Origin: Flagellimonas marinaquae
Lineage (GTDB): Bacteria; Bacteroidota; Bacteroidia; Flavobacteriales; Flavobacteriaceae
Length of the DNA: 64,000 nt
Reading direction: 5' to 3'
NCBI RefSeq assembly: GCF_003992675.1
Contig: NZ_RZMZ01000002.1
Span: forward strand, 188,501-252,500
In this document: piece by piece, positions 1-64,000 of the stretch
How positions within the stretch are numbered: the stretch's first letter is position 1
Layout of the letters: the number at the start of each line of letters is the position of its first letter
Program-made: the position numbers and the translations under genes
Notes under the pieces: generated by a model
Told to the model about the DNA's origin: nothing
Database searches by the model: none
What the model saw: the letters and a program-made list of their open reading frames with translations, nothing else

Positions 1-524
1 TTGAGTATTACCGGAAAAATCCAGCCCCCATTGTGGACCTCAGCATCAAAGACCCCATGAAGGTACTGAGCACGAACACCTACCAAAAAGGAGGCTGGGT
101 ATTGAACATGCTCCGCCATAGATTGGGTGATGGTGTTTTCTGGGAAGGCATCCGAATGTATTATGCCCTCTACCAAAATAGCAATGTGCTCACCGACGAT
201 TTTCGCACTGTTATGGAAGAGGTTTCAGACACGAATTTGGAAGCTTTTTTTGAGCAATGGTTATTTGTGAAGGGCCATCCGCAGCTCCAATGGAACTGGG
301 AGTACGGTAACGGAAACATTGACCTGAACATCATGCAAACCCAAGATCATCATGTATTTGAGTTTCCTTTGGAAATAGGAATCGTGAAAGATGGGAAGCT
401 GACGATAAAAACCATTGAGGTAACCCAAAGGAACCAAAACTTTTCCTTGGAAAGTAACGGACAGCCTGATGCGATCGTATTGGATCCCAACGAATGGACC
501 TTGTTTGAGGAGGTGAAAGGTTAA
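1..524 (+). CDS. M1 family metallopeptidase, C-terminal part (5' truncated by window)
   Basis: The open frame enters from the left edge in the frame of base 3 and ends at 524, so only about 173 C-terminal residues are seen. The motif YQKGGWVLNMLRHRLGD, followed by FWEGIRMYYALYQ and the EAFFEQWLF helix, is the pattern found after the zinc site in M1 aminopeptidases (aminopeptidase N/ERAP type). There Tyr-x-Lys-Gly lies in the catalytic-domain helix that carries the transition-state tyrosine. The rest is the small beta-rich C-terminal domain. The HExxH zinc motif and any signal peptide lie outside the window. By family it would be a zinc exopeptidase, probably exported. The family call is firm; substrate is unknown. 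Confidence 0.9.
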   Translation, partial: EYYRKNPAPIVDLSIKDPMKVLSTNTYQKGGWVLNMLRHRLGDGVFWEGIRMYYALYQNSNVLTDDFRTVMEEVSDTNLEAFFEQWLFVKGHPQLQWNWEYGNGNIDLNIMQTQDHHVFEFPLEIGIVKDGKLTIKTIEVTQRNQNFSLESNGQPDAIVLDPNEWTLFEEVKG

Positions 525-552
525 TAAGGTTTATAGAAAAAAAGTAAATCCT

Positions 553-560
553 TACCTTTG
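553..560 (+). promoter_or_regulatory. Candidate -7 box TACCTTTG of the DUF5916 gene
   Basis: TACCTTTG matches the Bacteroidota TAnnTTTG box exactly and lies 17 bp before the ATG at 577, just after the upstream stop codon. No clear -33 TTG is visible. Confidence 0.5.
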
Positions 561-576
561 CGGCACTAAACAAACA

Positions 577-2766
577 ATGAACAACCTCCGCCTAACCTCC
601 CCCGTTTTCATAGCGCTTGCTATGCTTTTTTGTGCGCTCGGTGTTGCACAAAAGAAGAATGCCGACTATAAAATCCATCTGTACCAAACGGACGAAACCA
701 TTACTATTGACGGTATTGGCGATGAAACCACGTGGCAGGAAGCTGAGGCCGCCGAGGATTTTTTTATGGTGTTGCCGATGGACGATAGAAAGGCCACCCA
801 GCCTTCGGAGGTTAAAATGGCTTACGACAACCGACAACTCTACCTGTTAGCTACTTTTTATAAAACACCGGGAAACACCTACGTGGTGGAATCGCTTCGC
901 AGGGACTTCTCCTTTGGGGGCAACGATAATTTTTTGCTGTTCATGGACCCGTTCAACAATCAGACTACGGGTTTTAGTTTTGGAGCAAACGCCTATGGCG
1001 CACAGTGGGACGGCACCATGTCCAACGGGGGCAGTATCGACCTGAATTGGGACAGCAAATGGATTTCGGAAGTGCAAAGTTATGAAGACAAATGGGTAGT
1101 GGAAATGGCGATTCCCTTTAAATCCATACGCTACGAAAAAGATGTGACTGAATGGGGCGTCAACTTTTCTAGATTGGATCTGAGCACCAACGAAAAATCG
1201 AGCTGGACACCCATACCACGCCAGTTCCCCACAGCTTCATTAGCCTACACGGGCACCATGGTCTGGGACAATCCGCCGCCCAAACAAGGGCTCAACTACT
1301 CCATTATTCCCTATGTGCTGGGCACAACGGGCAATTCGACCATAGAAGATCTTACGTATGATAACGAGTTTAAGGTTGGGGGCGATATCAAATTAGGGCT
1401 AACGTCATCCTTAAACCTCGACTTGACCATCAACCCTGATTTTTCACAAGTGGAAGTGGACCGCCAAGTGGCCAACTTGACCCGTTTTGAGCTCTTTTTC
1501 CCAGAAAGACGGCAGTTTTTCCTTGAAAACGCCGACTTATTTGCCAGTTTTGGATATAGTGAAATCCGACCGTTCTTTTCGCGCAGGATTGGATTGGGCG
1601 TCCCCATTATCGCAGGGGCAAGGGTCAGTGGCAACCTAAACCGCAACTTGCGTTTGGGCGTTTTGAACATGCAAACAGATAAGTTGGAAGAAACAGGGCT
1701 CCCCAGTCAGAATTTTGCTGTGCTCTCCATGCAACAAAAGGTGTTCTCCCGCTCCAACATCGGGTTGTTGTTCGTCAATAAAGAATCGTTGGACTACAAT
1801 GCCCTGGCCGATAGCTTGAAAACGCAATACACCAAATTCAACCGAAATTTGGGTCTGGAATACAATCTGGCCTCGGCCGACAACAAATACAACGGAAAGG
1901 TGTTTATGTTGAAATCCTTTGGTCCCGATGCATCCTACAAGGGTATTGCCCAGGGCGCCCATTTGGAATATAGCAGCCGTAACTGGAACTGGCGGGTACA
2001 ACAGGAATATATTTCGGAAGATTTTACATCGGAAGTGGGTTTTGTACCCCGAAACAACTACCTCAAATTTGAAGGTTCCTTAGGATATCAATTTTTGCCG
2101 GCAAGCGACAAGATAGTGAGCCATGGTCCGCAATACAGGGGTTTCTACTTTTTCAATCCCAATATGAACGCTACGGATTATGTGTCCATTGTGGGCTACA
2201 GGGTCGACTTTATGGACCGTAGTTCCCTGAGCGCCGATGTTTTTAACGAATATGTGCGACTCTTGGCTCCCTTTGACCCCACCAATACGGGTCAAGAGCA
2301 GTTGGCCACGAATACTCGCCACCACTGGAACGGTGTTTACCTCCAATACAATTCACGCCCAAAAAGTTTGTTTACCTACAATTTGACAACAAGATTGGGC
2401 CGCTATTTTGCGAGTGGGTACCGCACCAACTTGAACGCCGAAATGGGGTATCGCTTTCAGCCCTACGTGAGTCTGGGGGCCAACATCAGCTATAACAACC
2501 TCGATTTACCGGCTCCTTGGTACACGACGGATTTTTGGTTGGTGGGCACGGAAGCGGACATCACCTTTACCAATAAATTGTTCTGGTCTACCCTAGTGCA
2601 GTACAATGAACAGAACAACAATTTTGGTGTCAACTCACGATTGCAATGGCGTTACGCGCCCGCTTCGGACCTCTTTTTGGTATTCAACACCAATGAACAG
2701 CTCTCTCCGCTCGAAGGGAATTTGTGGTCGTTGACGCTCAAGTTTACGTATTGGTTTAACCGATAA
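577..2766 (+). CDS. CBM9-like / DUF5916 outer-membrane protein
   Basis: 729 residues. A signal peptide covers about 1-24 (ending ALGVAQ). A CBM9-like beta-sandwich follows at about 35-215, including ITIDGIGDETTWQEA. The rest looks like an outer-membrane beta-barrel of the DUF5916 type. The family hallmark NPDFSQVEVDRQVANLTRFE leading into FFPERRQFF lies near 285-315. The protein ends in an aromatic-rich strand (FTYWFNR), as outer-membrane barrels do. Such proteins are common next to peptidases in Flavobacteriia; their substrate is not established. The preceding gene is a peptidase on the same strand, but a TAnnTTTG box between them suggests separate transcription. Start ATG is followed directly by a normal signal sequence. 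Confidence 0.85.
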   Translation: MNNLRLTSPVFIALAMLFCALGVAQKKNADYKIHLYQTDETITIDGIGDETTWQEAEAAEDFFMVLPMDDRKATQPSEVKMAYDNRQLYLLATFYKTPGNTYVVESLRRDFSFGGNDNFLLFMDPFNNQTTGFSFGANAYGAQWDGTMSNGGSIDLNWDSKWISEVQSYEDKWVVEMAIPFKSIRYEKDVTEWGVNFSRLDLSTNEKSSWTPIPRQFPTASLAYTGTMVWDNPPPKQGLNYSIIPYVLGTTGNSTIEDLTYDNEFKVGGDIKLGLTSSLNLDLTINPDFSQVEVDRQVANLTRFELFFPERRQFFLENADLFASFGYSEIRPFFSRRIGLGVPIIAGARVSGNLNRNLRLGVLNMQTDKLEETGLPSQNFAVLSMQQKVFSRSNIGLLFVNKESLDYNALADSLKTQYTKFNRNLGLEYNLASADNKYNGKVFMLKSFGPDASYKGIAQGAHLEYSSRNWNWRVQQEYISEDFTSEVGFVPRNNYLKFEGSLGYQFLPASDKIVSHGPQYRGFYFFNPNMNATDYVSIVGYRVDFMDRSSLSADVFNEYVRLLAPFDPTNTGQEQLATNTRHHWNGVYLQYNSRPKSLFTYNLTTRLGRYFASGYRTNLNAEMGYRFQPYVSLGANISYNNLDLPAPWYTTDFWLVGTEADITFTNKLFWSTLVQYNEQNNNFGVNSRLQWRYAPASDLFLVFNTNEQLSPLEGNLWSLTLKFTYWFNR

Positions 2767-2769
2767 GAC

Positions 2770-2832
2770 CATCCGTTGACTGAAACCCCCCATCCGTCAA
2801 CTCAAAAGGGGCATCCGTCAATTGGGCATCTT
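2770..2832 (+). repeat. Three 21-bp direct repeats, locus 1
   Basis: Units start at 2770, 2791 and 2812, exactly 21 bp apart. The core is CATCCGT(T/C)(G/A)A(C/T)T; the middle unit begins CATCCGTCAACTCAAAAGG. A TAG-containing box (TAGACCTTC at 2850) starts 38 bp after the start of the last unit, and the next gene starts at 2887. The same three-unit arrangement recurs at 3325 and 3918. A 21-bp phase equals two helical turns, as for direct-repeat operators of LytTR-type regulators; the identity of the regulator is inference. Confidence 0.85.
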
Positions 2833-2886
2833 CGCCTAGCAACTTTTTTTAGACCTTCGGGATTCAATTGGTAATAGTTGAACCCT

Positions 2887-3312
2887 ATGTTGGACAAAAC
2901 ATCGGGTGCTCTGCACCTTGGCGAAGGCATCGAAATTGGGCCGCATATCGATTTTACGGCAACGGTAGAACTGCACTTGGGCAACAAGCCTGAGGTGATT
3001 GGGTTTGTGGATGCCGAAAATCAACAGGTGCACTTTAGAAATGTGAGGGTGGGACATTCCTTTTTCACCTTTCGGATGCGGTTTAGTTACAACCGGCTCT
3101 TGGTTTTGGAACTTTTGGTGAGTCCGCATCCCATCCCGATTGCGGGCGACTGGGATGACTGGAGCTTTGAAACCGAAATGAAACACTTGGAACAGTGCAA
3201 TGCTTGGTTACAGGAACAAGTAGGCAACGAGCGGGAGTTCGATTGGGGCTATATTTGGTCGGGCTACGATAGTTTGGGCGGTTATAGCAGTATTAAAATC
3301 AAGTATTATTAG
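2887..3312 (+). CDS. Hypothetical protein, first gene of the repeat-associated island
   Basis: About 141 residues; no family recognised. The frame opens with TTG at 2878 immediately after an in-frame TAG; ATG at 2887 (MLDKTSGALHLGEG) is the better start. The protein is soluble, without signal peptide or membrane segment. It is rich in Trp and acidic residues in its second half (GDWDDWSFETE, EFDWGYIWSGYDS) and looks like a small alpha/beta protein. GC content resembles the core genome, unlike the next two genes. It lies 54 bp downstream of the triple 21-bp repeat of locus 1 and is likely controlled by it. It could be an immunity or stress-type accessory protein, but nothing in the sequence proves a role. 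Confidence 0.6.
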   Translation: MLDKTSGALHLGEGIEIGPHIDFTATVELHLGNKPEVIGFVDAENQQVHFRNVRVGHSFFTFRMRFSYNRLLVLELLVSPHPIPIAGDWDDWSFETEMKHLEQCNAWLQEQVGNEREFDWGYIWSGYDSLGGYSSIKIKYY

Positions 3313-3323
3313 TAGTGAAAAAC

Positions 3324-3418
3324 GCATCCGTCAATTCAAATGGGGCATTGATCAACTCAGAAGGGGCATTCGTCAATTGGTGTGAAATTTCTACCATAAA
3401 AAAACTAGCTTCACTTAT
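3324..3418 (+). repeat. 95-bp direct repeat, copy A
   Basis: It matches 3917-4011 without gaps. Apart from a divergent stretch in the first repeat unit there are only a few substitutions. The element contains the three 21-bp units plus a shared tail (GTGTGAAATTTCTA, then CATAAAAAAACTAGCTTCAC). The tail holds a candidate promoter box TAGCTTCAC at 3406, 39 bp after the start of the third unit. Confidence 0.9.
3325..3387 (+). repeat. Three 21-bp direct repeats, locus 2
   Basis: Units start at 3325, 3346 and 3367, exactly 21 bp apart: CATCCGTCAATTCAAATGG, CATTGATCAACTCAGAAGG and CATTCGTCAATTGGTG. Same core and spacing as loci 1 and 3. Confidence 0.85.
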
Positions 3419-3421
3419 TAC

Positions 3422-3454
3422 ATGGAAGATATCGTTGAAACTATGTTTAAATAG
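3422..3454 (+). other. Ten-codon ORF directly behind the locus 2 promoter box
   Basis: ATG at 3422 reads MEDIVETMFK and stops at TAG 3452-3454. It begins 16 bp after the TAGCTTCAC box, so it would be the first translated frame of that transcript. It may be a leader peptide, or the stub of a gene lost from this cassette. Too short to judge coding potential. Confidence 0.25.
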
Positions 3455-3506
3455 ACGTTGTGCACCATTTTGGCCAATTAAAAACACGTCAAAAAATAAT
3501 TAAATA

Positions 3507-3800
3507 TTGAATAAAAAAACTGAACGATTTGAAAAAAGAAGTGAAAAGATTGGAACTTTTTGTGCTGTATTTTGCCTTGTTTGGCTAATTGACAATACTA
3601 CACCCCTAATAAGTTCTCCTTTTTCCTATAGTAGAATATTACAGAGTGAATGGCTTAAAAATATTGAGATATTATTAGCTCTTACTGGAATCATATTTGG
3701 CATGGAATTGCGATACGGAAAAATTAAGCCCTTGATAGGATTTCTAATATTCGCGATTATTTTGATAACCGGAATTGTATTAAGATTAATTTATTTCTAG
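3507..3800 (+). CDS. Small multi-pass membrane protein, AT-rich, function unknown
   Basis: 97 residues; no family recognised. The only start before the first membrane helix is TTG at 3507, because an in-frame TAA lies at 3501; weak starts are common in this AT-rich stretch. The N terminus is charged (MNKKTERFEKRSEK). Three hydrophobic segments follow at about 16-27, 50-65 and 75-95, and the C terminus is basic/aromatic (RLIYF). Base composition is much more AT-rich than neighbouring core genes, which suggests transfer. The gene sits between the two copies of the 95-bp repeat, 88 bp after copy A. It could be an orphan membrane protein, or an immunity- or toxin-like protein; no evidence decides. 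Confidence 0.55.
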   Translation: MNKKTERFEKRSEKIGTFCAVFCLVWLIDNTTPLISSPFSYSRILQSEWLKNIEILLALTGIIFGMELRYGKIKPLIGFLIFAIILITGIVLRLIYF

Positions 3801-3820
3801 AAAAACGAAAGCACAACAAA

Positions 3821-3846
3821 GAACTGAATTAAAAACAAGTCCTTTT
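3821..3846 (+). repeat. Short 3' element, copy A
   Basis: GAACTGAATTAAAAACAAG plus the following bases match 4638-4664 (GAACCGAGTTAAAAAACAAG) with a one-base gap and a few substitutions. Each copy lies about 20 bp behind the stop codon of an AT-rich gene, so both 5' and 3' flanks of these two genes are shared. Confidence 0.55.
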
Positions 3847-3916
3847 CCATAAATACACCTCCCAAAAGCACTCCATCTTCGAGCACATTTCGCTCTATTT
3901 TCAACCCCTGTTTTTT

Positions 3917-4011
3917 GCATCCGTTGATCCGAACAGGGCATTGATCAACCCAGAAGGGGCATTCGTCAATCGGTGTGAAATTTCTATCATAAAAAAACTA
4001 GCTTCACTTAT
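3917..4011 (+). repeat. 95-bp direct repeat, copy B
   Basis: Ungapped partner of 3324-3418, 593 bp downstream. It includes the same tail and TAGCTTCAC box (3999), again 39 bp after the start of the third 21-bp unit. It lies 37 bp before the ATG of the next gene. Confidence 0.9.
3918..3980 (+). repeat. Three 21-bp direct repeats, locus 3
   Basis: Units start at 3918, 3939 and 3960: CATCCGTTGATCCGAACAG, CATTGATCAACCCAGAAGG and CATTCGTCAATCGGTG. Period is exactly 21 bp, as in loci 1 and 2. Confidence 0.85.
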
Positions 4012-4048
4012 CGTGCACTAAAAATTGTTGTGAGTAAATAGAAATTTT

Positions 4049-4618
4049 ATGAAACAAAAAGTAATCTTAACCCTATTCCTTTTATTAATGACATTTATAC
4101 AAGCTCAAAAGAATTATGGAACTCTGATTTTCAATGATGGGAGAAAACTAAATGGGTTAATAAAAATTAAAGGAAATGATATCATTTTCAAAAAATCAGA
4201 AAAATCTGAAAGAGAAAATTATAATTACGAAAATATTTCAGCCCTTACATTTTTAGATAAAGAAAATACAACTCAACGATTTGAATATATAAAATTAGAC
4301 CACAAGAATATCCCCAAATTATGTTATGTTGAAATAAATGACTTTCTTAAGTTATATTCAAATGTTAGTTCTTCATTTATTATGAATGGAATGGGTGGAA
4401 ATCTTAGAAGTACTTCAACTTTTCATATAAAAAGAGAAAATGAAGAGTTTGCAACCTATTATGTTGCTTTTGGATATATACCGAAAAATAGCTTTAAAAG
4501 CGTAGTATTGGAGTACTTTAAAGATTGTCAACACTTAATTAACAAACTTGAAAAGAAGGAATTTAAAAAGAAACATTATTTTGAGATAATAGAATACTAC
4601 AATAATAATTGCAGATAA
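4049..4618 (+). CDS. Exported hypothetical protein, AT-rich
   Basis: 189 residues; no family named. A clear signal peptide covers 1-19 (VILTLFLLLMTFIQAQ, cleavage before KNYG). The mature part starts with a beta-rich section (YGTLIFNDGRKLNGLIKIKGNDIIFKK) like the small-beta-barrel start of several flavobacterial secreted proteins. It ends in a lysine-rich helical tail with cysteines near 154 and 188. Composition is strongly AT-rich with A-ending codons, unlike the core genes at 2766 and 4738, which suggests a horizontally acquired gene. It follows copy B of the 95-bp element and is followed by the 3' element, so it appears to be a separate cassette with its own promoter. Likely periplasmic or surface-exposed. 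Confidence 0.7.
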   Translation: MKQKVILTLFLLLMTFIQAQKNYGTLIFNDGRKLNGLIKIKGNDIIFKKSEKSERENYNYENISALTFLDKENTTQRFEYIKLDHKNIPKLCYVEINDFLKLYSNVSSSFIMNGMGGNLRSTSTFHIKRENEEFATYYVAFGYIPKNSFKSVVLEYFKDCQHLINKLEKKEFKKKHYFEIIEYYNNNCR

Positions 4619-4637
4619 ATATTTGTTTTTAAAAATG

Positions 4638-4664
4638 GAACCGAGTTAAAAAACAAGCCCCTTT
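4638..4664 (+). repeat. Short 3' element, copy B
   Basis: Partner of 3821-3846; see that entry. It lies 20 bp after the stop codon at 4618. Confidence 0.5.
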
Positions 4665-4737
4665 AGACCAATTTCGATATGTTATCCTCTTAATAGCCAA
4701 ACACGAAAAGTGCAAGAATGCCCTTCCCTAAAACCTA

Positions 4738-5580
4738 CTATTTAATATTCCTTAAATTAATCACCTCCTGCTCAGTCAAGTAACGCCAATGGCCACGAGG
4801 TAAGTCCTTTTTGGTGAGTCCAGCGAAAACCACCCGGTCCAATTTGGTCACAGTGTAGCCCAAGTGTTCAAAAATGCGACGCACAATACGGTTGCGCCCA
4901 CTGTGTATTTCTACCCCCACTTCGCGCTTTGGTGCGCCTTGGATGTAACTTACACTATCCACGGTGATGGGCCCATCCTCTAGCTCCAAACCCGCTTCAA
5001 TTTTATGGAGGTCGGCCAAACTCAGGTTATTGTCCAAATGCACATGGTAAATTTTACGCACATTATGCTTGGGGTGTGTCAATTTTTTGGTAAGGTCACC
5101 ATCGTTGGTAAAGAGCAACAGGCCGGTCGTATTTCGGTCCAAACGGCCCACGGGCAACAAACGGTTGTTGGAGGCACTCGAAATGAGTTCCATTACCGTA
5201 CGGCGGCCCTTTTCATCGCTGGTAGTGGTGATAAAGTTCTTGGGCTTGTTCAGCAATATGTACTCTTTCTTTTCCAGACTAAGGCGTTTGCCATCAAAGC
5301 GCACATCGTCCGATCGCTTCACCTTATAGCCCATTTCGGTTACCGGTTTGCCATTTACCGTAACGTTACCTGCTGCAATATAGGTGTCCGCTTCCCTTCG
5401 GGAACAGATACCCGCGTTGGCAATGTACCGGTTCAATCGAATCTCGTCGGGATTGGATTTTTTCTGTGGTGTACTTGGACGTTGTTTGGGCGTAAAAGGT
5501 TTCCCCTGTGGTCTTTTGTTGTCCCCGCCCTTGTAGTTTTTCGAGGGCCTTTTGCCCCTGTTGCTGTCTGATTTCGCCAT
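4738..5580 (-). CDS. rluB: 23S rRNA pseudouridine synthase, RluB/RsuA family
   Basis: 280 residues. Residues 1-45 form a Lys/Arg/Pro-rich tail typical of the flavobacterial versions. An S4 RNA-binding domain follows at about 47-95 (IRLNRYIANAGICSRREAD). The RsuA-type catalytic domain then carries the signature GRLDRNTTGLLLFTNDG with the catalytic aspartate at about D148, plus HSGRNRIVRRIFEHLGY near the end. The enzyme isomerises a uridine in 23S rRNA to pseudouridine (position 2605 in E. coli RluB; the exact site here is inferred). The ATG is preceded by a good TAnnTTTG box at 5597-5604. The UbiA gene upstream on the same strand ends at 5675. Confidence 0.92.
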   Translation of the reverse strand: MAKSDSNRGKRPSKNYKGGDNKRPQGKPFTPKQRPSTPQKKSNPDEIRLNRYIANAGICSRREADTYIAAGNVTVNGKPVTEMGYKVKRSDDVRFDGKRLSLEKKEYILLNKPKNFITTTSDEKGRRTVMELISSASNNRLLPVGRLDRNTTGLLLFTNDGDLTKKLTHPKHNVRKIYHVHLDNNLSLADLHKIEAGLELEDGPITVDSVSYIQGAPKREVGVEIHSGRNRIVRRIFEHLGYTVTKLDRVVFAGLTKKDLPRGHWRYLTEQEVINLRNIK

Positions 5581-5596
5581 CAGTCGATATTTTTGG

Positions 5597-5604
5597 CAAA
5601 GGTA
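5597..5604 (-). promoter_or_regulatory. Candidate -7 box TACCTTTG of rluB
   Basis: On the minus strand TACCTTTG lies 16 bp before the rluB ATG. A TTG at 5622-5620 is 15 bp upstream of it, slightly short for the Bacteroidota -33/-7 pair. Confidence 0.5.
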
Positions 5605-5674
5605 GTCTTTTTACATCCCCAACGATGGATTATGGTTACAATTCTGAAACCTTTGGTATCAACCGGAAATCATG

Positions 5675-6580
5675 TTACAAAATTCGGTTCAGCACCACAT
5701 CTACATCAATCAACAAAATACTGAACACGCCCACCACAATAATCAACTTGATAATGTTGTGCAACCACACATAATGCTTCTTACCGTTAGCTTTCCACAG
5801 CAAGGCCAAAAATAGAATCAACAGCACTACACAGGCCGAAAAATAGAAGTACATATAGCCCACATCGAACGTATTGATCAAAAGCAGTGATGGTACCAAG
5901 GTCAGCACTATCAGAAAGGAGATAATGGATTTGGAAACCTTGGGCCCGTAGATAATGGGAATCGTCCTGTAATTCTGCGCCATGTCGCCCGCCATATTTT
6001 CGAGGTCCTTGATCATTTCCCGGGCCAAAATCAGTAAAAACAAGAAAAGGGCGTGCACAAAAATCACCGTTTGAAAGTTCTGATAGTACACAAAGACCAC
6101 AAAAAACGGGGCTATGGCCAAGGTAGAGGACACCAAATTGCCCACAAGAGGTATCCGTTTGAGCTTGTGCGAATAGATCCAAATCCCAAAAATATAGGCA
6201 GAAAAAAACAGTACCGCCTTGAAGGAGATGTAACTGGCCGCAAAAACAGCCATAAAGTTGAGTACAAAATAGGTGGATAGCTTAAACCGTTGGCTCACCA
6301 AGCGGTCCAACATACTTTTGGTGGGTTTATTGATCAGATCTTTTTCCGCATCGTAAAAATTATTGATGATGTACCCACTGGCAATGGTGAGGGCCGAAGC
6401 GGTAACGATAAGGAACAAATTTAGGTCGAGGACCACATCGCGCAACGGAATATCGGGCGCCAAAATGTAAATGGAAGCCAAGTATTGCGCCAAGGTAATG
6501 ACCAAGATGTTATAGCCACGAACCACGGAAAACAGACTCAACAGCTTAAAAAGCAGGAGTTTGTTTTTTCTACTAAGCAT
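5675..6580 (-). CDS. UbiA-type prenyltransferase (geranylgeranylglycerol-phosphate type)
   Basis: 301 residues with eight to nine hydrophobic helices. The first Asp motif is NNFYDAEKD (N74, D77, D81) and the second is REMIKDLENMAGD (D192, E194, D199); together these bind the Mg-prenyl diphosphate. The family joins a prenyl chain to an aromatic or glycerol-phosphate acceptor in the membrane. The flavobacterial homologues are usually named geranylgeranylglycerol-phosphate geranylgeranyltransferase, but the acceptor is not shown by the sequence. The gene begins 10 bp after the mevalonate kinase-like gene ends, which points to one operon making isoprenoid precursors and a prenylated product. The acceptor could instead be a quinone ring. 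Confidence 0.85.
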   Translation of the reverse strand: MLSRKNKLLLFKLLSLFSVVRGYNILVITLAQYLASIYILAPDIPLRDVVLDLNLFLIVTASALTIASGYIINNFYDAEKDLINKPTKSMLDRLVSQRFKLSTYFVLNFMAVFAASYISFKAVLFFSAYIFGIWIYSHKLKRIPLVGNLVSSTLAIAPFFVVFVYYQNFQTVIFVHALFLFLLILAREMIKDLENMAGDMAQNYRTIPIIYGPKVSKSIISFLIVLTLVPSLLLINTFDVGYMYFYFSACVVLLILFLALLWKANGKKHYVWLHNIIKLIIVVGVFSILLIDVDVVLNRIL

Positions 6581-6590
6581 GATGTTGCTT

Positions 6591-7529
6591 TTAGAAGTTG
6601 TACACTACTTCCAAAGTATGGCCTTCAAGGGCTTTTTTGGCCTTTTCCAGATCTTGGGTGAATCCCAAAATATAACCACCACCTCCAGAACCGCAAAGTT
6701 TGAGATAGTAATCGTTGGTTTCGATGCCCTTTTGCCAAAGTTGGTGGAACTTGGCGGGAATCATAGGTTTGAAGTTGTCGAATACCACGTGGGACAATTG
6801 CTTTAAGTTCCCGAACAACGATTTAATGTTGCCGTTCAAGAAATCCTCCACACAGGCATCGGTATGTTTGATAAACTGGTTTTTGATCATATTACGGAAA
6901 CCTTCCTGCTTCATGTTTTCCATAAAGAGTTGCACCATGGGTGCGGTTTCGCCTGTCATGCCGCTATCCAACAAGAAAACAGCCCCTTTTCCCTTGGTGT
7001 TTTGCGAAGGGATACTGGTGGATTCGATATTATCCTTGGAATTAATTAGGATAGGCAGGCTCAAGTAACTGTTCAAAGGGTCCAAGCCAGAGGATTTGCC
7101 GTGAAAGAAAGATTCCATCTTCCCGAAAATCTTCTTTAGCTGAAGCAATTTTTCACGGGTCAAGTTTTCCAGGACGGTGATTTTGTCCAAGGCGTAGCGG
7201 TCGTAAATGGCAGCGACCAATGCCCCGCTACTTCCAATTCCGTAGCCTTGCGGAATGGAACTGTCAAAGTACATCCCTTCGGCCACATCCTTTTCCAGAG
7301 CTTCAATATCGAACGATACCAAACCTTCCTCTTTCATTTCGAGCACCTTTAGGTACTCCGCGTAGGCTTTCAAGCTCTTGTTCGATTCTTGGGCCATTTT
7401 GGAATCATTTCTGTCCCATTTCAATGCACCCTTAAAAAAATTATAGGGTATGGATAGCCCCTTGGAGTCTTTGATAATGCCGTACTCGCCGAACAATAAT
7501 ATTTTGGAATAAAATAATGGACCTTTCAT
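6591..7529 (-). CDS. Mevalonate kinase-like GHMP kinase
   Basis: 312 residues. The N terminus SKILLFGEYGI is the GHMP substrate-binding strand. The ATP loop is PQGYGIGSSGA at 93-103. The C-terminal GHMP motif is KLCGSGGGGYILGF near 282-295. The family phosphorylates mevalonate or phosphomevalonate with ATP. The operon position between the decarboxylase gene (upstream) and the prenyltransferase (downstream) supports a role in the mevalonate route to isopentenyl diphosphate. A candidate box TATCTTAG lies at 7546-7539 on the minus strand. Which of the two phosphorylation steps it performs cannot be told from sequence, and no second GHMP kinase is present in the window. Confidence 0.85.
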   Translation of the reverse strand: MKGPLFYSKILLFGEYGIIKDSKGLSIPYNFFKGALKWDRNDSKMAQESNKSLKAYAEYLKVLEMKEEGLVSFDIEALEKDVAEGMYFDSSIPQGYGIGSSGALVAAIYDRYALDKITVLENLTREKLLQLKKIFGKMESFFHGKSSGLDPLNSYLSLPILINSKDNIESTSIPSQNTKGKGAVFLLDSGMTGETAPMVQLFMENMKQEGFRNMIKNQFIKHTDACVEDFLNGNIKSLFGNLKQLSHVVFDNFKPMIPAKFHQLWQKGIETNDYYLKLCGSGGGGYILGFTQDLEKAKKALEGHTLEVVYNF

Positions 7530-7670
7530 ATGCTACTACTAAGATACAAACATTTTTTGTTTAATGTTTGATAAATATCGATAAACAAATCGATTTTATC
7601 CATAAAACCATGTTCCCGTAGGTCTAAAACCTTGGCAAATAACGTAAAAAAACGGCTTAGCTGTTCATTT

Positions 7671-8756
7671 TTAACCGTTTATTTTGACAGCTCCCGCCCC
7701 AACGTAGTCATGGATATACTGTCCGTTTTCGCAATGTTGCGCCAATTCATCTTCAATAAAGGCGCAGACCTTGTCCTTTTCAGATGAAGGGTACAGCAGA
7801 TGCACATTGGCCCCAGCATCAAGCGTGAAGCATACCGGGGTTTTTGTCTCTTCGCGATATTGCCAGATTTTCTGTATGATTTCCAACGTATCCGGTTTCA
7901 TCAACATAAAGCAGGGCATGCTGGTCATCATCATGGCATGCAAGGTCAGTGCCTCGCTTTCCACCAGTTTGATGAAATCCTCCAAATCTCCATTTTTCAA
8001 AATAGGTTTTAGTTGGTCCAGATGGTCAAATGCCTGCTGGAATCGGTTTGCGGCATACGGATGACCGTGCATCAATTGATGTCCTACAGTGCTGCTCACC
8101 TGTTTTTGTCCCTTGTGCACCAACAAAATAGTATCGCAATACCCTTTAAAATCGGCATGTACCTCAAAAGGATATTCCAGCCCGTACAAATCCGAACTGT
8201 TGGGTATGTTGGCATGTTGCCCCCATTGCACCAAATGACCTTTTATGCTGCGACAAGCACTCCCCGAGCCCAAACGTGCCAAATAGGACGCTTTTTGATA
8301 AAACAACGTTTCATCCAAATCAGGGTCTAATTGTTTTTCCACATCCATCAAGCATAGGGATAAAGCCGCCATACCGCTGGCAGAAGAGGCTATGCCGCTA
8401 CTGTGCGGGAATGAATTGGAGGTTTCTATAGTAAAATGATAGGCTTTCAAAAATGGGACATACCTTTCAACGCGCTCCAAAAAGGTTTGGATTTTGGGTT
8501 TAAAGTCATCCTTAGGCCTACCCTCGAACATAAGGTCGAACGAAATGCTATCCGATTTTTCCTTTTTTGCAAAGGAGAGCGAGGTGGTGGTAGCGCAGTT
8601 ATCCAACGTAAAACTTATGGAAGGATTGGCCGGGATTTGCACTGGTTTTTTTCCCCAATATTTGACCAAGGCGATATTACTGGGTGCTTTCCAGCTTACT
8701 CCTCCTTTATCCGGGAATTCTTGGTACGGATTGGGCAAAAAGTCTTTTTCCGTCAT
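7671..8756 (-). CDS. mvaD: Diphosphomevalonate decarboxylase
   Basis: 361 residues from ATG at 8756 (MTEKDFLPNP). The frame is open further upstream, but that extension would overlap the divergent tspO start and has no homology-like features. SNIALVKYWGKK at 26-37 is the decarboxylase signature. FPHSSGIASSASG (117-128) is the phosphate-binding loop, ARLGSGSACRS (160-170) carries the serine-rich anion site, and the catalytic aspartate is probably D313 in TLDAGANVHLL. The enzyme uses ATP to decarboxylate diphosphomevalonate to isopentenyl diphosphate. The mevalonate kinase-like gene lies 141 bp downstream. Some relatives act on mono-phosphomevalonate, so substrate is inferred. Confidence 0.92.
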   Translation of the reverse strand: MTEKDFLPNPYQEFPDKGGVSWKAPSNIALVKYWGKKPVQIPANPSISFTLDNCATTTSLSFAKKEKSDSISFDLMFEGRPKDDFKPKIQTFLERVERYVPFLKAYHFTIETSNSFPHSSGIASSASGMAALSLCLMDVEKQLDPDLDETLFYQKASYLARLGSGSACRSIKGHLVQWGQHANIPNSSDLYGLEYPFEVHADFKGYCDTILLVHKGQKQVSSTVGHQLMHGHPYAANRFQQAFDHLDQLKPILKNGDLEDFIKLVESEALTLHAMMMTSMPCFMLMKPDTLEIIQKIWQYREETKTPVCFTLDAGANVHLLYPSSEKDKVCAFIEDELAQHCENGQYIHDYVGAGAVKING

Positions 8757-8847
8757 GGGAAATATGGGTTTGATGTACAATTTTGTCACAAACTTACTGT
8801 AAATCGGATTGAAATAAATTCTTATTTTAGTCGAAGTTGCTCCAACC

Positions 8848-9321
8848 ATGAAAAAAAGAGTCCTTTACATCACCATAAGTGTTTTGGTCTGCCTGGCCAT
8901 AGGGTTCCTTTCGAGTATTGCCACCCAGAGCTCGGTAAACGATTGGTACCTTACGCTGGACAAACCGTCCTTTACGCCACCCAATTACCTGTTCGCCCCT
9001 GTTTGGACCGCATTGTACATTATGATGGGCGTTGCAGCGGGAATCGTTTGGTCCAAGGGGTATCACCATATTTGGGTGAAAACCGCATTGTACCATTTTA
9101 TTTTTCAGCTTTTATTGAACGCGCTGTGGAGCATTGTATTCTTTGGACTTAAAAATCCGCTCGGGGGAATGATTGTGATTCTTGCCTTGCTCACCATGAT
9201 CATACTCACCATTAAATGGTTCAGGGTTATCAGCAAACCTGCGGCCTATTTGCTCATTCCCTATGTGCTATGGGTAGCTTTTGCCTCGGCATTGAACTAT
9301 AAAATCTGGGAACTGAATTAA
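8848..9321 (+). CDS. tspO: TspO/MBR family membrane protein
   Basis: 157 residues with five membrane helices. The conserved WYLTLDKPSFTPPNYLFAPVWTALY at about 31-56 and NALWSIVFFGLKNP at about 91-104 are the TspO core; W and P residues of the tetrapyrrole-binding groove are present. Members bind porphyrins and help their removal or regulate tetrapyrrole flux; the role in this organism is not shown. It is divergent from mvaD with 91 bp between starts and ends one base before the stop of the convergent DUF1697 gene. Confidence 0.92.
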   Translation: MKKRVLYITISVLVCLAIGFLSSIATQSSVNDWYLTLDKPSFTPPNYLFAPVWTALYIMMGVAAGIVWSKGYHHIWVKTALYHFIFQLLLNALWSIVFFGLKNPLGGMIVILALLTMIILTIKWFRVISKPAAYLLIPYVLWVAFASALNYKIWELN

Positions 9322-9858
9322 CTAGTTGGATAGCTCCAATAGCTTTCGCATCGTCCTATCATTTCTTGTGGTCGCCTGTACCTTCAATTTTCGTTCAATC
9401 AAATTATTGTTGAGTTTGGCTTTGCCATAACCATTTTTGCACAATAGGTAAACACAGGTATCGGTGATATAAAAATCCTCGTGCTCAAAGTTTTGTTGAT
9501 TAAATTCCTCCACCAATTCCTTTTGTGCGGGGTTTTGGAGCAGCACATAGTAAAGTTTGTTTTCCTCCGATGTTTCCAAAAAGGGATTACCCTTCAAAAT
9601 TTGTTGAATGTCGTCTTCCCGAACCACTAGGGTGGGCACCTCAAACCCAAAATGATTCAAAATGGTCTTCACGATGACCCCCTCAAGTTTCTTCGCATTC
9701 GATTCTTTACTATCAAAAACTAGGTTACCGCTTTGGATATAGGTTTTTACGTTTTGAAGTCCGGCATCTTCCAAAACAGCCCTTAATTCGGCCATCTTCA
9801 TCTTTTTTTGACCGCTTACGTTGATACCCCTGAGCAATGCTATAAATGTGTCCGCCAT
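9322..9858 (-). CDS. DUF1697 family protein
   Basis: 178 residues. The N-terminal signature TFIALLRGINVSGQKKMKMAEL, followed by VKTYIQSGNLVFDS, identifies DUF1697, a small alpha/beta family of unknown biochemical role. The C-terminal part has the usual basic segment (KLKVQATTRNDRTMRKLLEL). No signal peptide. It is a single gene, convergent with tspO (no gap) and divergent from glpK (61 bp between starts). Confidence 0.85.
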   Translation of the reverse strand: MADTFIALLRGINVSGQKKMKMAELRAVLEDAGLQNVKTYIQSGNLVFDSKESNAKKLEGVIVKTILNHFGFEVPTLVVREDDIQQILKGNPFLETSEENKLYYVLLQNPAQKELVEEFNQQNFEHEDFYITDTCVYLLCKNGYGKAKLNNNLIERKLKVQATTRNDRTMRKLLELSN

Positions 9859-9919
9859 GTTAAACCAATGTGATAGCCAAATTTATTTTAGTAAATTGAA
9901 ACGCACTTAAATTAACAAA

Positions 9920-11416
9920 ATGAATCAATATATCCTGGCTTTGGACCAAGGCACCACTAGTTCCCGTGCCGTAGTCTTCGATAAAAAGGGAACCATCATC
10001 TCCGTAGCACAAAAAGAATTCACACAACTATTCCCCAAACCTGGATGGGTAGAACATGACCCAGATGAAATTTGGTCTACCCAAGCTGGAATGGCGGCCG
10101 AAGCTGTGAGCAAAAAGGGCATCAAAGCCTCCCAACTGGCTGCCATTGGCATTACCAATCAGCGGGAAACCGTGGTGGTGTGGGACAGAAATACCGGTGA
10201 GCCGGTCTACAATGCCATTGTTTGGCAGGACAAGCGCACCGCAGATTATTGCGATGAGCTAAAAAAAGCTGGAAAATCAAAACTCATTCGAGAAAAAACA
10301 GGTTTGGTAATCGACTCCTATTTCTCGGGCACCAAGGTCAAATGGATTTTGGACAATGTCTCTGGAGCCAGGGAAAAAGCTGAAGCAGGGGATTTGGTTT
10401 TGGGAAACATCGATACCTGGCTGATCTGGAAAATGACCGATGGCGAACTGCATATCACCGATGTTACCAATGCCTGCCGATCCATGCTCTTCAACATCAA
10501 TACGATGGACTGGGACGTTGAATTGTTGGAACTGTTGACGATTCCCAAAAGCATGCTTCCCGAGGTAAAACAGTCCAGTGAGGTGTACGGGCATACCAGT
10601 GGTAGCCTTTTTGCCACCAAAATTCCGATTGCAGGGATTGCAGGTGATCAACAGGCCGCTCTTTTTGGCCAAATGTGTACCCAACAGGGCATGGTAAAAA
10701 ATACGTACGGCACTGGTTGTTTTATGCTGATGAATATTGGGGAAAAACCTATTGTCTCCGAAAATAATCTTTTGACCACAGTTGCCTGGAAAATCAACGG
10801 AAAGACCACCTATGCCCTTGAAGGCAGCATCTTTATTGCAGGGGCCGTGGTACAGTGGCTCAGGGATAGTTTGAACATCATCAAAACCTCATCAGAGGTT
10901 GAAAAATTGGCGAGTTCCGTGGATAGCTCCGATGGCGTGATCTTTGTTCCGTCCTTTGCAGGCCTGGGCGCTCCGCATTGGAACCAAAAGGCTCAGGGAA
11001 CTATTTTTGGACTCACCCGAGGAAGTACCGATGCCCACATTGCAAGGGCCGCCTTGGAGTCCATCGCTTACCAGACCATGGATATCCTTAAGGCCATGGA
11101 GGCCGATTCAGGTATTTCGATACAGGAACTCCGTGTGGACGGTGGGGCCACCGTAAACGATATGTTGATGCAGTTTCAGGCCGATGTGTTGAACACCGTT
11201 ACAGTTCGGCCCAAAATCGTGGAGACCACGGTGATGGGGGCCGCCTATTTGGCTGGGTTGGCTGTCGGGTATTGGGAAAGTCCTGAAGAAATCCAAAATA
11301 TCTGGCAAACCGATGTACATTTTAATCCCACCAAAGAGCGAGAAGCCATTGATGAAGGCATCAAGGGGTGGTACAGGGCCATAAAAGCACTCGAATATTG
11401 GACCGAAAATCCGTAA
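9920..11416 (+). CDS. glpK: Glycerol kinase
   Basis: 498 residues, the normal family length. It has the FGGY-kinase phosphate-1 motif [14 protein letters not shown] (7-20), the GlpK segments [13 protein letters not shown] and [13 protein letters not shown], and the adenosine-site motif [18 protein letters not shown] near 412-429. The enzyme phosphorylates glycerol to glycerol-3-phosphate in the cytoplasm. The aquaglyceroporin gene follows 39 bp downstream, so uptake and trapping of glycerol form one operon. No glpD is seen in the window. No E. coli-type FBP regulation can be judged from sequence. Confidence 0.97.
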
Positions 11417-11455
11417 TCTTGTCAAAAACCAAACAAACACTAACATTACGAATAT

Positions 11456-12184
11456 ATGACTCCATTTATTTCTGAGATCGTGGGTACTTTTTTATTAATG
11501 GTACTTGGATTGGGCGTAAATGCCAACGTTTCCCTACAAAAAACCTATGGTAATGGCTCCGGTTGGATTGTAATCACCACTGGATGGGCCTTTGCGGTGT
11601 ACACTGGTGTTGTGGTCGCCGGGCCACACAGCGGAGCGCACATCAATCCAGCAGTGAGCGTCGGTCTTGCCGTAGCAGGTGAATTCCCGTGGAATGAAGT
11701 GCCAAGCTATGTTTTGGCCCAGTTTATCGGTGCCATGTTCGCTGCCTTTTGTGTATGGCTCGTCAATAAAGATCATTTTGATGCCACGGAGGATGGCGGA
11801 ACCAAAAGAGGCGTGTTTTGTACCGCTCCTGCGATTCCCAATACGGGCATCAACCTATTTTCGGAAATCTTGGGCACCTTCGTTCTTGTATTTTCCGTAC
11901 TCTATTTTACGGATGCCGTGATCTCCACGAATAATGAAATCATCGGACTCGGTTCCTTGGGCGCTTTGCCAGTTTCTCTTATTGTTTGGGGCATTGGCCT
12001 GTCTTTGGGCGGAACTACGGGTTATGCCATCAACCCGGCACGTGATCTGGGTCCTCGGATGGTACATGCGCTCTTGCCCTTAAAAAACAAAGGTTCCAAT
12101 GGGTGGGGATACGCTTGGGTTCCCGTAGTCGGTCCTATTTTGGGTGGGGTAATCGCCGCTTGGGTGGCCATGTTGGTGTCGTAA
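11456..12184 (+). CDS. glpF: Glycerol facilitator / aquaglyceroporin (MIP family)
   Basis: 242 residues with six membrane helices and the two half-helices. NPA motifs lie at 64-66 (GAHINPAVSVG) and 193-195 (GYAINPARDLGPR). Asp directly after NPAR (D197) is the mark of glycerol-conducting members, as opposed to water-specific aquaporins. It lets glycerol diffuse through the inner membrane, where the upstream glpK product traps it. The gene ends two bases before the stop of the convergent flavoprotein gene. Confidence 0.95.
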   Translation: MTPFISEIVGTFLLMVLGLGVNANVSLQKTYGNGSGWIVITTGWAFAVYTGVVVAGPHSGAHINPAVSVGLAVAGEFPWNEVPSYVLAQFIGAMFAAFCVWLVNKDHFDATEDGGTKRGVFCTAPAIPNTGINLFSEILGTFVLVFSVLYFTDAVISTNNEIIGLGSLGALPVSLIVWGIGLSLGGTTGYAINPARDLGPRMVHALLPLKNKGSNGWGYAWVPVVGPILGGVIAAWVAMLVS

Positions 12185-12186
12185 TT

Positions 12187-13455
12187 TTAGTTGGAGAGAA
12201 TACCTTGTGCCGCGATGTAGGCTCCCGTCCATGCATTTTGAAAGTTGAAACCTCCCGTAATGGCATCTACATTGATGATTTCTCCCGCAAAATAGAGGTT
12301 AGGATGCAACTTGCTTTCAAAGGTTTTAAAATTGATTTCTTTTAAATCGACCCCTCCTGCGGTCACGAACTCTTCTTTAAAGATGCTTTTGCCTTCCACC
12401 TTGAATGATGATGCGGTCAATTGCTCTGCAAGTGCCTGAAGCTGCTCTTTGTTGATGTCGCCCCAACGTTCCTCTGGTGAAATTTGGGCAGCGGCCACCA
12501 AACGTTGCCATAAGCGCTTGGGCAACTCGGTGAGGTTGGTGCGCATCACGGTCTTTTTGGCTTCTACTCCTTTCAATTCTTTTAGATAAGCCTCCATGGA
12601 TTCGGTGCTGTAATCGGGCAACCAGTTGACCCGTATCCTGAAGGAGTAGTTGTATTCGTTCAAGAGGTTGGCCCCCCATGCCGAAAGTTTCAAAATGGCC
12701 GGCCCGCTCATCCCCCAGTGGGTAATCAATAGTGGGCCATCGGCGTACAACAGCGCATCCTCATTGACTATACTTTTCAGGTTCAAGGATTTTCTATCGG
12801 TATGGAACGTCTTTTTGGGTAGCACCTCTACTGTAGCGTAGGTACTCAATCCCTGTATGCCTTTGATTCGTTCATCATTGATATTGAACGTAAACAAGGA
12901 GGGCACTGGCGGCACTACATGATGTCCCAAATCCTCCAAAATCTTCCAGATTTTGGGATTACTTCCTGTGGCCAACAGCAATTTTTTGGTCGTGTAGTGT
13001 TTGTTCATGGTCGTGACCTGCCAACCCTCATTTATCTTAGCTATGGCTTTCACAGAACTGTTTTTGAGGATCTGCACCCCCAAACGTTCAGCCTGACCCA
13101 CCAAACAATCAATGATGCTTTGGGAAGAATCGCTTTTTGGAAAAACTCGGCCATCTTCCTCGATCTTGAGCGGAACGCCACGTTGCTCGAAAAAGGCCAT
13201 AACGTCCATTGGGGCATAGGTATGAAAGGGCCCTAGAAGCTCCTTTTCGCCTCTTGGATAGTTGGCCGTAAGTTCTTTTGGGGAAAATTCACCGTGCGTC
13301 ACATTGCAGCGCCCACCTCCGGATACCTTTACCTTGGAAAGTACGGTCTTGCCCCTTTCAAAAATGGCAATCTGAAGGTTCGGTGCTTGCTCCGCAATTT
13401 GGATTGCGGCGTAAAACCCTGCTGCTCCGCCCCCTACTATGATTACATCGAACAT
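12187..13455 (-). CDS. NAD(P)/FAD-dependent oxidoreductase, HI0933/YhiN family
   Basis: 422 residues. The dinucleotide-binding motif IIVGGGAAGFYAAIQIA is at 5-21. The family motif SGGGRCNVTHGEF follows near 45-57. The C-terminal FAD-binding segment is VTAGGVDLKEINFKTFES with LYFAGEIINVDAITGGFNFQNAW. The family is widespread in bacteria and its substrate is unresolved. The ATG overlaps the stop of the upstream glycerophosphodiesterase gene by one base (TGATG), indicating translational coupling. No functional link between the two is otherwise evident. Confidence 0.9.
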   Translation of the reverse strand: MFDVIIVGGGAAGFYAAIQIAEQAPNLQIAIFERGKTVLSKVKVSGGGRCNVTHGEFSPKELTANYPRGEKELLGPFHTYAPMDVMAFFEQRGVPLKIEEDGRVFPKSDSSQSIIDCLVGQAERLGVQILKNSSVKAIAKINEGWQVTTMNKHYTTKKLLLATGSNPKIWKILEDLGHHVVPPVPSLFTFNINDERIKGIQGLSTYATVEVLPKKTFHTDRKSLNLKSIVNEDALLYADGPLLITHWGMSGPAILKLSAWGANLLNEYNYSFRIRVNWLPDYSTESMEAYLKELKGVEAKKTVMRTNLTELPKRLWQRLVAAAQISPEERWGDINKEQLQALAEQLTASSFKVEGKSIFKEEFVTAGGVDLKEINFKTFESKLHPNLYFAGEIINVDAITGGFNFQNAWTGAYIAAQGILSN

Positions 13456-14207
13456 CAGTTCACTCTTTCTGGGTAGTTGGTGATAATACCATCTACTCCG
13501 AACTCCATCATTTTTTGGATGTCAGCAGGCTCGTTTACTGTCCAGGTATACACTTTGAATCCCTCTGCTTGCATTGCCGCTGTATTCTCTTGGGTCAATT
13601 GTTTAAAGTAAGGGTTTATGGCCACCGCGTTCAGTTCCTTGGCCACATTGATGGCTTCCATAGGGTCGTCTTCCGTTAAAACAGCAATCTGAATGTCCTT
13701 GTTCTTTTCTCTCATTTTTCTGAGCTCATCCCACTTAAAGCTGGATATCACAAAGTTTTCCGGGCTCCATCCTTCTTTTTCGATATAATAGTTGACGATA
13801 TGGTTCACCTTATCAGCGGTATCATCGCCCTTGAGTTCGATATTTAAGGCTACTTGATTATTGATCAATCTCAATACTTCCTGAAGCATTGGAATCTTAT
13901 GTCCGCCATCTAAAATGAGTTGTCTAAGATCGACAATATTGTATTCCTCGATATTGCCCCCGCCATTGGTAAGTCTGTCTACTCTTTCGTCATGGAAAAC
14001 AACGACTTCCCCACTACTTATTTTAAATACATCGATCTCGATCATATCCACGCCCAAGTCCATGGCCTTTTGTACGGATGCCAACGTATTCTCGGTCTCA
14101 TGCCCCATGGCACCTCGATGACCTACAACCAATGGTTTGTTCTTTGTCATTTCACAACTGGTTAAAAGTAACATAGCTCCTAGAGCTGCAACAAAGGTTT
14201 TCTTCAT
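13455..14207 (-). CDS. Glycerophosphodiester phosphodiesterase lipoprotein
   Basis: 250 residues. A lipoprotein signal ends in LLLTSC with C18 as the lipidated residue. The GDPD TIM barrel carries VGHRGAMGHETENT with H30-R31, the metal residues E57 and D59 in MIEIDVF, and H72 in VVFHDE. The enzyme splits glycerophosphodiesters from phospholipids into glycerol-3-phosphate and an alcohol, here at the periplasmic face of a membrane. The glpKF operon nearby on the other strand would serve the same three-carbon pool. It is the first gene of a pair with the HI0933-type flavoprotein. Confidence 0.93.
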   Translation of the reverse strand: MKKTFVAALGAMLLLTSCEMTKNKPLVVGHRGAMGHETENTLASVQKAMDLGVDMIEIDVFKISSGEVVVFHDERVDRLTNGGGNIEEYNIVDLRQLILDGGHKIPMLQEVLRLINNQVALNIELKGDDTADKVNHIVNYYIEKEGWSPENFVISSFKWDELRKMREKNKDIQIAVLTEDDPMEAINVAKELNAVAINPYFKQLTQENTAAMQAEGFKVYTWTVNEPADIQKMMEFGVDGIITNYPERVN

Positions 14208-14314
14208 TTTTTTGGTTCGTTTTGGTTGTTAAAAATACGATTTGCTAGGGAAATATGGCTTGTACTGTGCTTGACAAAATTACCTAAACCTATATTTTTC
14301 GTTAAGCTCTAAAG

Positions 14315-16183
14315 CTAGGGCAACCTAAAAATAAAAGATTCCAAAGGTTGGAGCTGCACTTGAACCTGGCCTTGACCATTGTTTACCTCCAATTTGGGCT
14401 TTATTTGCTGATACAGCCTTTCCGTTAAAGGATATGTTCCATCGGTCAACTTCCATTTGGCAATCACGTCTTCCGGCACCTTCAGGTCAAGGGAATAGCT
14501 TTTTTCTGCATCAAAATTGGACAGGACAATCAGCTTTTCATTTTCGGTCCATCGCACATAGGATAACACTCGGTGATCATAGCCTTCGGTGCGGTCCTTA
14601 TTGTAAAAATGGATTTCTTGATACGCTCCCATCAAGGCTTCACTGTTAATGGTAAAGTTTAAGAGTCGCTTATAAAAATCGCGTAGATTTTTTTCTTCTT
14701 CGGATAATTGGCCACCATCAAACTTTTTATCATTAACCCAACGTTGATGATGAGGCACTCCAATATAATCGAATATCGAAGTCCGGGATGGTTTCCCAAA
14801 ACCTGCATCTTCTGCACCGGGCTCTCCCACCTCCTGGCCAAAATAAATCATTGTCGGCGATGTGCTTATGGTGGCGGAAACTACCATGGCCGGTTTGCCC
14901 AGTTGGGCATTGCCTACAAATTCTGGGCTGGCGATACGTTGTTCGTCGTGGTTTTCCAAAAAATGGAGCATGTGGTGCTCTATATCAGCCATTCCTTTTT
15001 GAACCACTGGAATGTGGTCGGTCCAGCCGTAGCCCTTCATAATGTGTTTGATGCTATCGTACAGTTCCACCTTATCGTAGAGATAATCCATTTTGCCTTT
15101 TTGAATGTAATCTCGGTACAACTGGGGATTATAGACTTCGGCCAGAAGAAAGGCATCAGGGTTTTTCATTTTGATATTGGAATTGAGATAGCTCCAAAAT
15201 TCCACGGGTACCATCTCGGCCATGTCGAATCTGAACCCGTCTACCCCAAAGTCCAACCAATACTCGGTGATGTCCTTGAACTTGTACCATGAATCGGGCA
15301 GGTTTTTATCCTTCCAAAATTCGTAATGTTCTTTAAAACCTTTTTGACGGTATTCTTCGGGCAGTTCCTGAAAATCCTTGGTTCCGTCCGGACACACACC
15401 ATAATTTATCTTTACGGTTTCGTACCAGTCATTGAAGTGTGGCCTGGCCAAACGCGAACCATTTCCGGTCCATTTGGCGGGCACCTCTTCAAATTTAGCA
15501 TCGGACAGCCGATGTGTATCACCTCCTAACGGTAAGTACCCGTCTTGCCATTCGGGTACTTGAAACGCTTCTCCGGGGATGTAGTAAAAGTTATTGTTCT
15601 TATCGTAAGCTTTGGAGGTGTCGTCCGAAGCTCCAAAATCGTCAACTCCTTTGGGATTGGTCAACCCTTCATAGTTTCTGGCGACGTGGTTGGGCACGAT
15701 ATCGATGATCACCTTCATTCCCGCATCATGGGTGCGCTGAACGAGTGCCTTGAACTCCTCCAGTCGGTTGGAAGCGTCGAGGGCCAGGTCGGGATTTACA
15801 TTGTAATAATCCTTTACGGCATAAGGAGAGCCCGCCCTTCCTTTCACCACATCCGGGTCGTCGTTGGAAATACCGTAAGCGGTGTAATCCCGGATGACGG
15901 CATGGTGTGGCACACCAGTGTACCACATATGGGTAACGCCCAAGTCTTTTATTTCAGCCAAGGCTTCGCCAGTAAAGTCGGCAAACTTGCCTACTCCATT
16001 TTCTTCAATGGTACCCCAAGGTTTATTATTGGTATTGGTATTGCCGAATAGGCGCGTAAATACTTGATAGACTACTTCTTTCTTCTTCATGGGTGGAATG
16101 GTAGGCTCTTGCCTGGCTTCTTGTTTACACGAAAATACCACGGTAAGTGTTATCAAAAAAACAAAGATTGGTTTTGCGTTCAT
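14315..16183 (-). CDS. Alpha-amylase family (GH13) lipoprotein
   Basis: 622 residues. A lipoprotein signal ends in VVFSC (C19). The GH13 conserved regions are present in order: region I DIVPNH (161-166), region II GFRFDMAEM with nucleophile D320, region III AEVYNP with acid/base E349, and region IV NHD (411-413). A C-terminal beta domain starts at about 525. It should cleave alpha-1,4-glucans at the cell envelope. The gene lies 20 bp downstream of the LacI regulator on the same strand and next to the divergent SusCD pair, so it probably supplies or trims oligosaccharides for that system. The exact subfamily cannot be fixed here. Confidence 0.93.
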   Translation of the reverse strand: MNAKPIFVFLITLTVVFSCKQEARQEPTIPPMKKKEVVYQVFTRLFGNTNTNNKPWGTIEENGVGKFADFTGEALAEIKDLGVTHMWYTGVPHHAVIRDYTAYGISNDDPDVVKGRAGSPYAVKDYYNVNPDLALDASNRLEEFKALVQRTHDAGMKVIIDIVPNHVARNYEGLTNPKGVDDFGASDDTSKAYDKNNNFYYIPGEAFQVPEWQDGYLPLGGDTHRLSDAKFEEVPAKWTGNGSRLARPHFNDWYETVKINYGVCPDGTKDFQELPEEYRQKGFKEHYEFWKDKNLPDSWYKFKDITEYWLDFGVDGFRFDMAEMVPVEFWSYLNSNIKMKNPDAFLLAEVYNPQLYRDYIQKGKMDYLYDKVELYDSIKHIMKGYGWTDHIPVVQKGMADIEHHMLHFLENHDEQRIASPEFVGNAQLGKPAMVVSATISTSPTMIYFGQEVGEPGAEDAGFGKPSRTSIFDYIGVPHHQRWVNDKKFDGGQLSEEEKNLRDFYKRLLNFTINSEALMGAYQEIHFYNKDRTEGYDHRVLSYVRWTENEKLIVLSNFDAEKSYSLDLKVPEDVIAKWKLTDGTYPLTERLYQQIKPKLEVNNGQGQVQVQLQPLESFIFRLP

Positions 16184-16203
16184 GCCTTCAAGGAATATAG
16201 GGC

Positions 16204-17223
16204 TTAGTGTGCAATGGAATCCCGAATTACGAGAGTGGGTTCCAGTATTCTTGTTTGATAGGTTTCTTCTTCCGCTTCGCTTTCTACTTTATCGATCAAC
16301 ATTTGGGCGGAAACTTCACCCATTTTTTCGCCGTGTTGTGCCACTACCGTAAGGCTCGGATTGGCATACTTGGACAATACGCCATCTGTAAAGCCGATAA
16401 AGGCGATATCTTCCGGAATACGCAATCCTTTTTGTTGTACCAAGCGCATACTGTACACGGCAAATATTTCGTTCACGCACAGTACGGCATCTGGATTTTT
16501 TGTGTTCAAGAAGTTTTTGATGGCCTCTTCGTCCATTTCCATGGACGGCATTTTAAGAATCATGGATTCGTCCGCCTCCAACTCACTGTCTTGAAGCGCT
16601 TTCCAATACCCCTTGGTCCTTGCTTTGCTTACGCTTAAGTAATCGTCGGTAGTAATCAATGCAATTCGCTTTTTGCCTTGCGATATAAACTTGTTGGTTG
16701 CTTGATAGGCCCCGAGTTCATCATCAATTATGACCTTATCGCACTCCACTTCGTGGGTAATCCTATCGAACAGTACCACAGGAATACCTTGTTCGGTAAC
16801 TTCCTTTAGGTGGTTATAATCGCCTTTTTCTTGGGTTTGGGAAGAGAGGGACATGATGAATCCATCAATACTTCCATTGGCCAACATCTCCATATTGATC
16901 ACTTCCTTGTCAAAAGATTCCTCGGACAAACAAACGATTACGTTGTAGCCCCGTGCATTGGCATACTTTTCAATTCCACGAATTACCGTGGTAAAGAAAT
17001 GATGGACAATATCAGGAATAACCACGCCGATATTTTTGGTACGCTTGTTTTTAAGGCTTATGGCAATGTTGTTGGGCTTGTAATTGTAGAGCTTGGCAAA
17101 GGCTTGTACTTTTTCCTTGGTGTCCCTACTGATTTCCTCGCTATTCTTAAGTGCTTTGGAAACGGTGGAAATGGATACCTCGAGTTCTCTGGCTATATCT
17201 TTTAGGGTAATCTTTGCTTTCAA
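16204..17223 (-). CDS. LacI family transcriptional regulator
   Basis: 339 residues from the TTG at 17223 (LKAKITLKDIARELEVS), the usual start in flavobacterial homologues. The frame is open to an ATG at 17304, but the extra 27 residues do not resemble the family. A helix-turn-helix lies at about 5-25 with ISTVSKALKNS as recognition helix, followed by the hinge and a periplasmic-binding-protein-like sugar domain (IGVVIPDIVHHFFTTVIRGIE). It forms an operon with the alpha-amylase and is divergent from susC. A LacI-type palindrome at 17489-17504 in the shared region is its probable operator. The inducer is likely a malto- or related oligosaccharide (inference). Confidence 0.92.
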   Translation of the reverse strand: MKAKITLKDIARELEVSISTVSKALKNSEEISRDTKEKVQAFAKLYNYKPNNIAISLKNKRTKNIGVVIPDIVHHFFTTVIRGIEKYANARGYNVIVCLSEESFDKEVINMEMLANGSIDGFIMSLSSQTQEKGDYNHLKEVTEQGIPVVLFDRITHEVECDKVIIDDELGAYQATNKFISQGKKRIALITTDDYLSVSKARTKGYWKALQDSELEADESMILKMPSMEMDEEAIKNFLNTKNPDAVLCVNEIFAVYSMRLVQQKGLRIPEDIAFIGFTDGVLSKYANPSLTVVAQHGEKMGEVSAQMLIDKVESEAEEETYQTRILEPTLVIRDSIAH

Positions 17224-17488
17224 TGACCAAATGTTTAAACCTTGCTTGACAATCTTTAAGGGAAAATTACTCAATTCCGATCCAAGATCGGGCAGAAATC
17301 CCACTTTTTTAACAAAATGGAAAATATTGAATCAACAACCAGTCTTTTATTTAAAAATTCATGCCAAACAATAAAATTGTTATATTAGTGGAAAATTGTT
17401 GATTTCGTAATTCCTGTCGCTTTAAATGGAAATGCAGCAATCAGGCTAAATCAAATTTGTGAATTCCAAACTTCATAAAGTTATGAAC

Positions 17489-17504
17489 ACGAAACCGTTT
17501 TCGT
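17489..17504. promoter_or_regulatory. LacI-family operator
   Basis: ACGAAACCGTTTTCGT is a palindrome matching its own reverse complement at 14 of 16 bases, with the central CpG and flanking A/T typical of LacI-family sites. It lies in the 374-bp region between the LacI gene and susC, 46 bp upstream of a candidate -7 box. The rest of this region shows no gene, only AT-rich promoter-like sequence. Confidence 0.7.
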
Positions 17505-17549
17505 TGCCTTTTGCGATATGCTTAAATTTAGATTAACCTTTTTTTTATA

Positions 17550-17557
17550 TATGTTTA
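17550..17557 (+). promoter_or_regulatory. Candidate -7 box TATGTTTA of susC
   Basis: Seven of eight bases match TAnnTTTG, 41 bp before the susC ATG. No convincing -33 box, as expected for an activated or repressor-controlled promoter. Confidence 0.4.
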
Positions 17558-17597
17558 ACACTTGAATTAAAATTAACTAAACTTAAATTAATTATTT

Positions 17598-20500
17598 ATG
17601 AAGATTACGCTACTACGAAGCTTTTTGATGCTCGGGGCATTTTTATGCTTTGGGTTGGTAAAAGCTCAAACCGTATCAGGTACCGTTTCGGATGCAAACG
17701 GGCCGTTGCCAGGGGCAAGCGTATTGGTAAAAGGGACTACCAATGGTACGCAGACCGATTTTGATGGTAACTACACCCTTAATGATGTTGGAGACGATGC
17801 CACTATAGTTTTTAGCTACATTGGTTTCCAAACTCAGGAGATTGCCGTAAACGGTCGATCAACTATCAATGTAACCTTGACTGAAGATGCGCAAGCTTTG
17901 GACGAAGTGGTGATCATTGGTTATGGACAAACTACGGTTAAGGATGCGACAGGTGCTGTTGCTGCCGTAACCTCTGAAGAATTTAATGGAGGTGTGATCG
18001 CTTCCCCAGAACAGTTGATTCAAGGTAAAACCGCGGGTGTTCAGATAACACAAGCCAGTGGTGAGCCTGGAGCTGGGGTGAATCTTAGGATTCGTGGTTC
18101 CAACTCCATTCGTTCTAACAACAACCCACTTTTTGTAGTAGATGGTATCCCTCTTTCTGGGGAGTCAACAACTCCTTCTGGTGGTGACGTAATCAACGGT
18201 AGTAATGCTACCAGAAACCCATTGAACTTTATCAACCCGAACGATATCGAGAGCATGTCTATTTTGAAGGATGCTTCCGCTACGGCCATCTACGGTTCTC
18301 GTGGTGCGAACGGTGTTGTAATCATTACCACTAAAAGTGGTAGAGCTGGTTCAGGTGGCGTTTGGGAATTCAACTCCAACTTGAGTATTTCAACACCTGC
18401 CAATGAATATGATTTGTTTAACAGGGATGAGTTCTTGTCTGCCACTGCTACTGAAAGAAGTCAGGAAATTGCTGATGCTGCCGACTTCGGCTTCAATACA
18501 AATTGGCAAGATATCATTACTCGTACTGTTGCTTCCCAAAACCAGAACCTTTCTTATTCAAGAAATTATGGTAGTGGTAACGTAAGAGCTACTTTCTCTT
18601 ATAGTAAGCAATTTGGTGTGATTGAAAAATCAGCACAAGAGCGTATCACAGGAAGAATCAATGCAAGTCAGCGTTTCTTGGACGACAAGTTGCGTTTGAC
18701 CCTTCAAGCTTCGCTTTCCCGTGTGAACGATGATGCACCCCCTATTAGTGGTGGTTCTGGAGCTAGTGGTAACTTGATTGGTGCTGCTTACTCTGCCAAC
18801 CCAACATGGCCTTCAAATCCAGGTTTTTTCTTGGAAGGGAACCAGCTGAACCCAGCCAACTACTTGGCTAACTGGCAGTCTGTTACCAACACAAACCGTG
18901 CTTTGATCAATGTTTCTGCAGAATACGATATTTTGGAGGAGTTGACTGCTAAGGTGAGTGTAGGTTATGATGATTCTGATGCGGATGCCATTACTTCAAT
19001 TTCGGCCAACGCAAACAACTTTAACCGTGTTACTGGAAACGGTCAAACTGCGTTCAACAACTTGAACGCTACCAGCCAACTTTTAGAAGCCACCCTTAAC
19101 TACAAAAAGGATTTCGATAATTCTTCCTTGGATATAATCGTAGGCTATTCCTTCCAGGATTTCCGAAGAAGAGGATTCAATTCTCAAGGATGGCAAGCAC
19201 CTACCCAAGACTTGAATGCGATGGGTGAGCTTTTGATCGACGATGTGAACAGCATCCGTAACAGCATTACTGGACCATACCAGCAAGCTGGTTTTGCTCC
19301 TAACGGTACTTTCGTAAACAGTATTAATCCTTTTGAGGATACCGCAACTTTGGATATTACCTCTGGTAACTATACCTCTGTTTGGATCGATACTTTCGAC
19401 AACACCGACGAACTGCAATCTTACTTCGCCAGAGCGAACTATAGTTTGATGAATAAGTTCTTGTTTACCGCCACTGTAAGAGCGGACGGTTCTTCAAGAT
19501 TTGGTGGTAATAACCAATACGGTTATTTCCCTTCTGGAGCATTTGCCTGGAAGTTGAACGAAGAAGACTTTATCGGAGATACTTTCTCTACCTTGAAATT
19601 GAGATTGGGTGCTGGTATCACCGGTAACCAAGAAGGTTTGGGTTATGCCAACTTCTTAAGAAGGGTGCGATTTGGAGGTCCTGGTATCACCGACAGTGGA
19701 GATATCATTAGACCAGGTGCACAGACCGTAGCCGTACAGAATCCAGATTTGAAATGGGAATCCACTTTGGATTTGAACCTTGGTTTGGACTTCGGTATAA
19801 ATATGGATAGATTCAGTGGATCCATCGATTTGTACCGCAGAGAAACAAGAGACCTTTTGTTCAGACAAGGTGCTGCAGCCCCTGCTGCTGACCCATTCGT
19901 GTTTAAAAACCTAGAGGACGGTACCGTAATCAACCAAGGTATTGAACTCGGCTTGAACTACGACTTTGTACAAACAGAGGATGTATCATTCTCAACTTCC
20001 TTCAACGTATCTTACAATAAGAACACTGTGGAAGGTTTGAATGGTATTACCGCCAACTTTGGTGCATTGAACGGACCTGGTCTTACCGATGCATTCGCAC
20101 AACGTTTGGGAGAAGGTAGATCTTTGTTCTCTTTCTACATGGCCGAGTATTCTGAAGACAGCAGCGGAAATCCAAACTTCAACCCTGATCAAAAAGATTT
20201 CGTGGGAGAAGATGGTCTTCCTGATGTAAACGCTGGTCTATCCCTTAACCTTAGGGTTAAAAACTGGGATGCCTCAGCTTTCTTCACAGGTCAGTTTGGA
20301 TTCTCTGTGTACAACAACACTGCCAACGCCTTCTTGAACAGACCAACCTTTGAAACTACAAGAAACGTTGACCCAAGAGGTTTGAACGTTAATGTGAGCC
20401 AAGAGGTTTCTACACTGTATTTGGAAAAAGGTGACTTTGTAAGATTACAGAACGCCAACATCGGATACAACGTGCCATTGAGCGGAGAAGGAGCCCTAAA

Positions 20501-20681
20501 AAGCCTTAGATTGTCACTAACCGGACAAAACTTGTTTTTGATTACCGATTATAGCGGATTGGATCCAGAAGTATCCTCAAACACAGGAGACTTCGGTACT
20601 GGTATCCCCAGTGCAAGTATAGATTACACTGCGTTCCCACGACCAAGAACAGTAACTTTGGGAATCAACGCTAAATTTTAA
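17598..20681 (+). CDS. SusC/RagA TonB-linked outer-membrane transporter
   Basis: 1027 residues. A signal peptide covers about 1-23 (FGLVKAQ). The carboxypeptidase-like regulatory domain covers about 25-105 (VSGTVSDANGPLPGASVLVKG). A TonB-box-like DEVVIIGYG precedes the plug (about 115-245, with LRIRGSNSIRSNNNPLFVVDG and SILKDASATAIYGSRGANGV). The 22-strand barrel ends in TVTLGINAKF. It imports large oligosaccharides with TonB energy, together with the SusD protein encoded 12 bp downstream. The divergent LacI and amylase genes point to an alpha-glucan, but the three VCBS genes further on leave the real ligand open. Confidence 0.96.
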   Translation: MKITLLRSFLMLGAFLCFGLVKAQTVSGTVSDANGPLPGASVLVKGTTNGTQTDFDGNYTLNDVGDDATIVFSYIGFQTQEIAVNGRSTINVTLTEDAQALDEVVIIGYGQTTVKDATGAVAAVTSEEFNGGVIASPEQLIQGKTAGVQITQASGEPGAGVNLRIRGSNSIRSNNNPLFVVDGIPLSGESTTPSGGDVINGSNATRNPLNFINPNDIESMSILKDASATAIYGSRGANGVVIITTKSGRAGSGGVWEFNSNLSISTPANEYDLFNRDEFLSATATERSQEIADAADFGFNTNWQDIITRTVASQNQNLSYSRNYGSGNVRATFSYSKQFGVIEKSAQERITGRINASQRFLDDKLRLTLQASLSRVNDDAPPISGGSGASGNLIGAAYSANPTWPSNPGFFLEGNQLNPANYLANWQSVTNTNRALINVSAEYDILEELTAKVSVGYDDSDADAITSISANANNFNRVTGNGQTAFNNLNATSQLLEATLNYKKDFDNSSLDIIVGYSFQDFRRRGFNSQGWQAPTQDLNAMGELLIDDVNSIRNSITGPYQQAGFAPNGTFVNSINPFEDTATLDITSGNYTSVWIDTFDNTDELQSYFARANYSLMNKFLFTATVRADGSSRFGGNNQYGYFPSGAFAWKLNEEDFIGDTFSTLKLRLGAGITGNQEGLGYANFLRRVRFGGPGITDSGDIIRPGAQTVAVQNPDLKWESTLDLNLGLDFGINMDRFSGSIDLYRRETRDLLFRQGAAAPAADPFVFKNLEDGTVINQGIELGLNYDFVQTEDVSFSTSFNVSYNKNTVEGLNGITANFGALNGPGLTDAFAQRLGEGRSLFSFYMAEYSEDSSGNPNFNPDQKDFVGEDGLPDVNAGLSLNLRVKNWDASAFFTGQFGFSVYNNTANAFLNRPTFETTRNVDPRGLNVNVSQEVSTLYLEKGDFVRLQNANIGYNVPLSGEGALKSLRLSLTGQNLFLITDYSGLDPEVSSNTGDFGTGIPSASIDYTAFPRPRTVTLGINAKF

Positions 20682-20693
20682 AAAAAAAGAGCA

Positions 20694-22325
20694 ATGAGAA
20701 ATATTTTAAAACAAACGAACAGATATTTGGCCCTTCCCTTGCTGGCAGGTGTCATGCTGACTTCCTGTACCGACTTGGAAGTAGAGCCAACTGATTCTTT
20801 ACTGGCCGAGGGCTTCACAGGTATTGAAACTGCTGAAGCTGCATCCAGCCAGGTCACTGCTATGTACAACGATTTGTACGGCTATTTTGGCACACAGGCC
20901 AACCTGTATGCATTGAACGAAGTAACCACAGACGCCCTTTTGGTACCTACCAGAGGTTCTGACTGGGGGGACAATGGGATTTGGAGACAATTGCACCAAC
21001 ATTCCTGGACTCCAGAGCATCAGTATATTCTAGGTGTTTGGAACGAATGGAACGGTCTGCAATTGCAAGCCAGTGAAGTATTGGACTCTAGATCTGCCTC
21101 CTCTACGGAAGCCGTTGGACATGCAGCCTTCATAAGAGGTTTGTCCATGTTCATTATCTTGGACAACTTTGGACAAGTACCTTACAGGGATACGGAATCT
21201 GCCAACCCCTTGGGTGATCCAGATGTTTTGACCGGTGATGACGCTGTATCCTTTATTTTGAGTGATTTGGATACTGCCATTTCCAATCTGCCAACATCAT
21301 CTGCAGGTGACGATAACTCTAGAGCAACCAAGGCTGCCGCTAGATACTTAAAAGCAAAAGTGCTTTTGAACAGACATATCTACAATGGCTCAGGAAATCC
21401 TGATTCGGCAGATATGACTGAAATCATCTCTTTGGTAGATGGTATTGAAGGTGATGGCTATGAGTTGGCCGATAATTACTTTGACATTTTTGTGCCAGGT
21501 GGTGATACCGAAACAATTTTCTATGTTCAGGCTTCCGCTGGTGCCAGAATTTTCAACACTTTGCACTACAACTCTACTGAGCTAGGTGGTGGTGGTTGGA
21601 ACGGCTTCAGTACTTTGGCCGAGTTTTACGACTTGTTCGAAGGAGACGCCAATAACAACAGAGGACTTAATGACGGTACTTTACAAGATGGTCAAGAAAC
21701 CCGTAGAGGATTTGTTCCTCCGAACGGTATTGCCTTTGATGGTTCCTATGGTACAGACGAAAACAGCGATGGTATTGTTGACGGTTCCAACGTTGGATTC
21801 GGATTCTTAATCGGACAACAATATGGACCAAACGGTGCCGCACTAGAAGACAGAAATGGTATCCCATTGAGCTTTACCAGAGATTTCGTCAGTGCTGTAG
21901 ACGGACAACCAAGCCTTGTGGACAACAACGAAATCACCGGTATCCGTGTCATTAAGTACAACCCAAGAGATGGAGCTTTCGCCAACCATATCATTTTCTT
22001 TAGGTATTCAGATGCGTATTTGATGAAGGCCGAAGCCATGATGAGAAGCGGCGGAGATCCAACCGCGATGATTAACGAATTGAGAACCCTTAGGGGAGCT
22101 ACTCCACTTGGAACTGTGACCGAGCAAGATCTTTTGGATGAAAGAGCTCGTGAACTGTACACCGAGGGTTGGAGAAGGAACGACATGATTCGTTTTGGAC
22201 AGTACACCAAAGATTGGGACTTCAAAGAAGCTGACGCTGTGGGCAACCCAGACCGTCAATTGTTCCCAATTCCATCCGCTCAGCTTATTCTTAACCCTAA
22301 CTTGGTTCAGAACCCAGGATACTAG
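20694..22325 (+). CDS. SusD/RagB family glycan-binding lipoprotein
   Basis: 543 residues. The lipoprotein signal ends in MLTSC (C25). The mature protein has the TPR-like helices of SusD: AAFIRGLSMFIILDNFGQVPY at about 141-161, and the C-terminal family signature YSDAYLMKAEAMMRSGGDP followed by LLDERARELYTEGWRRNDMIRFGQY. It ends in LNPNLVQNPGY, the usual SusD terminus. It forms the lid of the SusC transporter at the cell surface. It is cotranscribed with susC and followed by a strong hairpin terminator at 22355. Confidence 0.96.
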   Translation: MRNILKQTNRYLALPLLAGVMLTSCTDLEVEPTDSLLAEGFTGIETAEAASSQVTAMYNDLYGYFGTQANLYALNEVTTDALLVPTRGSDWGDNGIWRQLHQHSWTPEHQYILGVWNEWNGLQLQASEVLDSRSASSTEAVGHAAFIRGLSMFIILDNFGQVPYRDTESANPLGDPDVLTGDDAVSFILSDLDTAISNLPTSSAGDDNSRATKAAARYLKAKVLLNRHIYNGSGNPDSADMTEIISLVDGIEGDGYELADNYFDIFVPGGDTETIFYVQASAGARIFNTLHYNSTELGGGGWNGFSTLAEFYDLFEGDANNNRGLNDGTLQDGQETRRGFVPPNGIAFDGSYGTDENSDGIVDGSNVGFGFLIGQQYGPNGAALEDRNGIPLSFTRDFVSAVDGQPSLVDNNEITGIRVIKYNPRDGAFANHIIFFRYSDAYLMKAEAMMRSGGDPTAMINELRTLRGATPLGTVTEQDLLDERARELYTEGWRRNDMIRFGQYTKDWDFKEADAVGNPDRQLFPIPSAQLILNPNLVQNPGY

Positions 22326-22354
22326 TAATTTATAGTTTAAGATGTTTAATATAG

Positions 22355-22387
22355 GAAGAGACCACCGATCGGTGGTCTCTTCTTTTT
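22355..22387 (+). terminator. Intrinsic terminator after susD
   Basis: GAAGAGACCACCGA at 22355-22368 is followed at once by its exact reverse complement to 22382, then TTTTT. With a four-base loop this gives a 12-bp perfect stem. It sits 29 bp after the susD stop and should end or attenuate the susCD transcript before the VCBS genes. Confidence 0.85.
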
Positions 22388-22500
22388 GAATTAAACGGCA
22401 TTAGTCAATTATTAATCATTTCTTAGAAGAACATTAGTCTTCTTGGTGTTTACCGTAAAAAAGGAATTATCTATATTATCCCCTGCTATTGAAAAAAGAA

Positions 22501-25500
22501 ATGAAAGGACAATTCTGGATAATTTTTGGTTTCTTGTCTACCCTGCTAAACTGTACTACACAAGAGCAACAAACCCTTTTTGTGCTCCAGGATTCCAAGC
22601 ATACAGGCATCACATTCCATAATGGTCTCAACCAGACCCCTGAACTCAACATTCTCAACTACCTATATTTTTACAATGGAGCCGGAGTTGCAGCAGGCGA
22701 CTTTAATAACGACGGCCTACAAGACTTGTATTTCACCTCCAATCAAGGCGAGGATAAATTTTACCTTAATCAGGGTGGATTTAAATTCAAGGATGTTACG
22801 AAATCCTCACACCTTATTAATGATTCGGGATGGACAACAGGGGTCACCCATGCCGATGTAAACAATGATGGCCTTTTGGACATTTACGTTTGTAAAGTTG
22901 GTGACCACGGTATCATACGTGGGCAAAATTTACTTTATATCAATCAGGGAGTCGACGCACAGGGCATCCCTACATTTAAAGAAGAAGCCAAAAAATATGG
23001 CCTTGATTTTATAGGCTATTCTACCCAAGCAGCCTTTTTTGATTACGATTTGGATGGAGATTTGGATATGTATCTACTCAACCACTCCGTAAACCCCAAT
23101 CGCTCATACGGAAAAGGAACCAAAAGAAAAATCGTCGATTCTATGTCCGGCGATATCTTGTTTGAAAATCAAAATGGGTTGTTTGTAGATGTATCCCGAA
23201 AAGCAGGCATTTTCCAAGGAACCATAGGATATGGGCTCGGACTTGCCATAAGCGACGTTAATAACGACGGCTATCCTGACATTTATATTGGGAACGATTT
23301 TTTTGAAAACGACTATCTCTACATCAACCAGAAAGATGGGACCTTTAAGGAAACCATCTCCGAAAACGACCAGAAGCTAGGTCACACGACACATTTTTCC
23401 ATGGGAAACGATATTGCCGACATCAATAACGATGGCCTTCCCGACATTCTTTCCTTGGATATGCTACCCGAAGACCTGGAAACCTATAAAACATCGGGAT
23501 TGGAATATCCGTACCCGGTGTACCAACAGTTCCTAAAAAATGGATTTGCTCCACAATACATGCAAAACACGCTCCACCTGAATTTGGACGGTGAGAATTT
23601 TGGGGAAATTGCCAATCTAAGCGGTATCGACGCTACAGAATGGTCATGGGGTGCACTTTTTGCAGATTACGATAACGATGGGTTCAAAGACCTTTTTATT
23701 TCCAATGGGATTCAGGGTGTGACCAATAACATGGATTACATCAACTATATTTCCAATGAAGAAATCCAACGAAATATTGAAACGGGCCTATCCGATGAAG
23801 ATATGGAGCTCATTGACCGATTGCCGAAAAAGAAAGTGCAGAACTACTTTTACAGGAATAACGGCGGAGCCCATTTTACCAATGAAACCAAAACATGGGG
23901 ACCTCAGATAGATTCCTATAGCAACGGATGCGTATATGCCGATTTGGACAATGACGGCGACCTTGACATTGTTGTGAACAATGTAAATCAAGAAGCCTTT
24001 GTTATGGAAAACACCCTTGGTGAAGGTAATTACATCAAATTAGCCTTTAAAGGAAGTGAAAAAAATACCCTCGGTATTGGCACAAAGGTTATACTGTTCC
24101 GTCAACAAGGGAAATCTGTACAAGAAAACATTCCTACACGTGGCTTCATGTCCGCCAAGGACAATACCCTACTCTTCGGGGTAGGCAGGGATTCCATTAT
24201 CGATTCCCTACATGTGGTTTGGCCGACAGGGAAATTTGAAACACTGAAAAATATCAAAGCGAATCAACTTATAACGGTTGATTATTCCGATGCCAGTGGA
24301 AATTATTTTGGTAATACCCCCAATAAAAACATTCCCTATTATAATCCCTCTTCCCGCAACCTCAATTTTGTACATAAGGAATATCCCAGCTTGGACTTTG
24401 ATCGGAATCCATTGATTCCCTTTGCATATTCCAACGAAGGTCCGTCGGTAGGCGTTGCCGACTTAAATGGCGATGGTCTCGATGACATTTTCATCTGTGG
24501 TGGTAAAAAACAGGCATCCAAACTCTATCTTCAGGATGCTCAGGGCAACTATCACGACCATCAACCGGAACTATTTGAAGAAGATGCGATTAACGAAGAT
24601 ATTGACCAAATCTTTGTGGACGTGGACAACGACATGGACCTAGACCTTATCGTTGTGAGCGGAGGTAACGAATTTACGGCAGGCGAACCCTTACGGCCGC
24701 GACTGTACCGAAACACGGGTGGGAAATTGGAGAAGGTTAAGAATATCTTCCGTCAAATTGAAATCAACGTCTCTAAGGTTGATGCGATAGATGTGGACAA
24801 TGATGGAGACATGGACCTATTGATTTCCTCCAATGCGGTATCAACAAAATTTGGAGAGAAAAGTCAACAATATCTTCTTGAAAACGATGGCAATGGAACT
24901 TTCCGGAACATTACACCTTCCTTTGCCCCTTCGTTACAACAATTCGGGAATATAAAAGACTTTGTCTGGGAAGACCTAGACGGCAACGGCTATAAAGACC
25001 TCATTGTCGCTGGACATTGGAATCCCATCTCTATCTTTCTGAACGATGGAAAACAACTGTCCCTCCAAAAGAACAATGGTCTCGACAATACCCATGGTTG
25101 GTGGAATACTATGGAACTAGCGGATCTGGATAATGATGGTGATTTGGACTTGCTGGCCGGCAATTGGGGACTAAACACCAAATTTAATGCTTCAGTTGAA
25201 AAACCAATCACCCTGTACATCAACGATTTTGATGATAACGGCTCTATTGAAACCGTTGTGACCCATTTCCACGGAAATCGTGAAACCGCCTTCGCCTCAA
25301 AGGATGAACTGGCGAAACAAATGCCCTTTTTGAACAAAAAATTTCTCTTTTACGAAGACTTTGCCAAAGCATCCTTGGAAGAACTATTTGGAAAAGACAA
25401 GTTGGAAGAAGCTACCCAGAGAAAAGTCTATCTCCTTAGCACCTCCTATTTTGAAAATGATGGCAACAACAACTTCTCTCCCAAGGAATTGCCCCATCTT

Positions 25501-25797
25501 GTACAATCTTCCTCGGTAAACGATATACACTTGGTAAAAAACGATCAAGGAATGATTAATGAAATATTAATGGTAGGCAATAATTTTGAGATAAGCACTC
25601 AACTTGGTAGATTGGATGCTTCACACGGATTTTTGTTACAGAATGACGACAGTGGCAACATTAGCTGGGAACGGAGTCTGGGCATTTCCGGTGCAGCCAG
25701 AAAAATAGCGAACATAAACAACAATGGGAACGAAGAATTCATCATTACGATGAACAATGCTGCTCCCATTTTTTTGGTTAAAAAACAGAACGATTGA
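22501..25797 (+). CDS. VCBS/FG-GAP repeat lipoprotein with ASPIC/UnbV domain (paralog 1)
   Basis: 1098 residues from ATG 22501; a TTG at 22489 would add four. The signal ends in STLLNC (C18), a lipobox with an unusual Asn before Cys. A first beta-propeller spans about 50-490, built of FG-GAP blades with Ca-binding loops such as DFNNDGLQDLYF, DVNNDGLLDIYV and DINNDGLPDIL. An ASPIC/UnbV (CRTAC1-type) domain lies at about 505-600 (GIGTKVILF, LHVVWPTGKFETL). A second propeller covers about 640-1000. It is probably a surface-anchored adhesive or binding protein; no catalytic site is seen. The stop codon overlaps the next start by one base. Confidence 0.88.
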   Translation: MKGQFWIIFGFLSTLLNCTTQEQQTLFVLQDSKHTGITFHNGLNQTPELNILNYLYFYNGAGVAAGDFNNDGLQDLYFTSNQGEDKFYLNQGGFKFKDVTKSSHLINDSGWTTGVTHADVNNDGLLDIYVCKVGDHGIIRGQNLLYINQGVDAQGIPTFKEEAKKYGLDFIGYSTQAAFFDYDLDGDLDMYLLNHSVNPNRSYGKGTKRKIVDSMSGDILFENQNGLFVDVSRKAGIFQGTIGYGLGLAISDVNNDGYPDIYIGNDFFENDYLYINQKDGTFKETISENDQKLGHTTHFSMGNDIADINNDGLPDILSLDMLPEDLETYKTSGLEYPYPVYQQFLKNGFAPQYMQNTLHLNLDGENFGEIANLSGIDATEWSWGALFADYDNDGFKDLFISNGIQGVTNNMDYINYISNEEIQRNIETGLSDEDMELIDRLPKKKVQNYFYRNNGGAHFTNETKTWGPQIDSYSNGCVYADLDNDGDLDIVVNNVNQEAFVMENTLGEGNYIKLAFKGSEKNTLGIGTKVILFRQQGKSVQENIPTRGFMSAKDNTLLFGVGRDSIIDSLHVVWPTGKFETLKNIKANQLITVDYSDASGNYFGNTPNKNIPYYNPSSRNLNFVHKEYPSLDFDRNPLIPFAYSNEGPSVGVADLNGDGLDDIFICGGKKQASKLYLQDAQGNYHDHQPELFEEDAINEDIDQIFVDVDNDMDLDLIVVSGGNEFTAGEPLRPRLYRNTGGKLEKVKNIFRQIEINVSKVDAIDVDNDGDMDLLISSNAVSTKFGEKSQQYLLENDGNGTFRNITPSFAPSLQQFGNIKDFVWEDLDGNGYKDLIVAGHWNPISIFLNDGKQLSLQKNNGLDNTHGWWNTMELADLDNDGDLDLLAGNWGLNTKFNASVEKPITLYINDFDDNGSIETVVTHFHGNRETAFASKDELAKQMPFLNKKFLFYEDFAKASLEELFGKDKLEEATQRKVYLLSTSYFENDGNNNFSPKELPHLVQSSSVNDIHLVKNDQGMINEILMVGNNFEISTQLGRLDASHGFLLQNDDSGNISWERSLGISGAARKIANINNNGNEEFIITMNNAAPIFLVKKQND

Positions 25798-28700
25798 TGA
25801 AACTGAAATATATAATTCTATCCCTTGTACTAGTTGGTCTATCCGCATGTAACAACAAAAAAGAAGACCAAACCGCAGCAGAAGAACAAAAAGAGACCCT
25901 TTTTACCCTGCTCTCACCTGAAGAAAGCGGTGTCACCTTCATCAACAAAGTGGAGAACAGAAAGGATTTCAACATCTTCAAATACCGAAACTTTTACAAT
26001 GGAGGTGGCGTGGCGATTGGCGACGTGAACAACGACGGACTCCAGGACATTTACCTCACCGGGAACATGGAACCCAACAGACTATATCTCAACAAAGGAA
26101 ACATGAAGTTCGAGGATATTTCTGAACAGGCTGGGGTTCTTGGCAACAAACCTTGGTCCACTGGGGTGGTCATGGTGGACATCAACCATGACGGCCTTCT
26201 GGACATTTATGTCTGTAATGCAGGGAATATGGAAGGTAACAACCATGACAACGACCTGTACATCAATAATGGTGATTTGACCTTTACCGAAAAAGCAGCA
26301 GAGTACAATTTGGCCAAAACCGGTTTTACCACACATGCCTCCTTTTTTGATTATGACAAGGATGGGGATCTGGACGCTTATATCCTCAACAACAGCAACA
26401 TCCCCGTTAGCAGCCTAGGTTATGCGGAGCAACGTGAGGTAAGGGCTCAAGACTGGGAAGGAGTACCTGATATTTTTAAAGGCGTGGGCGATATGTTGCT
26501 GCGCAACGACAACGGTAAATTTGTGGACGTAAGCGAAGAAGCCGGTATTTATGGAAGTCTTATCGGTTTTGGACTTGGTGTTTTGGTGACTGATTTCAAC
26601 GGAGACCTTTACCCCGACATTTATGTGTCCAACGATTTTTATGAAAGAGATTACCTCTACATTAACCAAAAAGATGGGACCTTTAATGAGGAAATCAACG
26701 ACTGGACCTCACATTTGAGCCTATCTGCCATGGGAATCGATGTGGCCGACATCAACAATGATGGGCATAATGACATTTTTATTACCGACATGCTTCCCGA
26801 AAAAGAGCATCGGGTAAAATCGGTCATGGAATTTGAGGGGTACAACGTCTTTAACCTGAAACAGAACAAGGATTTTGGACAACAATACATTCAAAATACC
26901 CTGCAGCTCAACAATGGTAACGGTACTTTTTCTGAAGTAGCCTATTACAGTGGCATACACGCCACCGATTGGAGCTGGGCCGGGCTTATGTTCGATATGG
27001 ACAACGATGGCCTTAAGGACATTTTTATCACCAATGGTATCAACCACGACCTGACAGATTTGGATTTTGTGGATTTCTTCGCCAACGAGATTGTGCAAAA
27101 AATGGCACTGACCGGAAAAAAGGAATCCATAGATTCCATTATCAACAAAATGCCCATTAAGCCACAGCCCAACTATGCGTACAAGAACAATGGCGACATT
27201 TCCTTTACCAACGCGAACAAGGAATGGGGCTTCGAACTCCCCTCCCGCTCCAATGGAGCCGCCTATGGTGATTTGGATAACGATGGAGACCTTGACTTGG
27301 TCATCAACAACGTGAACACTCCCGCCTACATTTATAAAAACAATACAGAGTCCCAATTGAACAATAACTACATACAGCTCAAGTTCAAAGGCCCCCAAGG
27401 CAACCCTTTTGGCGTGGGCACCTTGGCCAAACTTTACTTCGATGGAAACATTGTCAACCAAGAATTGATTCCCTCCAGAGGGTTTCAATCGTCCATCCAA
27501 TACGATATGACCATTGGACTGGGAAAAAACACTCAATTGGACTCCATTCGTATTGTATGGCCCGATGAACGAACGCAAAAATTTCAGAATGTACAAGCCA
27601 ATCAAGTCTTAACCGTGAAACATGCCAATGCAACGGAAACCTATGTTCTTCCAAAAAAGGAGGAAAAAAAATCCTATCTAAGGGAAATGGATACCAATTT
27701 TGCGGCTGTTCATCAGGAAGATAGCTATAACGATTTTGACTACGAAGGGCTGATTTCTCACAAACTGTCGCAAGAAGGACCTTCTCTTGCCGTGGCTGAT
27801 GTTGATGGTGACGGCAACGAAGACTTTTTTATCGGAGGCGCCAAAGGTCAACCTGGCACCCTGTATTTGCATAAAGGCAATGGAAGGACAACTGCAAATA
27901 ACAGTGCTTCCTTTGAAACCGACAAGGAATATGAGGACGTGGCCGCAGCATTTTTTGATGCAGATGGCGATGGAGATCTCGATTTGGTCGTTGGCTCAGG
28001 AGGCAACAATGTGGGCATGGAGCGCAGTTACATTTCTAGACTCTACATTAATGACGGCAAAGGAAATTTTTCAAAATCAAAGATTGAACTACCATCAACC
28101 TATAAAAATATCGCGACCATAGCACCACATGACTATGACGACGATGGCGACGTTGACCTATTTATAGGTTCGAGAAGCGTAGTAGGCGTGTACGGCGTTT
28201 CTCCCGACCATCTTTTATTGGAAAATATGGGTGATGGTACCTTTACCGATGTTACCGAACGTTTGGGGTATGATTTAAAGGATGCCGGAATGGTAACCGA
28301 TTCCCAATGGAAGGATATGGATGGGGACGGTAAAAAAGACCTGATTGTCACCGCGGAATGGGATACGCCCAAAATTTATAAAAACACAGGTAGAAGGCTG
28401 ACCAAAATGGACAGCTCCCTGGACAGCCTGTACGGATGGTGGAACACTGTAGAGACTGCAGATTTGGACGGTGATGGCGATCAAGACCTGATTTTGGGCA
28501 ACCAAGGCCTCAACCTGCATTACAAACCAACAGCGTACGCCCCAATGAAGTTGTACATCAACGATTATGACAACAATGGGACCATAGAGCAGATCATGAC
28601 CCTGCAGGAAAATGGAGGAGACTATCCCATCCACCAAAAAAGGGAGCTCACCGAACAATTACCTAACCTTAAAAAGCAAAACCTAAAAGCATCCGACTAC

Positions 28701-29144
28701 GCACATCGGACCATTCACCAACTATTCCCGGAAGAAGTAATGGCCAAATCCATAGTGAAAAAGGCCGAAACCTCAGCCTCGGTGATTGCCATCAACGAAG
28801 GCAACGGGAAGTTTACCATTCAGAACCTGCCTGCTCGGGTACAGTTGTCCTGTGTTTGTGACATCACCTGTACCGATGTCAACAAAGACGGAAATCTAGA
28901 TTTGATCATGGCCGGAAACAACTACGAATTTAAACCACAATTCTCCCGATTGGATGCCAGCCAAGGCAATCTCCTGTTGGGGGATGGTCAACTTGGGTTT
29001 ACATGGCAAGATTATGAAACCAGTGGGTTCAAAATTAGGGATGAAGTAAAATACCTTAAGCAATTCAAGGATAAAAACGGGAAAACTTACGTTATTGCGG
29101 CCGTAAACAATAACAAACCAAAGATTTTTGCAATCAATGAATAG
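25797..29144 (+). CDS. VCBS/FG-GAP repeat lipoprotein with ASPIC/UnbV domain (paralog 2)
   Basis: 1115 residues from ATG 25797, overlapping the upstream stop (TGATG), so translation is coupled. The lipoprotein signal ends in LVGLSAC (C18). Architecture equals paralog 1: propeller one with DVNNDGLQDIYL, DINHDGLLDIYV and DINNDGHNDIFI loops; ASPIC/UnbV at about 520-615 (FGVGTLAKLYF, IRIVWPDERTQKF); propeller two from about 660 with DVDGDGNEDFF and DADGDGDLDLVV. The Asp/Asn-rich loops predict many bound calcium ions. The similarity to both neighbours indicates tandem duplication. Function is likely binding at the cell surface, with the ligand unknown. Confidence 0.88.
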   Translation: MKLKYIILSLVLVGLSACNNKKEDQTAAEEQKETLFTLLSPEESGVTFINKVENRKDFNIFKYRNFYNGGGVAIGDVNNDGLQDIYLTGNMEPNRLYLNKGNMKFEDISEQAGVLGNKPWSTGVVMVDINHDGLLDIYVCNAGNMEGNNHDNDLYINNGDLTFTEKAAEYNLAKTGFTTHASFFDYDKDGDLDAYILNNSNIPVSSLGYAEQREVRAQDWEGVPDIFKGVGDMLLRNDNGKFVDVSEEAGIYGSLIGFGLGVLVTDFNGDLYPDIYVSNDFYERDYLYINQKDGTFNEEINDWTSHLSLSAMGIDVADINNDGHNDIFITDMLPEKEHRVKSVMEFEGYNVFNLKQNKDFGQQYIQNTLQLNNGNGTFSEVAYYSGIHATDWSWAGLMFDMDNDGLKDIFITNGINHDLTDLDFVDFFANEIVQKMALTGKKESIDSIINKMPIKPQPNYAYKNNGDISFTNANKEWGFELPSRSNGAAYGDLDNDGDLDLVINNVNTPAYIYKNNTESQLNNNYIQLKFKGPQGNPFGVGTLAKLYFDGNIVNQELIPSRGFQSSIQYDMTIGLGKNTQLDSIRIVWPDERTQKFQNVQANQVLTVKHANATETYVLPKKEEKKSYLREMDTNFAAVHQEDSYNDFDYEGLISHKLSQEGPSLAVADVDGDGNEDFFIGGAKGQPGTLYLHKGNGRTTANNSASFETDKEYEDVAAAFFDADGDGDLDLVVGSGGNNVGMERSYISRLYINDGKGNFSKSKIELPSTYKNIATIAPHDYDDDGDVDLFIGSRSVVGVYGVSPDHLLLENMGDGTFTDVTERLGYDLKDAGMVTDSQWKDMDGDGKKDLIVTAEWDTPKIYKNTGRRLTKMDSSLDSLYGWWNTVETADLDGDGDQDLILGNQGLNLHYKPTAYAPMKLYINDYDNNGTIEQIMTLQENGGDYPIHQKRELTEQLPNLKKQNLKASDYAHRTIHQLFPEEVMAKSIVKKAETSASVIAINEGNGKFTIQNLPARVQLSCVCDITCTDVNKDGNLDLIMAGNNYEFKPQFSRLDASQGNLLLGDGQLGFTWQDYETSGFKIRDEVKYLKQFKDKNGKTYVIAAVNNNKPKIFAINE

Positions 29145-32100
29145 GTTTCTCATTATAGCGTTGATTACCCTCGGTATGGTATCCTGCAAAAAGGAAGGGA
29201 GTCTTTTTGAAAATCCCGAACCCCAAAAAACAGGAATCGGCTTTACCAATACCCTTACCCCTACCGATGACTTGAGCATACTGGACTACCTCTACTTCTA
29301 CAACGGAGGAGGGGTGTCCATTGGCGACATCAACAATGATGGACTGCCGGACATCTTCTTCAGTGGAAACCAAGTCAAGAATAAATTGTACCTCAACAAA
29401 GGTAACCTGCAATTCGAAGACATCTCAACCTCGGCTGGAATAGAGGGCAACAGCAGTTGGAACACCGGCACCACCATGGCCGATATTAACGGGGATGGGC
29501 TGTTGGATATCTATGTTTGTGCCGTAGTGGGCATTAACGGTTTCAACGGCTTCAACGAGCTGTACATCAATAATGGGGACAATACCTTTACCGAAAGTGC
29601 GGCAAAATACGGGTTGGATTTCGACTCGTACAGTTCCAACGCCTCTTTTTTTGATTATGACCTCGACGGAGATTTGGACCTGTACCTCCTCAACCATGCC
29701 GTACACACCCAAAACTCCTTTGGCCGTTTTGATTTGCGATACGAACGTCGATACGAAACCGGGGACAAGCTGCTCCGCAACGACAATGGAAAGTTTACCG
29801 ATGTGAGCGAAGAAGCAGGCATCTACGGCGGAATCAATGGGTACGGACTTGGATTGGCCATTGCCGATTTCAATCAAGACGGCTACCCCGATATCTATGT
29901 GGGCAACGACTTCCACGAGGATGACTATTATTACCTCAACAACGGTGACGGCACCTTTACTGAAAGCCTCAAAAAGTATTTTGGACACACCTCCCGATTC
30001 TCCATGGGGAACGACGTGGCCGATATCAACAACGATGGGCGACCTGATTTTCTTTCCTTGGATATGCTTCCTGAAGACGAGGTGGCTTTAAAATCATCCG
30101 AAGGGGATGACAATATCCAAACCCAAAAAATGCGTATTGACCGTTTTGGATACCATTATCAGTTTACTCGCAATATGCTTTTTGTGAACCAACCCGATGG
30201 CAACTTTATGGAAACCGCCCTTATGAGCGGAATTGCTGCTACGGATTGGAGCTGGAGCGCCCTGTTCGGTGATTACGATTTGGACGGCCAACAAGACGTT
30301 TTTATTTCGAACGGGATTCCAAAAAGACCGAACGACCTTGATTTTATCAAATTTGTATCCACGGAACAAATCAAACAGAAAATCGACAATACTAAACTGG
30401 TTGACCAAAAAGCGCTGGAGCTGATGCCTTCTGGCAATGTAAGCAACTATGTCTTCAAAGGAAATAAAGACTTACAATTTCAGGACATGTCCGAAACATG
30501 GGTGACCAAGGATACCTTGATTTCCGGTGCAACGGCCATGGGCGATTTGGATGGTGACGGTGATTTGGACTTGGTAACCAACAATATCGACCATCCCGCA
30601 TCGCTCTATATCAACAAAACCAATGGGAAAGGCAATTACCTAAAGGTAAAGTTCGACTATACCAAGGACAATAGATTTGGCATAGGCACCAAGGTCTATG
30701 CTTACAACAAGGACGGACTTCAGTTTAAAGAATTGTTCACCACCCGTGGTTTTCAAGCTTCATCCGAACCTATGGTTCATTTTGGATATGCATCGGACCA
30801 ACCCTTGGATTCCCTAAAAATTATTTGGCCCGATAAAACCTATCAAGTGCTGACCAACGTCAACTTGAACCAAACACTGACCATAAAGCCATCCAATACC
30901 CAACCGTTTGATTATGGTAGCCTTAGGGCAAAGAAGCAACCGATGTTCACTCCGGTGGACAATAAGTTGGGCTTGGACTTCACGCATGTCGAGGACAATT
31001 ACACCGATTTTAACCGTGAAAAGTTGATTCCCTATCAGATTTCCGATAGAGGACCCGCCCTAGCCATTGGGGATTTGAATGGGGATGGAAAAGAAGATGT
31101 GTTTTTTGGGGGTTCCAAATACATCGCTTCCCAAATCTTTGTGCAACAGGATTCCATTTTTGTACCCCAACGATTTGATGGCCTTCAAAAAGACTCTATC
31201 AAAGAGATAGTTTCCGCGAGCATTGCGAACTTTGACAACGATGGTAAGAATGATATCATCACCAGTTCTGGCGGGGGTGACTTTTATGGCACTTCGGAGG
31301 CTCTTTTAGATGCTTTTTACGTACAAAAAGACACTGTTTTTGAAGCAGTTGCACTGCCGGAAATCTATCAAAACTCCTCCGTTGTCAAGCCTTTTGACTT
31401 TGATGGGGACGGTGATTTGGATGTATTTATTGGCGGACATACACTGACCGGTAAATTTGGGACCTTGGCCACCTCCGTTTTGCTCGAGAACAAAGGGGGC
31501 GCGTTTGAAGTCAGAAAAGATTTTGAACCGCACGCACAAGGCATGGTCACCGATGCCATCTGGAGTGATTTTGATGGGGATTCCAACACCGACCTTATAT
31601 TGGTCGGGGAATGGATGGCGCCTAGATTTTTAAAATATGGGAACGGAACGTTCACCGAAGTATCACAATTGGATTTGACAGGACTTTGGCAGACCATTGA
31701 AGCCTTTGATATGGATGGTGATGGGGATATGGACTACCTTTTGGGCAACTGGGGCACCAACTCGAAGTTCAAGGCATCCAAAGAACACCCAATGAGGCTT
31801 TATTTCAACGATTTTGATGAAAATGGTCAGACGGAGACCATCACAGCCATGGAGAAAAACGGTAACTACTATGCGTTGGAAACCTTGGACGGCCTAGCCT
31901 CACAATTGGTCTACCTTAAAAAGAAATATACCACCTACAAATCCTTCGCCGGGCAGACCATCGAAGAAATTTTTGGTGAAGACGTTTTGGATGCATCCAC
32001 ACAATTGGAGGTAAATACCCTGCAATCCGGCTATGCCAGAAACGACGACGGTAATTTTACCTTTGTGCCGTTCCAGAATGAACTTCAGGTATCCCCGATC

Positions 32101-32376
32101 ATGTCCATTGCAGTAGATGATTTCGACGGAGATGGCACCAAGGAGGCTCTTTTGGGAGGTAATTATTTCGGGGTAAAACCGTATCACGGCAGATTGGATT
32201 CATTTCCAGGCGCCCTTATCAAAAATGAGGATGATGTGGTTCTGGGGAACCTGCTTGGATTGGATTTCACCAAAAAGTCGGTTCGTCATCTACAAACTTT
32301 TACAGTAAACAATCAAAAATACGTGTTGGCCGTCTTCAATGATGAGGCAGCACAAGTCTATAAAATCAATAAGTAA
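29137..32376 (+). CDS. VCBS/FG-GAP repeat lipoprotein with ASPIC/UnbV domain (paralog 3)
   Basis: 1079 residues from ATG 29137, eight bases inside the end of the preceding gene; a TTG at 29128 is less likely. The lipoprotein signal ends in LGMVSC (C17). The same three-part layout is seen: propeller one (DINNDGLPDIFF, DINGDGLLDIYV, DFNQDGYPDIYV), ASPIC/UnbV at about 500-590 (GIGTKVYAY, LKIIWPDKTYQVL), and propeller two (DLNGDGKEDVFF, DFDGDGDLDVFI, DMDGDGDMDYLL). It is cotranscribed with the two paralogs and the haloperoxidase-like gene 11 bp downstream. The three may bind different parts of one ligand (inference). Confidence 0.88.
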   Translation: MNRFLIIALITLGMVSCKKEGSLFENPEPQKTGIGFTNTLTPTDDLSILDYLYFYNGGGVSIGDINNDGLPDIFFSGNQVKNKLYLNKGNLQFEDISTSAGIEGNSSWNTGTTMADINGDGLLDIYVCAVVGINGFNGFNELYINNGDNTFTESAAKYGLDFDSYSSNASFFDYDLDGDLDLYLLNHAVHTQNSFGRFDLRYERRYETGDKLLRNDNGKFTDVSEEAGIYGGINGYGLGLAIADFNQDGYPDIYVGNDFHEDDYYYLNNGDGTFTESLKKYFGHTSRFSMGNDVADINNDGRPDFLSLDMLPEDEVALKSSEGDDNIQTQKMRIDRFGYHYQFTRNMLFVNQPDGNFMETALMSGIAATDWSWSALFGDYDLDGQQDVFISNGIPKRPNDLDFIKFVSTEQIKQKIDNTKLVDQKALELMPSGNVSNYVFKGNKDLQFQDMSETWVTKDTLISGATAMGDLDGDGDLDLVTNNIDHPASLYINKTNGKGNYLKVKFDYTKDNRFGIGTKVYAYNKDGLQFKELFTTRGFQASSEPMVHFGYASDQPLDSLKIIWPDKTYQVLTNVNLNQTLTIKPSNTQPFDYGSLRAKKQPMFTPVDNKLGLDFTHVEDNYTDFNREKLIPYQISDRGPALAIGDLNGDGKEDVFFGGSKYIASQIFVQQDSIFVPQRFDGLQKDSIKEIVSASIANFDNDGKNDIITSSGGGDFYGTSEALLDAFYVQKDTVFEAVALPEIYQNSSVVKPFDFDGDGDLDVFIGGHTLTGKFGTLATSVLLENKGGAFEVRKDFEPHAQGMVTDAIWSDFDGDSNTDLILVGEWMAPRFLKYGNGTFTEVSQLDLTGLWQTIEAFDMDGDGDMDYLLGNWGTNSKFKASKEHPMRLYFNDFDENGQTETITAMEKNGNYYALETLDGLASQLVYLKKKYTTYKSFAGQTIEEIFGEDVLDASTQLEVNTLQSGYARNDDGNFTFVPFQNELQVSPIMSIAVDDFDGDGTKEALLGGNYFGVKPYHGRLDSFPGALIKNEDDVVLGNLLGLDFTKKSVRHLQTFTVNNQKYVLAVFNDEAAQVYKINK

Positions 32377-32387
32377 ACTGATAGGCC

Positions 32388-33722
32388 ATGAGAAAAAAAG
32401 GAATACTACTAATTGCAGCAGTTTTGTTGGTTTTGGCATCGTGCCAGAAGAAAGAGGAACCTATTGAAATTACGCCTGAAGAGCTTCATGCCTCAGTGGA
32501 TAAGGTCATTGAAATCATGATTCATGATATTTTTTCGCCTCCAGTGGCCAGTCGCATCTTTGCCTATCCCAACATTGCCGCTTATGAGATTGTTGCCTTA
32601 AAAAATGACAAATACAAGTCGTTGGCAGGCCAAGTAACGGATTTAGGTAACATTCCTACTCCTGAAAATGAGGAAAACATCAATTTTGAAATGGCCGCTT
32701 TGGTGGCCCACATGGATTTGAGTAAGCGTCTCATTTTTTCGGAAGAACGGATGGAAACTTTCCGAGACAGTTTATATACCCTTTGGATGGACAAAAATGA
32801 ACCCGTTTTTAACGCCTCTAAGGAATATGGTTTAGAAGTGGCCGATTTTATCGGGGAATGGATGAACAAGGACAATTATAAGGAGACCCGTACCATGCCC
32901 AAGTTCTCCGTGAATTCGGATGACCCATCGCGCTGGCAGCCCACTCCCCCGGCCTATATGAACGGTATTGAGCCACATTGGGAAAAAATCCGTCCCTTTG
33001 CCATCGATTCGGCACAGCAATTTAAGCCCATCCCGCCACCGGAGTTTTCCATGGAGGAAGATTCCCAGTTCTACAAAGAAGTGATGGAGGTTTACGAGGT
33101 TCGCAAGAATATGATTGGTAAAGGCGATAAATCAGAAGAGATAGCCATTGCACAGTTTTGGGACTGTAACCCTTACGTTTCTGTGACCCGTGGACATTTG
33201 ATGTTTGCCACCAAAAAGATTACGCCTGGTGCACACTGGATAGGGATTACCAAAATCGCATCCCGTAAAACGAATTCCGATTTTGCCAAAACGGTTTATG
33301 CCTATACCAAGACATCCATTGCCATTGCCGATGCCTTTATCAGCTGTTGGGACGAAAAGTACCGGAGCAATCTCATTCGTCCAGAAACCGTGATCAATGA
33401 GTATATCGACGACAGTTGGGAGCCAGTGCTGCAAACCCCGCCCTTCCCAGAGTATACAAGTGGGCACAGCGTGGTCTCCGGGGCCGCAGCTACCGCACTG
33501 ACCAGTATTTTTGGTGACAACTTCGCCTTTGACGATGATACAGAAGTTGCCTATGGCCTTCCTGTACGCTCTTTTAGCTCATTTAAACAAGCTTCCGATG
33601 AGGCAGCATTAAGCCGCATGTACGGTGGAATCCATTATAGGGCCGCCATTGATGTGGGCATAAAACAAGGTAGGGACTTAGGAAAATTTGTGGTCGATAA
33701 ATTGGACATGACAAAAGGCTAA
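32388..33722 (+). CDS. Vanadium-dependent haloperoxidase-like PAP2 lipoprotein
   Basis: 444 residues. The lipoprotein signal ends in LVLASC (C19). The C-terminal half holds the PAP2/vanadium haloperoxidase site: KYRSNLIRP near 323-331 (Lys and Arg for phosphate or vanadate), YTSGHS near 356-361, and SRMYGGIHYRAAID near 409-422 with the catalytic His. Either halide oxidation with peroxide or phosphate-ester hydrolysis is possible, since both share the site; the residues alone do not decide. It is the last gene of the VCBS operon and probably acts at the same envelope location. The operon then gives way to an unrelated gene 22 bp on. Confidence 0.87.
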   Translation: MRKKGILLIAAVLLVLASCQKKEEPIEITPEELHASVDKVIEIMIHDIFSPPVASRIFAYPNIAAYEIVALKNDKYKSLAGQVTDLGNIPTPENEENINFEMAALVAHMDLSKRLIFSEERMETFRDSLYTLWMDKNEPVFNASKEYGLEVADFIGEWMNKDNYKETRTMPKFSVNSDDPSRWQPTPPAYMNGIEPHWEKIRPFAIDSAQQFKPIPPPEFSMEEDSQFYKEVMEVYEVRKNMIGKGDKSEEIAIAQFWDCNPYVSVTRGHLMFATKKITPGAHWIGITKIASRKTNSDFAKTVYAYTKTSIAIADAFISCWDEKYRSNLIRPETVINEYIDDSWEPVLQTPPFPEYTSGHSVVSGAAATALTSIFGDNFAFDDDTEVAYGLPVRSFSSFKQASDEAALSRMYGGIHYRAAIDVGIKQGRDLGKFVVDKLDMTKG

Positions 33723-33744
33723 TCCGTATTTTTGCCACTTAGTT

Positions 33745-34644
33745 ATGAGGAAGATTAGTTCAATAATCCTTGCCCTTGTGGTAGGAGTGATTTTGTGGTA
33801 TTTTTTGTTAAAACCCCAGGATTATCAAGTCAATTTTAAGGCCAAGGCCATTCCGGGTACCATATTCGAGTCGGTAAAGGCATGGAACCAAGGTTTTGAT
33901 TCCGTTATTCCCTTGGATTATGAAAGTCCACGGCATTTTAGGCAAACGATCTTGGTAAACGATTCCTTGCAGGTCTTCGACTGGGAAATAGAGCCAGTGC
34001 ATGACTCGTTGAGCCAAGTCCAAGTAAACATAACGGACTTGAATCATTCCTTCAATAATCGTCTGGCCATCCCTTTTTCCGATACTGATTTTGAAAAAGG
34101 TTCGAGAAAGTTGCTCTTGGATTTCAACGATTTTTTGAACGACCATATCAAAAGATTTACCGTATCCGTTGAAGGTGAAGAGGAAATATTTTCATCCTTT
34201 TGTGCTTGCATCCCGCTTAAGACCACCACAGAAGGTAAGGCCTTGGGCATGATGAAAAACTACAATTTTTTGAACGGTATCCTACTCCAGAACGAGGTGC
34301 AACTAAATGGCCCGCCATTCGTTCAAGTTGAGGATTGGGATTTGAAGAACAACAGTCTCACATTCAACTTTTGCAATCCCATTATCCGTTCGGAAAAGCT
34401 TCCCGACCACCCAGATATTGTGTACAAGCGTATATTTTCACAAAATGCCCTAAAAGCGATTTATCACGGGAATTATATTACTTCTGACAGAGCATGGTTC
34501 GCGCTGCTCGATTACGCCGAGGAAAATAATATTCCTGTTGAAAAGACACCAATAGAGGTTTTCTACAATAACCCTAACATGGGGGGCAATGAATTGGAAT
34601 GGACCACCGAAGTGTTTATGCCCATAAAGGAAAGTGATGAATAA
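33745..34644 (+). CDS. Membrane-anchored SRPBCC / effector-binding-domain protein
   Basis: 299 residues. One N-terminal membrane helix (SSIILALVVGVILWYFLL, 5-22) is followed by an SRPBCC-like domain at about 25-150 (polyketide-cyclase fold) and a GyrI/AraC effector-binding-like domain at about 165-299 (ending LEWTTEVFMPI). Both domains bind small hydrophobic ligands in other proteins; no catalytic site is obvious. It would be anchored in the inner membrane with the domains outside the cytoplasm. Its last codons overlap the start of the next gene, so the two are translated together. Confidence 0.65.
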   Translation: MRKISSIILALVVGVILWYFLLKPQDYQVNFKAKAIPGTIFESVKAWNQGFDSVIPLDYESPRHFRQTILVNDSLQVFDWEIEPVHDSLSQVQVNITDLNHSFNNRLAIPFSDTDFEKGSRKLLLDFNDFLNDHIKRFTVSVEGEEEIFSSFCACIPLKTTTEGKALGMMKNYNFLNGILLQNEVQLNGPPFVQVEDWDLKNNSLTFNFCNPIIRSEKLPDHPDIVYKRIFSQNALKAIYHGNYITSDRAWFALLDYAEENNIPVEKTPIEVFYNNPNMGGNELEWTTEVFMPIKESDE

Positions 34645-35494
34645 ACTATCCCTTTTACTGCTCATCTTTTTTGCCCAGACATGTGCACAACAAAATTATT
34701 TGCGCGAGCTGGAACCCATGGCCGGCCTCCCCTCCAAATTGAAGGAAGTATCAGGTCTGGAACTAGCGGACAATGGATATTTCTGGGTTATTGAAGATAG
34801 TGGCAACCAAGACGAAATTTATAAAATCAACGATAAGGGCGAACTAAGGGAATCCTTGGAAATAGATCACGCCAAAAATGAAGATTGGGAAGATTTGGCC
34901 AAGGATAGTGAAGGCAACTTGTATATCGGTGACTTCGGAAACAACAAAAACGAACGGGATGACCTGGTCATATATAAAATCCCGAAAGAGGAACTGGACA
35001 GGAAAAAACCAAACGCTGATAAAATTGAGTTTAGGTATCCCCAACAAAATGATTTTCCACCCAAAAAGGACAGTTTATATTTCGATACGGAGGGATTCTT
35101 TCATTTAAACGGCCATCTTTACATTTTCACCAAAAATCGAACTCGGCCCTACTCTGGAAAGACATTGATGTATCGGGTACCTGACAAAGAGGGAAGCTAT
35201 GAGGCTGAATTCTTGGGCGCACTTTTCCTCTGCGAAGACCAAAATCGCTGTTCGGTGACCAGTGCCGACATCTCACCGGATGGAAAAACCATTGCTCTTT
35301 TGAGCTATGGACTCGTTTTTTTGCTTACTGACTTTACAGCACCGGACTTCTCTAATTCCACCATAAAAATCGTGGACTTAAAAACCAATACGCAGATTGA
35401 ATCGGTCTGTTTTGCCAACGACAAAACACTGATTGTTGCGGACGAAAAAAATCCGTTTGGTGGGCAAACCCTGTATAAGTACATTATGGATTAA
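34637..35494 (+). CDS. Exported SdiA-regulated-like beta-propeller protein
   Basis: 285 residues from ATG 34637; GTG at 34634 is an alternative. A signal peptide covers about 1-17 (LLLLIFFAQTCAQ); a lipoprotein is not excluded. Repeated strands of the type EVSGLELADNGYFWVIEDSG, NEDWEDLAKDSEGNLYIGDFGNN and DISPDGKTIALLSYG indicate a six-bladed propeller like the SdiA-regulated/NHL group. No active site is recognised. It overlaps the SRPBCC gene upstream by 8 bp. Its stop codon shares the bases TTAA with the stop of the convergent phosphoesterase gene. Confidence 0.65.
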   Translation: MNKLSLLLLIFFAQTCAQQNYLRELEPMAGLPSKLKEVSGLELADNGYFWVIEDSGNQDEIYKINDKGELRESLEIDHAKNEDWEDLAKDSEGNLYIGDFGNNKNERDDLVIYKIPKEELDRKKPNADKIEFRYPQQNDFPPKKDSLYFDTEGFFHLNGHLYIFTKNRTRPYSGKTLMYRVPDKEGSYEAEFLGALFLCEDQNRCSVTSADISPDGKTIALLSYGLVFLLTDFTAPDFSNSTIKIVDLKTNTQIESVCFANDKTLIVADEKNPFGGQTLYKYIMD

Positions 35495-38400
35495 AACCCA
35501 AATCCAAGGCCAAAAGCGAATCGAAGGCCATCCGAGCTATTGAAAAGTCCAAAATTCGCAGAGAGTAAATCGGCGCCGTTCAGGAAAAATCCGCCTCCAT
35601 ACGAATTGTGCCAAACACGTGAGGAATCACCCGGGAACCATACCCTTCCATAGTCAAAACCACCATAGACCCCAGGGGTTACAGGAAGAATCCCAGTTTT
35701 GGTCCTTCTAAAACTATAGCGAACATCGGTGTTTTGAAAATAAGCCGTTTTACCCGTAAACCGTTGAAATCGAAACCCGCGCAGCCCATTGTCCCCTCCA
35801 ATACTTGCCGCTTGATAAAATTCGTAGCCATTGCCAATGGTAAAGTGTCCCTTGAGTTGGGTAGCCAAAACCAACCTACCGTTCGCGGTAAGTTTATGGT
35901 CCATGGAAAACGATGGTATCACATACCCAAAAGACCGTGAACCGTCGTCCAAATTTTTTCTAAAGCCCCCTTTTAGGGAAAAGGCCATACCCACGGTGGG
36001 GAACGCCTCGTTATCCGTATTGGAATAGCTGTATTCACCATCGGCCCCAAAAAAACTTAGATGGTTTTCTTCGCCGTTGGCCACGTAAAATTCGTTGATA
36101 AACCTATTCTCGGTTTCTTCTATTTCGATATTTTCATAGGCAACACCCAATCGTACCTTGGAGCCTAGAAACCCACGCCATACCAATGAGGGCGAAAGCT
36201 GTAACGTACGTATGCGTACTCGATTGTAATCCAAGCCCAAAGGCTCGGTATCATCATTGTTGACCGTTTCGTTGCCAAACCCGAAAAAGTTACGGGTAAA
36301 GTTTGGGCTGGTAAACTTAGCTGAGACTTCCAGATTCACTTTGTTAAACACATGGGCAAATTCGCCACGATAGCCCAAATCAAACCCATCCGTAGCAAAA
36401 TAATAGGCGGCATTAAAGGTATGCTGCTGCGTAAATGGGTTTTTTCTGAAACCATTAAAGGTGTAAGTATCGGTAAGCCCAATTCGAACACCATCGTCAG
36501 GATTAAAGCCAATGGTCGGCAATACTTGATTATTGCTCGCCTTAATGTTCAGGAACTCATAAGTATTCGTGTCGTAATCCTTTACAAGATTGATTTTACC
36601 ACCATAGGCTTCTTCCAGGGTGTTTTTCTTATCCTTAAAATCGTAGACCCAAACTTTTTTTGAGCCTTCCGAAATCTTGTACACATCGTTGTTCTGGCCC
36701 CCAACAATTCGCACCTTTATGCGTGAAGTTTCCGTTCGGGCATCGAACACATCATCGTCGTCCAGACCGTACACCCATATTTCCTTGGTGTAGTTGGGGT
36801 CATAAACTTTACTGAAGAAAAGATCGGTCATCTCCCCTCCCTTGATGCGATAGGCCCTAACTTCCACATGACCATTGGGAAGGGAAACGATATTAAAATA
36901 ATCATCCTTGTCCGTTCCCGTGACCACACTATATCGGTTCAATACTGCATAATAATCCTTGGCAGTCTGAACCAGGTTGGCTTTTCTGGCCAATAATATC
37001 CGTTTGATTTCGGTCAAGGTCTCGTCCCTAACCTCTTCGGGAAATGCCAAAAATGCTTCGTCGATGATTTCCCCATTGAGGTTTTGCTGGATGAATTCGG
37101 CCTGTTCTATCCATGTATCCAAATCGGTTTCTGATAACAAGGCCATATCCAAGGCAAAGGTGCGAGGGGACGAGGTGAATCCTTCCACACTCCGTATTTT
37201 TTCGTGAAAACCTTCAAAAATCCGCAATCCAGGGATAGTTCTGGAACCAAAACCCATAATCAGGCCATCTCCCCATCGGGAAAATACTTGATCCCTGTCC
37301 CGAGCAATGGGTTTATATACTTTATTGCCTTCTTCGGTTTCAAACTCTGCCCACCTCCATTGATCCACGTGCCTATCCCAGTCCCCGATCATTATATCAA
37401 AAAGGCGGGCCTTTACATACTCCTTCTGATCTATGCTATACTCTTCATCTTCCCGGAGCTTGTCCATCAAATCGTAGGTGCTTTCAATTTTTTTGGTAAA
37501 TCCAAAGCTTTTCAGATTATCGTGATCATCGGAAACATGTTCCTCGATCATATAAAGACCATCGCCGAATTCCTTGTTGTAATCTCCCAAAACCGATTGT
37601 TTGGGCACGTAAAACAATTTGGGATTGGTATGGAACATTCCGAGGGCCTCGGAAAGTTTACCTATGGTAAATGGCGCATATGGATGTGCTCCCGTGTATA
37701 GGTCCAACAACAGTTCTTGGGTATAGGTGTCCTGAAATTGCCCGATGATATATTGCTCTTGGAAGGCGATGGCCTGCAGATACCTTTCGGCACTTTTTCT
37801 TAGACCTCGCATCACATATTCCCTTCCTTCTTTGTCGGCCAACCGCAGGGAATTGGATTGGTTGCCTCCGCCTTTTCGAACCACGGTGAGGCCTCCAAAG
37901 AGTGTATCCAAACGGACAGTGGGCGCTTTCACCTGGGTTCCATAGTATTTTCTATACCGTTCTCCCCAAAGCCATTTGTGGAATCCACTCTTTTCGATTT
38001 CTTCCGGTGAATAGACCGAAGCCATTTGATACGCCGGAAAATCATCATCCATCTTGATTTTTTTCGTTGATCTATCCGGTGAAAGGACAGGGGTCCGGAA
38101 CAATACGGTATCTGCTTCGGTCCCACGGAACACCACCTCGGAGGAACCATCTTTGTAAACGGTCAAAACCGCATACCCATTCATTCCTGAAGAAAACTTA
38201 CTGCCATTTAGCAATCGGGTTTCACCAGTTTTTGCTCCAGAACCACTAACAATCTGAGGCTTACCAAATTCTTCGATATACTGGAGGGTATGTTCGTGTC
38301 CTGATGCGAAAATGATCTTATCGGAATATTGCGATAGTGTCAGGATTCGCTTCTTTAGCTCGTTGTACAACTGATTGGAAAGGTCTTCGGCCGATGCGCC

Positions 38401-39198
38401 TGATGTTTTTCGCAGTAGATTGATGGCCGCACCCAAAAACGGCATGGGCACCTTTCCACCATTAGGATAAAGTCCTTGTTTGAATGAAAATTGCCCCCCA
38501 TGTACGCCATACGATAATAGGGGATGGTGCAAAGCAATAATGACCGTTTTTTGCCTGTTCTTTTTGATCAAACTTTCCAGTTCCTCAAAAAATCGTCCCC
38601 TATCCTTAATCTCACATTCATCGTTCATGGTGGGGTGCTTGTCCCAGTTGACCAAGTACCATTCTGTATCAATGGCAATGACCATAACATTGTCACTGAT
38701 CTCTATATCCTCTATGGGACAGCCATTTTCGGGTTGAAACGCTTCATTGTCGTCCAGTACATCCTCCACATATTCCTCTTCCCGTTTCAGACCTTTCAAA
38801 CCATTGCTATACCAATCGTGGTTGCCTGGAATGAAAATCGGCTTGCCCTTAAAATTCTCCAAAGTGGCCAATTGTGCGTCCAAATAATGCTTGGATTGCT
38901 GATAGCCTTCAGGGTCATCATCCTTATCCACAAAACCAGCTGGATAAATATTATCACCCAAAAAAATAGCCGTACTGTTCGGTTTGGCGTTCTCAAGCTC
39001 CCTTTTGAATCTTTTCAAGGTAGGATTGAGCTGGCCCATGGGAGATTTTCCTGCATCGCCAATCAAGTAGAAGGTATGTTCCACGTCCTTTTTGGCATCA
39101 GCAACATCAACAGAGAAAGGCTGTGCATACTTGGTTTGGTAGGTGGCGCAACCATGCAATACGCCAATGAGCAGGGCTAGCAAGTAATGTTTCTTCAT
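35491..39198 (-). CDS. Metallophosphoesterase fused to an outer-membrane beta-barrel
   Basis: 1235 residues from ATG 39198; an ORF extension upstream lacks signal features. The lipoprotein signal ends in GVLHGC (C17). The calcineurin-like site is complete: LIGDAG with D48, FLGDN with D82, GNHDW at 125-129, LHHPLL, and GHEHTLQ. A middle section (about 400-850) carries a region with ARDRDQVFSRWGDG. The C-terminal ~350 residues are a BamA/Omp85-like barrel ending in FAFGLGFGF. The phosphoesterase would lie on one side of the outer membrane, attached to its own pore. Substrate unknown. Homologues of this layout are known in Bacteroidota. Confidence 0.85.
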   Translation of the reverse strand: MKKHYLLALLIGVLHGCATYQTKYAQPFSVDVADAKKDVEHTFYLIGDAGKSPMGQLNPTLKRFKRELENAKPNSTAIFLGDNIYPAGFVDKDDDPEGYQQSKHYLDAQLATLENFKGKPIFIPGNHDWYSNGLKGLKREEEYVEDVLDDNEAFQPENGCPIEDIEISDNVMVIAIDTEWYLVNWDKHPTMNDECEIKDRGRFFEELESLIKKNRQKTVIIALHHPLLSYGVHGGQFSFKQGLYPNGGKVPMPFLGAAINLLRKTSGASAEDLSNQLYNELKKRILTLSQYSDKIIFASGHEHTLQYIEEFGKPQIVSGSGAKTGETRLLNGSKFSSGMNGYAVLTVYKDGSSEVVFRGTEADTVLFRTPVLSPDRSTKKIKMDDDFPAYQMASVYSPEEIEKSGFHKWLWGERYRKYYGTQVKAPTVRLDTLFGGLTVVRKGGGNQSNSLRLADKEGREYVMRGLRKSAERYLQAIAFQEQYIIGQFQDTYTQELLLDLYTGAHPYAPFTIGKLSEALGMFHTNPKLFYVPKQSVLGDYNKEFGDGLYMIEEHVSDDHDNLKSFGFTKKIESTYDLMDKLREDEEYSIDQKEYVKARLFDIMIGDWDRHVDQWRWAEFETEEGNKVYKPIARDRDQVFSRWGDGLIMGFGSRTIPGLRIFEGFHEKIRSVEGFTSSPRTFALDMALLSETDLDTWIEQAEFIQQNLNGEIIDEAFLAFPEEVRDETLTEIKRILLARKANLVQTAKDYYAVLNRYSVVTGTDKDDYFNIVSLPNGHVEVRAYRIKGGEMTDLFFSKVYDPNYTKEIWVYGLDDDDVFDARTETSRIKVRIVGGQNNDVYKISEGSKKVWVYDFKDKKNTLEEAYGGKINLVKDYDTNTYEFLNIKASNNQVLPTIGFNPDDGVRIGLTDTYTFNGFRKNPFTQQHTFNAAYYFATDGFDLGYRGEFAHVFNKVNLEVSAKFTSPNFTRNFFGFGNETVNNDDTEPLGLDYNRVRIRTLQLSPSLVWRGFLGSKVRLGVAYENIEIEETENRFINEFYVANGEENHLSFFGADGEYSYSNTDNEAFPTVGMAFSLKGGFRKNLDDGSRSFGYVIPSFSMDHKLTANGRLVLATQLKGHFTIGNGYEFYQAASIGGDNGLRGFRFQRFTGKTAYFQNTDVRYSFRRTKTGILPVTPGVYGGFDYGRVWFPGDSSRVWHNSYGGGFFLNGADLLSANFGLFNSSDGLRFAFGLGFGF

Positions 39199-39251
39199 AT
39201 TGCACGACGTTAATACCAAAATTTTGTAATTTGGAATTCCAATCAGAGTAT

Positions 39252-40442
39252 ATGTCGGAAATTGTTGATAAAACTAAACACTTCGTTTCTAATCTTTTAA
39301 CGGAGGAACTCGACTCCAAGTTCTTGTACCACAACTTGCGACATACCGAACGAGTAGTCAAAAGTACTAAAGAATTGCTCAATCACTATAATTTAGACGA
39401 TGCCAAGACAGAACAATTGCTGTTGGCAGCTTGGTTCCACGATGTAGGCCATGTTCATGGCCATGAGGGCCACGAAGAAAATAGTTGTAGGCTTGCTTCC
39501 AATTTCCTAAAGGAACAGGGCTATGATCAAAAGGGAATCCATGAGGTCTGCTCTTTGATTATGGCCACTAAAATGTGTAACGAGCCCAATACCTTATCCG
39601 AACAGATTATTCGCGATGCGGATATGTCGCATTTTGCCAAAAGGAGTTATTGGGAAACAACGGATTTTTTAAAAGATGAGCTTAAGGAATTGGGGATTGC
39701 AGACTATTCCTCCAAAAAGTGGCGGGACAAGAACATTAAAATGTTCCGCAAACATCAGTTTTATACGGACTACGCCAAAGAAAACTGGGAAGATGGAAAG
39801 CAAAAAAACTTGAAGCAGCTCCTCAAAGAGAAAAAGGCCGAAAAAAAGATTGCCAAAAAGGAAGCACTCAAAGCCAAATACAAAAGCGAAAGTCCCGACC
39901 GAAGCGTACAAACGCTGTATCGTGTAACATTGAAAAACCACTTGAAACTGAGTGATATCGCCGACACCAAAGCCAACATCCTCTTATCGGTGAATGCGAT
40001 TATCATTTCGCTGGTATTGGCCAATTTGCTCACCAAGTTGGACAATCCTTCCAATACCTATATGATCTATCCCACTTTGATTTTGATTATGTTCAGTGTT
40101 GTTTCCATGGTATTGTCCGTTTTGGCAACAAGACCCAATATCACCGCTGGAAAATTCACCAAGGAGGATGTGGAGGAGCGACGGGTAAACTTGTTGTTTT
40201 TTGGAAACTTTCATCAAATGGACCTAAAGGAGTACGAATGGGCCTTACAGGAAATGGTCAAGGACAAGGATTACGTATACTCGTCCCTCACGAAAGACCT
40301 CTATTATTTAGGCGTTGTGTTGAACAAAAAATACAAGATACTTCGCATTACCTACAATATATTCATGGTAGGGATGATCATTTCCGTGATTTCCTTTGGG
40401 ATTGCCTTCCGTTTTTTTGGCCCCGACCGATTGATTTTTTAG
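39252..40442 (+). CDS. HD domain fused to Pycsar-type membrane effector (DUF5706)
   Basis: 396 residues from ATG 39252; the TTG at 39231 overlaps a promoter-like TAATTTG and is unlikely. The N-terminal HD phosphohydrolase domain (about 5-150) has HNLRH (H31), AAWFHDVGH (H63-D64) and RDAD (D122-D124). A charged lysine-rich linker (180-212) follows. The C-terminal part has DIADTKANILLSVN and membrane segments at about 243-263, 271-292 and 367-388, the pattern of Pycsar effectors (PycTM). In Pycsar anti-phage systems such proteins respond to cCMP or cUMP made by a partner cyclase. No nucleotide cyclase gene is seen here, so partner and role are open. Confidence 0.82.
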   Translation: MSEIVDKTKHFVSNLLTEELDSKFLYHNLRHTERVVKSTKELLNHYNLDDAKTEQLLLAAWFHDVGHVHGHEGHEENSCRLASNFLKEQGYDQKGIHEVCSLIMATKMCNEPNTLSEQIIRDADMSHFAKRSYWETTDFLKDELKELGIADYSSKKWRDKNIKMFRKHQFYTDYAKENWEDGKQKNLKQLLKEKKAEKKIAKKEALKAKYKSESPDRSVQTLYRVTLKNHLKLSDIADTKANILLSVNAIIISLVLANLLTKLDNPSNTYMIYPTLILIMFSVVSMVLSVLATRPNITAGKFTKEDVEERRVNLLFFGNFHQMDLKEYEWALQEMVKDKDYVYSSLTKDLYYLGVVLNKKYKILRITYNIFMVGMIISVISFGIAFRFFGPDRLIF

Positions 40443-40443
40443 G

Positions 40444-42819
40444 CTAGTTGTTCAGTTCTTCCATCAAATCATCGTAGGTATAGGTACGCTCGGATTTTTT
40501 ATCCTTTTGATAGAGAATTTCTGCCCGAATGGCCTTTAATCCAGAAACCCCTTGGACGCCTTCAAGTTCTACAATCTCAATATTGTTGGTAAAGTAGCCT
40601 TTGGCCTTTAGGAAACTGATATACCTCAAATACTCTTTTTCGTCTTTGCGCTGCGAGTACACAATGGCCAATTTCCCCTTTTGGGTAAGGCGTTCGTTGG
40701 TTCCTTTCACGAAGGATTTATCGATTCGCTTTTTGATTACCTCATATCTGGCGTTGTAGGTTCCATCCACATCAAAGCGCTTTTCATCCATCCTAAACCG
40801 TATGGCCAAGGACGTACTGTACACTAAGACCAATGAGGCCACATCCAATTTGACGGACAAATACGGTTTTAGGGCATAGTATTTATTCTCCATTTCTACC
40901 ATTACCTGTAACTGCCACAATCTAAGATTGCTTAAAAACAACTCATTGAACTCACGGTCCTTTGCGATGGAACTGCCAATGTACATATTGTGTTCCACCC
41001 CATCGGTTTTGTACCGTTCAAAATAGTGTGGAAACATTTTTTGGGCCTCTTCCTGTTTTTTATCCAATAGGGCAGCCAATTTCATGTTGGCCTCCATCAC
41101 GCTTTCATCATAGTTTCTGCGATGATCGTAGTAGCTTTCGGTGGACTTGTCTATTTTTTCCTTGTACGCTTCGAGTAATACCGCTATTTCGGCATCTTCT
41201 TTTTGCAAATGCTCAAAAACAGGGTCTACCTCAACTTTTACAAAATCGAATACGGCTTGTTCCGTATGGGTGAACAGGGCCTCTTTTACTTCGTTCAAAT
41301 AATTGTTGACCCGGAACATCAGTTCCTCGTAGATAGGCAACTTGTATTTGCTAAAAGCGATTTCCAGCACATCATTGATTTCAGATAACTGAATCATCAA
41401 ATCTCGTTGGATGGCCAAATTACGTTCCTTTGCAGAATCCTTGATATCAATTTGTCCGTATAGCGGATATACGTCCTTAAAAACAACTTCTTTAAAAACC
41501 GCCTCGTTGCCCGACAGTTCATCGGCCATAAAGCGTTTGGCCTCTTCCTGAAATTTCCAATACACCGATGGGTGCACAGAAGTACATTCGTGTTGGATTA
41601 CGGCATCAATCAGATTTTCCTCTTCTTCGATGGTGCGCATCACCGCCGCCACGATGTAAGGCATCACATCGTCCAACTTATTGGCATTTACGCTATTGAG
41701 TTCGTTCACTTTGCCGGAAACCAGCTCCAAAACCCCCAATAGCTCACCATTCATGGCAATGGGTGATAAAATGGCACTTTTAATGCCCTGATCCATCAAA
41801 TTTTTATAGGGTTGAACCTTGCCCTCCGTTTTATGATAATATTTTTCGACGTTGGAAATGGCGAAATACTTGTTCTCCTTAAAAAGCTTTCCATGGGAAT
41901 AGCTACAAAACGTAGAATTACAGTCTTCGGTTTCCTTCCCATTCAGGATATAGCTGTCCATTCCCTTTCCATAAATCTTAAAAAAGCGATTGGCACCCGA
42001 ATCATAGCCAGCAAATCCGACTTTGATATCGTTCAACCTGAAGAAAGACCTAAAGGTATCCTCAAAATTTTCCATAAAGGATTCGTTCCCACGTTGGGTC
42101 TTTCCGATCAAGGTGGACTTTATTTCCGATACGGAATGTTCCGCGGTAACATCAAACATATTGGAGATGACAAAGCCTTTGGCCAAAAAACTATTGGGCG
42201 GTATTTTCTCCTTCCAAAGATCTAAGTTGTAAAAGTTCTCCAATAGCTCATCCACATCATCCTGGCTAACGGGCTTTGCTTTGTCCGTTGGGATGATTTC
42301 CATAAAATCCGCATTGTACAAAATACGGTAACGGCGCATAACACCGTTAGAATCGGGTATATCGAAAAAAAATGGACGTTTAAAATCTAAATTGTAACCG
42401 TAATAAAACTGCAAGATCACCGTACACTTCATGATGTAATCAAATTCACGTGGAATGTTGGTGATTTCCGGTTCGTATGCCTCTCCCGCATCTTTCAATA
42501 TTTGTCTAAAGCGTTCCGAGGAGTTAAAAACCAAGTTTTCGAAGGGCGTTGAAGCTGTTTTTATCTCGTTCTTGGTCAAAATGGGGGCAAAAGAATCCTC
42601 CAAAATAATGCTGATCACATCCTTGTAGGTTTCCAGTAGGGACAAATCAGTGAAGCCTTCACGAAGTTCTGGGTATGGAGCCTGTGCATCCAAGACATAT
42701 TTGGCCCGTTCAGCCATGTGTTTATTGGAGCTGTTGAGCTGCTCATCGTAATGTTCCAACAACTTGTTGAAACTCACCAATTGAACAAGTGGGCTTTCAG
42801 AATGGTAGTCATGCTTCAT
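40444..42819 (-). CDS. GAF domain-containing protein
   Basis: 791 residues from ATG 42819 (MKHDYHSESPLVQLV). A central GAF-like domain lies near 255-410 (GIKSAILSPIAMNGELLGVLELVSG), with a long helical, acidic C-terminal part that includes coiled-coil-like stretches (KKQEEAQKMF, DRDLMIQLSEIND-type helices). No kinase, cyclase or HTH domain is recognised. GAF domains bind small molecules, often cyclic nucleotides, which is notable next to the Pycsar-type gene, but the two are convergent and not one operon. A TAnnTTTG box lies at 42846-42853. Function unknown; cytoplasmic. Confidence 0.75.
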   Translation of the reverse strand: MKHDYHSESPLVQLVSFNKLLEHYDEQLNSSNKHMAERAKYVLDAQAPYPELREGFTDLSLLETYKDVISIILEDSFAPILTKNEIKTASTPFENLVFNSSERFRQILKDAGEAYEPEITNIPREFDYIMKCTVILQFYYGYNLDFKRPFFFDIPDSNGVMRRYRILYNADFMEIIPTDKAKPVSQDDVDELLENFYNLDLWKEKIPPNSFLAKGFVISNMFDVTAEHSVSEIKSTLIGKTQRGNESFMENFEDTFRSFFRLNDIKVGFAGYDSGANRFFKIYGKGMDSYILNGKETEDCNSTFCSYSHGKLFKENKYFAISNVEKYYHKTEGKVQPYKNLMDQGIKSAILSPIAMNGELLGVLELVSGKVNELNSVNANKLDDVMPYIVAAVMRTIEEEENLIDAVIQHECTSVHPSVYWKFQEEAKRFMADELSGNEAVFKEVVFKDVYPLYGQIDIKDSAKERNLAIQRDLMIQLSEINDVLEIAFSKYKLPIYEELMFRVNNYLNEVKEALFTHTEQAVFDFVKVEVDPVFEHLQKEDAEIAVLLEAYKEKIDKSTESYYDHRRNYDESVMEANMKLAALLDKKQEEAQKMFPHYFERYKTDGVEHNMYIGSSIAKDREFNELFLSNLRLWQLQVMVEMENKYYALKPYLSVKLDVASLVLVYSTSLAIRFRMDEKRFDVDGTYNARYEVIKKRIDKSFVKGTNERLTQKGKLAIVYSQRKDEKEYLRYISFLKAKGYFTNNIEIVELEGVQGVSGLKAIRAEILYQKDKKSERTYTYDDLMEELNN

Positions 42820-42845
42820 ACACCGTTTAGTCGAGGTTTCTACCA

Positions 42846-42853
42846 CAAATTTA
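42846..42853 (-). promoter_or_regulatory. Candidate -7 box TAAATTTG of the GAF gene
   Basis: On the minus strand TAAATTTG is an exact TAnnTTTG match, 26 bp before the ATG at 42819. It supports that start against an upstream alternative at 42846. Confidence 0.45.
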
Positions 42854-42879
42854 CAAAAAGTAAAGGCGCATATGGTTTT

Positions 42880-43830
42880 ATGAATATCTTTATGGACAAA
42901 ACGTCCTTTTTCAAGGATTTTAGTGCCATTTTCATGTCCTCTTCGACCCGATTAGACAACGCCTACAAAAATGCCAAGGTCATTCCCTTTGATGAGGGCT
43001 CCAAATTCATTTTTTTTAGTGATTGTCATCGTGGGGACAACAGCTTTGCCGACGATTTTGCCAATAATCGGAATATTTACTTTCACGCCCTGAACCACTA
43101 TTATCGGGAAGGTTTCAGCTACATCGAACTTGGGGATGGGGACGAGCTTTGGGAAAATATCAGTTTTGATTCCATTTTTGAGGCACATAAAAATGTCTAT
43201 CAATTGTTGAGAAGGTTTCATTTGGAAAACCGGTTGCACATGCTTTGGGGCAATCACGATATGGTGTATCGTGACCCCGCCTATGTGGACGAAAATCTAT
43301 CGCATTATTTTGAACCCATTGACGGGTCGGATAAAGAACTTTTCGAAGGCATTACCTATCACGAAGCCGTTGTTTTGAAGCATTCCGAAACAGGACAAGA
43401 GATTTTTTGCGTTCATGGACATCAAGCGGATTGGTGGAACTACGTTTGCTGGCGCATAGGTCGATTTTTGGTGCGGGTATTATGGAAACCGCTTCAGGTA
43501 GTGGGCATTGCAGACCCCACAAGCCCTGCTAAAAATTACAAGGAGCTCATCCGAATAGAAAAGCGCATCAAACGTTGGATTCTAAAAAACGGATTGTTGA
43601 TCACCATGGCTGGACATACCCACAGGCCACGATTTCCGGAGCCTGGACAAATCCCCTTTTTCAATGACGGAAGCTGTGTACACCCGCGAAGCATCACTGG
43701 GATTGAGTTGGAAAACGGGCAACTATCCCTTATTAAATGGCACATTGATACCAAGCCAGACGGTACGCTTCAAATTGTACGGGTTTTATTGGAAGGTCCA
43801 GAAAAACTAAGGGATTATATCAATTACTAA
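42880..43830 (+). CDS. Metallophosphoesterase (LpxH/UDP-diacylglucosamine pyrophosphatase-like)
   Basis: 316 residues if started at ATG 42880; ATG 42934 (MSSSTRLDNAYK) is equally possible. The longer frame from 42718 would overlap the divergent GAF gene. Calcineurin-type motifs are complete: FFSDCHRGD, LGDGDELWE, LWGNHDMVY, CVHGHQADWW and AGHTHRPRF, followed by FFNDGSCVHP. The HQADWW segment resembles phosphoesterases related to LpxH. It is cytoplasmic or membrane-peripheral without signal peptide. Substrate is not certain: lipid-A precursor or another phosphodiester. Its stop shares four bases with that of the convergent aminotransferase-fold gene. Confidence 0.82.
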   Translation: MNIFMDKTSFFKDFSAIFMSSSTRLDNAYKNAKVIPFDEGSKFIFFSDCHRGDNSFADDFANNRNIYFHALNHYYREGFSYIELGDGDELWENISFDSIFEAHKNVYQLLRRFHLENRLHMLWGNHDMVYRDPAYVDENLSHYFEPIDGSDKELFEGITYHEAVVLKHSETGQEIFCVHGHQADWWNYVCWRIGRFLVRVLWKPLQVVGIADPTSPAKNYKELIRIEKRIKRWILKNGLLITMAGHTHRPRFPEPGQIPFFNDGSCVHPRSITGIELENGQLSLIKWHIDTKPDGTLQIVRVLLEGPEKLRDYINY

Positions 43831-45086
43831 GTTCGCTTTGCCATAGTTTTGATGGCACCCACAAAATGGTCGAGCTCATCGGTGGTGGTGAATACATTGG
43901 GCGTGATCCTACAGCCATGGACATTTTCAAAATCGATGGCAACGGTCCAGATGTTGAACTCCTCCAGTAGGGTCTTTGCCATTTCCGAAGGCTTCATGTT
44001 GGTAAGTCCCACATTGGCAATACCACAACTGCGGTGCGGCTCCACTGGAGTATTGATGACCACATTCTCCACATCCCGGAGTTGGTCGCTCCAATATCGT
44101 TGCAGGTAGCGCATTCGGTTTTCCTTACGCTCCAATCCAATCATGTCCAAGTAGTCCACAGCATCATTGATCGTCAAATCCGTATGCACGGGATGGGTAC
44201 CTGTATGGTTGAGCCTACGAATCTTGGTGTCATCCTCTTCGTGTTCCGCAAACAAGGGCCATATCTTCGGAATGTTTTTCTCCGCAACATACAGCATACC
44301 AGCTCCAAGTGGTGAGCAAAGCCATTTATGCAAACTGGACCCATAGTAATCGCAGTCCAATTCGGCCAAATCCACCTTTATGTGTCCAACGCAATGGGCG
44401 CCGTCCACCATCACCTCTACCCCGTGGGAGTGGGCCATATCACAAATCTTTCGGACGGGCAATATCTGCCCGGTCACATTTATCATATGGCAGATCATCA
44501 ATAACTTGGTCTTTGGAGTTATCTGTGATTCGTAAAGGGATACAATTTCCTCATCGGATTCGGGGTGATTGGGTACGGAGACTTTTTTGCAAACAATACC
44601 ATAGCGATCTTCCATTTGATGAAAATGTATCTGCATGGCCCCATAATCCTGGACTGCAAAAACAGCTTCGTCACCCTTTTCCCAAGGAAAGCCCCCAATG
44701 ATCATATCCAAGGACTCCGTAGTATTCCGAGTGATTACCAATTCCTTTTCCGAACAATTGACAAGTTGGGCTACCCTGGCCGCTGCCTTGTCCTTGTTCT
44801 CCCATTGCACGGTACGCATATAATAAGATCCTTCATAATTTACGTGTTGCGCGTGCTCGCTGAACTTATTGAGAATAGGAGTTGGAATAATATTGTAGTA
44901 CCCACTTTCCAAGTTGATATAATCCGGTTTTAAACGGTAATCTTCCCTGATGCGTTTCCAAAACGCATCACTATCCTTATCCGGATAAGGTTTTGATATG
45001 GTTGTTGTACCATTCAAAGTAAACGGAAAAAGTGGTGCGGCCATGGCTGCACTGCCCATATATTGTAAGAAGTGTCGTTTTTTCAT
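43827..45086 (-). CDS. Class V aminotransferase-fold PLP enzyme with export signal
   Basis: 419 residues from ATG 45086. The N terminus MKKRHFLQYMGSAAMAAPLFPF is a Tat-like or Sec signal, with KKRHF in place of a full twin-arginine motif. The PLP site shows NTTESLDMII (phosphate cup), VDGAHCVGH with D228 and H231, and the Schiff-base lysine in GSSLHKWL (K254). The family includes isopenicillin-N epimerases, cysteine desulfurases and kynureninase relatives; no desulfurase cysteine loop is seen. Exported members are common in Bacteroidota and their reaction is not known. Divergent from the AraC-type regulator gene. Confidence 0.85.
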   Translation of the reverse strand: MKKRHFLQYMGSAAMAAPLFPFTLNGTTTISKPYPDKDSDAFWKRIREDYRLKPDYINLESGYYNIIPTPILNKFSEHAQHVNYEGSYYMRTVQWENKDKAAARVAQLVNCSEKELVITRNTTESLDMIIGGFPWEKGDEAVFAVQDYGAMQIHFHQMEDRYGIVCKKVSVPNHPESDEEIVSLYESQITPKTKLLMICHMINVTGQILPVRKICDMAHSHGVEVMVDGAHCVGHIKVDLAELDCDYYGSSLHKWLCSPLGAGMLYVAEKNIPKIWPLFAEHEEDDTKIRRLNHTGTHPVHTDLTINDAVDYLDMIGLERKENRMRYLQRYWSDQLRDVENVVINTPVEPHRSCGIANVGLTNMKPSEMAKTLLEEFNIWTVAIDFENVHGCRITPNVFTTTDELDHFVGAIKTMAKRT

Positions 45087-45164
45087 TTTCGTGTCAGGTC
45101 GATTTAAAAAAGAATGGTAATTTTCGATTCTACTTGCTTTCAAGATACAACTTATGCGCCATAA

Positions 45165-46328
45165 ATGAATGATGTAACGACCATATTAGACCAAGTCCCC
45201 ATTCAGTATGACCTTGCATCGCACATCATCCTCTTGGGCGTAGTACAGGGTTTTTTCTTGGCCTTGGTCATCTTTTTAAGGGCAAAACGCGATTCGGCCA
45301 TCATTTTCTTCGGTTGGTCCCTATTGGTGCAATGCCTCGTATTTTTGGATATCTATCTCTGCTATACCGGTTTGATGAAATACACGATGCACTTGAACGA
45401 TTCAACCGAGTTTTTGGTGCTCTTGATTGCTCCAACATTATACTTCTTCTTGTTTGCCCTATTGCAACGCAAACCTATCAGCCTAAAGAAACATTGGCCC
45501 CATTTTATGCTTCCATTCCTTTATGCCATTTCCCAAATCAATTTTTACACCAGCCCGATAGAAGTAAAAATAAACGCCTACTTGGGTGCCTACCATCAGG
45601 ATTTGGGCTTTTTGGAAGTTCCTGGCACCTTCGATTATTCGTACCATTACATTAAAGACCAATTTCGGTGGTTGGTGCTGTTCAGCTTTGCATTTTATTT
45701 GATTTTATCCTTTTCGCTATTGATGAAGTCCAGAAAACAGGGATGGACGACCCCAAAGAACATCAAAGTGGACAAGTATCTATTTTCAAGAAATACGGTT
45801 ATTTTTTTTCTAGTGATTCTGTTGACCATATTTGTTATTTTCCTCAATTTTGATGATGATGGAGGTGACCATATTATCGGAATTATTCAAACGATTACCA
45901 TTTTTATCACTTCTTACTTTGTCCTTTCCGAGTCCCGCTTCTTTGAAAAATCTTGGATTGCGGACAAATATGAGACGCTGTCGGGCACTTCCGTTCAATT
46001 CAGGACCCTTGAAAACTTTATGGACGATTCCTTGTATTATGCACAGCAAGATATCAGTCTGAAAAAAGTATCCGAGCAATTGGGCACCAATGGCAATGCC
46101 ATCTCGAGATTGGTCAACTCAGAAACGGGCACCAACTTCAACGATTACATTAATCAAAAACGAATCGCGTTAGCGCAAAGCAGGCTGCTGGAACCTGAGT
46201 TCAAACAACTCACGGTTGAGGCCATTGGCGAATCGGTCGGGTTCAAATCCAAATCTGCTTTTTACAATGCCTTTAAAAAACATACAGGTCAATCCCCATC
46301 AGCTTATATGAAGCAAAATAAGGGCTAA
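45165..46328 (+). CDS. AraC family regulator with N-terminal membrane domain
   Basis: 387 residues. Six to seven hydrophobic segments fill about 18-245 (HIILLGVVQGFFLALVIFL, FLVLLIAPTLYFFLFALL, FFLVILLTIFVIFL). An AraC-type double helix-turn-helix covers about 285-385: QDISLKKVSEQLGTNGNAISRLVNS and LTVEAIGESVGFKSKSAFYNAFKKHTGQSP. It should sense a signal in the membrane and activate genes directly. Divergent from the aminotransferase-fold gene and followed 90 bp later by an acyltransferase, either of which may be its target (inference). Confidence 0.9.
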   Translation: MNDVTTILDQVPIQYDLASHIILLGVVQGFFLALVIFLRAKRDSAIIFFGWSLLVQCLVFLDIYLCYTGLMKYTMHLNDSTEFLVLLIAPTLYFFLFALLQRKPISLKKHWPHFMLPFLYAISQINFYTSPIEVKINAYLGAYHQDLGFLEVPGTFDYSYHYIKDQFRWLVLFSFAFYLILSFSLLMKSRKQGWTTPKNIKVDKYLFSRNTVIFFLVILLTIFVIFLNFDDDGGDHIIGIIQTITIFITSYFVLSESRFFEKSWIADKYETLSGTSVQFRTLENFMDDSLYYAQQDISLKKVSEQLGTNGNAISRLVNSETGTNFNDYINQKRIALAQSRLLEPEFKQLTVEAIGESVGFKSKSAFYNAFKKHTGQSPSAYMKQNKG

Positions 46329-46418
46329 TTCCTCCATAATTGTAATTCAGGACATTTACCACATCCAAAAAATATGCTGTTTGGCCAGCCCTTTACACCT
46401 TTGGAAAAAATTTTAAAA

Positions 46419-47573
46419 ATGAATTCTAGCATAAGACGTTACGATTTGGATTGGCTTCGGGTAATTGTATTCGGCCTGCTTATTTTTTATCACGTAGGGA
46501 TGTTTTTTGTGCCATGGGGCTGGCATGTAAAAAACAACATTATTTACGATTGGCTGCAATGGCCCATGCTGTTTTTGAACCAATGGCGACTACCTATCCT
46601 TTTTGTCATATCGGGTATGGGCACCTATTATGCCTTGGGCAAAAGAGGCAGGCGAAAATTCATGTGGGAGCGATTTTTACGATTGGGTATCCCTTTGGTT
46701 GCGGGTATGATTTTGATTGTGCCCCCTCAAGTGTATTTTGAGCGTTTGGTCGAAGGTTCGTTTACAGGTTCCTATTGGGCATACTTTTCAACGGTTGCTT
46801 TTGATGGCGTATATCCAGAAGGTAATCTAAGCTGGCACCACCTTTGGTTTTTGCCTTACCTTTTGGTGTTTTCGTGGCTGTTGACTCCACTCTTTGTCTA
46901 TTTGAGAAACCACAATACACTTTTTGTGGAGTGGGTCAAACAGATTATCCAAAAACCATGGGGCATTTACCTATTTATTATCCCTCTCTACCTTGTGGAA
47001 TCATTGGTAGAACCCCTTTTTCCGATAACCCATGCCTTAGTGGATGACTGGTTTAACTTTACTTTCAGCATTATCCTGTTTTTTTACGGTTATGTTCTGG
47101 TGGCTACGGGAGATGTCTTTTGGAAAACCTTGGGCAGGATAAAGAAAAAAGCACTTTTCTTGGGCATACTATGTTTCGCAGGTCAAGCTGTCATCTGGAT
47201 TTTCTTTGAGGATAATTATGTAATCCACTATACCGAAGCCCTATTGAAAGTGCTGAATATCTGGTCGTGGATCTTAGTGCTATTTGCCTACGCGGCACAA
47301 TATCTGAACAAGCCGAGTACAGGTATTGCCTATGCCAACAGGGCTGTATACCCTTTCTATATCTTGCACCAGACCATTACTGTTGGCATTGCCTATTTTT
47401 TGATGGACCTGGATTGGGGACTTCTACCCAAGGCATTAATTCTTATCGTAGGTACCTTTGGACTGAGTTGGCTCATTTACGATTTGATTATCCTTAGGAT
47501 ACCCATACTGCACCCACTTTTTGGACTTAAAAAGAAAAAGGATGTGAAAAAAGAGTACCGCTTAACGATTTAA
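46419..47573 (+). CDS. Acyltransferase 3 family membrane protein
   Basis: 384 residues from ATG 46419 (MNSSIRRYDLDWLRV); the upstream ATG at 46374 gives an atypical polar extension. Ten or so membrane helices. The N-terminal signature RYDLDWLRVIVFGLLIFYHVG contains the conserved Asp/Arg and catalytic-type His of acyltransferase 3/MdoC proteins. SWHHLWFLPYLLVFSWLLTPLF is the matching second motif. The family O-acylates sugars or glycans across the inner membrane. The acceptor here is unknown. Confidence 0.85.
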   Translation: MNSSIRRYDLDWLRVIVFGLLIFYHVGMFFVPWGWHVKNNIIYDWLQWPMLFLNQWRLPILFVISGMGTYYALGKRGRRKFMWERFLRLGIPLVAGMILIVPPQVYFERLVEGSFTGSYWAYFSTVAFDGVYPEGNLSWHHLWFLPYLLVFSWLLTPLFVYLRNHNTLFVEWVKQIIQKPWGIYLFIIPLYLVESLVEPLFPITHALVDDWFNFTFSIILFFYGYVLVATGDVFWKTLGRIKKKALFLGILCFAGQAVIWIFFEDNYVIHYTEALLKVLNIWSWILVLFAYAAQYLNKPSTGIAYANRAVYPFYILHQTITVGIAYFLMDLDWGLLPKALILIVGTFGLSWLIYDLIILRIPILHPLFGLKKKKDVKKEYRLTI

Positions 47574-47640
47574 CGTCAATTTATACTGTTGGTGGCAAGG
47601 TATTTGCTAATTTTATTGTTAGACCATTGTCTTAGTTGCC

Positions 47641-48303
47641 ATGAAAAAGAGTGTACTTGCTTTACTTGGGATTCTTTTGTTCACCTTGCCCGTGTGCGCG
47701 CAGGGCGATATTCCCACTACACGACCCTTAAAAATTGGCGATAACAATAAGCTCGATGTCAAAACCAGTAATCAAGGTACTTTGTTAAGGATGCCTTCCG
47801 TGCTGGACGAGAGCCTTACCTCCAAAAATGAGAAGCCCGGAGTTCAAATGTTGCCAGACAGGCAACTGGTTCAGGCAGGTCACGACATGGTCATCGACCC
47901 AAAGATCAAAGAAAAAAAGGAAAAAGGGTCCAACGAATACTTTGGAGACCAATATTTGGGGGATTTCACCACTAAGGCCAAGTTTGTGGGTATTGTGGCA
48001 CGCGACCATGAGTACGTGGACGGAGATCGCATAAAAATCTATGTCAACGGTGAGGTCGTAGAATACAATCTGCTGCTTGATGGTTCTTTCAAGGGACTCA
48101 ACTTGGATTTGGTGGAGGGTTTTAACCGTGTAGAGTTTGAGGCCCTGAACCAAGGCTCCTCTGGACCGAATACGGCACAGGTAGTGGTTACTGACGACAA
48201 GGGTGTCGTTATTCACAACAACCGCTGGAACCTCTCCACAGGTTCAAAGGCCAGTCTCATCATCGTTAAAGAAGAGGATACTGGTATTGAAAAGAACAAT
48301 TAA
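47641..48303 (+). CDS. Secreted hypothetical protein
   Basis: 220 residues; no named family. A signal peptide covers 1-20 (LLGILLFTLPVCAQ). A low-complexity charged linker (PKIKEKKEKGSNEYFG) precedes a C-terminal beta domain at about 118-205 (KAKFVGIVARDHEYVDGDRIKIYVNGEV, LDLVEGFNRVEFEALNQGSSGPNTAQVVV). The strand pattern looks like a carbohydrate-binding or fibronectin-like sandwich. Probably periplasmic or surface-located. Convergent with the acylase gene, 9 bp between stop codons. Confidence 0.75.
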   Translation: MKKSVLALLGILLFTLPVCAQGDIPTTRPLKIGDNNKLDVKTSNQGTLLRMPSVLDESLTSKNEKPGVQMLPDRQLVQAGHDMVIDPKIKEKKEKGSNEYFGDQYLGDFTTKAKFVGIVARDHEYVDGDRIKIYVNGEVVEYNLLLDGSFKGLNLDLVEGFNRVEFEALNQGSSGPNTAQVVVTDDKGVVIHNNRWNLSTGSKASLIIVKEEDTGIEKNN

Positions 48304-48312
48304 ACGCTCACC

Positions 48313-50478
48313 TTATCTTTTGCCCGGTGAATAGGTTTCCTTGGCACGTTTGAGCACATCTTCCCTGTAGTAGGCCGCATCCTTGAATTCCATATCCGCG
48401 TAGCGCTGTGCCTGATCATTAAAATGTGGGGAACTTGGGTCGCCACTTTGTCCACCGGCCAACATGGTCTTCGCCTTTACTTTATCACCAAACTCTACAG
48501 CCGCTACAAAGCTATTGCCCCGAGTACCGTAGATTTTTTTGGTATTGTTGTCATATCGGGCACCATAGGCCGCCAATGCCCCCCAACGACCACTGGCAAA
48601 ACCAATGGGAATACTGGTCTTGGCATCATCAAAAGGTTGGCGTATGTCGCCATTTAACCGTTGATAGCGATTGACCTCGCCCCAAGGCATTTTCCAAGTT
48701 CCAAAATCGGATTCCAAAATATCCAAGGTCTCTTTGAGGAAAGCAAGTTTTTTATCATTGTCCCATGCGCCTCCCCAATATTGCACCCATTCCATGGAAT
48801 ACATACCTTCCGGTCGCTCTGCTTTTGAATAACAAAGGGTTCCATAGTAGTGTGCCAAGGTCATGGCTATGGATTCTTTTGATGTGGTATAATCCCAAGC
48901 ACGTAATATCTCAATGGCTTCTTTCAATGCTGGGTCTGGGTTTTTGTCATAAGCCGTGACCAAGCCCGGAATCAAGGCTTCAAACGCGGGCAAATACGGG
49001 TCGTGGGCCAAGGCAATCAAGCTGTCCAAAGTATACCCGCTTCGTCCCGTTAATAGCTGAATGGCATGGATACCCCTAAAATTTTCTTGGTCCTGAGACA
49101 TATAGCTGGGATAGTCCTCGCGTTTTGGGCTGAACTCCAAAGCAGAAGTGTATGGCGTGGAATTACAGTTCTGTATCCATCCATTTTCGGGATTCAATAC
49201 CAAAATATTTTCATCTACCGTATGCAGACCTTGCCAATCCGTTTGAGGGTTGCTACCATCCACGGGTTCAGAATAATCAAAACTGGTATCGCGCTTGGGC
49301 ACAAAATTCCCATGGAAATAAGCAATATTGCCTTCGGCATCCGCATATACGGTATTGTTGGAAGAATTGGTTCGAATGTCCATCATGTTACGAAATCCTT
49401 CATAACCGTCCTGCTTGGTTCGGATATAGGACTGTTCCAACGCCTTGACCGGTTCCCACATCATTGCCGAAGCGGTCCATTGGTCATCCACTTGATGGGT
49501 GATAGGACCGTGATGGGTTCGATACATGGGGAATGTTTTTTCTTTCATCGCTTCCCCATCTTTATACTTTAAAGTGACGGTCGTGGAATCCACAGGCCTT
49601 AATTCTTCGCCGTATTGGTAGAATAGCTTACCATCGTTCTTCACTATGGTCTCCTTGAATTCATCCATCACATCGGTATAGGTAGAGGTATGCATCCATC
49701 CAGTTTTCTCGTTGAACCCCTGATACACAAAAAACTGCCCCCATGTTACGGCTCCGTAGGCGTTCAAGCCCTCTTCGCTCACCACATGCACTTCGCCCCT
49801 AAAATAGAATGAGGTATGTGGATTGATTAACAGCATGGCGTTCCCAGATTTTGTCAAATCGCCAGAAATAGCGATTCCGTTAGAACCTTGGGGTTCTGCC
49901 ATTTCAGCTTCCTTTTTGAGTTGCAGGGCCTCCAATTTTGGGAGTTCCATTCCGCTTTCGTAAAAACTTTTGATTTTTCGCGTGGAAATCCGTTCAATAT
50001 CCCCTCCAATAGATCCTTCGCTAAAATACATCGGCATCCAAGGCTCGAAACGGGTCAGGAGTCTCGGTTTCACCTCAGGGTGGGTGTGGAGATAATAATT
50101 GATGCCATCGGCAAAGGCATCGCATAACTCCTTTAGCCACTCGGGGCTATTTTCATAATTGGCCTTGGCTTCTTCTTCGGTCATGAACATTTTTGCCCGA
50201 AGGTCGCTATACAGTGCATCCTCGCCTTCCACTTCGGCCAATCGGCCCGTGGCCCAAATATAATTCTGTTCCACACGGTTAAAATCGTCTTCGCATTGGG
50301 CATACAACAAGCCAAAAACCGCATCGGCATCTGTTTTTCCATAAATGTGGGGAACACCAAAATCATCCCGAATAATGGTTATGTTCTCAGCTTGGGCTTC
50401 CCATTGTTCCATTTCGGTTTGAGGAGGTTGTGAACAGGATAGAAAAATTAGAATGGTGCCGAATAGTATAGTTCTCAT
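48313..50478 (-). CDS. Penicillin acylase family lipoprotein
   Basis: 721 residues from ATG 50478 (MRTILFGTIL); the longer frame to 50508 only adds a non-signal segment. The lipoprotein signal ends in IFLSC (C15). The alpha-subunit start ITIIRDDFGVPHIYG with LLYAQCEDDFNRVEQ is present. The self-cleavage site is expected in GSNGIAIS with S199 as the N-terminal nucleophile of the beta subunit. Spacer and beta domains continue to the end. The family hydrolyses amides such as beta-lactam side chains, acyl-homoserine lactones or lipopeptides; the substrate cannot be told. A micro-ORF and the TPM gene lie just upstream on the same strand. Confidence 0.9.
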   Translation of the reverse strand: MRTILFGTILIFLSCSQPPQTEMEQWEAQAENITIIRDDFGVPHIYGKTDADAVFGLLYAQCEDDFNRVEQNYIWATGRLAEVEGEDALYSDLRAKMFMTEEEAKANYENSPEWLKELCDAFADGINYYLHTHPEVKPRLLTRFEPWMPMYFSEGSIGGDIERISTRKIKSFYESGMELPKLEALQLKKEAEMAEPQGSNGIAISGDLTKSGNAMLLINPHTSFYFRGEVHVVSEEGLNAYGAVTWGQFFVYQGFNEKTGWMHTSTYTDVMDEFKETIVKNDGKLFYQYGEELRPVDSTTVTLKYKDGEAMKEKTFPMYRTHHGPITHQVDDQWTASAMMWEPVKALEQSYIRTKQDGYEGFRNMMDIRTNSSNNTVYADAEGNIAYFHGNFVPKRDTSFDYSEPVDGSNPQTDWQGLHTVDENILVLNPENGWIQNCNSTPYTSALEFSPKREDYPSYMSQDQENFRGIHAIQLLTGRSGYTLDSLIALAHDPYLPAFEALIPGLVTAYDKNPDPALKEAIEILRAWDYTTSKESIAMTLAHYYGTLCYSKAERPEGMYSMEWVQYWGGAWDNDKKLAFLKETLDILESDFGTWKMPWGEVNRYQRLNGDIRQPFDDAKTSIPIGFASGRWGALAAYGARYDNNTKKIYGTRGNSFVAAVEFGDKVKAKTMLAGGQSGDPSSPHFNDQAQRYADMEFKDAAYYREDVLKRAKETYSPGKR

Positions 50479-50524
50479 AAGTACATTTAGTAAGCTATTA
50501 ATCTTCAATTCAATATGACTGTGT

Positions 50525-50608
50525 TCATTTTTTCTTTTTAAAAATGGTAAAAAGAACTATCATTCCGGCCAGAAAGCCTAAAATGAAAATCATAAAAGTA
50601 TTGCCCAT
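50525..50608 (-). CDS. 27-residue single-pass membrane micro-protein
   Basis: ATG at 50608 to TGA at 50527-50525. The peptide begins MGNTFMIFILGFLAGMIVLF and closes with a run of four lysines. One hydrophobic helix (about 5-22) with glycine spacing is followed by a strongly positive tail, the classic Nin-Cin small membrane protein. It lies 49 bp after the TPM gene and 46 bp before the acylase start, all on one strand, so it is probably in the same transcript. Short length means chance cannot be excluded. It could modulate a membrane neighbour. Confidence 0.55.
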   Translation of the reverse strand: MGNTFMIFILGFLAGMIVLFTIFKKKK

Positions 50609-50657
50609 AACAACCAATTAAGTTTTAGTCCCTGAAAATATGGAAAATCAGTAACAA

Positions 50658-51701
50658 TTACCAACTTCCACTGGCTCCGCCTCCTCCTGAACTGCCCCCA
50701 CCACCGGAAAAACTGCGTGATGAGCTTCTTCCCCCGGAACTGGAACCAAAGGAATGTGTCCCTGAAGATGAAAAAGTTTTCTTGATATAAGTTTTATCCG
50801 ATTTCAACAGCGAAAGTTTAAATCCTTCATCGCCCTTTCTCTTGATTTTTAAAATTACCAATACAATGGTCAAAAGACCAAAAGCAAGTAGTCCCACAAG
50901 CACCACTGCCCCAACACTCAATCCATTTTCGAGAAGTGCCTCTTCAAATCCCAATATCATCGCCATAAAAAATATGGGCATCCCCATAAAGACAAGTCCA
51001 AACACCATGGGAAACATCATGAAAACACCCATAAAAACACCCCGAACCACGGCCAACTTCCCCGTGAATATGCCTCGCAAAATTTCAATGAGAGTGGAGT
51101 AGCCCTTATAAAAAACAAATGCACCAGCCGCAATGAACATCATCAAGAACAGCCCTATCAAACCTAACAACCACCACGGAATCTTCTCCTCCTCAGCGAT
51201 TTTGTCCTTAAATTCTTGAAGAGCTTCGGGATGCGTTAAAAAATCAATGATTTGATCGGTAGCCATATCCAATCCTCCAAAATAATCATCCTCCTTGAAC
51301 TTGGGTATCATGGTATTTCGGATGATTCGTGAGGCAACCGCATCAGTGATGTAGGATTCCAATCCATAACCCACCTCAATCCGAACTTCTCGGTCCAGTT
51401 TGGAGAAGAGTATCAAAATGCCATTGTCCTTGCCCTCTTGGCCCAATTTGTTTTGGTTGAACACCTCAAACGCATACCCCTCAATGGTTTCGTTACCCAA
51501 TGCATCTATGGTCAAAATCACCAATTGGTTGCTGGTTTCCGATTCAAATTGGTAGAGTTTTGTGCGAAGCCCTTCCAACTCGGACGGAGTAAAAATTTGC
51601 GCATTGTCGGTTACAATCTCAGTTAATGTAGGGTATGCCTCTTGTGCGTAAGACAAGGAGCTTATCAGAAAAAGTAGAATGAAACGTAGTGATTTGGGCA
51701 T
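50658..51701 (-). CDS. TPM domain membrane protein (YgcG/Psb32-like)
   Basis: 347 residues. A signal peptide covers about 1-19 (LLFLISSLSYAQ). The TPM domain at about 27-150 shows VTDNAQIFTPSELEGL, NQLVILTID, KDNGILILFSKLDREVRIEVGYGLE and IIRNTMIPKFKEDDYFGGL. Membrane helices lie near 174-196, 213-240 and 257-278, and the C terminus is a Ser/Gly-rich tail (SFSGGGGSSGGGGASGSW). Family members are linked to membrane-protein or photosystem repair and have phosphatase-like folds, but the role in bacteria is unclear. First gene of a probable operon with the micro-ORF and the acylase. Confidence 0.88.
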   Translation of the reverse strand: MPKSLRFILLFLISSLSYAQEAYPTLTEIVTDNAQIFTPSELEGLRTKLYQFESETSNQLVILTIDALGNETIEGYAFEVFNQNKLGQEGKDNGILILFSKLDREVRIEVGYGLESYITDAVASRIIRNTMIPKFKEDDYFGGLDMATDQIIDFLTHPEALQEFKDKIAEEEKIPWWLLGLIGLFLMMFIAAGAFVFYKGYSTLIEILRGIFTGKLAVVRGVFMGVFMMFPMVFGLVFMGMPIFFMAMILGFEEALLENGLSVGAVVLVGLLAFGLLTIVLVILKIKRKGDEGFKLSLLKSDKTYIKKTFSSSGTHSFGSSSGGRSSSRSFSGGGGSSGGGGASGSW

Positions 51702-51823
51702 GGTTAGCAGTCTAATTTAGATGCTTAAATATAACATTTGTAAGCTTTTAACCGATTAAAAAATATCAGATTCGGCAACCCTCTCAATTTGCCGTAACTT
51801 GCACCTTCTTTCGAAAATCTGCT

Positions 51824-53560
51824 ATGTCCAACAAAAAAGTAAGTATTCTTACCGCATTCAAAACCATTATTTGGCCCAAACGCAAATTGGTGCTTCTCGG
51901 TCTTTTGCTCATCGCCATAAGCAAGGCAGCCAGTTTTGTCGCTCCAATCGCTTCCAAACACCTCATTGATGATGTTATCGTGAACAAGGATGTGGACATG
52001 CTCAAGTATCTGGTGGCCGGTGTGATGCTCGCCATTTTTGTACAAGCGGTCACTTCTTTTTTGTTGACCAAAATTTTGAGTGTTCAGGCACAATACCTCA
52101 TTTCCGAGCTTCGCGCTCAAGTGCAAAAAAAGGTGCTGGCATTGCCCGTCCGGTTCTTTGACAATGCAAAATCCGGAGCACTCGTATCTCGAATCATGTC
52201 GGATGTGGAAGGCGTGCGCAACCTCATCGGTACGGGTTTGGTACAACTGGTCGGAGGCATCATTACGGCCGTGGTTTCCCTTATCCTGCTTATGGACATC
52301 AGCGTTTTCATGACCTTGTTCACCTTCATCCCGTTGACCATTTTTGCCATCATCGCACTAAAAGCTTTTAAAATCATCCGTCCTATTTTTAGGAACCGGG
52401 GGAAAATCAACGCGGAAGTCAAAGGCAGATTGACGGAAACCTTGGGCGGTATCCGTGTCATAAAAGGGTTCAATGCGGAAAAGCAGGAAGAGGAAGTGTT
52501 TGAGGCGGGGGTGGAACGTCTGTATGAAAACGTAAAAAAGAGCTTGACCACTACCGCTTTTATGACAAGTTCATCGACTTTTTTATTGGGCGTGGCCACG
52601 ACCAGTGTGATGGGTTTTGGCGGCTATAAAATTATACAGGATACGCTTACCATAGGTGAATTTGTGGAATTTACGGTCTTATTGGGTTTGATGATTGCCC
52701 CTATTGTTCAGATGAGCAGTGTGGGAAGTCAACTCACAGAAGCATTGGCGGGCCTGGACCGCACTGAAGAACTCATGAATCTCGAAGAGGAGTCCGATGA
52801 CGAAAACCGTACCATTCTGTTGGACCAAGTGGTAGGTCGGATGTCTTTTTCCGATGTGCGCTTTTCCTATGAAGCGGATAAAGAGGTGCTGCACGGCATC
52901 AGTTTTGACGTAGCCCCTGGTCAAGTGATTGCCTTGGTAGGCAGTTCCGGCTCTGGTAAATCCACCATTGCTGGCTTGGCGGCAAGTTTTCTCAATCCCG
53001 ATTCGGGGACCATCACCATTGATGGACATGATTTGTCCAAAGTAAACCTGAACAGTTTTCGCCAACACTTAGGGGTTGTGTTACAGGATGATTTTTTGTT
53101 TGAAGGCACTATTCGGGAAAACATACTGTTCCCGCGACCTGACGCCAGTGAAGAAAAATTGCTTGAAGCGGTGAAAGCGGCTTATGTGGACGAATTCACA
53201 GACCGATTTGATAAAGGATTGGACACCCTCATCGGCGAACGGGGCGTTAAGCTTTCTGGAGGTCAGCGGCAACGGATTGCCATTGCAAGGGCCATTTTGG
53301 CCGACCCAAAAATATTGGTCTTGGACGAGGCTACTTCAAGTCTGGATACGGAATCCGAAGCTTTGATCCAAAAGAGTTTGGGCCAACTTACCAAAGGTAG
53401 AACCACTTTTGTGATTGCTCACCGACTGAGCACTATCCGCAAAGCAGACCAAATTTTGGTGATTGAAAACGGTCATATCTTGGAACAAGGAACCCACGAA
53501 ACATTGATTGCTTCCGAGGGAAGGTATTACAACCTCTTTACGTACCAAGCGAGGATTTAG
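51824..53560 (+). CDS. ABC exporter, fused permease and ATPase
   Basis: 578 residues. The six-helix exporter domain covers about 15-320 with the coupling region QKKVLALPVRFFDNAKSGALVSRIMSDVEGV. The ATPase has Walker A GSSGSGKST (about 374-382), the Q-loop segment VVLQDDFLFEGTIREN, signature LSGGQRQR (about 475-482), Walker B ILVLDEATSSLD (about 497-508) and H-loop IAHRLST. It works as a homodimer, since no second half-transporter is adjacent. MsbA-like members export lipids, others drugs or peptides; the substrate is not shown. It shares four bases of stop codon with the convergent ferredoxin gene. Confidence 0.93.
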   Translation: MSNKKVSILTAFKTIIWPKRKLVLLGLLLIAISKAASFVAPIASKHLIDDVIVNKDVDMLKYLVAGVMLAIFVQAVTSFLLTKILSVQAQYLISELRAQVQKKVLALPVRFFDNAKSGALVSRIMSDVEGVRNLIGTGLVQLVGGIITAVVSLILLMDISVFMTLFTFIPLTIFAIIALKAFKIIRPIFRNRGKINAEVKGRLTETLGGIRVIKGFNAEKQEEEVFEAGVERLYENVKKSLTTTAFMTSSSTFLLGVATTSVMGFGGYKIIQDTLTIGEFVEFTVLLGLMIAPIVQMSSVGSQLTEALAGLDRTEELMNLEEESDDENRTILLDQVVGRMSFSDVRFSYEADKEVLHGISFDVAPGQVIALVGSSGSGKSTIAGLAASFLNPDSGTITIDGHDLSKVNLNSFRQHLGVVLQDDFLFEGTIRENILFPRPDASEEKLLEAVKAAYVDEFTDRFDKGLDTLIGERGVKLSGGQRQRIAIARAILADPKILVLDEATSSLDTESEALIQKSLGQLTKGRTTFVIAHRLSTIRKADQILVIENGHILEQGTHETLIASEGRYYNLFTYQARI

Positions 53561-53889
53561 GCCTCTTCAGGGGCAAGTTCCACCTCCAGACCGTCCAAAT
53601 CCTCGGTAATGTGGATTTGACAACCCAGACGACTGTTGTCCTTTACAAAAAAGGCTTCGGCCAACATGGCCTCCTCATCATCCGACTTTTCTGGTAATTG
53701 ATGGTCAGACTTCACATAGCATTGACAAGAAGCACACATGGCCATACCGCCACAAATACCGATGGTTCCTTCTGGAGCCAGTTCATACGACCGAACCACT
53801 TCCATAAGGTTCATGTTCATGTCGGTTGGGGCGTCCACTTCGTGTGCAACACCTTCCCGGTCAATTATTCTTAATTTGATATCGCTCAT
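53557..53889 (-). CDS. fdx: 2Fe-2S ferredoxin, adrenodoxin type
   Basis: 110 residues. The cluster ligands are C46, C52, C55 and C90, spaced C-x5-C-x2-C-x34-C as in adrenodoxin/ISC ferredoxins (GICGGMAMCASCQCYV ... SRLGCQI). The C terminus is acidic. It carries electrons, probably from the flavoprotein reductase encoded 56 bp upstream, to iron-sulfur assembly or another acceptor (inference from order). Fourth gene in the row mrp, nifU, reductase, ferredoxin on the minus strand. Confidence 0.92.
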   Translation of the reverse strand: MSDIKLRIIDREGVAHEVDAPTDMNMNLMEVVRSYELAPEGTIGICGGMAMCASCQCYVKSDHQLPEKSDDEEAMLAEAFFVKDNSRLGCQIHITEDLDGLEVELAPEEA

Positions 53890-53945
53890 ACCTCGTCGAG
53901 AACCCTTGCATAAGTCCCCCTATCTATTTAAAAATGTATTTACTT

Positions 53946-55004
53946 TTAGTCGATTGCTTTCACCACGGCTTTTGGGGCCTCCTTCTTGCTTCCATCAAAT
54001 CCAGTAACGCCTCCCACGGTGGTATACTTCATTACGTATTTTTTATCTGGATGTATTTTTTGATAGGCGCTTTGGCACATCAAGGTCGCTTCGTGGAACC
54101 CACACAAGATCAATTTCAACTTACCTGGATAGGTATTCACGTCGCCAATGGCATAAATCCCAGGAACATTGGTCTGGTAGTCATAGGTATTGTCCACCTT
54201 GATGGCATTTTTTTCAATCTCCAGTCCCCAATTGGCTATGGGTCCTAGTTTTGGGGACAATCCAAAAAGAGGGATGAAATAGTCGACTGCTATATCGGTT
54301 TCTTCTGAGGTATTGGTATTTTGAACGGTAACTTTCTCCAAGCTATGCTCGCCTTTTAGGGCAACCACCTCAGCCGGTGTAATCAAATTGATTTTGCCTT
54401 CATTTTTGAGGTGCTGTACCTTCTCTACGGAATCCAGTGCCCCACGGAACTCGTTCCTTCGGTGTACCAAGGTGACTTCTTCGGCGACATCGGCCAAAAA
54501 GATGGACCAATCCAAGGCGGAGTCTCCCCCTCCTGCAATCAGCACTTTTTTACCTCTATAAACTTCTGGCTCCTTGATCATGTAGGCAACGCCGTTATCC
54601 TCATATTTTTCCAAGTTCTCCAACAAGGGCTTTCTGGGCTCAAAACTGCCCAGGCCACCTGCGATGGCAACTATTGGGGCATGGTGCTTGGTACCTTTGT
54701 TGGTAGTAACGATGAAAGTGCCATCATCCAATTTTTCGATGGTTTCTGCACGCTCGCCCAGGGTGAAACCAGGCTGAAAGGGTTTGATCTGTTCCATCAA
54801 ATTGTCCACCAAGTCTCCTGCCAATACTTCGGGAAATCCGGGGATATCGTAAATGGGCTTTTTGGGATATATTTCAGAGCATTGCCCACCGGCTTGAGGC
54901 AAGGCATCTATCAAATGGCATTTTAACTGTAACAGGCCCGCTTCAAAAACAGCAAAGAGACCCGTAGGTCCCGCTCCAATTATCAGAATATCTGTTTTGA
55001 TCAT
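53946..55004 (-). CDS. Ferredoxin-NADP reductase, thioredoxin-reductase-like type
   Basis: 352 residues from ATG 55004 (MIKTDILIIGAGPTGLF); ATG 55010 is an alternative. FAD site DILIIGAGPTGLFAVFEAG; second nucleotide site VLIAGGGDSALDW; C-terminal GIYAIGDVNTYPG with the HEATLMCQ helix. The CxxC redox pair of thioredoxin reductase is absent, which fits the YumC-type ferredoxin/flavodoxin-NADP reductases. Placed directly before the 2Fe-2S ferredoxin gene, so it is likely its NADPH-dependent partner. Confidence 0.9.
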   Translation of the reverse strand: MIKTDILIIGAGPTGLFAVFEAGLLQLKCHLIDALPQAGGQCSEIYPKKPIYDIPGFPEVLAGDLVDNLMEQIKPFQPGFTLGERAETIEKLDDGTFIVTTNKGTKHHAPIVAIAGGLGSFEPRKPLLENLEKYEDNGVAYMIKEPEVYRGKKVLIAGGGDSALDWSIFLADVAEEVTLVHRRNEFRGALDSVEKVQHLKNEGKINLITPAEVVALKGEHSLEKVTVQNTNTSEETDIAVDYFIPLFGLSPKLGPIANWGLEIEKNAIKVDNTYDYQTNVPGIYAIGDVNTYPGKLKLILCGFHEATLMCQSAYQKIHPDKKYVMKYTTVGGVTGFDGSKKEAPKAVVKAID

Positions 55005-55067
55005 ATACAAGAGGTTTTGGCATGCAACTTACTGCTTGCCCCAAAAAAGATTTATGATTTTAATCAG

Positions 55068-55313
55068 TTAGGAAATATTGATGACTTCTTCGATTTGAGG
55101 GGCATACTTTTTAATGGTCATTTCTACACCGCTTTTCAACGTCATTTGGTTAACGCTGCAGCCAATGCAATTCCCCTCCAATCGAACCTTTACGGTATTG
55201 TCCTCGATGGAAATCAATGTGATGTCTCCACCATCGCTCTGCAAGAAAGGTCGGATTTCCTCCAACGCCTTCTCTACATTGCTTCTTGTTTCTTCTGATG
55301 TCATTGTTGTCAT
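55068..55313 (-). CDS. NifU C-terminal domain iron-sulfur scaffold
   Basis: 81 residues from ATG 55313 (MTTMTSEETRSN); a GTG at 55319 is the other option. A single NifU-C domain with the cluster-binding pair in GNCIGCSVNQMTLK (C49, C52) and RPFLQSDGGDI before it. Such proteins hold a 4Fe-4S cluster on the dimer and pass it to apo-proteins. Starts 2 bp after the mrp stop, so it is tightly coupled to that carrier gene. Confidence 0.93.
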   Translation of the reverse strand: MTTMTSEETRSNVEKALEEIRPFLQSDGGDITLISIEDNTVKVRLEGNCIGCSVNQMTLKSGVEMTIKKYAPQIEEVINIS

Positions 55314-55315
55314 GC

Positions 55316-56455
55316 TCACTTCTTTTTAACAGCGGAACAACCAGCCATTGTTGTAATCTTTATTGCCTCGGTTGGAGGAAGGTCAGTATTTCTTCGCACC
55401 AATTCCTGTACCACATTTTTCGTCAGTTCCTCAAAAGCTTCTTCTGTGGGAGTGGCCGTCTGCAGCGCAGCAGGTCTTCCTACGTCGCCAGCTTCTCGAA
55501 TGCTCTGCACCAGTGGTATTTCCCCCAAAAATGGAACGTTTAAGTCTTCCGAAAGGTTCTTTGCCCCATTTTTACCAAAGATATGATATTTGTTGTCGGG
55601 TAATTCCGCAGGTGTAAAATACGCCATATTCTCCACGATTCCCAATACCGGCACATTGATGGCTTCTTGCTGGAACATGGCCACCCCTTTTCGGGCATCC
55701 GCCAATGCGATTTCTTGTGGTGTACTTACCACGACCGCGCCTGTTACCGGCAAGGATTGCATAATGCTCAAATGGATATCACCTGTTCCCGGAGGTAAAT
55801 CCAACAAAAGAAAATCCAATTCACCCCAATGGGCATCAAAAATCATTTGGTTCAATGCCTTTGCGGCCATAGGACCCCTCCAAATCACCGCTTGGTTGGG
55901 TTGGGTAAAGAATCCAATGGAAAGCAACTTCACCCCATAATTTTCGATTGGTTTCATTTTGGCCTTTCCATCCACATTGATGGATAAGGGTTTCTCTGCA
56001 GCCACATCGAACATAATAGGCATGGACGGCCCGTAAATATCTGTATCCAAAAGACCTACTTTAAAGCCCATTTTGGCCAAGGTCACCGCCAAGTTGGCCG
56101 TAACCGTAGATTTCCCTACACCTCCTTTACCTGATGCCACGGCAATAATATTCTGTATCCCAGGAATTGGTTTTCCCTTGATTTGGTTTACTTTGGGTTT
56201 GGCGGGGGCATCCACCTTAAGGTTGACCTTTATTTTGGCTTTTTCATACACCTCCCTGTGGATAATTTTCAAAATCTCCACCTCGGTCTTCTTTTTTGCC
56301 TGTAGACTTGGGTTTTTTATGGTGACATCCACTTCCACCTCATCGCCAAATACCTGCACATTGGTCACCGAACCGCTTTCTACTAAATTTTGGCCTTCGC
56401 CCGGTGCGGATATTTTTTCCAACGCCTTGAGTATATCTGCTTTTTTCAACTTCAT
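55316..56455 (-). CDS. apbC: Mrp/ApbC family iron-sulfur carrier ATPase
   Basis: 379 residues from ATG 56455 (MKLKKADILKAL). An N-terminal MIP18/DUF59 domain covers about 1-85. The deviant Walker A is GKGGVGKST (109-117), followed by LLDTDIYGPSMP and LDLPPGTGD. The C-terminal Cys-x-x-Cys pair that bridges the cluster in E. coli Mrp is not present at its usual place (the stretch reads ENMAYFTPAELPDNKYHIFG), and only one C-terminal cysteine (MAGCS) remains. It is expected to carry Fe-S clusters, cotranscribed with nifU, the reductase and the ferredoxin. A good TAnnTTTG box lies at 56501-56508. Confidence 0.92.
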   Translation of the reverse strand: MKLKKADILKALEKISAPGEGQNLVESGSVTNVQVFGDEVEVDVTIKNPSLQAKKKTEVEILKIIHREVYEKAKIKVNLKVDAPAKPKVNQIKGKPIPGIQNIIAVASGKGGVGKSTVTANLAVTLAKMGFKVGLLDTDIYGPSMPIMFDVAAEKPLSINVDGKAKMKPIENYGVKLLSIGFFTQPNQAVIWRGPMAAKALNQMIFDAHWGELDFLLLDLPPGTGDIHLSIMQSLPVTGAVVVSTPQEIALADARKGVAMFQQEAINVPVLGIVENMAYFTPAELPDNKYHIFGKNGAKNLSEDLNVPFLGEIPLVQSIREAGDVGRPAALQTATPTEEAFEELTKNVVQELVRRNTDLPPTEAIKITTMAGCSAVKKK

Positions 56456-56500
56456 GATTTGCAATTTTTTAAACCAATTGTTTGAACTGGTTCTAAACTA

Positions 56501-56508
56501 CAAAGATA
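56501..56508 (-). promoter_or_regulatory. Candidate -7 box TATCTTTG of the Fe-S operon
   Basis: On the minus strand TATCTTTG matches TAnnTTTG exactly, 45 bp before the apbC ATG. No gene is seen in the remaining 215-bp intergenic stretch. Confidence 0.5.
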
Positions 56509-56679
56509 CGATGTTGGTATTAGATTAAGAAGTTGTCCCTCCGATTTTCAAAAAAATTGAAAAGGGATATCATGTGCTTCCCTTTAAATGGGATATCAAA
56601 CATAAAAGAGCCTTTATATGATGTTCCTTTTTTTGAAAAAATGTAGTTTAGAAGCTGCTATTTCAAATTATCGACCAAC

Positions 56680-58341
56680 ATGCCAACAAAAACCAAATTC
56701 CCCCTCATCCTCCTTCTTTTGATTTCCTTGACTTGGATTTCCTGCTCCACCAACAAAAATGCCTTTAGCAAGCGGGACGTGAAAAAGTCGGAAAAACTTA
56801 TTGGCTTACATTTCGCCAACAAACAAATCGATACCCTTTATCCCTATTTGCAACGAAATAAAAGTGGGTTCGATTCCCTTCGCAAATATCCCTTAGATTA
56901 TGGTGTTTTTCCTGCTATCCGTTTTGACCCAACTCCCTTTGGCTTCCAAATGCCAGAGCAACAGGAAGGAACCCAATGGAATATACCCAACTATGTGGAA
57001 GTACCTGAGCCTTACGACCTATTGGCATTTTATACGATCCCGCAGCTGGCTTCCCTCATTAAACATCAAAAAATAACCTCAACGGAACTCACCAAGTTCT
57101 TCTTGGGCCGATTGAAAAAATACCAGCCAGCCCTCCAATGTACCATCACTATTACGGATAGTTTGGCCTTGGAACAAGCGAAGCGGGCGGACGAGGAAAT
57201 CCAAAATGGGAACTATCGCGGCATCTTGCACGGCATTCCCTACGGGACGAAAGATTTGATGGCCGTACCCGGTTATCCCACTACCTGGGGCGCGACTCCA
57301 TACAAAGACCAAATGATCAGTGAAACAGCCACGGTGATACAAAAGCTGGAAGATGCCGGGGCCGTTTTGGTGGCGAAATTGGTATCGGGCGCCTTGGCCC
57401 GCGGCGATGTATGGTTTGATGGAAAAACGAAAAATCCTTGGGACACCACGCAAGGAGCCAGCGGTTCCTCAGCAGGATCGGGTTCGGCCACCTCGGCAGG
57501 ACTTGTTCCATTTGCCTTGGGGACAGAGACCCTAGGTTCGATTACTTCTCCCAGTACCCGAAATGGTGTTACGGGTCTTCGGCCTACCTACGGCAGGGTA
57601 AGTCGCCATGGAGTAATGAGCCTGAGTTGGTCCATGGACAAGGTTGGGCCCTTGGGCCGAAATGCAGAGGACTGTGCCATTGTGTTTGAGGCCATTCAGG
57701 GAAAGGATGAAAATGACCTCACCACGGTTGACCTTCCTTTTGGGGTGGATTGGAGCAAGGATATCAAAAACCTACGCGTCGCCTATCTCCAAAAGGATAT
57801 TGAAAAGGACACCACAGTATCTGGTGATAATCTGAGAAATGCCTTAAAATCCCTTGAAGCATTGGGCATTCATCCAACGCCCGTGGAAATGCCCGAAGCA
57901 GTGCCCTATCGTGGTTTCGATATTATTTTAAGAGCGGAAGCAGGTGCCTTTTTTGATGAACTGGTCCGTTCGGGAGAGGTAGATATTATGGTGGAGCAAG
58001 ACCAACGTTCCCGTGCAAACTCTCTGAGGCAAAGCCGGTTTATTCCTGCTGTGGAATACATTCAGGCCAATCGTCAGCGACAGGTGCTTATCCAAAAAAT
58101 GCAGGATATAATGAAGGATTACGATGTGTTGATCTCGCCCACTTTTGGCAACGACCAACTTTTGGCCACCAACCTAACCGGACATCCTGTTATTGCCGTC
58201 CCTACGGGCTTGGACGATGAAAACCATCCTACGAGTATGACATTCGTTGGCAACTTGTATGATGAGGCAAGTATTCTGTTATTGGCAAAAGCATTTCAGG
58301 ACAACACCTCCTTTGATGAGTTGCATCCTCCGGGATATTGA
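56680..58341 (+). CDS. Amidase-signature family lipoprotein
   Basis: 553 residues. The lipoprotein signal ends in LTWISC (C22). An N-terminal extension to about 130 precedes the amidase-signature core. The Ser-cisSer-Lys triad is read as K191 (GIPYGTKDLMAVPG), S263 (GASGSSAGSGS) and S287 (GTETLGSITSPSTRNG). The family hydrolyses linear amides; GatA is the best-known member, but an exported lipoprotein cannot be GatA. Likely envelope amide or peptide-derivative hydrolysis. Convergent, with no gap, to the alkyltransferase-like gene. Confidence 0.92.
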   Translation: MPTKTKFPLILLLLISLTWISCSTNKNAFSKRDVKKSEKLIGLHFANKQIDTLYPYLQRNKSGFDSLRKYPLDYGVFPAIRFDPTPFGFQMPEQQEGTQWNIPNYVEVPEPYDLLAFYTIPQLASLIKHQKITSTELTKFFLGRLKKYQPALQCTITITDSLALEQAKRADEEIQNGNYRGILHGIPYGTKDLMAVPGYPTTWGATPYKDQMISETATVIQKLEDAGAVLVAKLVSGALARGDVWFDGKTKNPWDTTQGASGSSAGSGSATSAGLVPFALGTETLGSITSPSTRNGVTGLRPTYGRVSRHGVMSLSWSMDKVGPLGRNAEDCAIVFEAIQGKDENDLTTVDLPFGVDWSKDIKNLRVAYLQKDIEKDTTVSGDNLRNALKSLEALGIHPTPVEMPEAVPYRGFDIILRAEAGAFFDELVRSGEVDIMVEQDQRSRANSLRQSRFIPAVEYIQANRQRQVLIQKMQDIMKDYDVLISPTFGNDQLLATNLTGHPVIAVPTGLDDENHPTSMTFVGNLYDEASILLLAKAFQDNTSFDELHPPGY

Positions 58342-58665
58342 TCAAAGTTCTTGGGCAGGATCCCAGAAGTATTTTTGAAAATCGATAATTTGATTGTCCT
58401 TTATTGGGATTCCTTCGTTTTCGAGGAGCTGTTGCATAAGGTTGGTGCCGTCAAAATGGTGCTTTCCCGTGAGCACACCCACTCGATTCACGACACGATG
58501 GGCGGGAACGTCCTTTGCCAAGGAATTGTTCATGGCCCAGCCAACCATACGTGCGCTTCGGGCAGCTCCTAGATATTTGGCTATTGCCCCGTAAGAAGTG
58601 ACCCTGCCATAAGGAATCTGTTTGGCTACTTCGTAGACTTTATCAAAGAAGTTTGTCTCCTCCAT
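58342..58665 (-). CDS. Alkyltransferase-like protein (MGMT family, no acceptor Cys)
   Basis: 107 residues, only the C-terminal DNA-binding domain of MGMT. GRVTSYGAIAKYLG is the family start (Tyr26), and ARSARMVGWAM carries the Arg finger (R39). The active-site PCHR motif reads PAHRVV, with Ala55 replacing the alkyl-accepting Cys; RefSeq-type alkyltransferase-like proteins more often have Trp there. Such proteins bind O6-alkylguanine and flag it for nucleotide excision repair instead of removing the group. LysE-family and trmB genes lie upstream on the same strand with 4-bp gaps. Confidence 0.9.
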   Translation of the reverse strand: MEETNFFDKVYEVAKQIPYGRVTSYGAIAKYLGAARSARMVGWAMNNSLAKDVPAHRVVNRVGVLTGKHHFDGTNLMQQLLENEGIPIKDNQIIDFQKYFWDPAQEL

Positions 58666-58669
58666 AGGG

Positions 58670-59305
58670 TCAACGGTACATAATTCTAATCAGGGTAATA
58701 ATGAGCAAGAGCAACATCAATGCACTCAAAATGTAGTTGGAGTTCCTCGAAAAGCGACTGTTCTTGGTCTCCAATTTATCAAAATAAAAGGTATAGAGGT
58801 AAAGCACCGAGAAAGTGCCAGTGCCCGCTGCTACAACAAAGGTAGTAATGTCCTTGGCCTCGAACTTGATCCATCCGGCCTCGTTCCACATGGCATTCAA
58901 GCCACTGTAATACGGAATGGTCAACAAATTGAGGGCTGCCAACAACACCCCTTTAAAGAAACTGTTTTTTTTGCTCAAATTGACTTCCTTGATGGCCTGC
59001 GCTTTGGCTTTGTTCCTTTTGGCCACTACAAAAAAGTAAATGGCAAAAAACGCAAAAACAGCCACAGCGATCTTGAAAAGCACATCGACCACCTCTGGAT
59101 TTCGATATAAAAATTTTGAAATATAGACCGCAATATAGGCCTGCACCATTATGGTGCTCGAGACGCCCAAACTGAATATGACCCCGTTCAATTTCCCTTT
59201 TTCCACGCTCACCTTAGCGGCGTTCATGTTGAGCAGACCCGGCGGCACCGTTGCCATAAAGGCAGCAGAAAATGTGGCAAAAAAGAGAATGAGTACGTGG
59301 GTCAT
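58670..59305 (-). CDS. LysE family translocator
   Basis: 211 residues, six membrane helices. The LysE-type opening is ILFFATFSAAFMATVPPGLLNMNAAKVSVEKG with the conserved PPG near 22. A lysine-rich cytoplasmic loop follows the third helix (VAKRNKAKAQAIKEVNLSKKN). The family exports amino acids or related small metabolites; the substrate is not known. It lies between trmB and the alkyltransferase-like gene with gaps of 3-4 bp, so the three are an operon. Confidence 0.85.
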   Translation of the reverse strand: MTHVLILFFATFSAAFMATVPPGLLNMNAAKVSVEKGKLNGVIFSLGVSSTIMVQAYIAVYISKFLYRNPEVVDVLFKIAVAVFAFFAIYFFVVAKRNKAKAQAIKEVNLSKKNSFFKGVLLAALNLLTIPYYSGLNAMWNEAGWIKFEAKDITTFVVAAGTGTFSVLYLYTFYFDKLETKNSRFSRNSNYILSALMLLLLIITLIRIMYR

Positions 59306-59308
59306 TGG

Positions 59309-59977
59309 TTAGTTGATCCTAAATTGGATGTAGGTTATTGGTTTTCCTTTTTCAAGATACTGATTTTCATAGAAAGTTTGAATCTCCAGAACTTCAGATG
59401 GCGCTCCCTCGTTTTTGTAAACGTCGTGATTGGCATACAGAATTTCGTGACCCAAGCCCTGTAAAAGTCCCAAGGTATAGCCATGCATGTATTCACTATC
59501 AGTCTTAAGATTGATAAGTCCACCTGGTTTCAATATTTTCTTGTACCGTTCCAGAAACACGGGATTCGTCATACGGTGTTTGGTTCGTTTGTACTTGATC
59601 TGTGGGTCGGGGAAGGTTATCCAAATTTCGCTGACTTCTCCCTCTCCAAAAAGATGGTCCACCAATTCTATCTGAGAACGCAGAAAGGCCACATTGTTCA
59701 ACTCCTTTTCCAAAGCGGTTTTGGCACCTCGCCAAAAACGGGCCCCTTTAATATCAATACCAATATGGTTTTTGTCTGGGTTTATTTGCGCAAGACCCAC
59801 CGTGTATTCCCCTTTGCCACAACCCAATTCCAAAACGATAGGGTTATCATTGCCAAAAAAGGAAGACCACTTGCCTTTGTATTTGAATCCGGCCATAACC
59901 TCTTCCCGGCTGGGCTGCACTACATTGGCGAACGTTTCGTTTTCCTTGAACCTCTTGAGTTTGTTCTTACTTCCCAC
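59309..59977 (-). CDS. trmB: tRNA (guanine-N7-)-methyltransferase
   Basis: 222 residues from the GTG at 59977 (MGSKNKLKRFKENETF), the normal start of flavobacterial TrmB. The open frame reaches an upstream ATG at 60070, but that part is unlike the family and would overlap the divergent glycosyltransferase start. The SAM motif LELGCGKGEY is at 50-58. The catalytic signature FPDPQIKYKRTKHRM is at 122-137, with FLERYKKILKPGG after it. It methylates G46 in the tRNA variable loop. First gene of the trmB-lysE-atl operon. Confidence 0.94.
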   Translation of the reverse strand: MGSKNKLKRFKENETFANVVQPSREEVMAGFKYKGKWSSFFGNDNPIVLELGCGKGEYTVGLAQINPDKNHIGIDIKGARFWRGAKTALEKELNNVAFLRSQIELVDHLFGEGEVSEIWITFPDPQIKYKRTKHRMTNPVFLERYKKILKPGGLINLKTDSEYMHGYTLGLLQGLGHEILYANHDVYKNEGAPSEVLEIQTFYENQYLEKGKPITYIQFRIN

Positions 59978-60064
59978 TTTTTGGTATTGAATTGAGCAAA
60001 AAATTAATGATTTGGCAAAACTAAGGAAATCTAAAAGCAATTCGCATTTTGTTTTTTTGTGATC

Positions 60065-61201
60065 ATGCAAAGTTCCAAACGTATTCTGGTCGCCCCATTA
60101 AATTGGGGACTGGGACATGCCACCAGGTGCATACCCATCATCCATGAATTATTGGCCCATGGCCATCAACCTTTTATTGCATCGGATGGGGTGGCCCTAA
60201 CTCTGTTGAAAAAAGAATTTCCAGAGCTGCCCGCCTTTGAGTTGTCCTCCTACAACATTTCTTATGCGGAGAAGGGGAAAAACTTCAAAATCAAGATGAT
60301 ATGGGATTCCCCCAAGGTACTCAAAGCCATGGCCAAAGAAAAGAAGGAAGTAAAACGTTTAGTAAAGGAACACGGCTTGAACGGCATTATTTCCGACAAC
60401 CGATTAGGAGCCTATTATAAAAAAGTGCCTTGTGTCTTCATTACGCATCAGCTCAATGTGCTTTCGGGCAATACGACTTGGATGAGCTCAAAGGCCCATC
60501 AAAAAATTATCAAAAAGTTTGATGCTTGCTGGGTTCCCGATGTGCAGGATAAACCCAATTTGACCGGTAAGTTGGGCCATCTGAAAAAGTCCAAATTAAA
60601 CATTGCCTACTTGGGTCCTTTGAGCCGTTTTGAAAAAAAGGAACTTCCCCTCATCTACGACCTGATGGTTTTGTTATCAGGTCCTGAACCTCAGCGGACT
60701 TTTCTCGAAGAAAAACTGTTGTCAGAACTACGCGGTTTTGAGGGCAACATTCTTTTTGTAAAGGGGAAAATTGAAGATGAACAAGTCAGGGAGGAGATAT
60801 GGACTTCCAACGGAAACATCATCCATTACAATTTTATGAAGTCTGCCGAATTGGAAGAGGCCCTGAACCAAAGTAAGCAGGTCCTATGCCGATCGGGCTA
60901 CACTACGGTAATGGATCTGGCTAAATTGGAAAAGAAAGCGTTTTTTATCCCAACTCCCGGACAATACGAACAGGAATATTTGGCCAAACGGATGCAGAAG
61001 CAGGGACTAGTCCCTTTTAGCAGTCAAGAGGACTTCTGTTTAAATGATTTATCAAGAATTGTCGACTTTAAGGGGTTAACGCAATTTGAATCGCAAACGG
61101 ACTATTCGGCCTTGTTCTCGGTTTTTTGTGGAACCGGAGCTGTGGCCTTTTCGAGGGTAAAGGAAAACTCGGAACCTACGTCCACTTCACTTTCAACATA
61201 G
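60065..61201 (+). CDS. MurG-like glycosyltransferase (GT-B fold)
   Basis: 378 residues from ATG 60065; a GTG lies two codons earlier. The N-terminal motif RILVAPLNWGLGHATRCIPII with HGHQPFIASDG is the GT-B acceptor domain. The C-terminal SRSGYTTVMDLAKLEKKAFFIPTPGQYEQEYLAKRM region (VLCRSGYTTVMD) is the UDP-sugar site of MurG/UDP-GlcNAc-type enzymes. No signal peptide; peripheral cytoplasmic. The last 100 bp overlap the 3' end of phoR on the other strand, and the C-terminal 33 residues look non-conserved (SEPTSTSLST). Acceptor unknown. Confidence 0.85.
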   Translation: MQSSKRILVAPLNWGLGHATRCIPIIHELLAHGHQPFIASDGVALTLLKKEFPELPAFELSSYNISYAEKGKNFKIKMIWDSPKVLKAMAKEKKEVKRLVKEHGLNGIISDNRLGAYYKKVPCVFITHQLNVLSGNTTWMSSKAHQKIIKKFDACWVPDVQDKPNLTGKLGHLKKSKLNIAYLGPLSRFEKKELPLIYDLMVLLSGPEPQRTFLEEKLLSELRGFEGNILFVKGKIEDEQVREEIWTSNGNIIHYNFMKSAELEEALNQSKQVLCRSGYTTVMDLAKLEKKAFFIPTPGQYEQEYLAKRMQKQGLVPFSSQEDFCLNDLSRIVDFKGLTQFESQTDYSALFSVFCGTGAVAFSRVKENSEPTSTSLST

Positions 61202-62181
61202 ATTTTTTCACCGTGGGCCTCAACAATGTGTTTTACAATGGAGAGTCCAAGTCCAGAGCCCCCTTCGGCCCGGCTACCGCTTTGGTCTACGCGATAAAAG
61301 CGCTCAAATAGGCGTGGTATGTGTTGTTTTGGAATTCCTCCACCGTTATCGGTAACCCTTACGATTACCTTGTTTTTGATGAGATTTTCCACACTTACCT
61401 CCGTGGTGCCTTTGGGCAGTCCGTATTTAATGGAGTTGACCAGCAAGTTACTGATTACCTGTTGTATTTTGTCCCGGTCACCGTTTACGTAAATGGGGTT
61501 GGGATACTCCATATCAAAGGTTAGGGATATTTCCTTTCGGGCGGCTTTCATCTCTAAAAGATCAAAGGTATTTTGAATGAGCTCGATGATGTCAAAATCC
61601 TCTCGCTCCAATTTTAGCTCGCCTGCCTCCAACTTGGTAATCAAATCGAGGTCTTTTACAATGTAAATTAAACGCTCTACTCCCTTACTGGCTCTTTGCA
61701 GGTATTTTTTGCGCAGTTTTTTATCCTTCATGGCTCCATCCAACAGCGTAAGGATGTAACCTTGTACGGTAAATAGTGGCGTTTTGAGCTCATGGGAGAC
61801 ATTTCCCAAAAAGTCTTTTCGGTATTCTTCGCGGATTTTTAGGGTGTCGATCTCGATTTTCTTCCCTTCGGCAAATTTTTCGATTTCTTGCACCAGGGTT
61901 CTCATATCGGTGGTCACTGGCTTGGAGGAAAAGGAGGTGGACTCCAAAAGGGAAACATCGTCATAAATTTTTTTGATTCGGCGATAAATGAATCGTTCCA
62001 CCCGTATTTGAATGATTCCAAAACAGATTACAAAGCACAGGAGGACAAAAAGAAGGAGGTGTATCCAATCAAAGTTTCCAGCGTCCCATTGGAAGCCAAG
62101 GAAAACAGCGGTAAGTAAAATAGTAATGGCCAGTGAAGACCTTAGGGCAAACTTATATGATTTCTTTAGTTTTATGGCCAT
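61102..62181 (-). CDS. phoR: Sensor histidine kinase, PhoR-like
   Basis: 359 residues. Two membrane helices lie near 14-32 and 39-58 with a very short loop, so no large periplasmic sensor, as in PhoR. The dimerisation box is VSHELKTPLF with H130. The catalytic domain has QQVISNLLVNSIKYG (N box), VTDNGGGIP (G1), FERFYRVDQSGS and GGSGLGLSIVKHIVEAHGG-type G2. The start overlaps the stop of the response-regulator gene by one base (TAATG). The Pho-box-like repeat 5' of the pair supports a phosphate-responsive role (inference). The last ~14 residues are poorly conserved. Confidence 0.88.
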   Translation of the reverse strand: MAIKLKKSYKFALRSSLAITILLTAVFLGFQWDAGNFDWIHLLLFVLLCFVICFGIIQIRVERFIYRRIKKIYDDVSLLESTSFSSKPVTTDMRTLVQEIEKFAEGKKIEIDTLKIREEYRKDFLGNVSHELKTPLFTVQGYILTLLDGAMKDKKLRKKYLQRASKGVERLIYIVKDLDLITKLEAGELKLEREDFDIIELIQNTFDLLEMKAARKEISLTFDMEYPNPIYVNGDRDKIQQVISNLLVNSIKYGLPKGTTEVSVENLIKNKVIVRVTDNGGGIPKQHIPRLFERFYRVDQSGSRAEGGSGLGLSIVKHIVEAHGEKIYVESEVDVGSEFSFTLEKATAPVPQKTENKAE

Positions 62182-62867
62182 TAGAGCACAAACTTATACC
62201 CAACGCCCTTTACGGTTTTAAAGTGGTCATCCCCAATTTTTTCGCGCAATTTTCGGATATGGACATCGATGGTACGGCCACCAACGACCACTTCGTTGCC
62301 CCAAACTTTATCGAGAATTACCTCGCGCTTAAAAACCTTGTTGGGCTTGGAGGTCAGTAGGGACAACAACTCAAATTCCTTGCGGGGCAGTACCATTTCC
62401 TCTCCGTTGTTCACAATCTTATACTCTTCACGGTTGATAACGATTTCTCCCACCTTAACAATATCCTCTACTTCCTTTTTATCATCCTTCAACCTGCGCA
62501 ATAAGGCCTTTACCTTACTTACCAGCACTTTGGGCTTAATGGGTTTGGTGATATAGTCGTCGGCACCTGCATCAAAACCGGCAACCTGGGAGTAATCTTC
62601 GCCACGGGCGGTCAAAAAGGCAATGATGGTATCCTCCAGCCCAGGCGTGTTACGAATTTGTTCACAGGCTTCGATTCCATCCATTTCGGGCATCATCACA
62701 TCCATAATAATCAAGTGTGGGGATTTTCTCTTAGCCTTGGCCAAGCCATCAGCACCATTTTTTGCAGTAATAACTTCATAGCCCTCTGCAGACAAGTTAT
62801 AGCCTATAATTTCCAGAATATCAGGCTCATCGTCTACCAGTAGAATCTTAATGTCCTTGTTTTTCAT
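62181..62867 (-). CDS. phoB: PhoB-like response regulator, OmpR family
   Basis: 228 residues from ATG 62867 (MKNKDIKILLVDDEPD); the longer frame to 62939 runs into the regulatory region. The receiver domain has D12-D13, phospho-acceptor D56 in LIIMDVMMPEMDG and the conserved Lys in DYITKPIKP. A winged-helix DNA-binding domain covers about 130-228 (EYKIVNNGEEMVLPRKEFELLSLL, WGNEVVVGGRTIDVHIRKLREKIG). Cotranscribed with the kinase. Divergent from a TonB-dependent receptor gene with TAACA repeats between. Confidence 0.9.
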   Translation of the reverse strand: MKNKDIKILLVDDEPDILEIIGYNLSAEGYEVITAKNGADGLAKAKRKSPHLIIMDVMMPEMDGIEACEQIRNTPGLEDTIIAFLTARGEDYSQVAGFDAGADDYITKPIKPKVLVSKVKALLRRLKDDKKEVEDIVKVGEIVINREEYKIVNNGEEMVLPRKEFELLSLLTSKPNKVFKREVILDKVWGNEVVVGGRTIDVHIRKLREKIGDDHFKTVKGVGYKFVL

Positions 62868-62893
62868 GGGATGTGGTTTCTGTGTTAATCGCC

Positions 62894-62901
62894 CAAATGT
62901 A
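62894..62901 (-). promoter_or_regulatory. Candidate -7 box TACATTTG of phoBR
   Basis: Exact TAnnTTTG match on the minus strand, 26 bp before the phoB ATG. The Pho-box-like repeats lie 47-104 bp upstream of it. Confidence 0.4.
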
Positions 62902-62947
62902 AAGATAATACACTTACGGGATAAACGCTTAACGTTCATTTAATCTA

Positions 62948-62998
62948 GTAACATTATTGTAACAGAACTGAAATAAACTCTTAACATACAACTAACAC
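62948..62998 (+). promoter_or_regulatory. Pho-box-like TAACA repeats, 11-bp phase
   Basis: TAACA occurs at 62949, 62960, 62982 and 62993: intervals 11, 22 and 11 bp, so four of five phased positions are filled. The pattern equals the TTAACA-N5-TTAACA arrangement bound by PhoP of Bacillus subtilis and the 11-bp phase of E. coli Pho boxes. It lies between phoB and the receptor gene and ends 20 bp before a box GTTCTTTG at 63018 that resembles TAnnTTTG. Confidence 0.7.
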
Positions 62999-63045
62999 GG
63001 CTTTTACAACCTCTGGCGTTCTTTGCGCCAAATATATGCCTGATA

Positions 63046-64000
63046 ATGAAATATTTTTTATTGACTTTTGCCTTATTGGCAACCTCACTGGTCAGTGCCC
63101 AGCAATCTACGGGCAGTATCGTAGGTAAACTGACCGATCAAGAGTACAACAATGAACCTCTTCCTTTTGCCAACGTACTTATAAAAGGTACAACTATTGG
63201 TACAACATCGGATTTTGATGGACTTTATGAGATATCCGGAGTTGCACCTGGTACATATACCGTGGTTTATAGCTTTTTGGGTTATGAAACCGTAGAGGTA
63301 CCAAATGTAACTGTTGAAGCCGGTAAGGTAACAAGTGTTGATGTCCCCATGAGTGCGGGACAGGGAATGGTGCTGGATGAAGTTGTAGTTACCACTGTAT
63401 CTCGAAAGGATTCGGAAGTAGCACTTCTATTAGACCAAAAGAGAGCCATTGAGATAAAGGAAAGTATTGGAGCTGTGGAATTGGGAAATTTAGGAATTTC
63501 CGATGTAAAGTCCGCTGCCACCAAGATCTCCGGAGTAACAGAAAGTGAAGCCTCTGGCGACGTATTTGTTCGTGGTCTTGGTGACAGGTATTTAACAACT
63601 ACCTTTAATGGTCTTCCTATACCATCGGATGATGTAGAGAGAAAAAACATCGACCTTGGTTTGTTCCCAACACGGGTCATTCAAAATGTAAGTATCAGTA
63701 AAACCTACTCCGCAGCTACTTCTGCAGACCAAGCTTCTGGTAACATCAATATCGCATCCAGAGAGTTGGCCGGAACCAGCGAGTTGGAAGTTGGGGTTTC
63801 GGTTGGGGCCAATACCAATGCCATTGGAGATGGCTCAGACGGGCCAGGATACCAGGTAACCGCCAACTATGAAGACACCTCGTTAGGTTTTTACGATACC
63901 AATATAGATATCAGAGAACAGATTACCAATCAATCTTGGGATGCCAACACCTTGGACACCCCTGCCAATATGGGTATCAATATTAGCGGTGGAAAGTCGT
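63046..64000 (+). CDS. TonB-dependent receptor, N-terminal part (3' truncated by window)
   Basis: 318 residues are visible and the frame is open at the right edge. A signal peptide covers 1-19 (FALLATSLVSAQ). A carboxypeptidase-like regulatory domain follows at about 24-105 (LPFANVLIKGTTIGTTSDFDG, LGYETVEV). The linker GMVLDEVVVTTVSR and plug domain (ISGVTESEASGDVFVRGLGDRYLTTTFNG, SISKTYSATSADQASGNINI) come next. The barrel begins at about 255. The Pho-box-like repeat just upstream and the divergent phoBR suggest that it takes up a phosphorus compound under starvation (inference). Confidence 0.92.
   Translation, partial: MKYFLLTFALLATSLVSAQQSTGSIVGKLTDQEYNNEPLPFANVLIKGTTIGTTSDFDGLYEISGVAPGTYTVVYSFLGYETVEVPNVTVEAGKVTSVDVPMSAGQGMVLDEVVVTTVSRKDSEVALLLDQKRAIEIKESIGAVELGNLGISDVKSAATKISGVTESEASGDVFVRGLGDRYLTTTFNGLPIPSDDVERKNIDLGLFPTRVIQNVSISKTYSAATSADQASGNINIASRELAGTSELEVGVSVGANTNAIGDGSDGPGYQVTANYEDTSLGFYDTNIDIREQITNQSWDANTLDTPANMGINISGGKS

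Follow-up and report, generated by a model that had tools for sequence, protein, structure and literature searches.

Transcriptional activators of the AraC/XylS family recognize direct repeats with a period of 21 bp next to the −35 element, as at araI1-araI2 of araBAD and the XylS sites at Pm, and the arrays described here likewise consist of units repeated in one direction every 21 bp or so, close to the −35 region. Two helix-turn-helix motifs and autoregulation are further points of likeness between these activators and the system proposed below; the differences are that the present arrays have up to three units where theirs have two, that dozens of promoters are involved here, and that the candidate regulator has two hydrophobic segments and not a sugar-binding arm. 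Regulators of the LytTR family are the other close parallel. According to the available text of PMC6193735, their sites are 9-bp direct repeats with a 12-bp spacer (11–13 bp), usually ~10 bp before the −35 element, a geometry that the arrays share, and LytTR systems are also alike in autoregulation via the regulator’s own array; however, the repeats listed in that text are ACCACTTAT-like, whereas the unit here is TCCGTCAAT with a conserved GGGG box between units, and no LytTR gene was found with an array in front of it (below). The relevant promoter element is the Flavobacterium psychrophilum sigma-A box, given in the available part of PMC9723704 as TAnnTTTG at −12 to −5; the array promoters resemble it in that TAnnTT follows the array at a constant distance, but differ in that the last letters are variable.

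The window (the whole 64,000-nucleotide stretch that was analysed, G000:C2:188501-252500) is part of G000, a 3.42-Mb Flavobacteriaceae genome, and carries the following features:

2770..2823, + strand: array 1, units at 2770, 2791 and 2812 (period 21 bp), from the sequence
2850..2857, + strand: putative −7 box belonging to array 1, TAGACCTT, at +38 from the last unit and of the variant form TAnnnTT, placed by the fixed distance (box type as in the available part of PMC9723704)
2887..3312, + strand: ORF of 141 aa behind array 1, ATG at 2887, from the ORF list
3325..3378, + strand: array 2, units at 3325, 3346 and 3367, from the sequence
3346..3417, + strand: promoter cassette, copied at 3939-4010 (69/72 identical)
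3406..3413, + strand: putative −7 box of array 2, TAGCTTCA, +39 from the last unit, from the sequence and the fixed distance
3507..3800, + strand: ORF of 97 aa behind array 2, with hydrophobic segments and an uncertain TTG start, from the ORF list
3918..3971, + strand: array 3, units at 3918, 3939 and 3960, the most degenerate of the three, from the sequence
3939..4010, + strand: cassette copy, of 3346-3417
3999..4006, + strand: putative −7 box of array 3, TAGCTTCA, +39 from the last unit, from the sequence and the fixed distance
4049..4618, + strand: ORF of 189 aa behind array 3, ATG at 4049, signal-peptide-like start, from the ORF list

A sequence-only reading of this DNA had described nine units in three sets of three with an exact 21-bp period, a TAG-containing box 38–39 bp after the start of each last unit and a small gene behind each set, and all of these are present as it described them, with the TAG box beginning at 2850, 3406 and 3999. 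Measured against CATYCGTCAAYT, the units have 2, 0 and 0 mismatches in array 1 (in the order listed above) and 0, 2 and 0 in array 2; array 3 is called the most degenerate because its mismatches number 3, 3 and 1. Phased triples (≤4 mismatches per unit and ≤9 in total) occur three times in the window versus none in every one of 100 dinucleotide-preserving shuffles, while lone CATYCGTCAAYT units with ≤2 mismatches are not above chance there (28 versus 22.2 expected, with at least 28 in 14 of the 100 shuffles). The start of the 97-aa ORF is uncertain because no ATG fits its frame. This ORF has no family match, and the 141-aa and 189-aa ORFs have none over the cut-off (Pfam/NCBIfam for the former). 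All three window genes are orphan-like, with five homologs for each of the two that were searched: one homolog of the 141-aa protein is named Flagellimonas marinaquae, and the five for the 189-aa protein include the window protein itself.

The genome-wide search for the repeats that the same reading had proposed gave 42 matches in G000 to the pair pattern CATYCGTCAAYT-N9-CATYCGTCAAYT with ≤3 mismatches, and none to the reversed pattern; merging overlapping matches and adding the third window array makes 34 arrays, behind which 33 downstream ORFs were selected. Ungapped alignment of 31 of the 34 arrays gives the consensus CATCCGTCAAwTCArAAGGGG-CATCCGTCAAwTCAAAAGGGG-CATCCGTCAATTGG, in which a GGG-type box lies ahead of unit 3 in 27/31 arrays, of unit 2 in 15/31 and of unit 1 in 1/31. 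The first unit has ≤3 mismatches in just 23 of the 31, so about a quarter of the arrays are two-unit arrays; CATCCGTCAGAT is a common variant of the first unit in G000, and it is used for upstream units at many promoters, that of the candidate regulator P0002 (below) included, in G000, G117 and Muricauda sp. ARW1Y1. One three-mismatch match, L049 (G000:C17:54426-54458), has no GGGG box and a poor likeness and is probably due to chance.

The distances between units within 90 bp of one another are 21 bp (41 pairs) and 42 bp (18 pairs) only, and a TAnnTT sequence starts at +39 or +40 from the last-unit start in 21 of the 31 arrays, while any other offset is seen at most three times. By the box rule in the available part of PMC9723704, this places the units near −94, −73 and −52, so that they end shortly before −33. 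A position weight matrix finds 145 sites scoring above 10, in loci that were chosen because they bear arrays, and its best score on reversed sequence is −6.3. An overlap of ≥27 bp with an ORF of ≥150 aa is seen for only two of the 31 arrays, and the other 29 are clear of such ORFs. The scatter over random positions, inside genes or without fixed phase and distance, which the sequence-only reading had named as evidence against itself, is thus not what the genome displays. Recurrence at 21 and 42 bp only, together with a −7 box at a fixed distance, indicates that the arrays are very probably promoter operators, and the constancy of this distance across many promoters with no relation to one another suggests an activator in contact with RNA polymerase. 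The proposal made in the sequence-only reading, an operator/activator array for a single regulator, gains support from the genome-wide recurrence, the fixed phase and the fixed −7 box distance.

Strict matches are confined to Flagellimonas/Muricauda. Of 100 genomes that each represent one genus of the family, G000 alone has the pair pattern at ≤2 mismatches; within the genus, 47 of 60 genomes have it at ≤3 mismatches, between 1 and 49 times each, and the control had one match, in G104. Across 84,980 species (one genome each, in a search that may omit records near the window’s genome) the exact pattern occurs in 36 stretches, and every one of their titles names Muricauda, Allomuricauda or Flagellimonas. 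A looser triple pattern matches in 30 of the 100 genera, nine times in G000 and one to three times in every other, but we regard the matches outside the genus as background, in that the reversed control matches several genomes and many of the matches share codon-like sequence, although a few could be real arrays. The genomes of the genus, with 0 to 49 pattern matches, form a set in which growth or loss of the regulon could be followed.

The earlier description of the genes behind the arrays as unrelated accessory genes has to be amended, as many of the targets are predicted to be exported or surface proteins, even if the three genes of the window are orphan-like. By a home-made heuristic and with downstream ORFs chosen mechanically, a signal-peptide-like start is present in 21 of the 33 ORFs behind G000 arrays versus 17 of 46 window genes (p = 0.024), and in 76 of 111 proteins behind arrays in relatives, a set thinned solely by identical first 60 residues, in which some of our genome handles and named records are possibly the same genome. 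Domains behind the G000 arrays include collagen-like, cadherin, TIG, Big and DUF285 domains, outer-membrane barrels and Cu-binding MopE; a magnesium-chelatase-like ATPase, a pyridine-nucleotide oxidoreductase, a thioredoxin-fold protein, an FAD monooxygenase-like protein and an AraC protein also occur, and many of the proteins have no family match. No convincing gene follows the array at C13:13228, and those at C15:314242 and C15:392725 are 424 and 303 bp from their genes. In the relatives (n = 111) the counts are TIG 12, collagen 10, Big_2 7, cadherin 6, DUF285 5 and HTH_18 5, among the 25 of 52 families listed. A literature search for a genus-wide surface-protein regulon found no description of one, and a search with the string CATCCGTCAA returned nothing on bacterial promoters among the matches listed.

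HTH_18, the AraC type, is the sole transcription-factor family among those 25 families. Its five members behind arrays fall into three groups: P0001 (L077 and L114), P0002 (L084 and L090) and a third (L079). P0002 (G000:C2:130125-130754) has 210 aa, with two N-terminal hydrophobic segments followed by an AraC domain that matches PF12833 (E = 5e-20) and PF00165 (E = 3.5e-15), both above cut-offs. Among 35 relatives, 32 have at least two hydrophobic segments, and in both DNA-reading helices most residues do not vary. Of the 60 genomes of the genus, 30 have a full-length-like ortholog (E ≤ 1e-50) (a tally of 59/60 at E ≤ 1e-25 includes paralogs), and 29 of these 30 orthologs have an array in their own promoter, the exception being L227. 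In a scan of 50 loci these promoter arrays score no lower than 17.8 versus a reversed-sequence maximum of 8.1, a comparison that is partly circular in that the 33-bp matrix includes P0002 sites; a matrix built from G000 only places its best site in the promoter at 28 of the 30 loci. Three genomes (G110, G120 and G146) have the P0002 promoter array and no other strict match, which is most simply explained if P0002 reads the array.

P0002 and the arrays also have the same range, since at E ≤ 1e-40 P0002 is found in 1 of 100 genera, as are the arrays (1/100); among the best 120 database matches, the full-length relatives named to genus come from Muricauda, Allomuricauda or Flagellimonas by name, while Pricia is the name on a longer relative that matches more weakly. 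Within the genus the median number of pattern matches is 6.5 in genomes with P0002 versus 1.0 in those without it (n = 30 each, p = 0.0014, uncorrected for phylogeny and with P0002’s own array able to add to a genome’s count). Nonetheless, the candidate is not present wherever arrays are: 20 of the 30 genomes that lack P0002 have at least one match and ten have at least four (G155 17, G106 16, G111 11, G130 10, G151 10, G133 9, G121 8, G150 6, G101 5 and G126 4), so P0002 cannot be the sole reader, and it could be a target and not a reader.

Other AraC-type proteins were considered too. P0001 (156–182 aa) corresponds for the most part to the DNA-binding portion of a longer gene; at its locus (L124-L133, L361-L367) there is either a full-length gene of 558–577 aa or a short form of 157–182 aa that keeps the DNA-binding part only, and the ORF adjoining the longer gene resembles alanine dehydrogenase. 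Of eight loci with the short or broken gene, six have an array in front of it, as do two of seven with the full-length gene; an array also precedes the gene in L114, the named record that was the source of the P0001 query. In three genomes without P0002 (G106, G111 and G130) an array accompanies a P0001-like gene, but P0001 was rejected as a universal regulator, being absent from G000 at E ≤ 1e-20 and having no array at five of the seven full-length loci. The third kind, the 149-aa L079 protein, is from G138, a genome without P0002; its relatives in G155, G151 and G121 were rejected as readers, having no array upstream. Longer P0002 relatives (361–377 aa) in six P0002-lacking genomes have similar helices, but they have no array in front at any of 10 loci and occur in array-free genomes too, and were likewise set aside. 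Of the 17 HTH_18 genes in G000 only one is immediately preceded by an array, and in G155, G151, G133 and G121 no array precedes any AraC gene among the loci examined.

Taken as a whole, the best explanation, to which we give about an even chance, is that the arrays are activator operators read by one regulator, likely of AraC type. In this mechanism two or three sites spaced by 21 bp, two helical turns, would face the same side of the DNA between about −94 and −41, immediately ahead of a flavobacterial promoter of the standard kind; a single regulator bound there would recruit RNA polymerase to at least 34 promoters in G000, many of them for surface or exported proteins, and P0002 would act on its own promoter as well. 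The sequence of the arrays, their phase, placement and constant distance to the −7 box, their restriction to the genus and the kinds of gene behind them are observed directly, whereas that a protein binds the arrays, that its binding activates transcription, and which protein it is are all things that we infer. Assignment of the regulator to the AraC type is somewhat favored by the genes that carry arrays, and P0002 itself is the best candidate, one that we name tentatively and do not regard as established. The master regulator could instead be another AraC protein or a member of another family, with P0001, P0002 and the L079 gene as second-tier targets. The array-rich G155, G151, G133 and G121, which have neither P0002 nor P0001, and the fact that the P0001 locus bears an array in some species only, speak for such an arrangement, but persistence of the P0002 array in genomes without another strict array does not, and we consider it possible but rather doubtful.

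A LytTR-family response regulator would bind the units by 9-bp contacts separated by a 12-bp spacer and activate the same promoters; a link to this family had been suggested by the sequence-only reading. The geometry agrees with this, in that 21 equals 9 + 12 and the position before −35 is that of the sites in the available text of PMC6193735, and G000 has eight LytTR genes, whose conservation is wide enough for array-bearing genomes to have them too. The advice to look for a LytTR or other regulator gene that carries the array led elsewhere, however: no array precedes a LytTR gene at any of 38 loci (8/8 of those in G000 and 30/83 of those in G155, G151, G133 and G121), while AraC-type genes are repeatedly found behind arrays (5/111). 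Nor does the presence of any of the eight G000 genes follow the arrays among seven genomes, as seven of them have close relatives in all seven genomes tested, four array-free ones among these, and the eighth (L007) occurs in G121, G151 and G155 and also in the array-free G119 and G124. The sole observation favoring the LytTR side is L320 (G155:C4:300700-304700; 1137-2196), where two arrays lie upstream of a 226-aa LytTR response-regulator ORF, the last unit ~480 bp before it. A shortened unrelated ORF, resembling one behind arrays in L118, lies between them and runs into the LytTR ORF, which is missing the beginning of its receiver domain; the arrangement therefore seems to have come about by chance, through a deletion or an error in the assembly. 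An AraC-type regulator is thus more likely than one of LytTR type, which we consider improbable. Least probable is a reading of the arrays as REP- or transposon-like dispersed repeats with no regulatory role. Many near-identical copies within one genus, and window arrays 2 and 3 as copies of one cassette, are as expected of such elements, but those would lie in scattered places, in both orientations to genes and with no fixed phase, whereas the arrays have a single orientation, a fixed −7 box distance and a strict 21-bp phase, lie outside ORFs of ≥150 aa in 29 of 31 cases and are conserved at orthologous promoters. Among the 38 LytTR loci, L308 (G121:C47, ~6282-6560) has a stand-alone LytTR protein of ~110 aa before a SusC-like gene, and the LytTR gene is back to back with a collagen-like protein gene whose array faces away from it.

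How the operators spread is suggested by the window itself. The 69 of 72 bp shared by 3346-3417 and 3939-4010 run from unit 2 to beyond the −7 box, and over the next 53 bp identity falls to 20/53; by this comparison a single promoter cassette is present in two copies, at arrays 2 and 3 of the window, with two unrelated orphan genes behind them. Identity followed by divergence suggests, at least in this case, spread by copying of the whole promoter, so that copies of a single cassette appear to serve two unrelated orphan genes. More speculatively, and with no great confidence, a membrane-tethered AraC-type regulator born in the genus may read a two- or threefold operator that spreads as a ready-made cassette, copies of which, landing before new orphan genes and surface adhesin-like genes, would enrol them at once in one surface-remodelling regulon. 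The arrays would in any case provide a sharp operator code for a genus-wide surface-protein regulon, together with a candidate regulator. Two neighborhoods may be mentioned in addition. At L170 (G000:C16:276009-276884) a gene for a collagen-like lipoprotein, which bears an array, and a 240-aa AraC-type gene are arranged divergently. The P0002 gene adjoins a TonB-dependent-receptor gene in G000, and by motif such a gene follows P0002 in 29 of the 30 loci L201-L230, with plug and CarbopepD_reg domains confirmed in the two genes tested, a neighborhood in which a link between sensing and uptake is possible.
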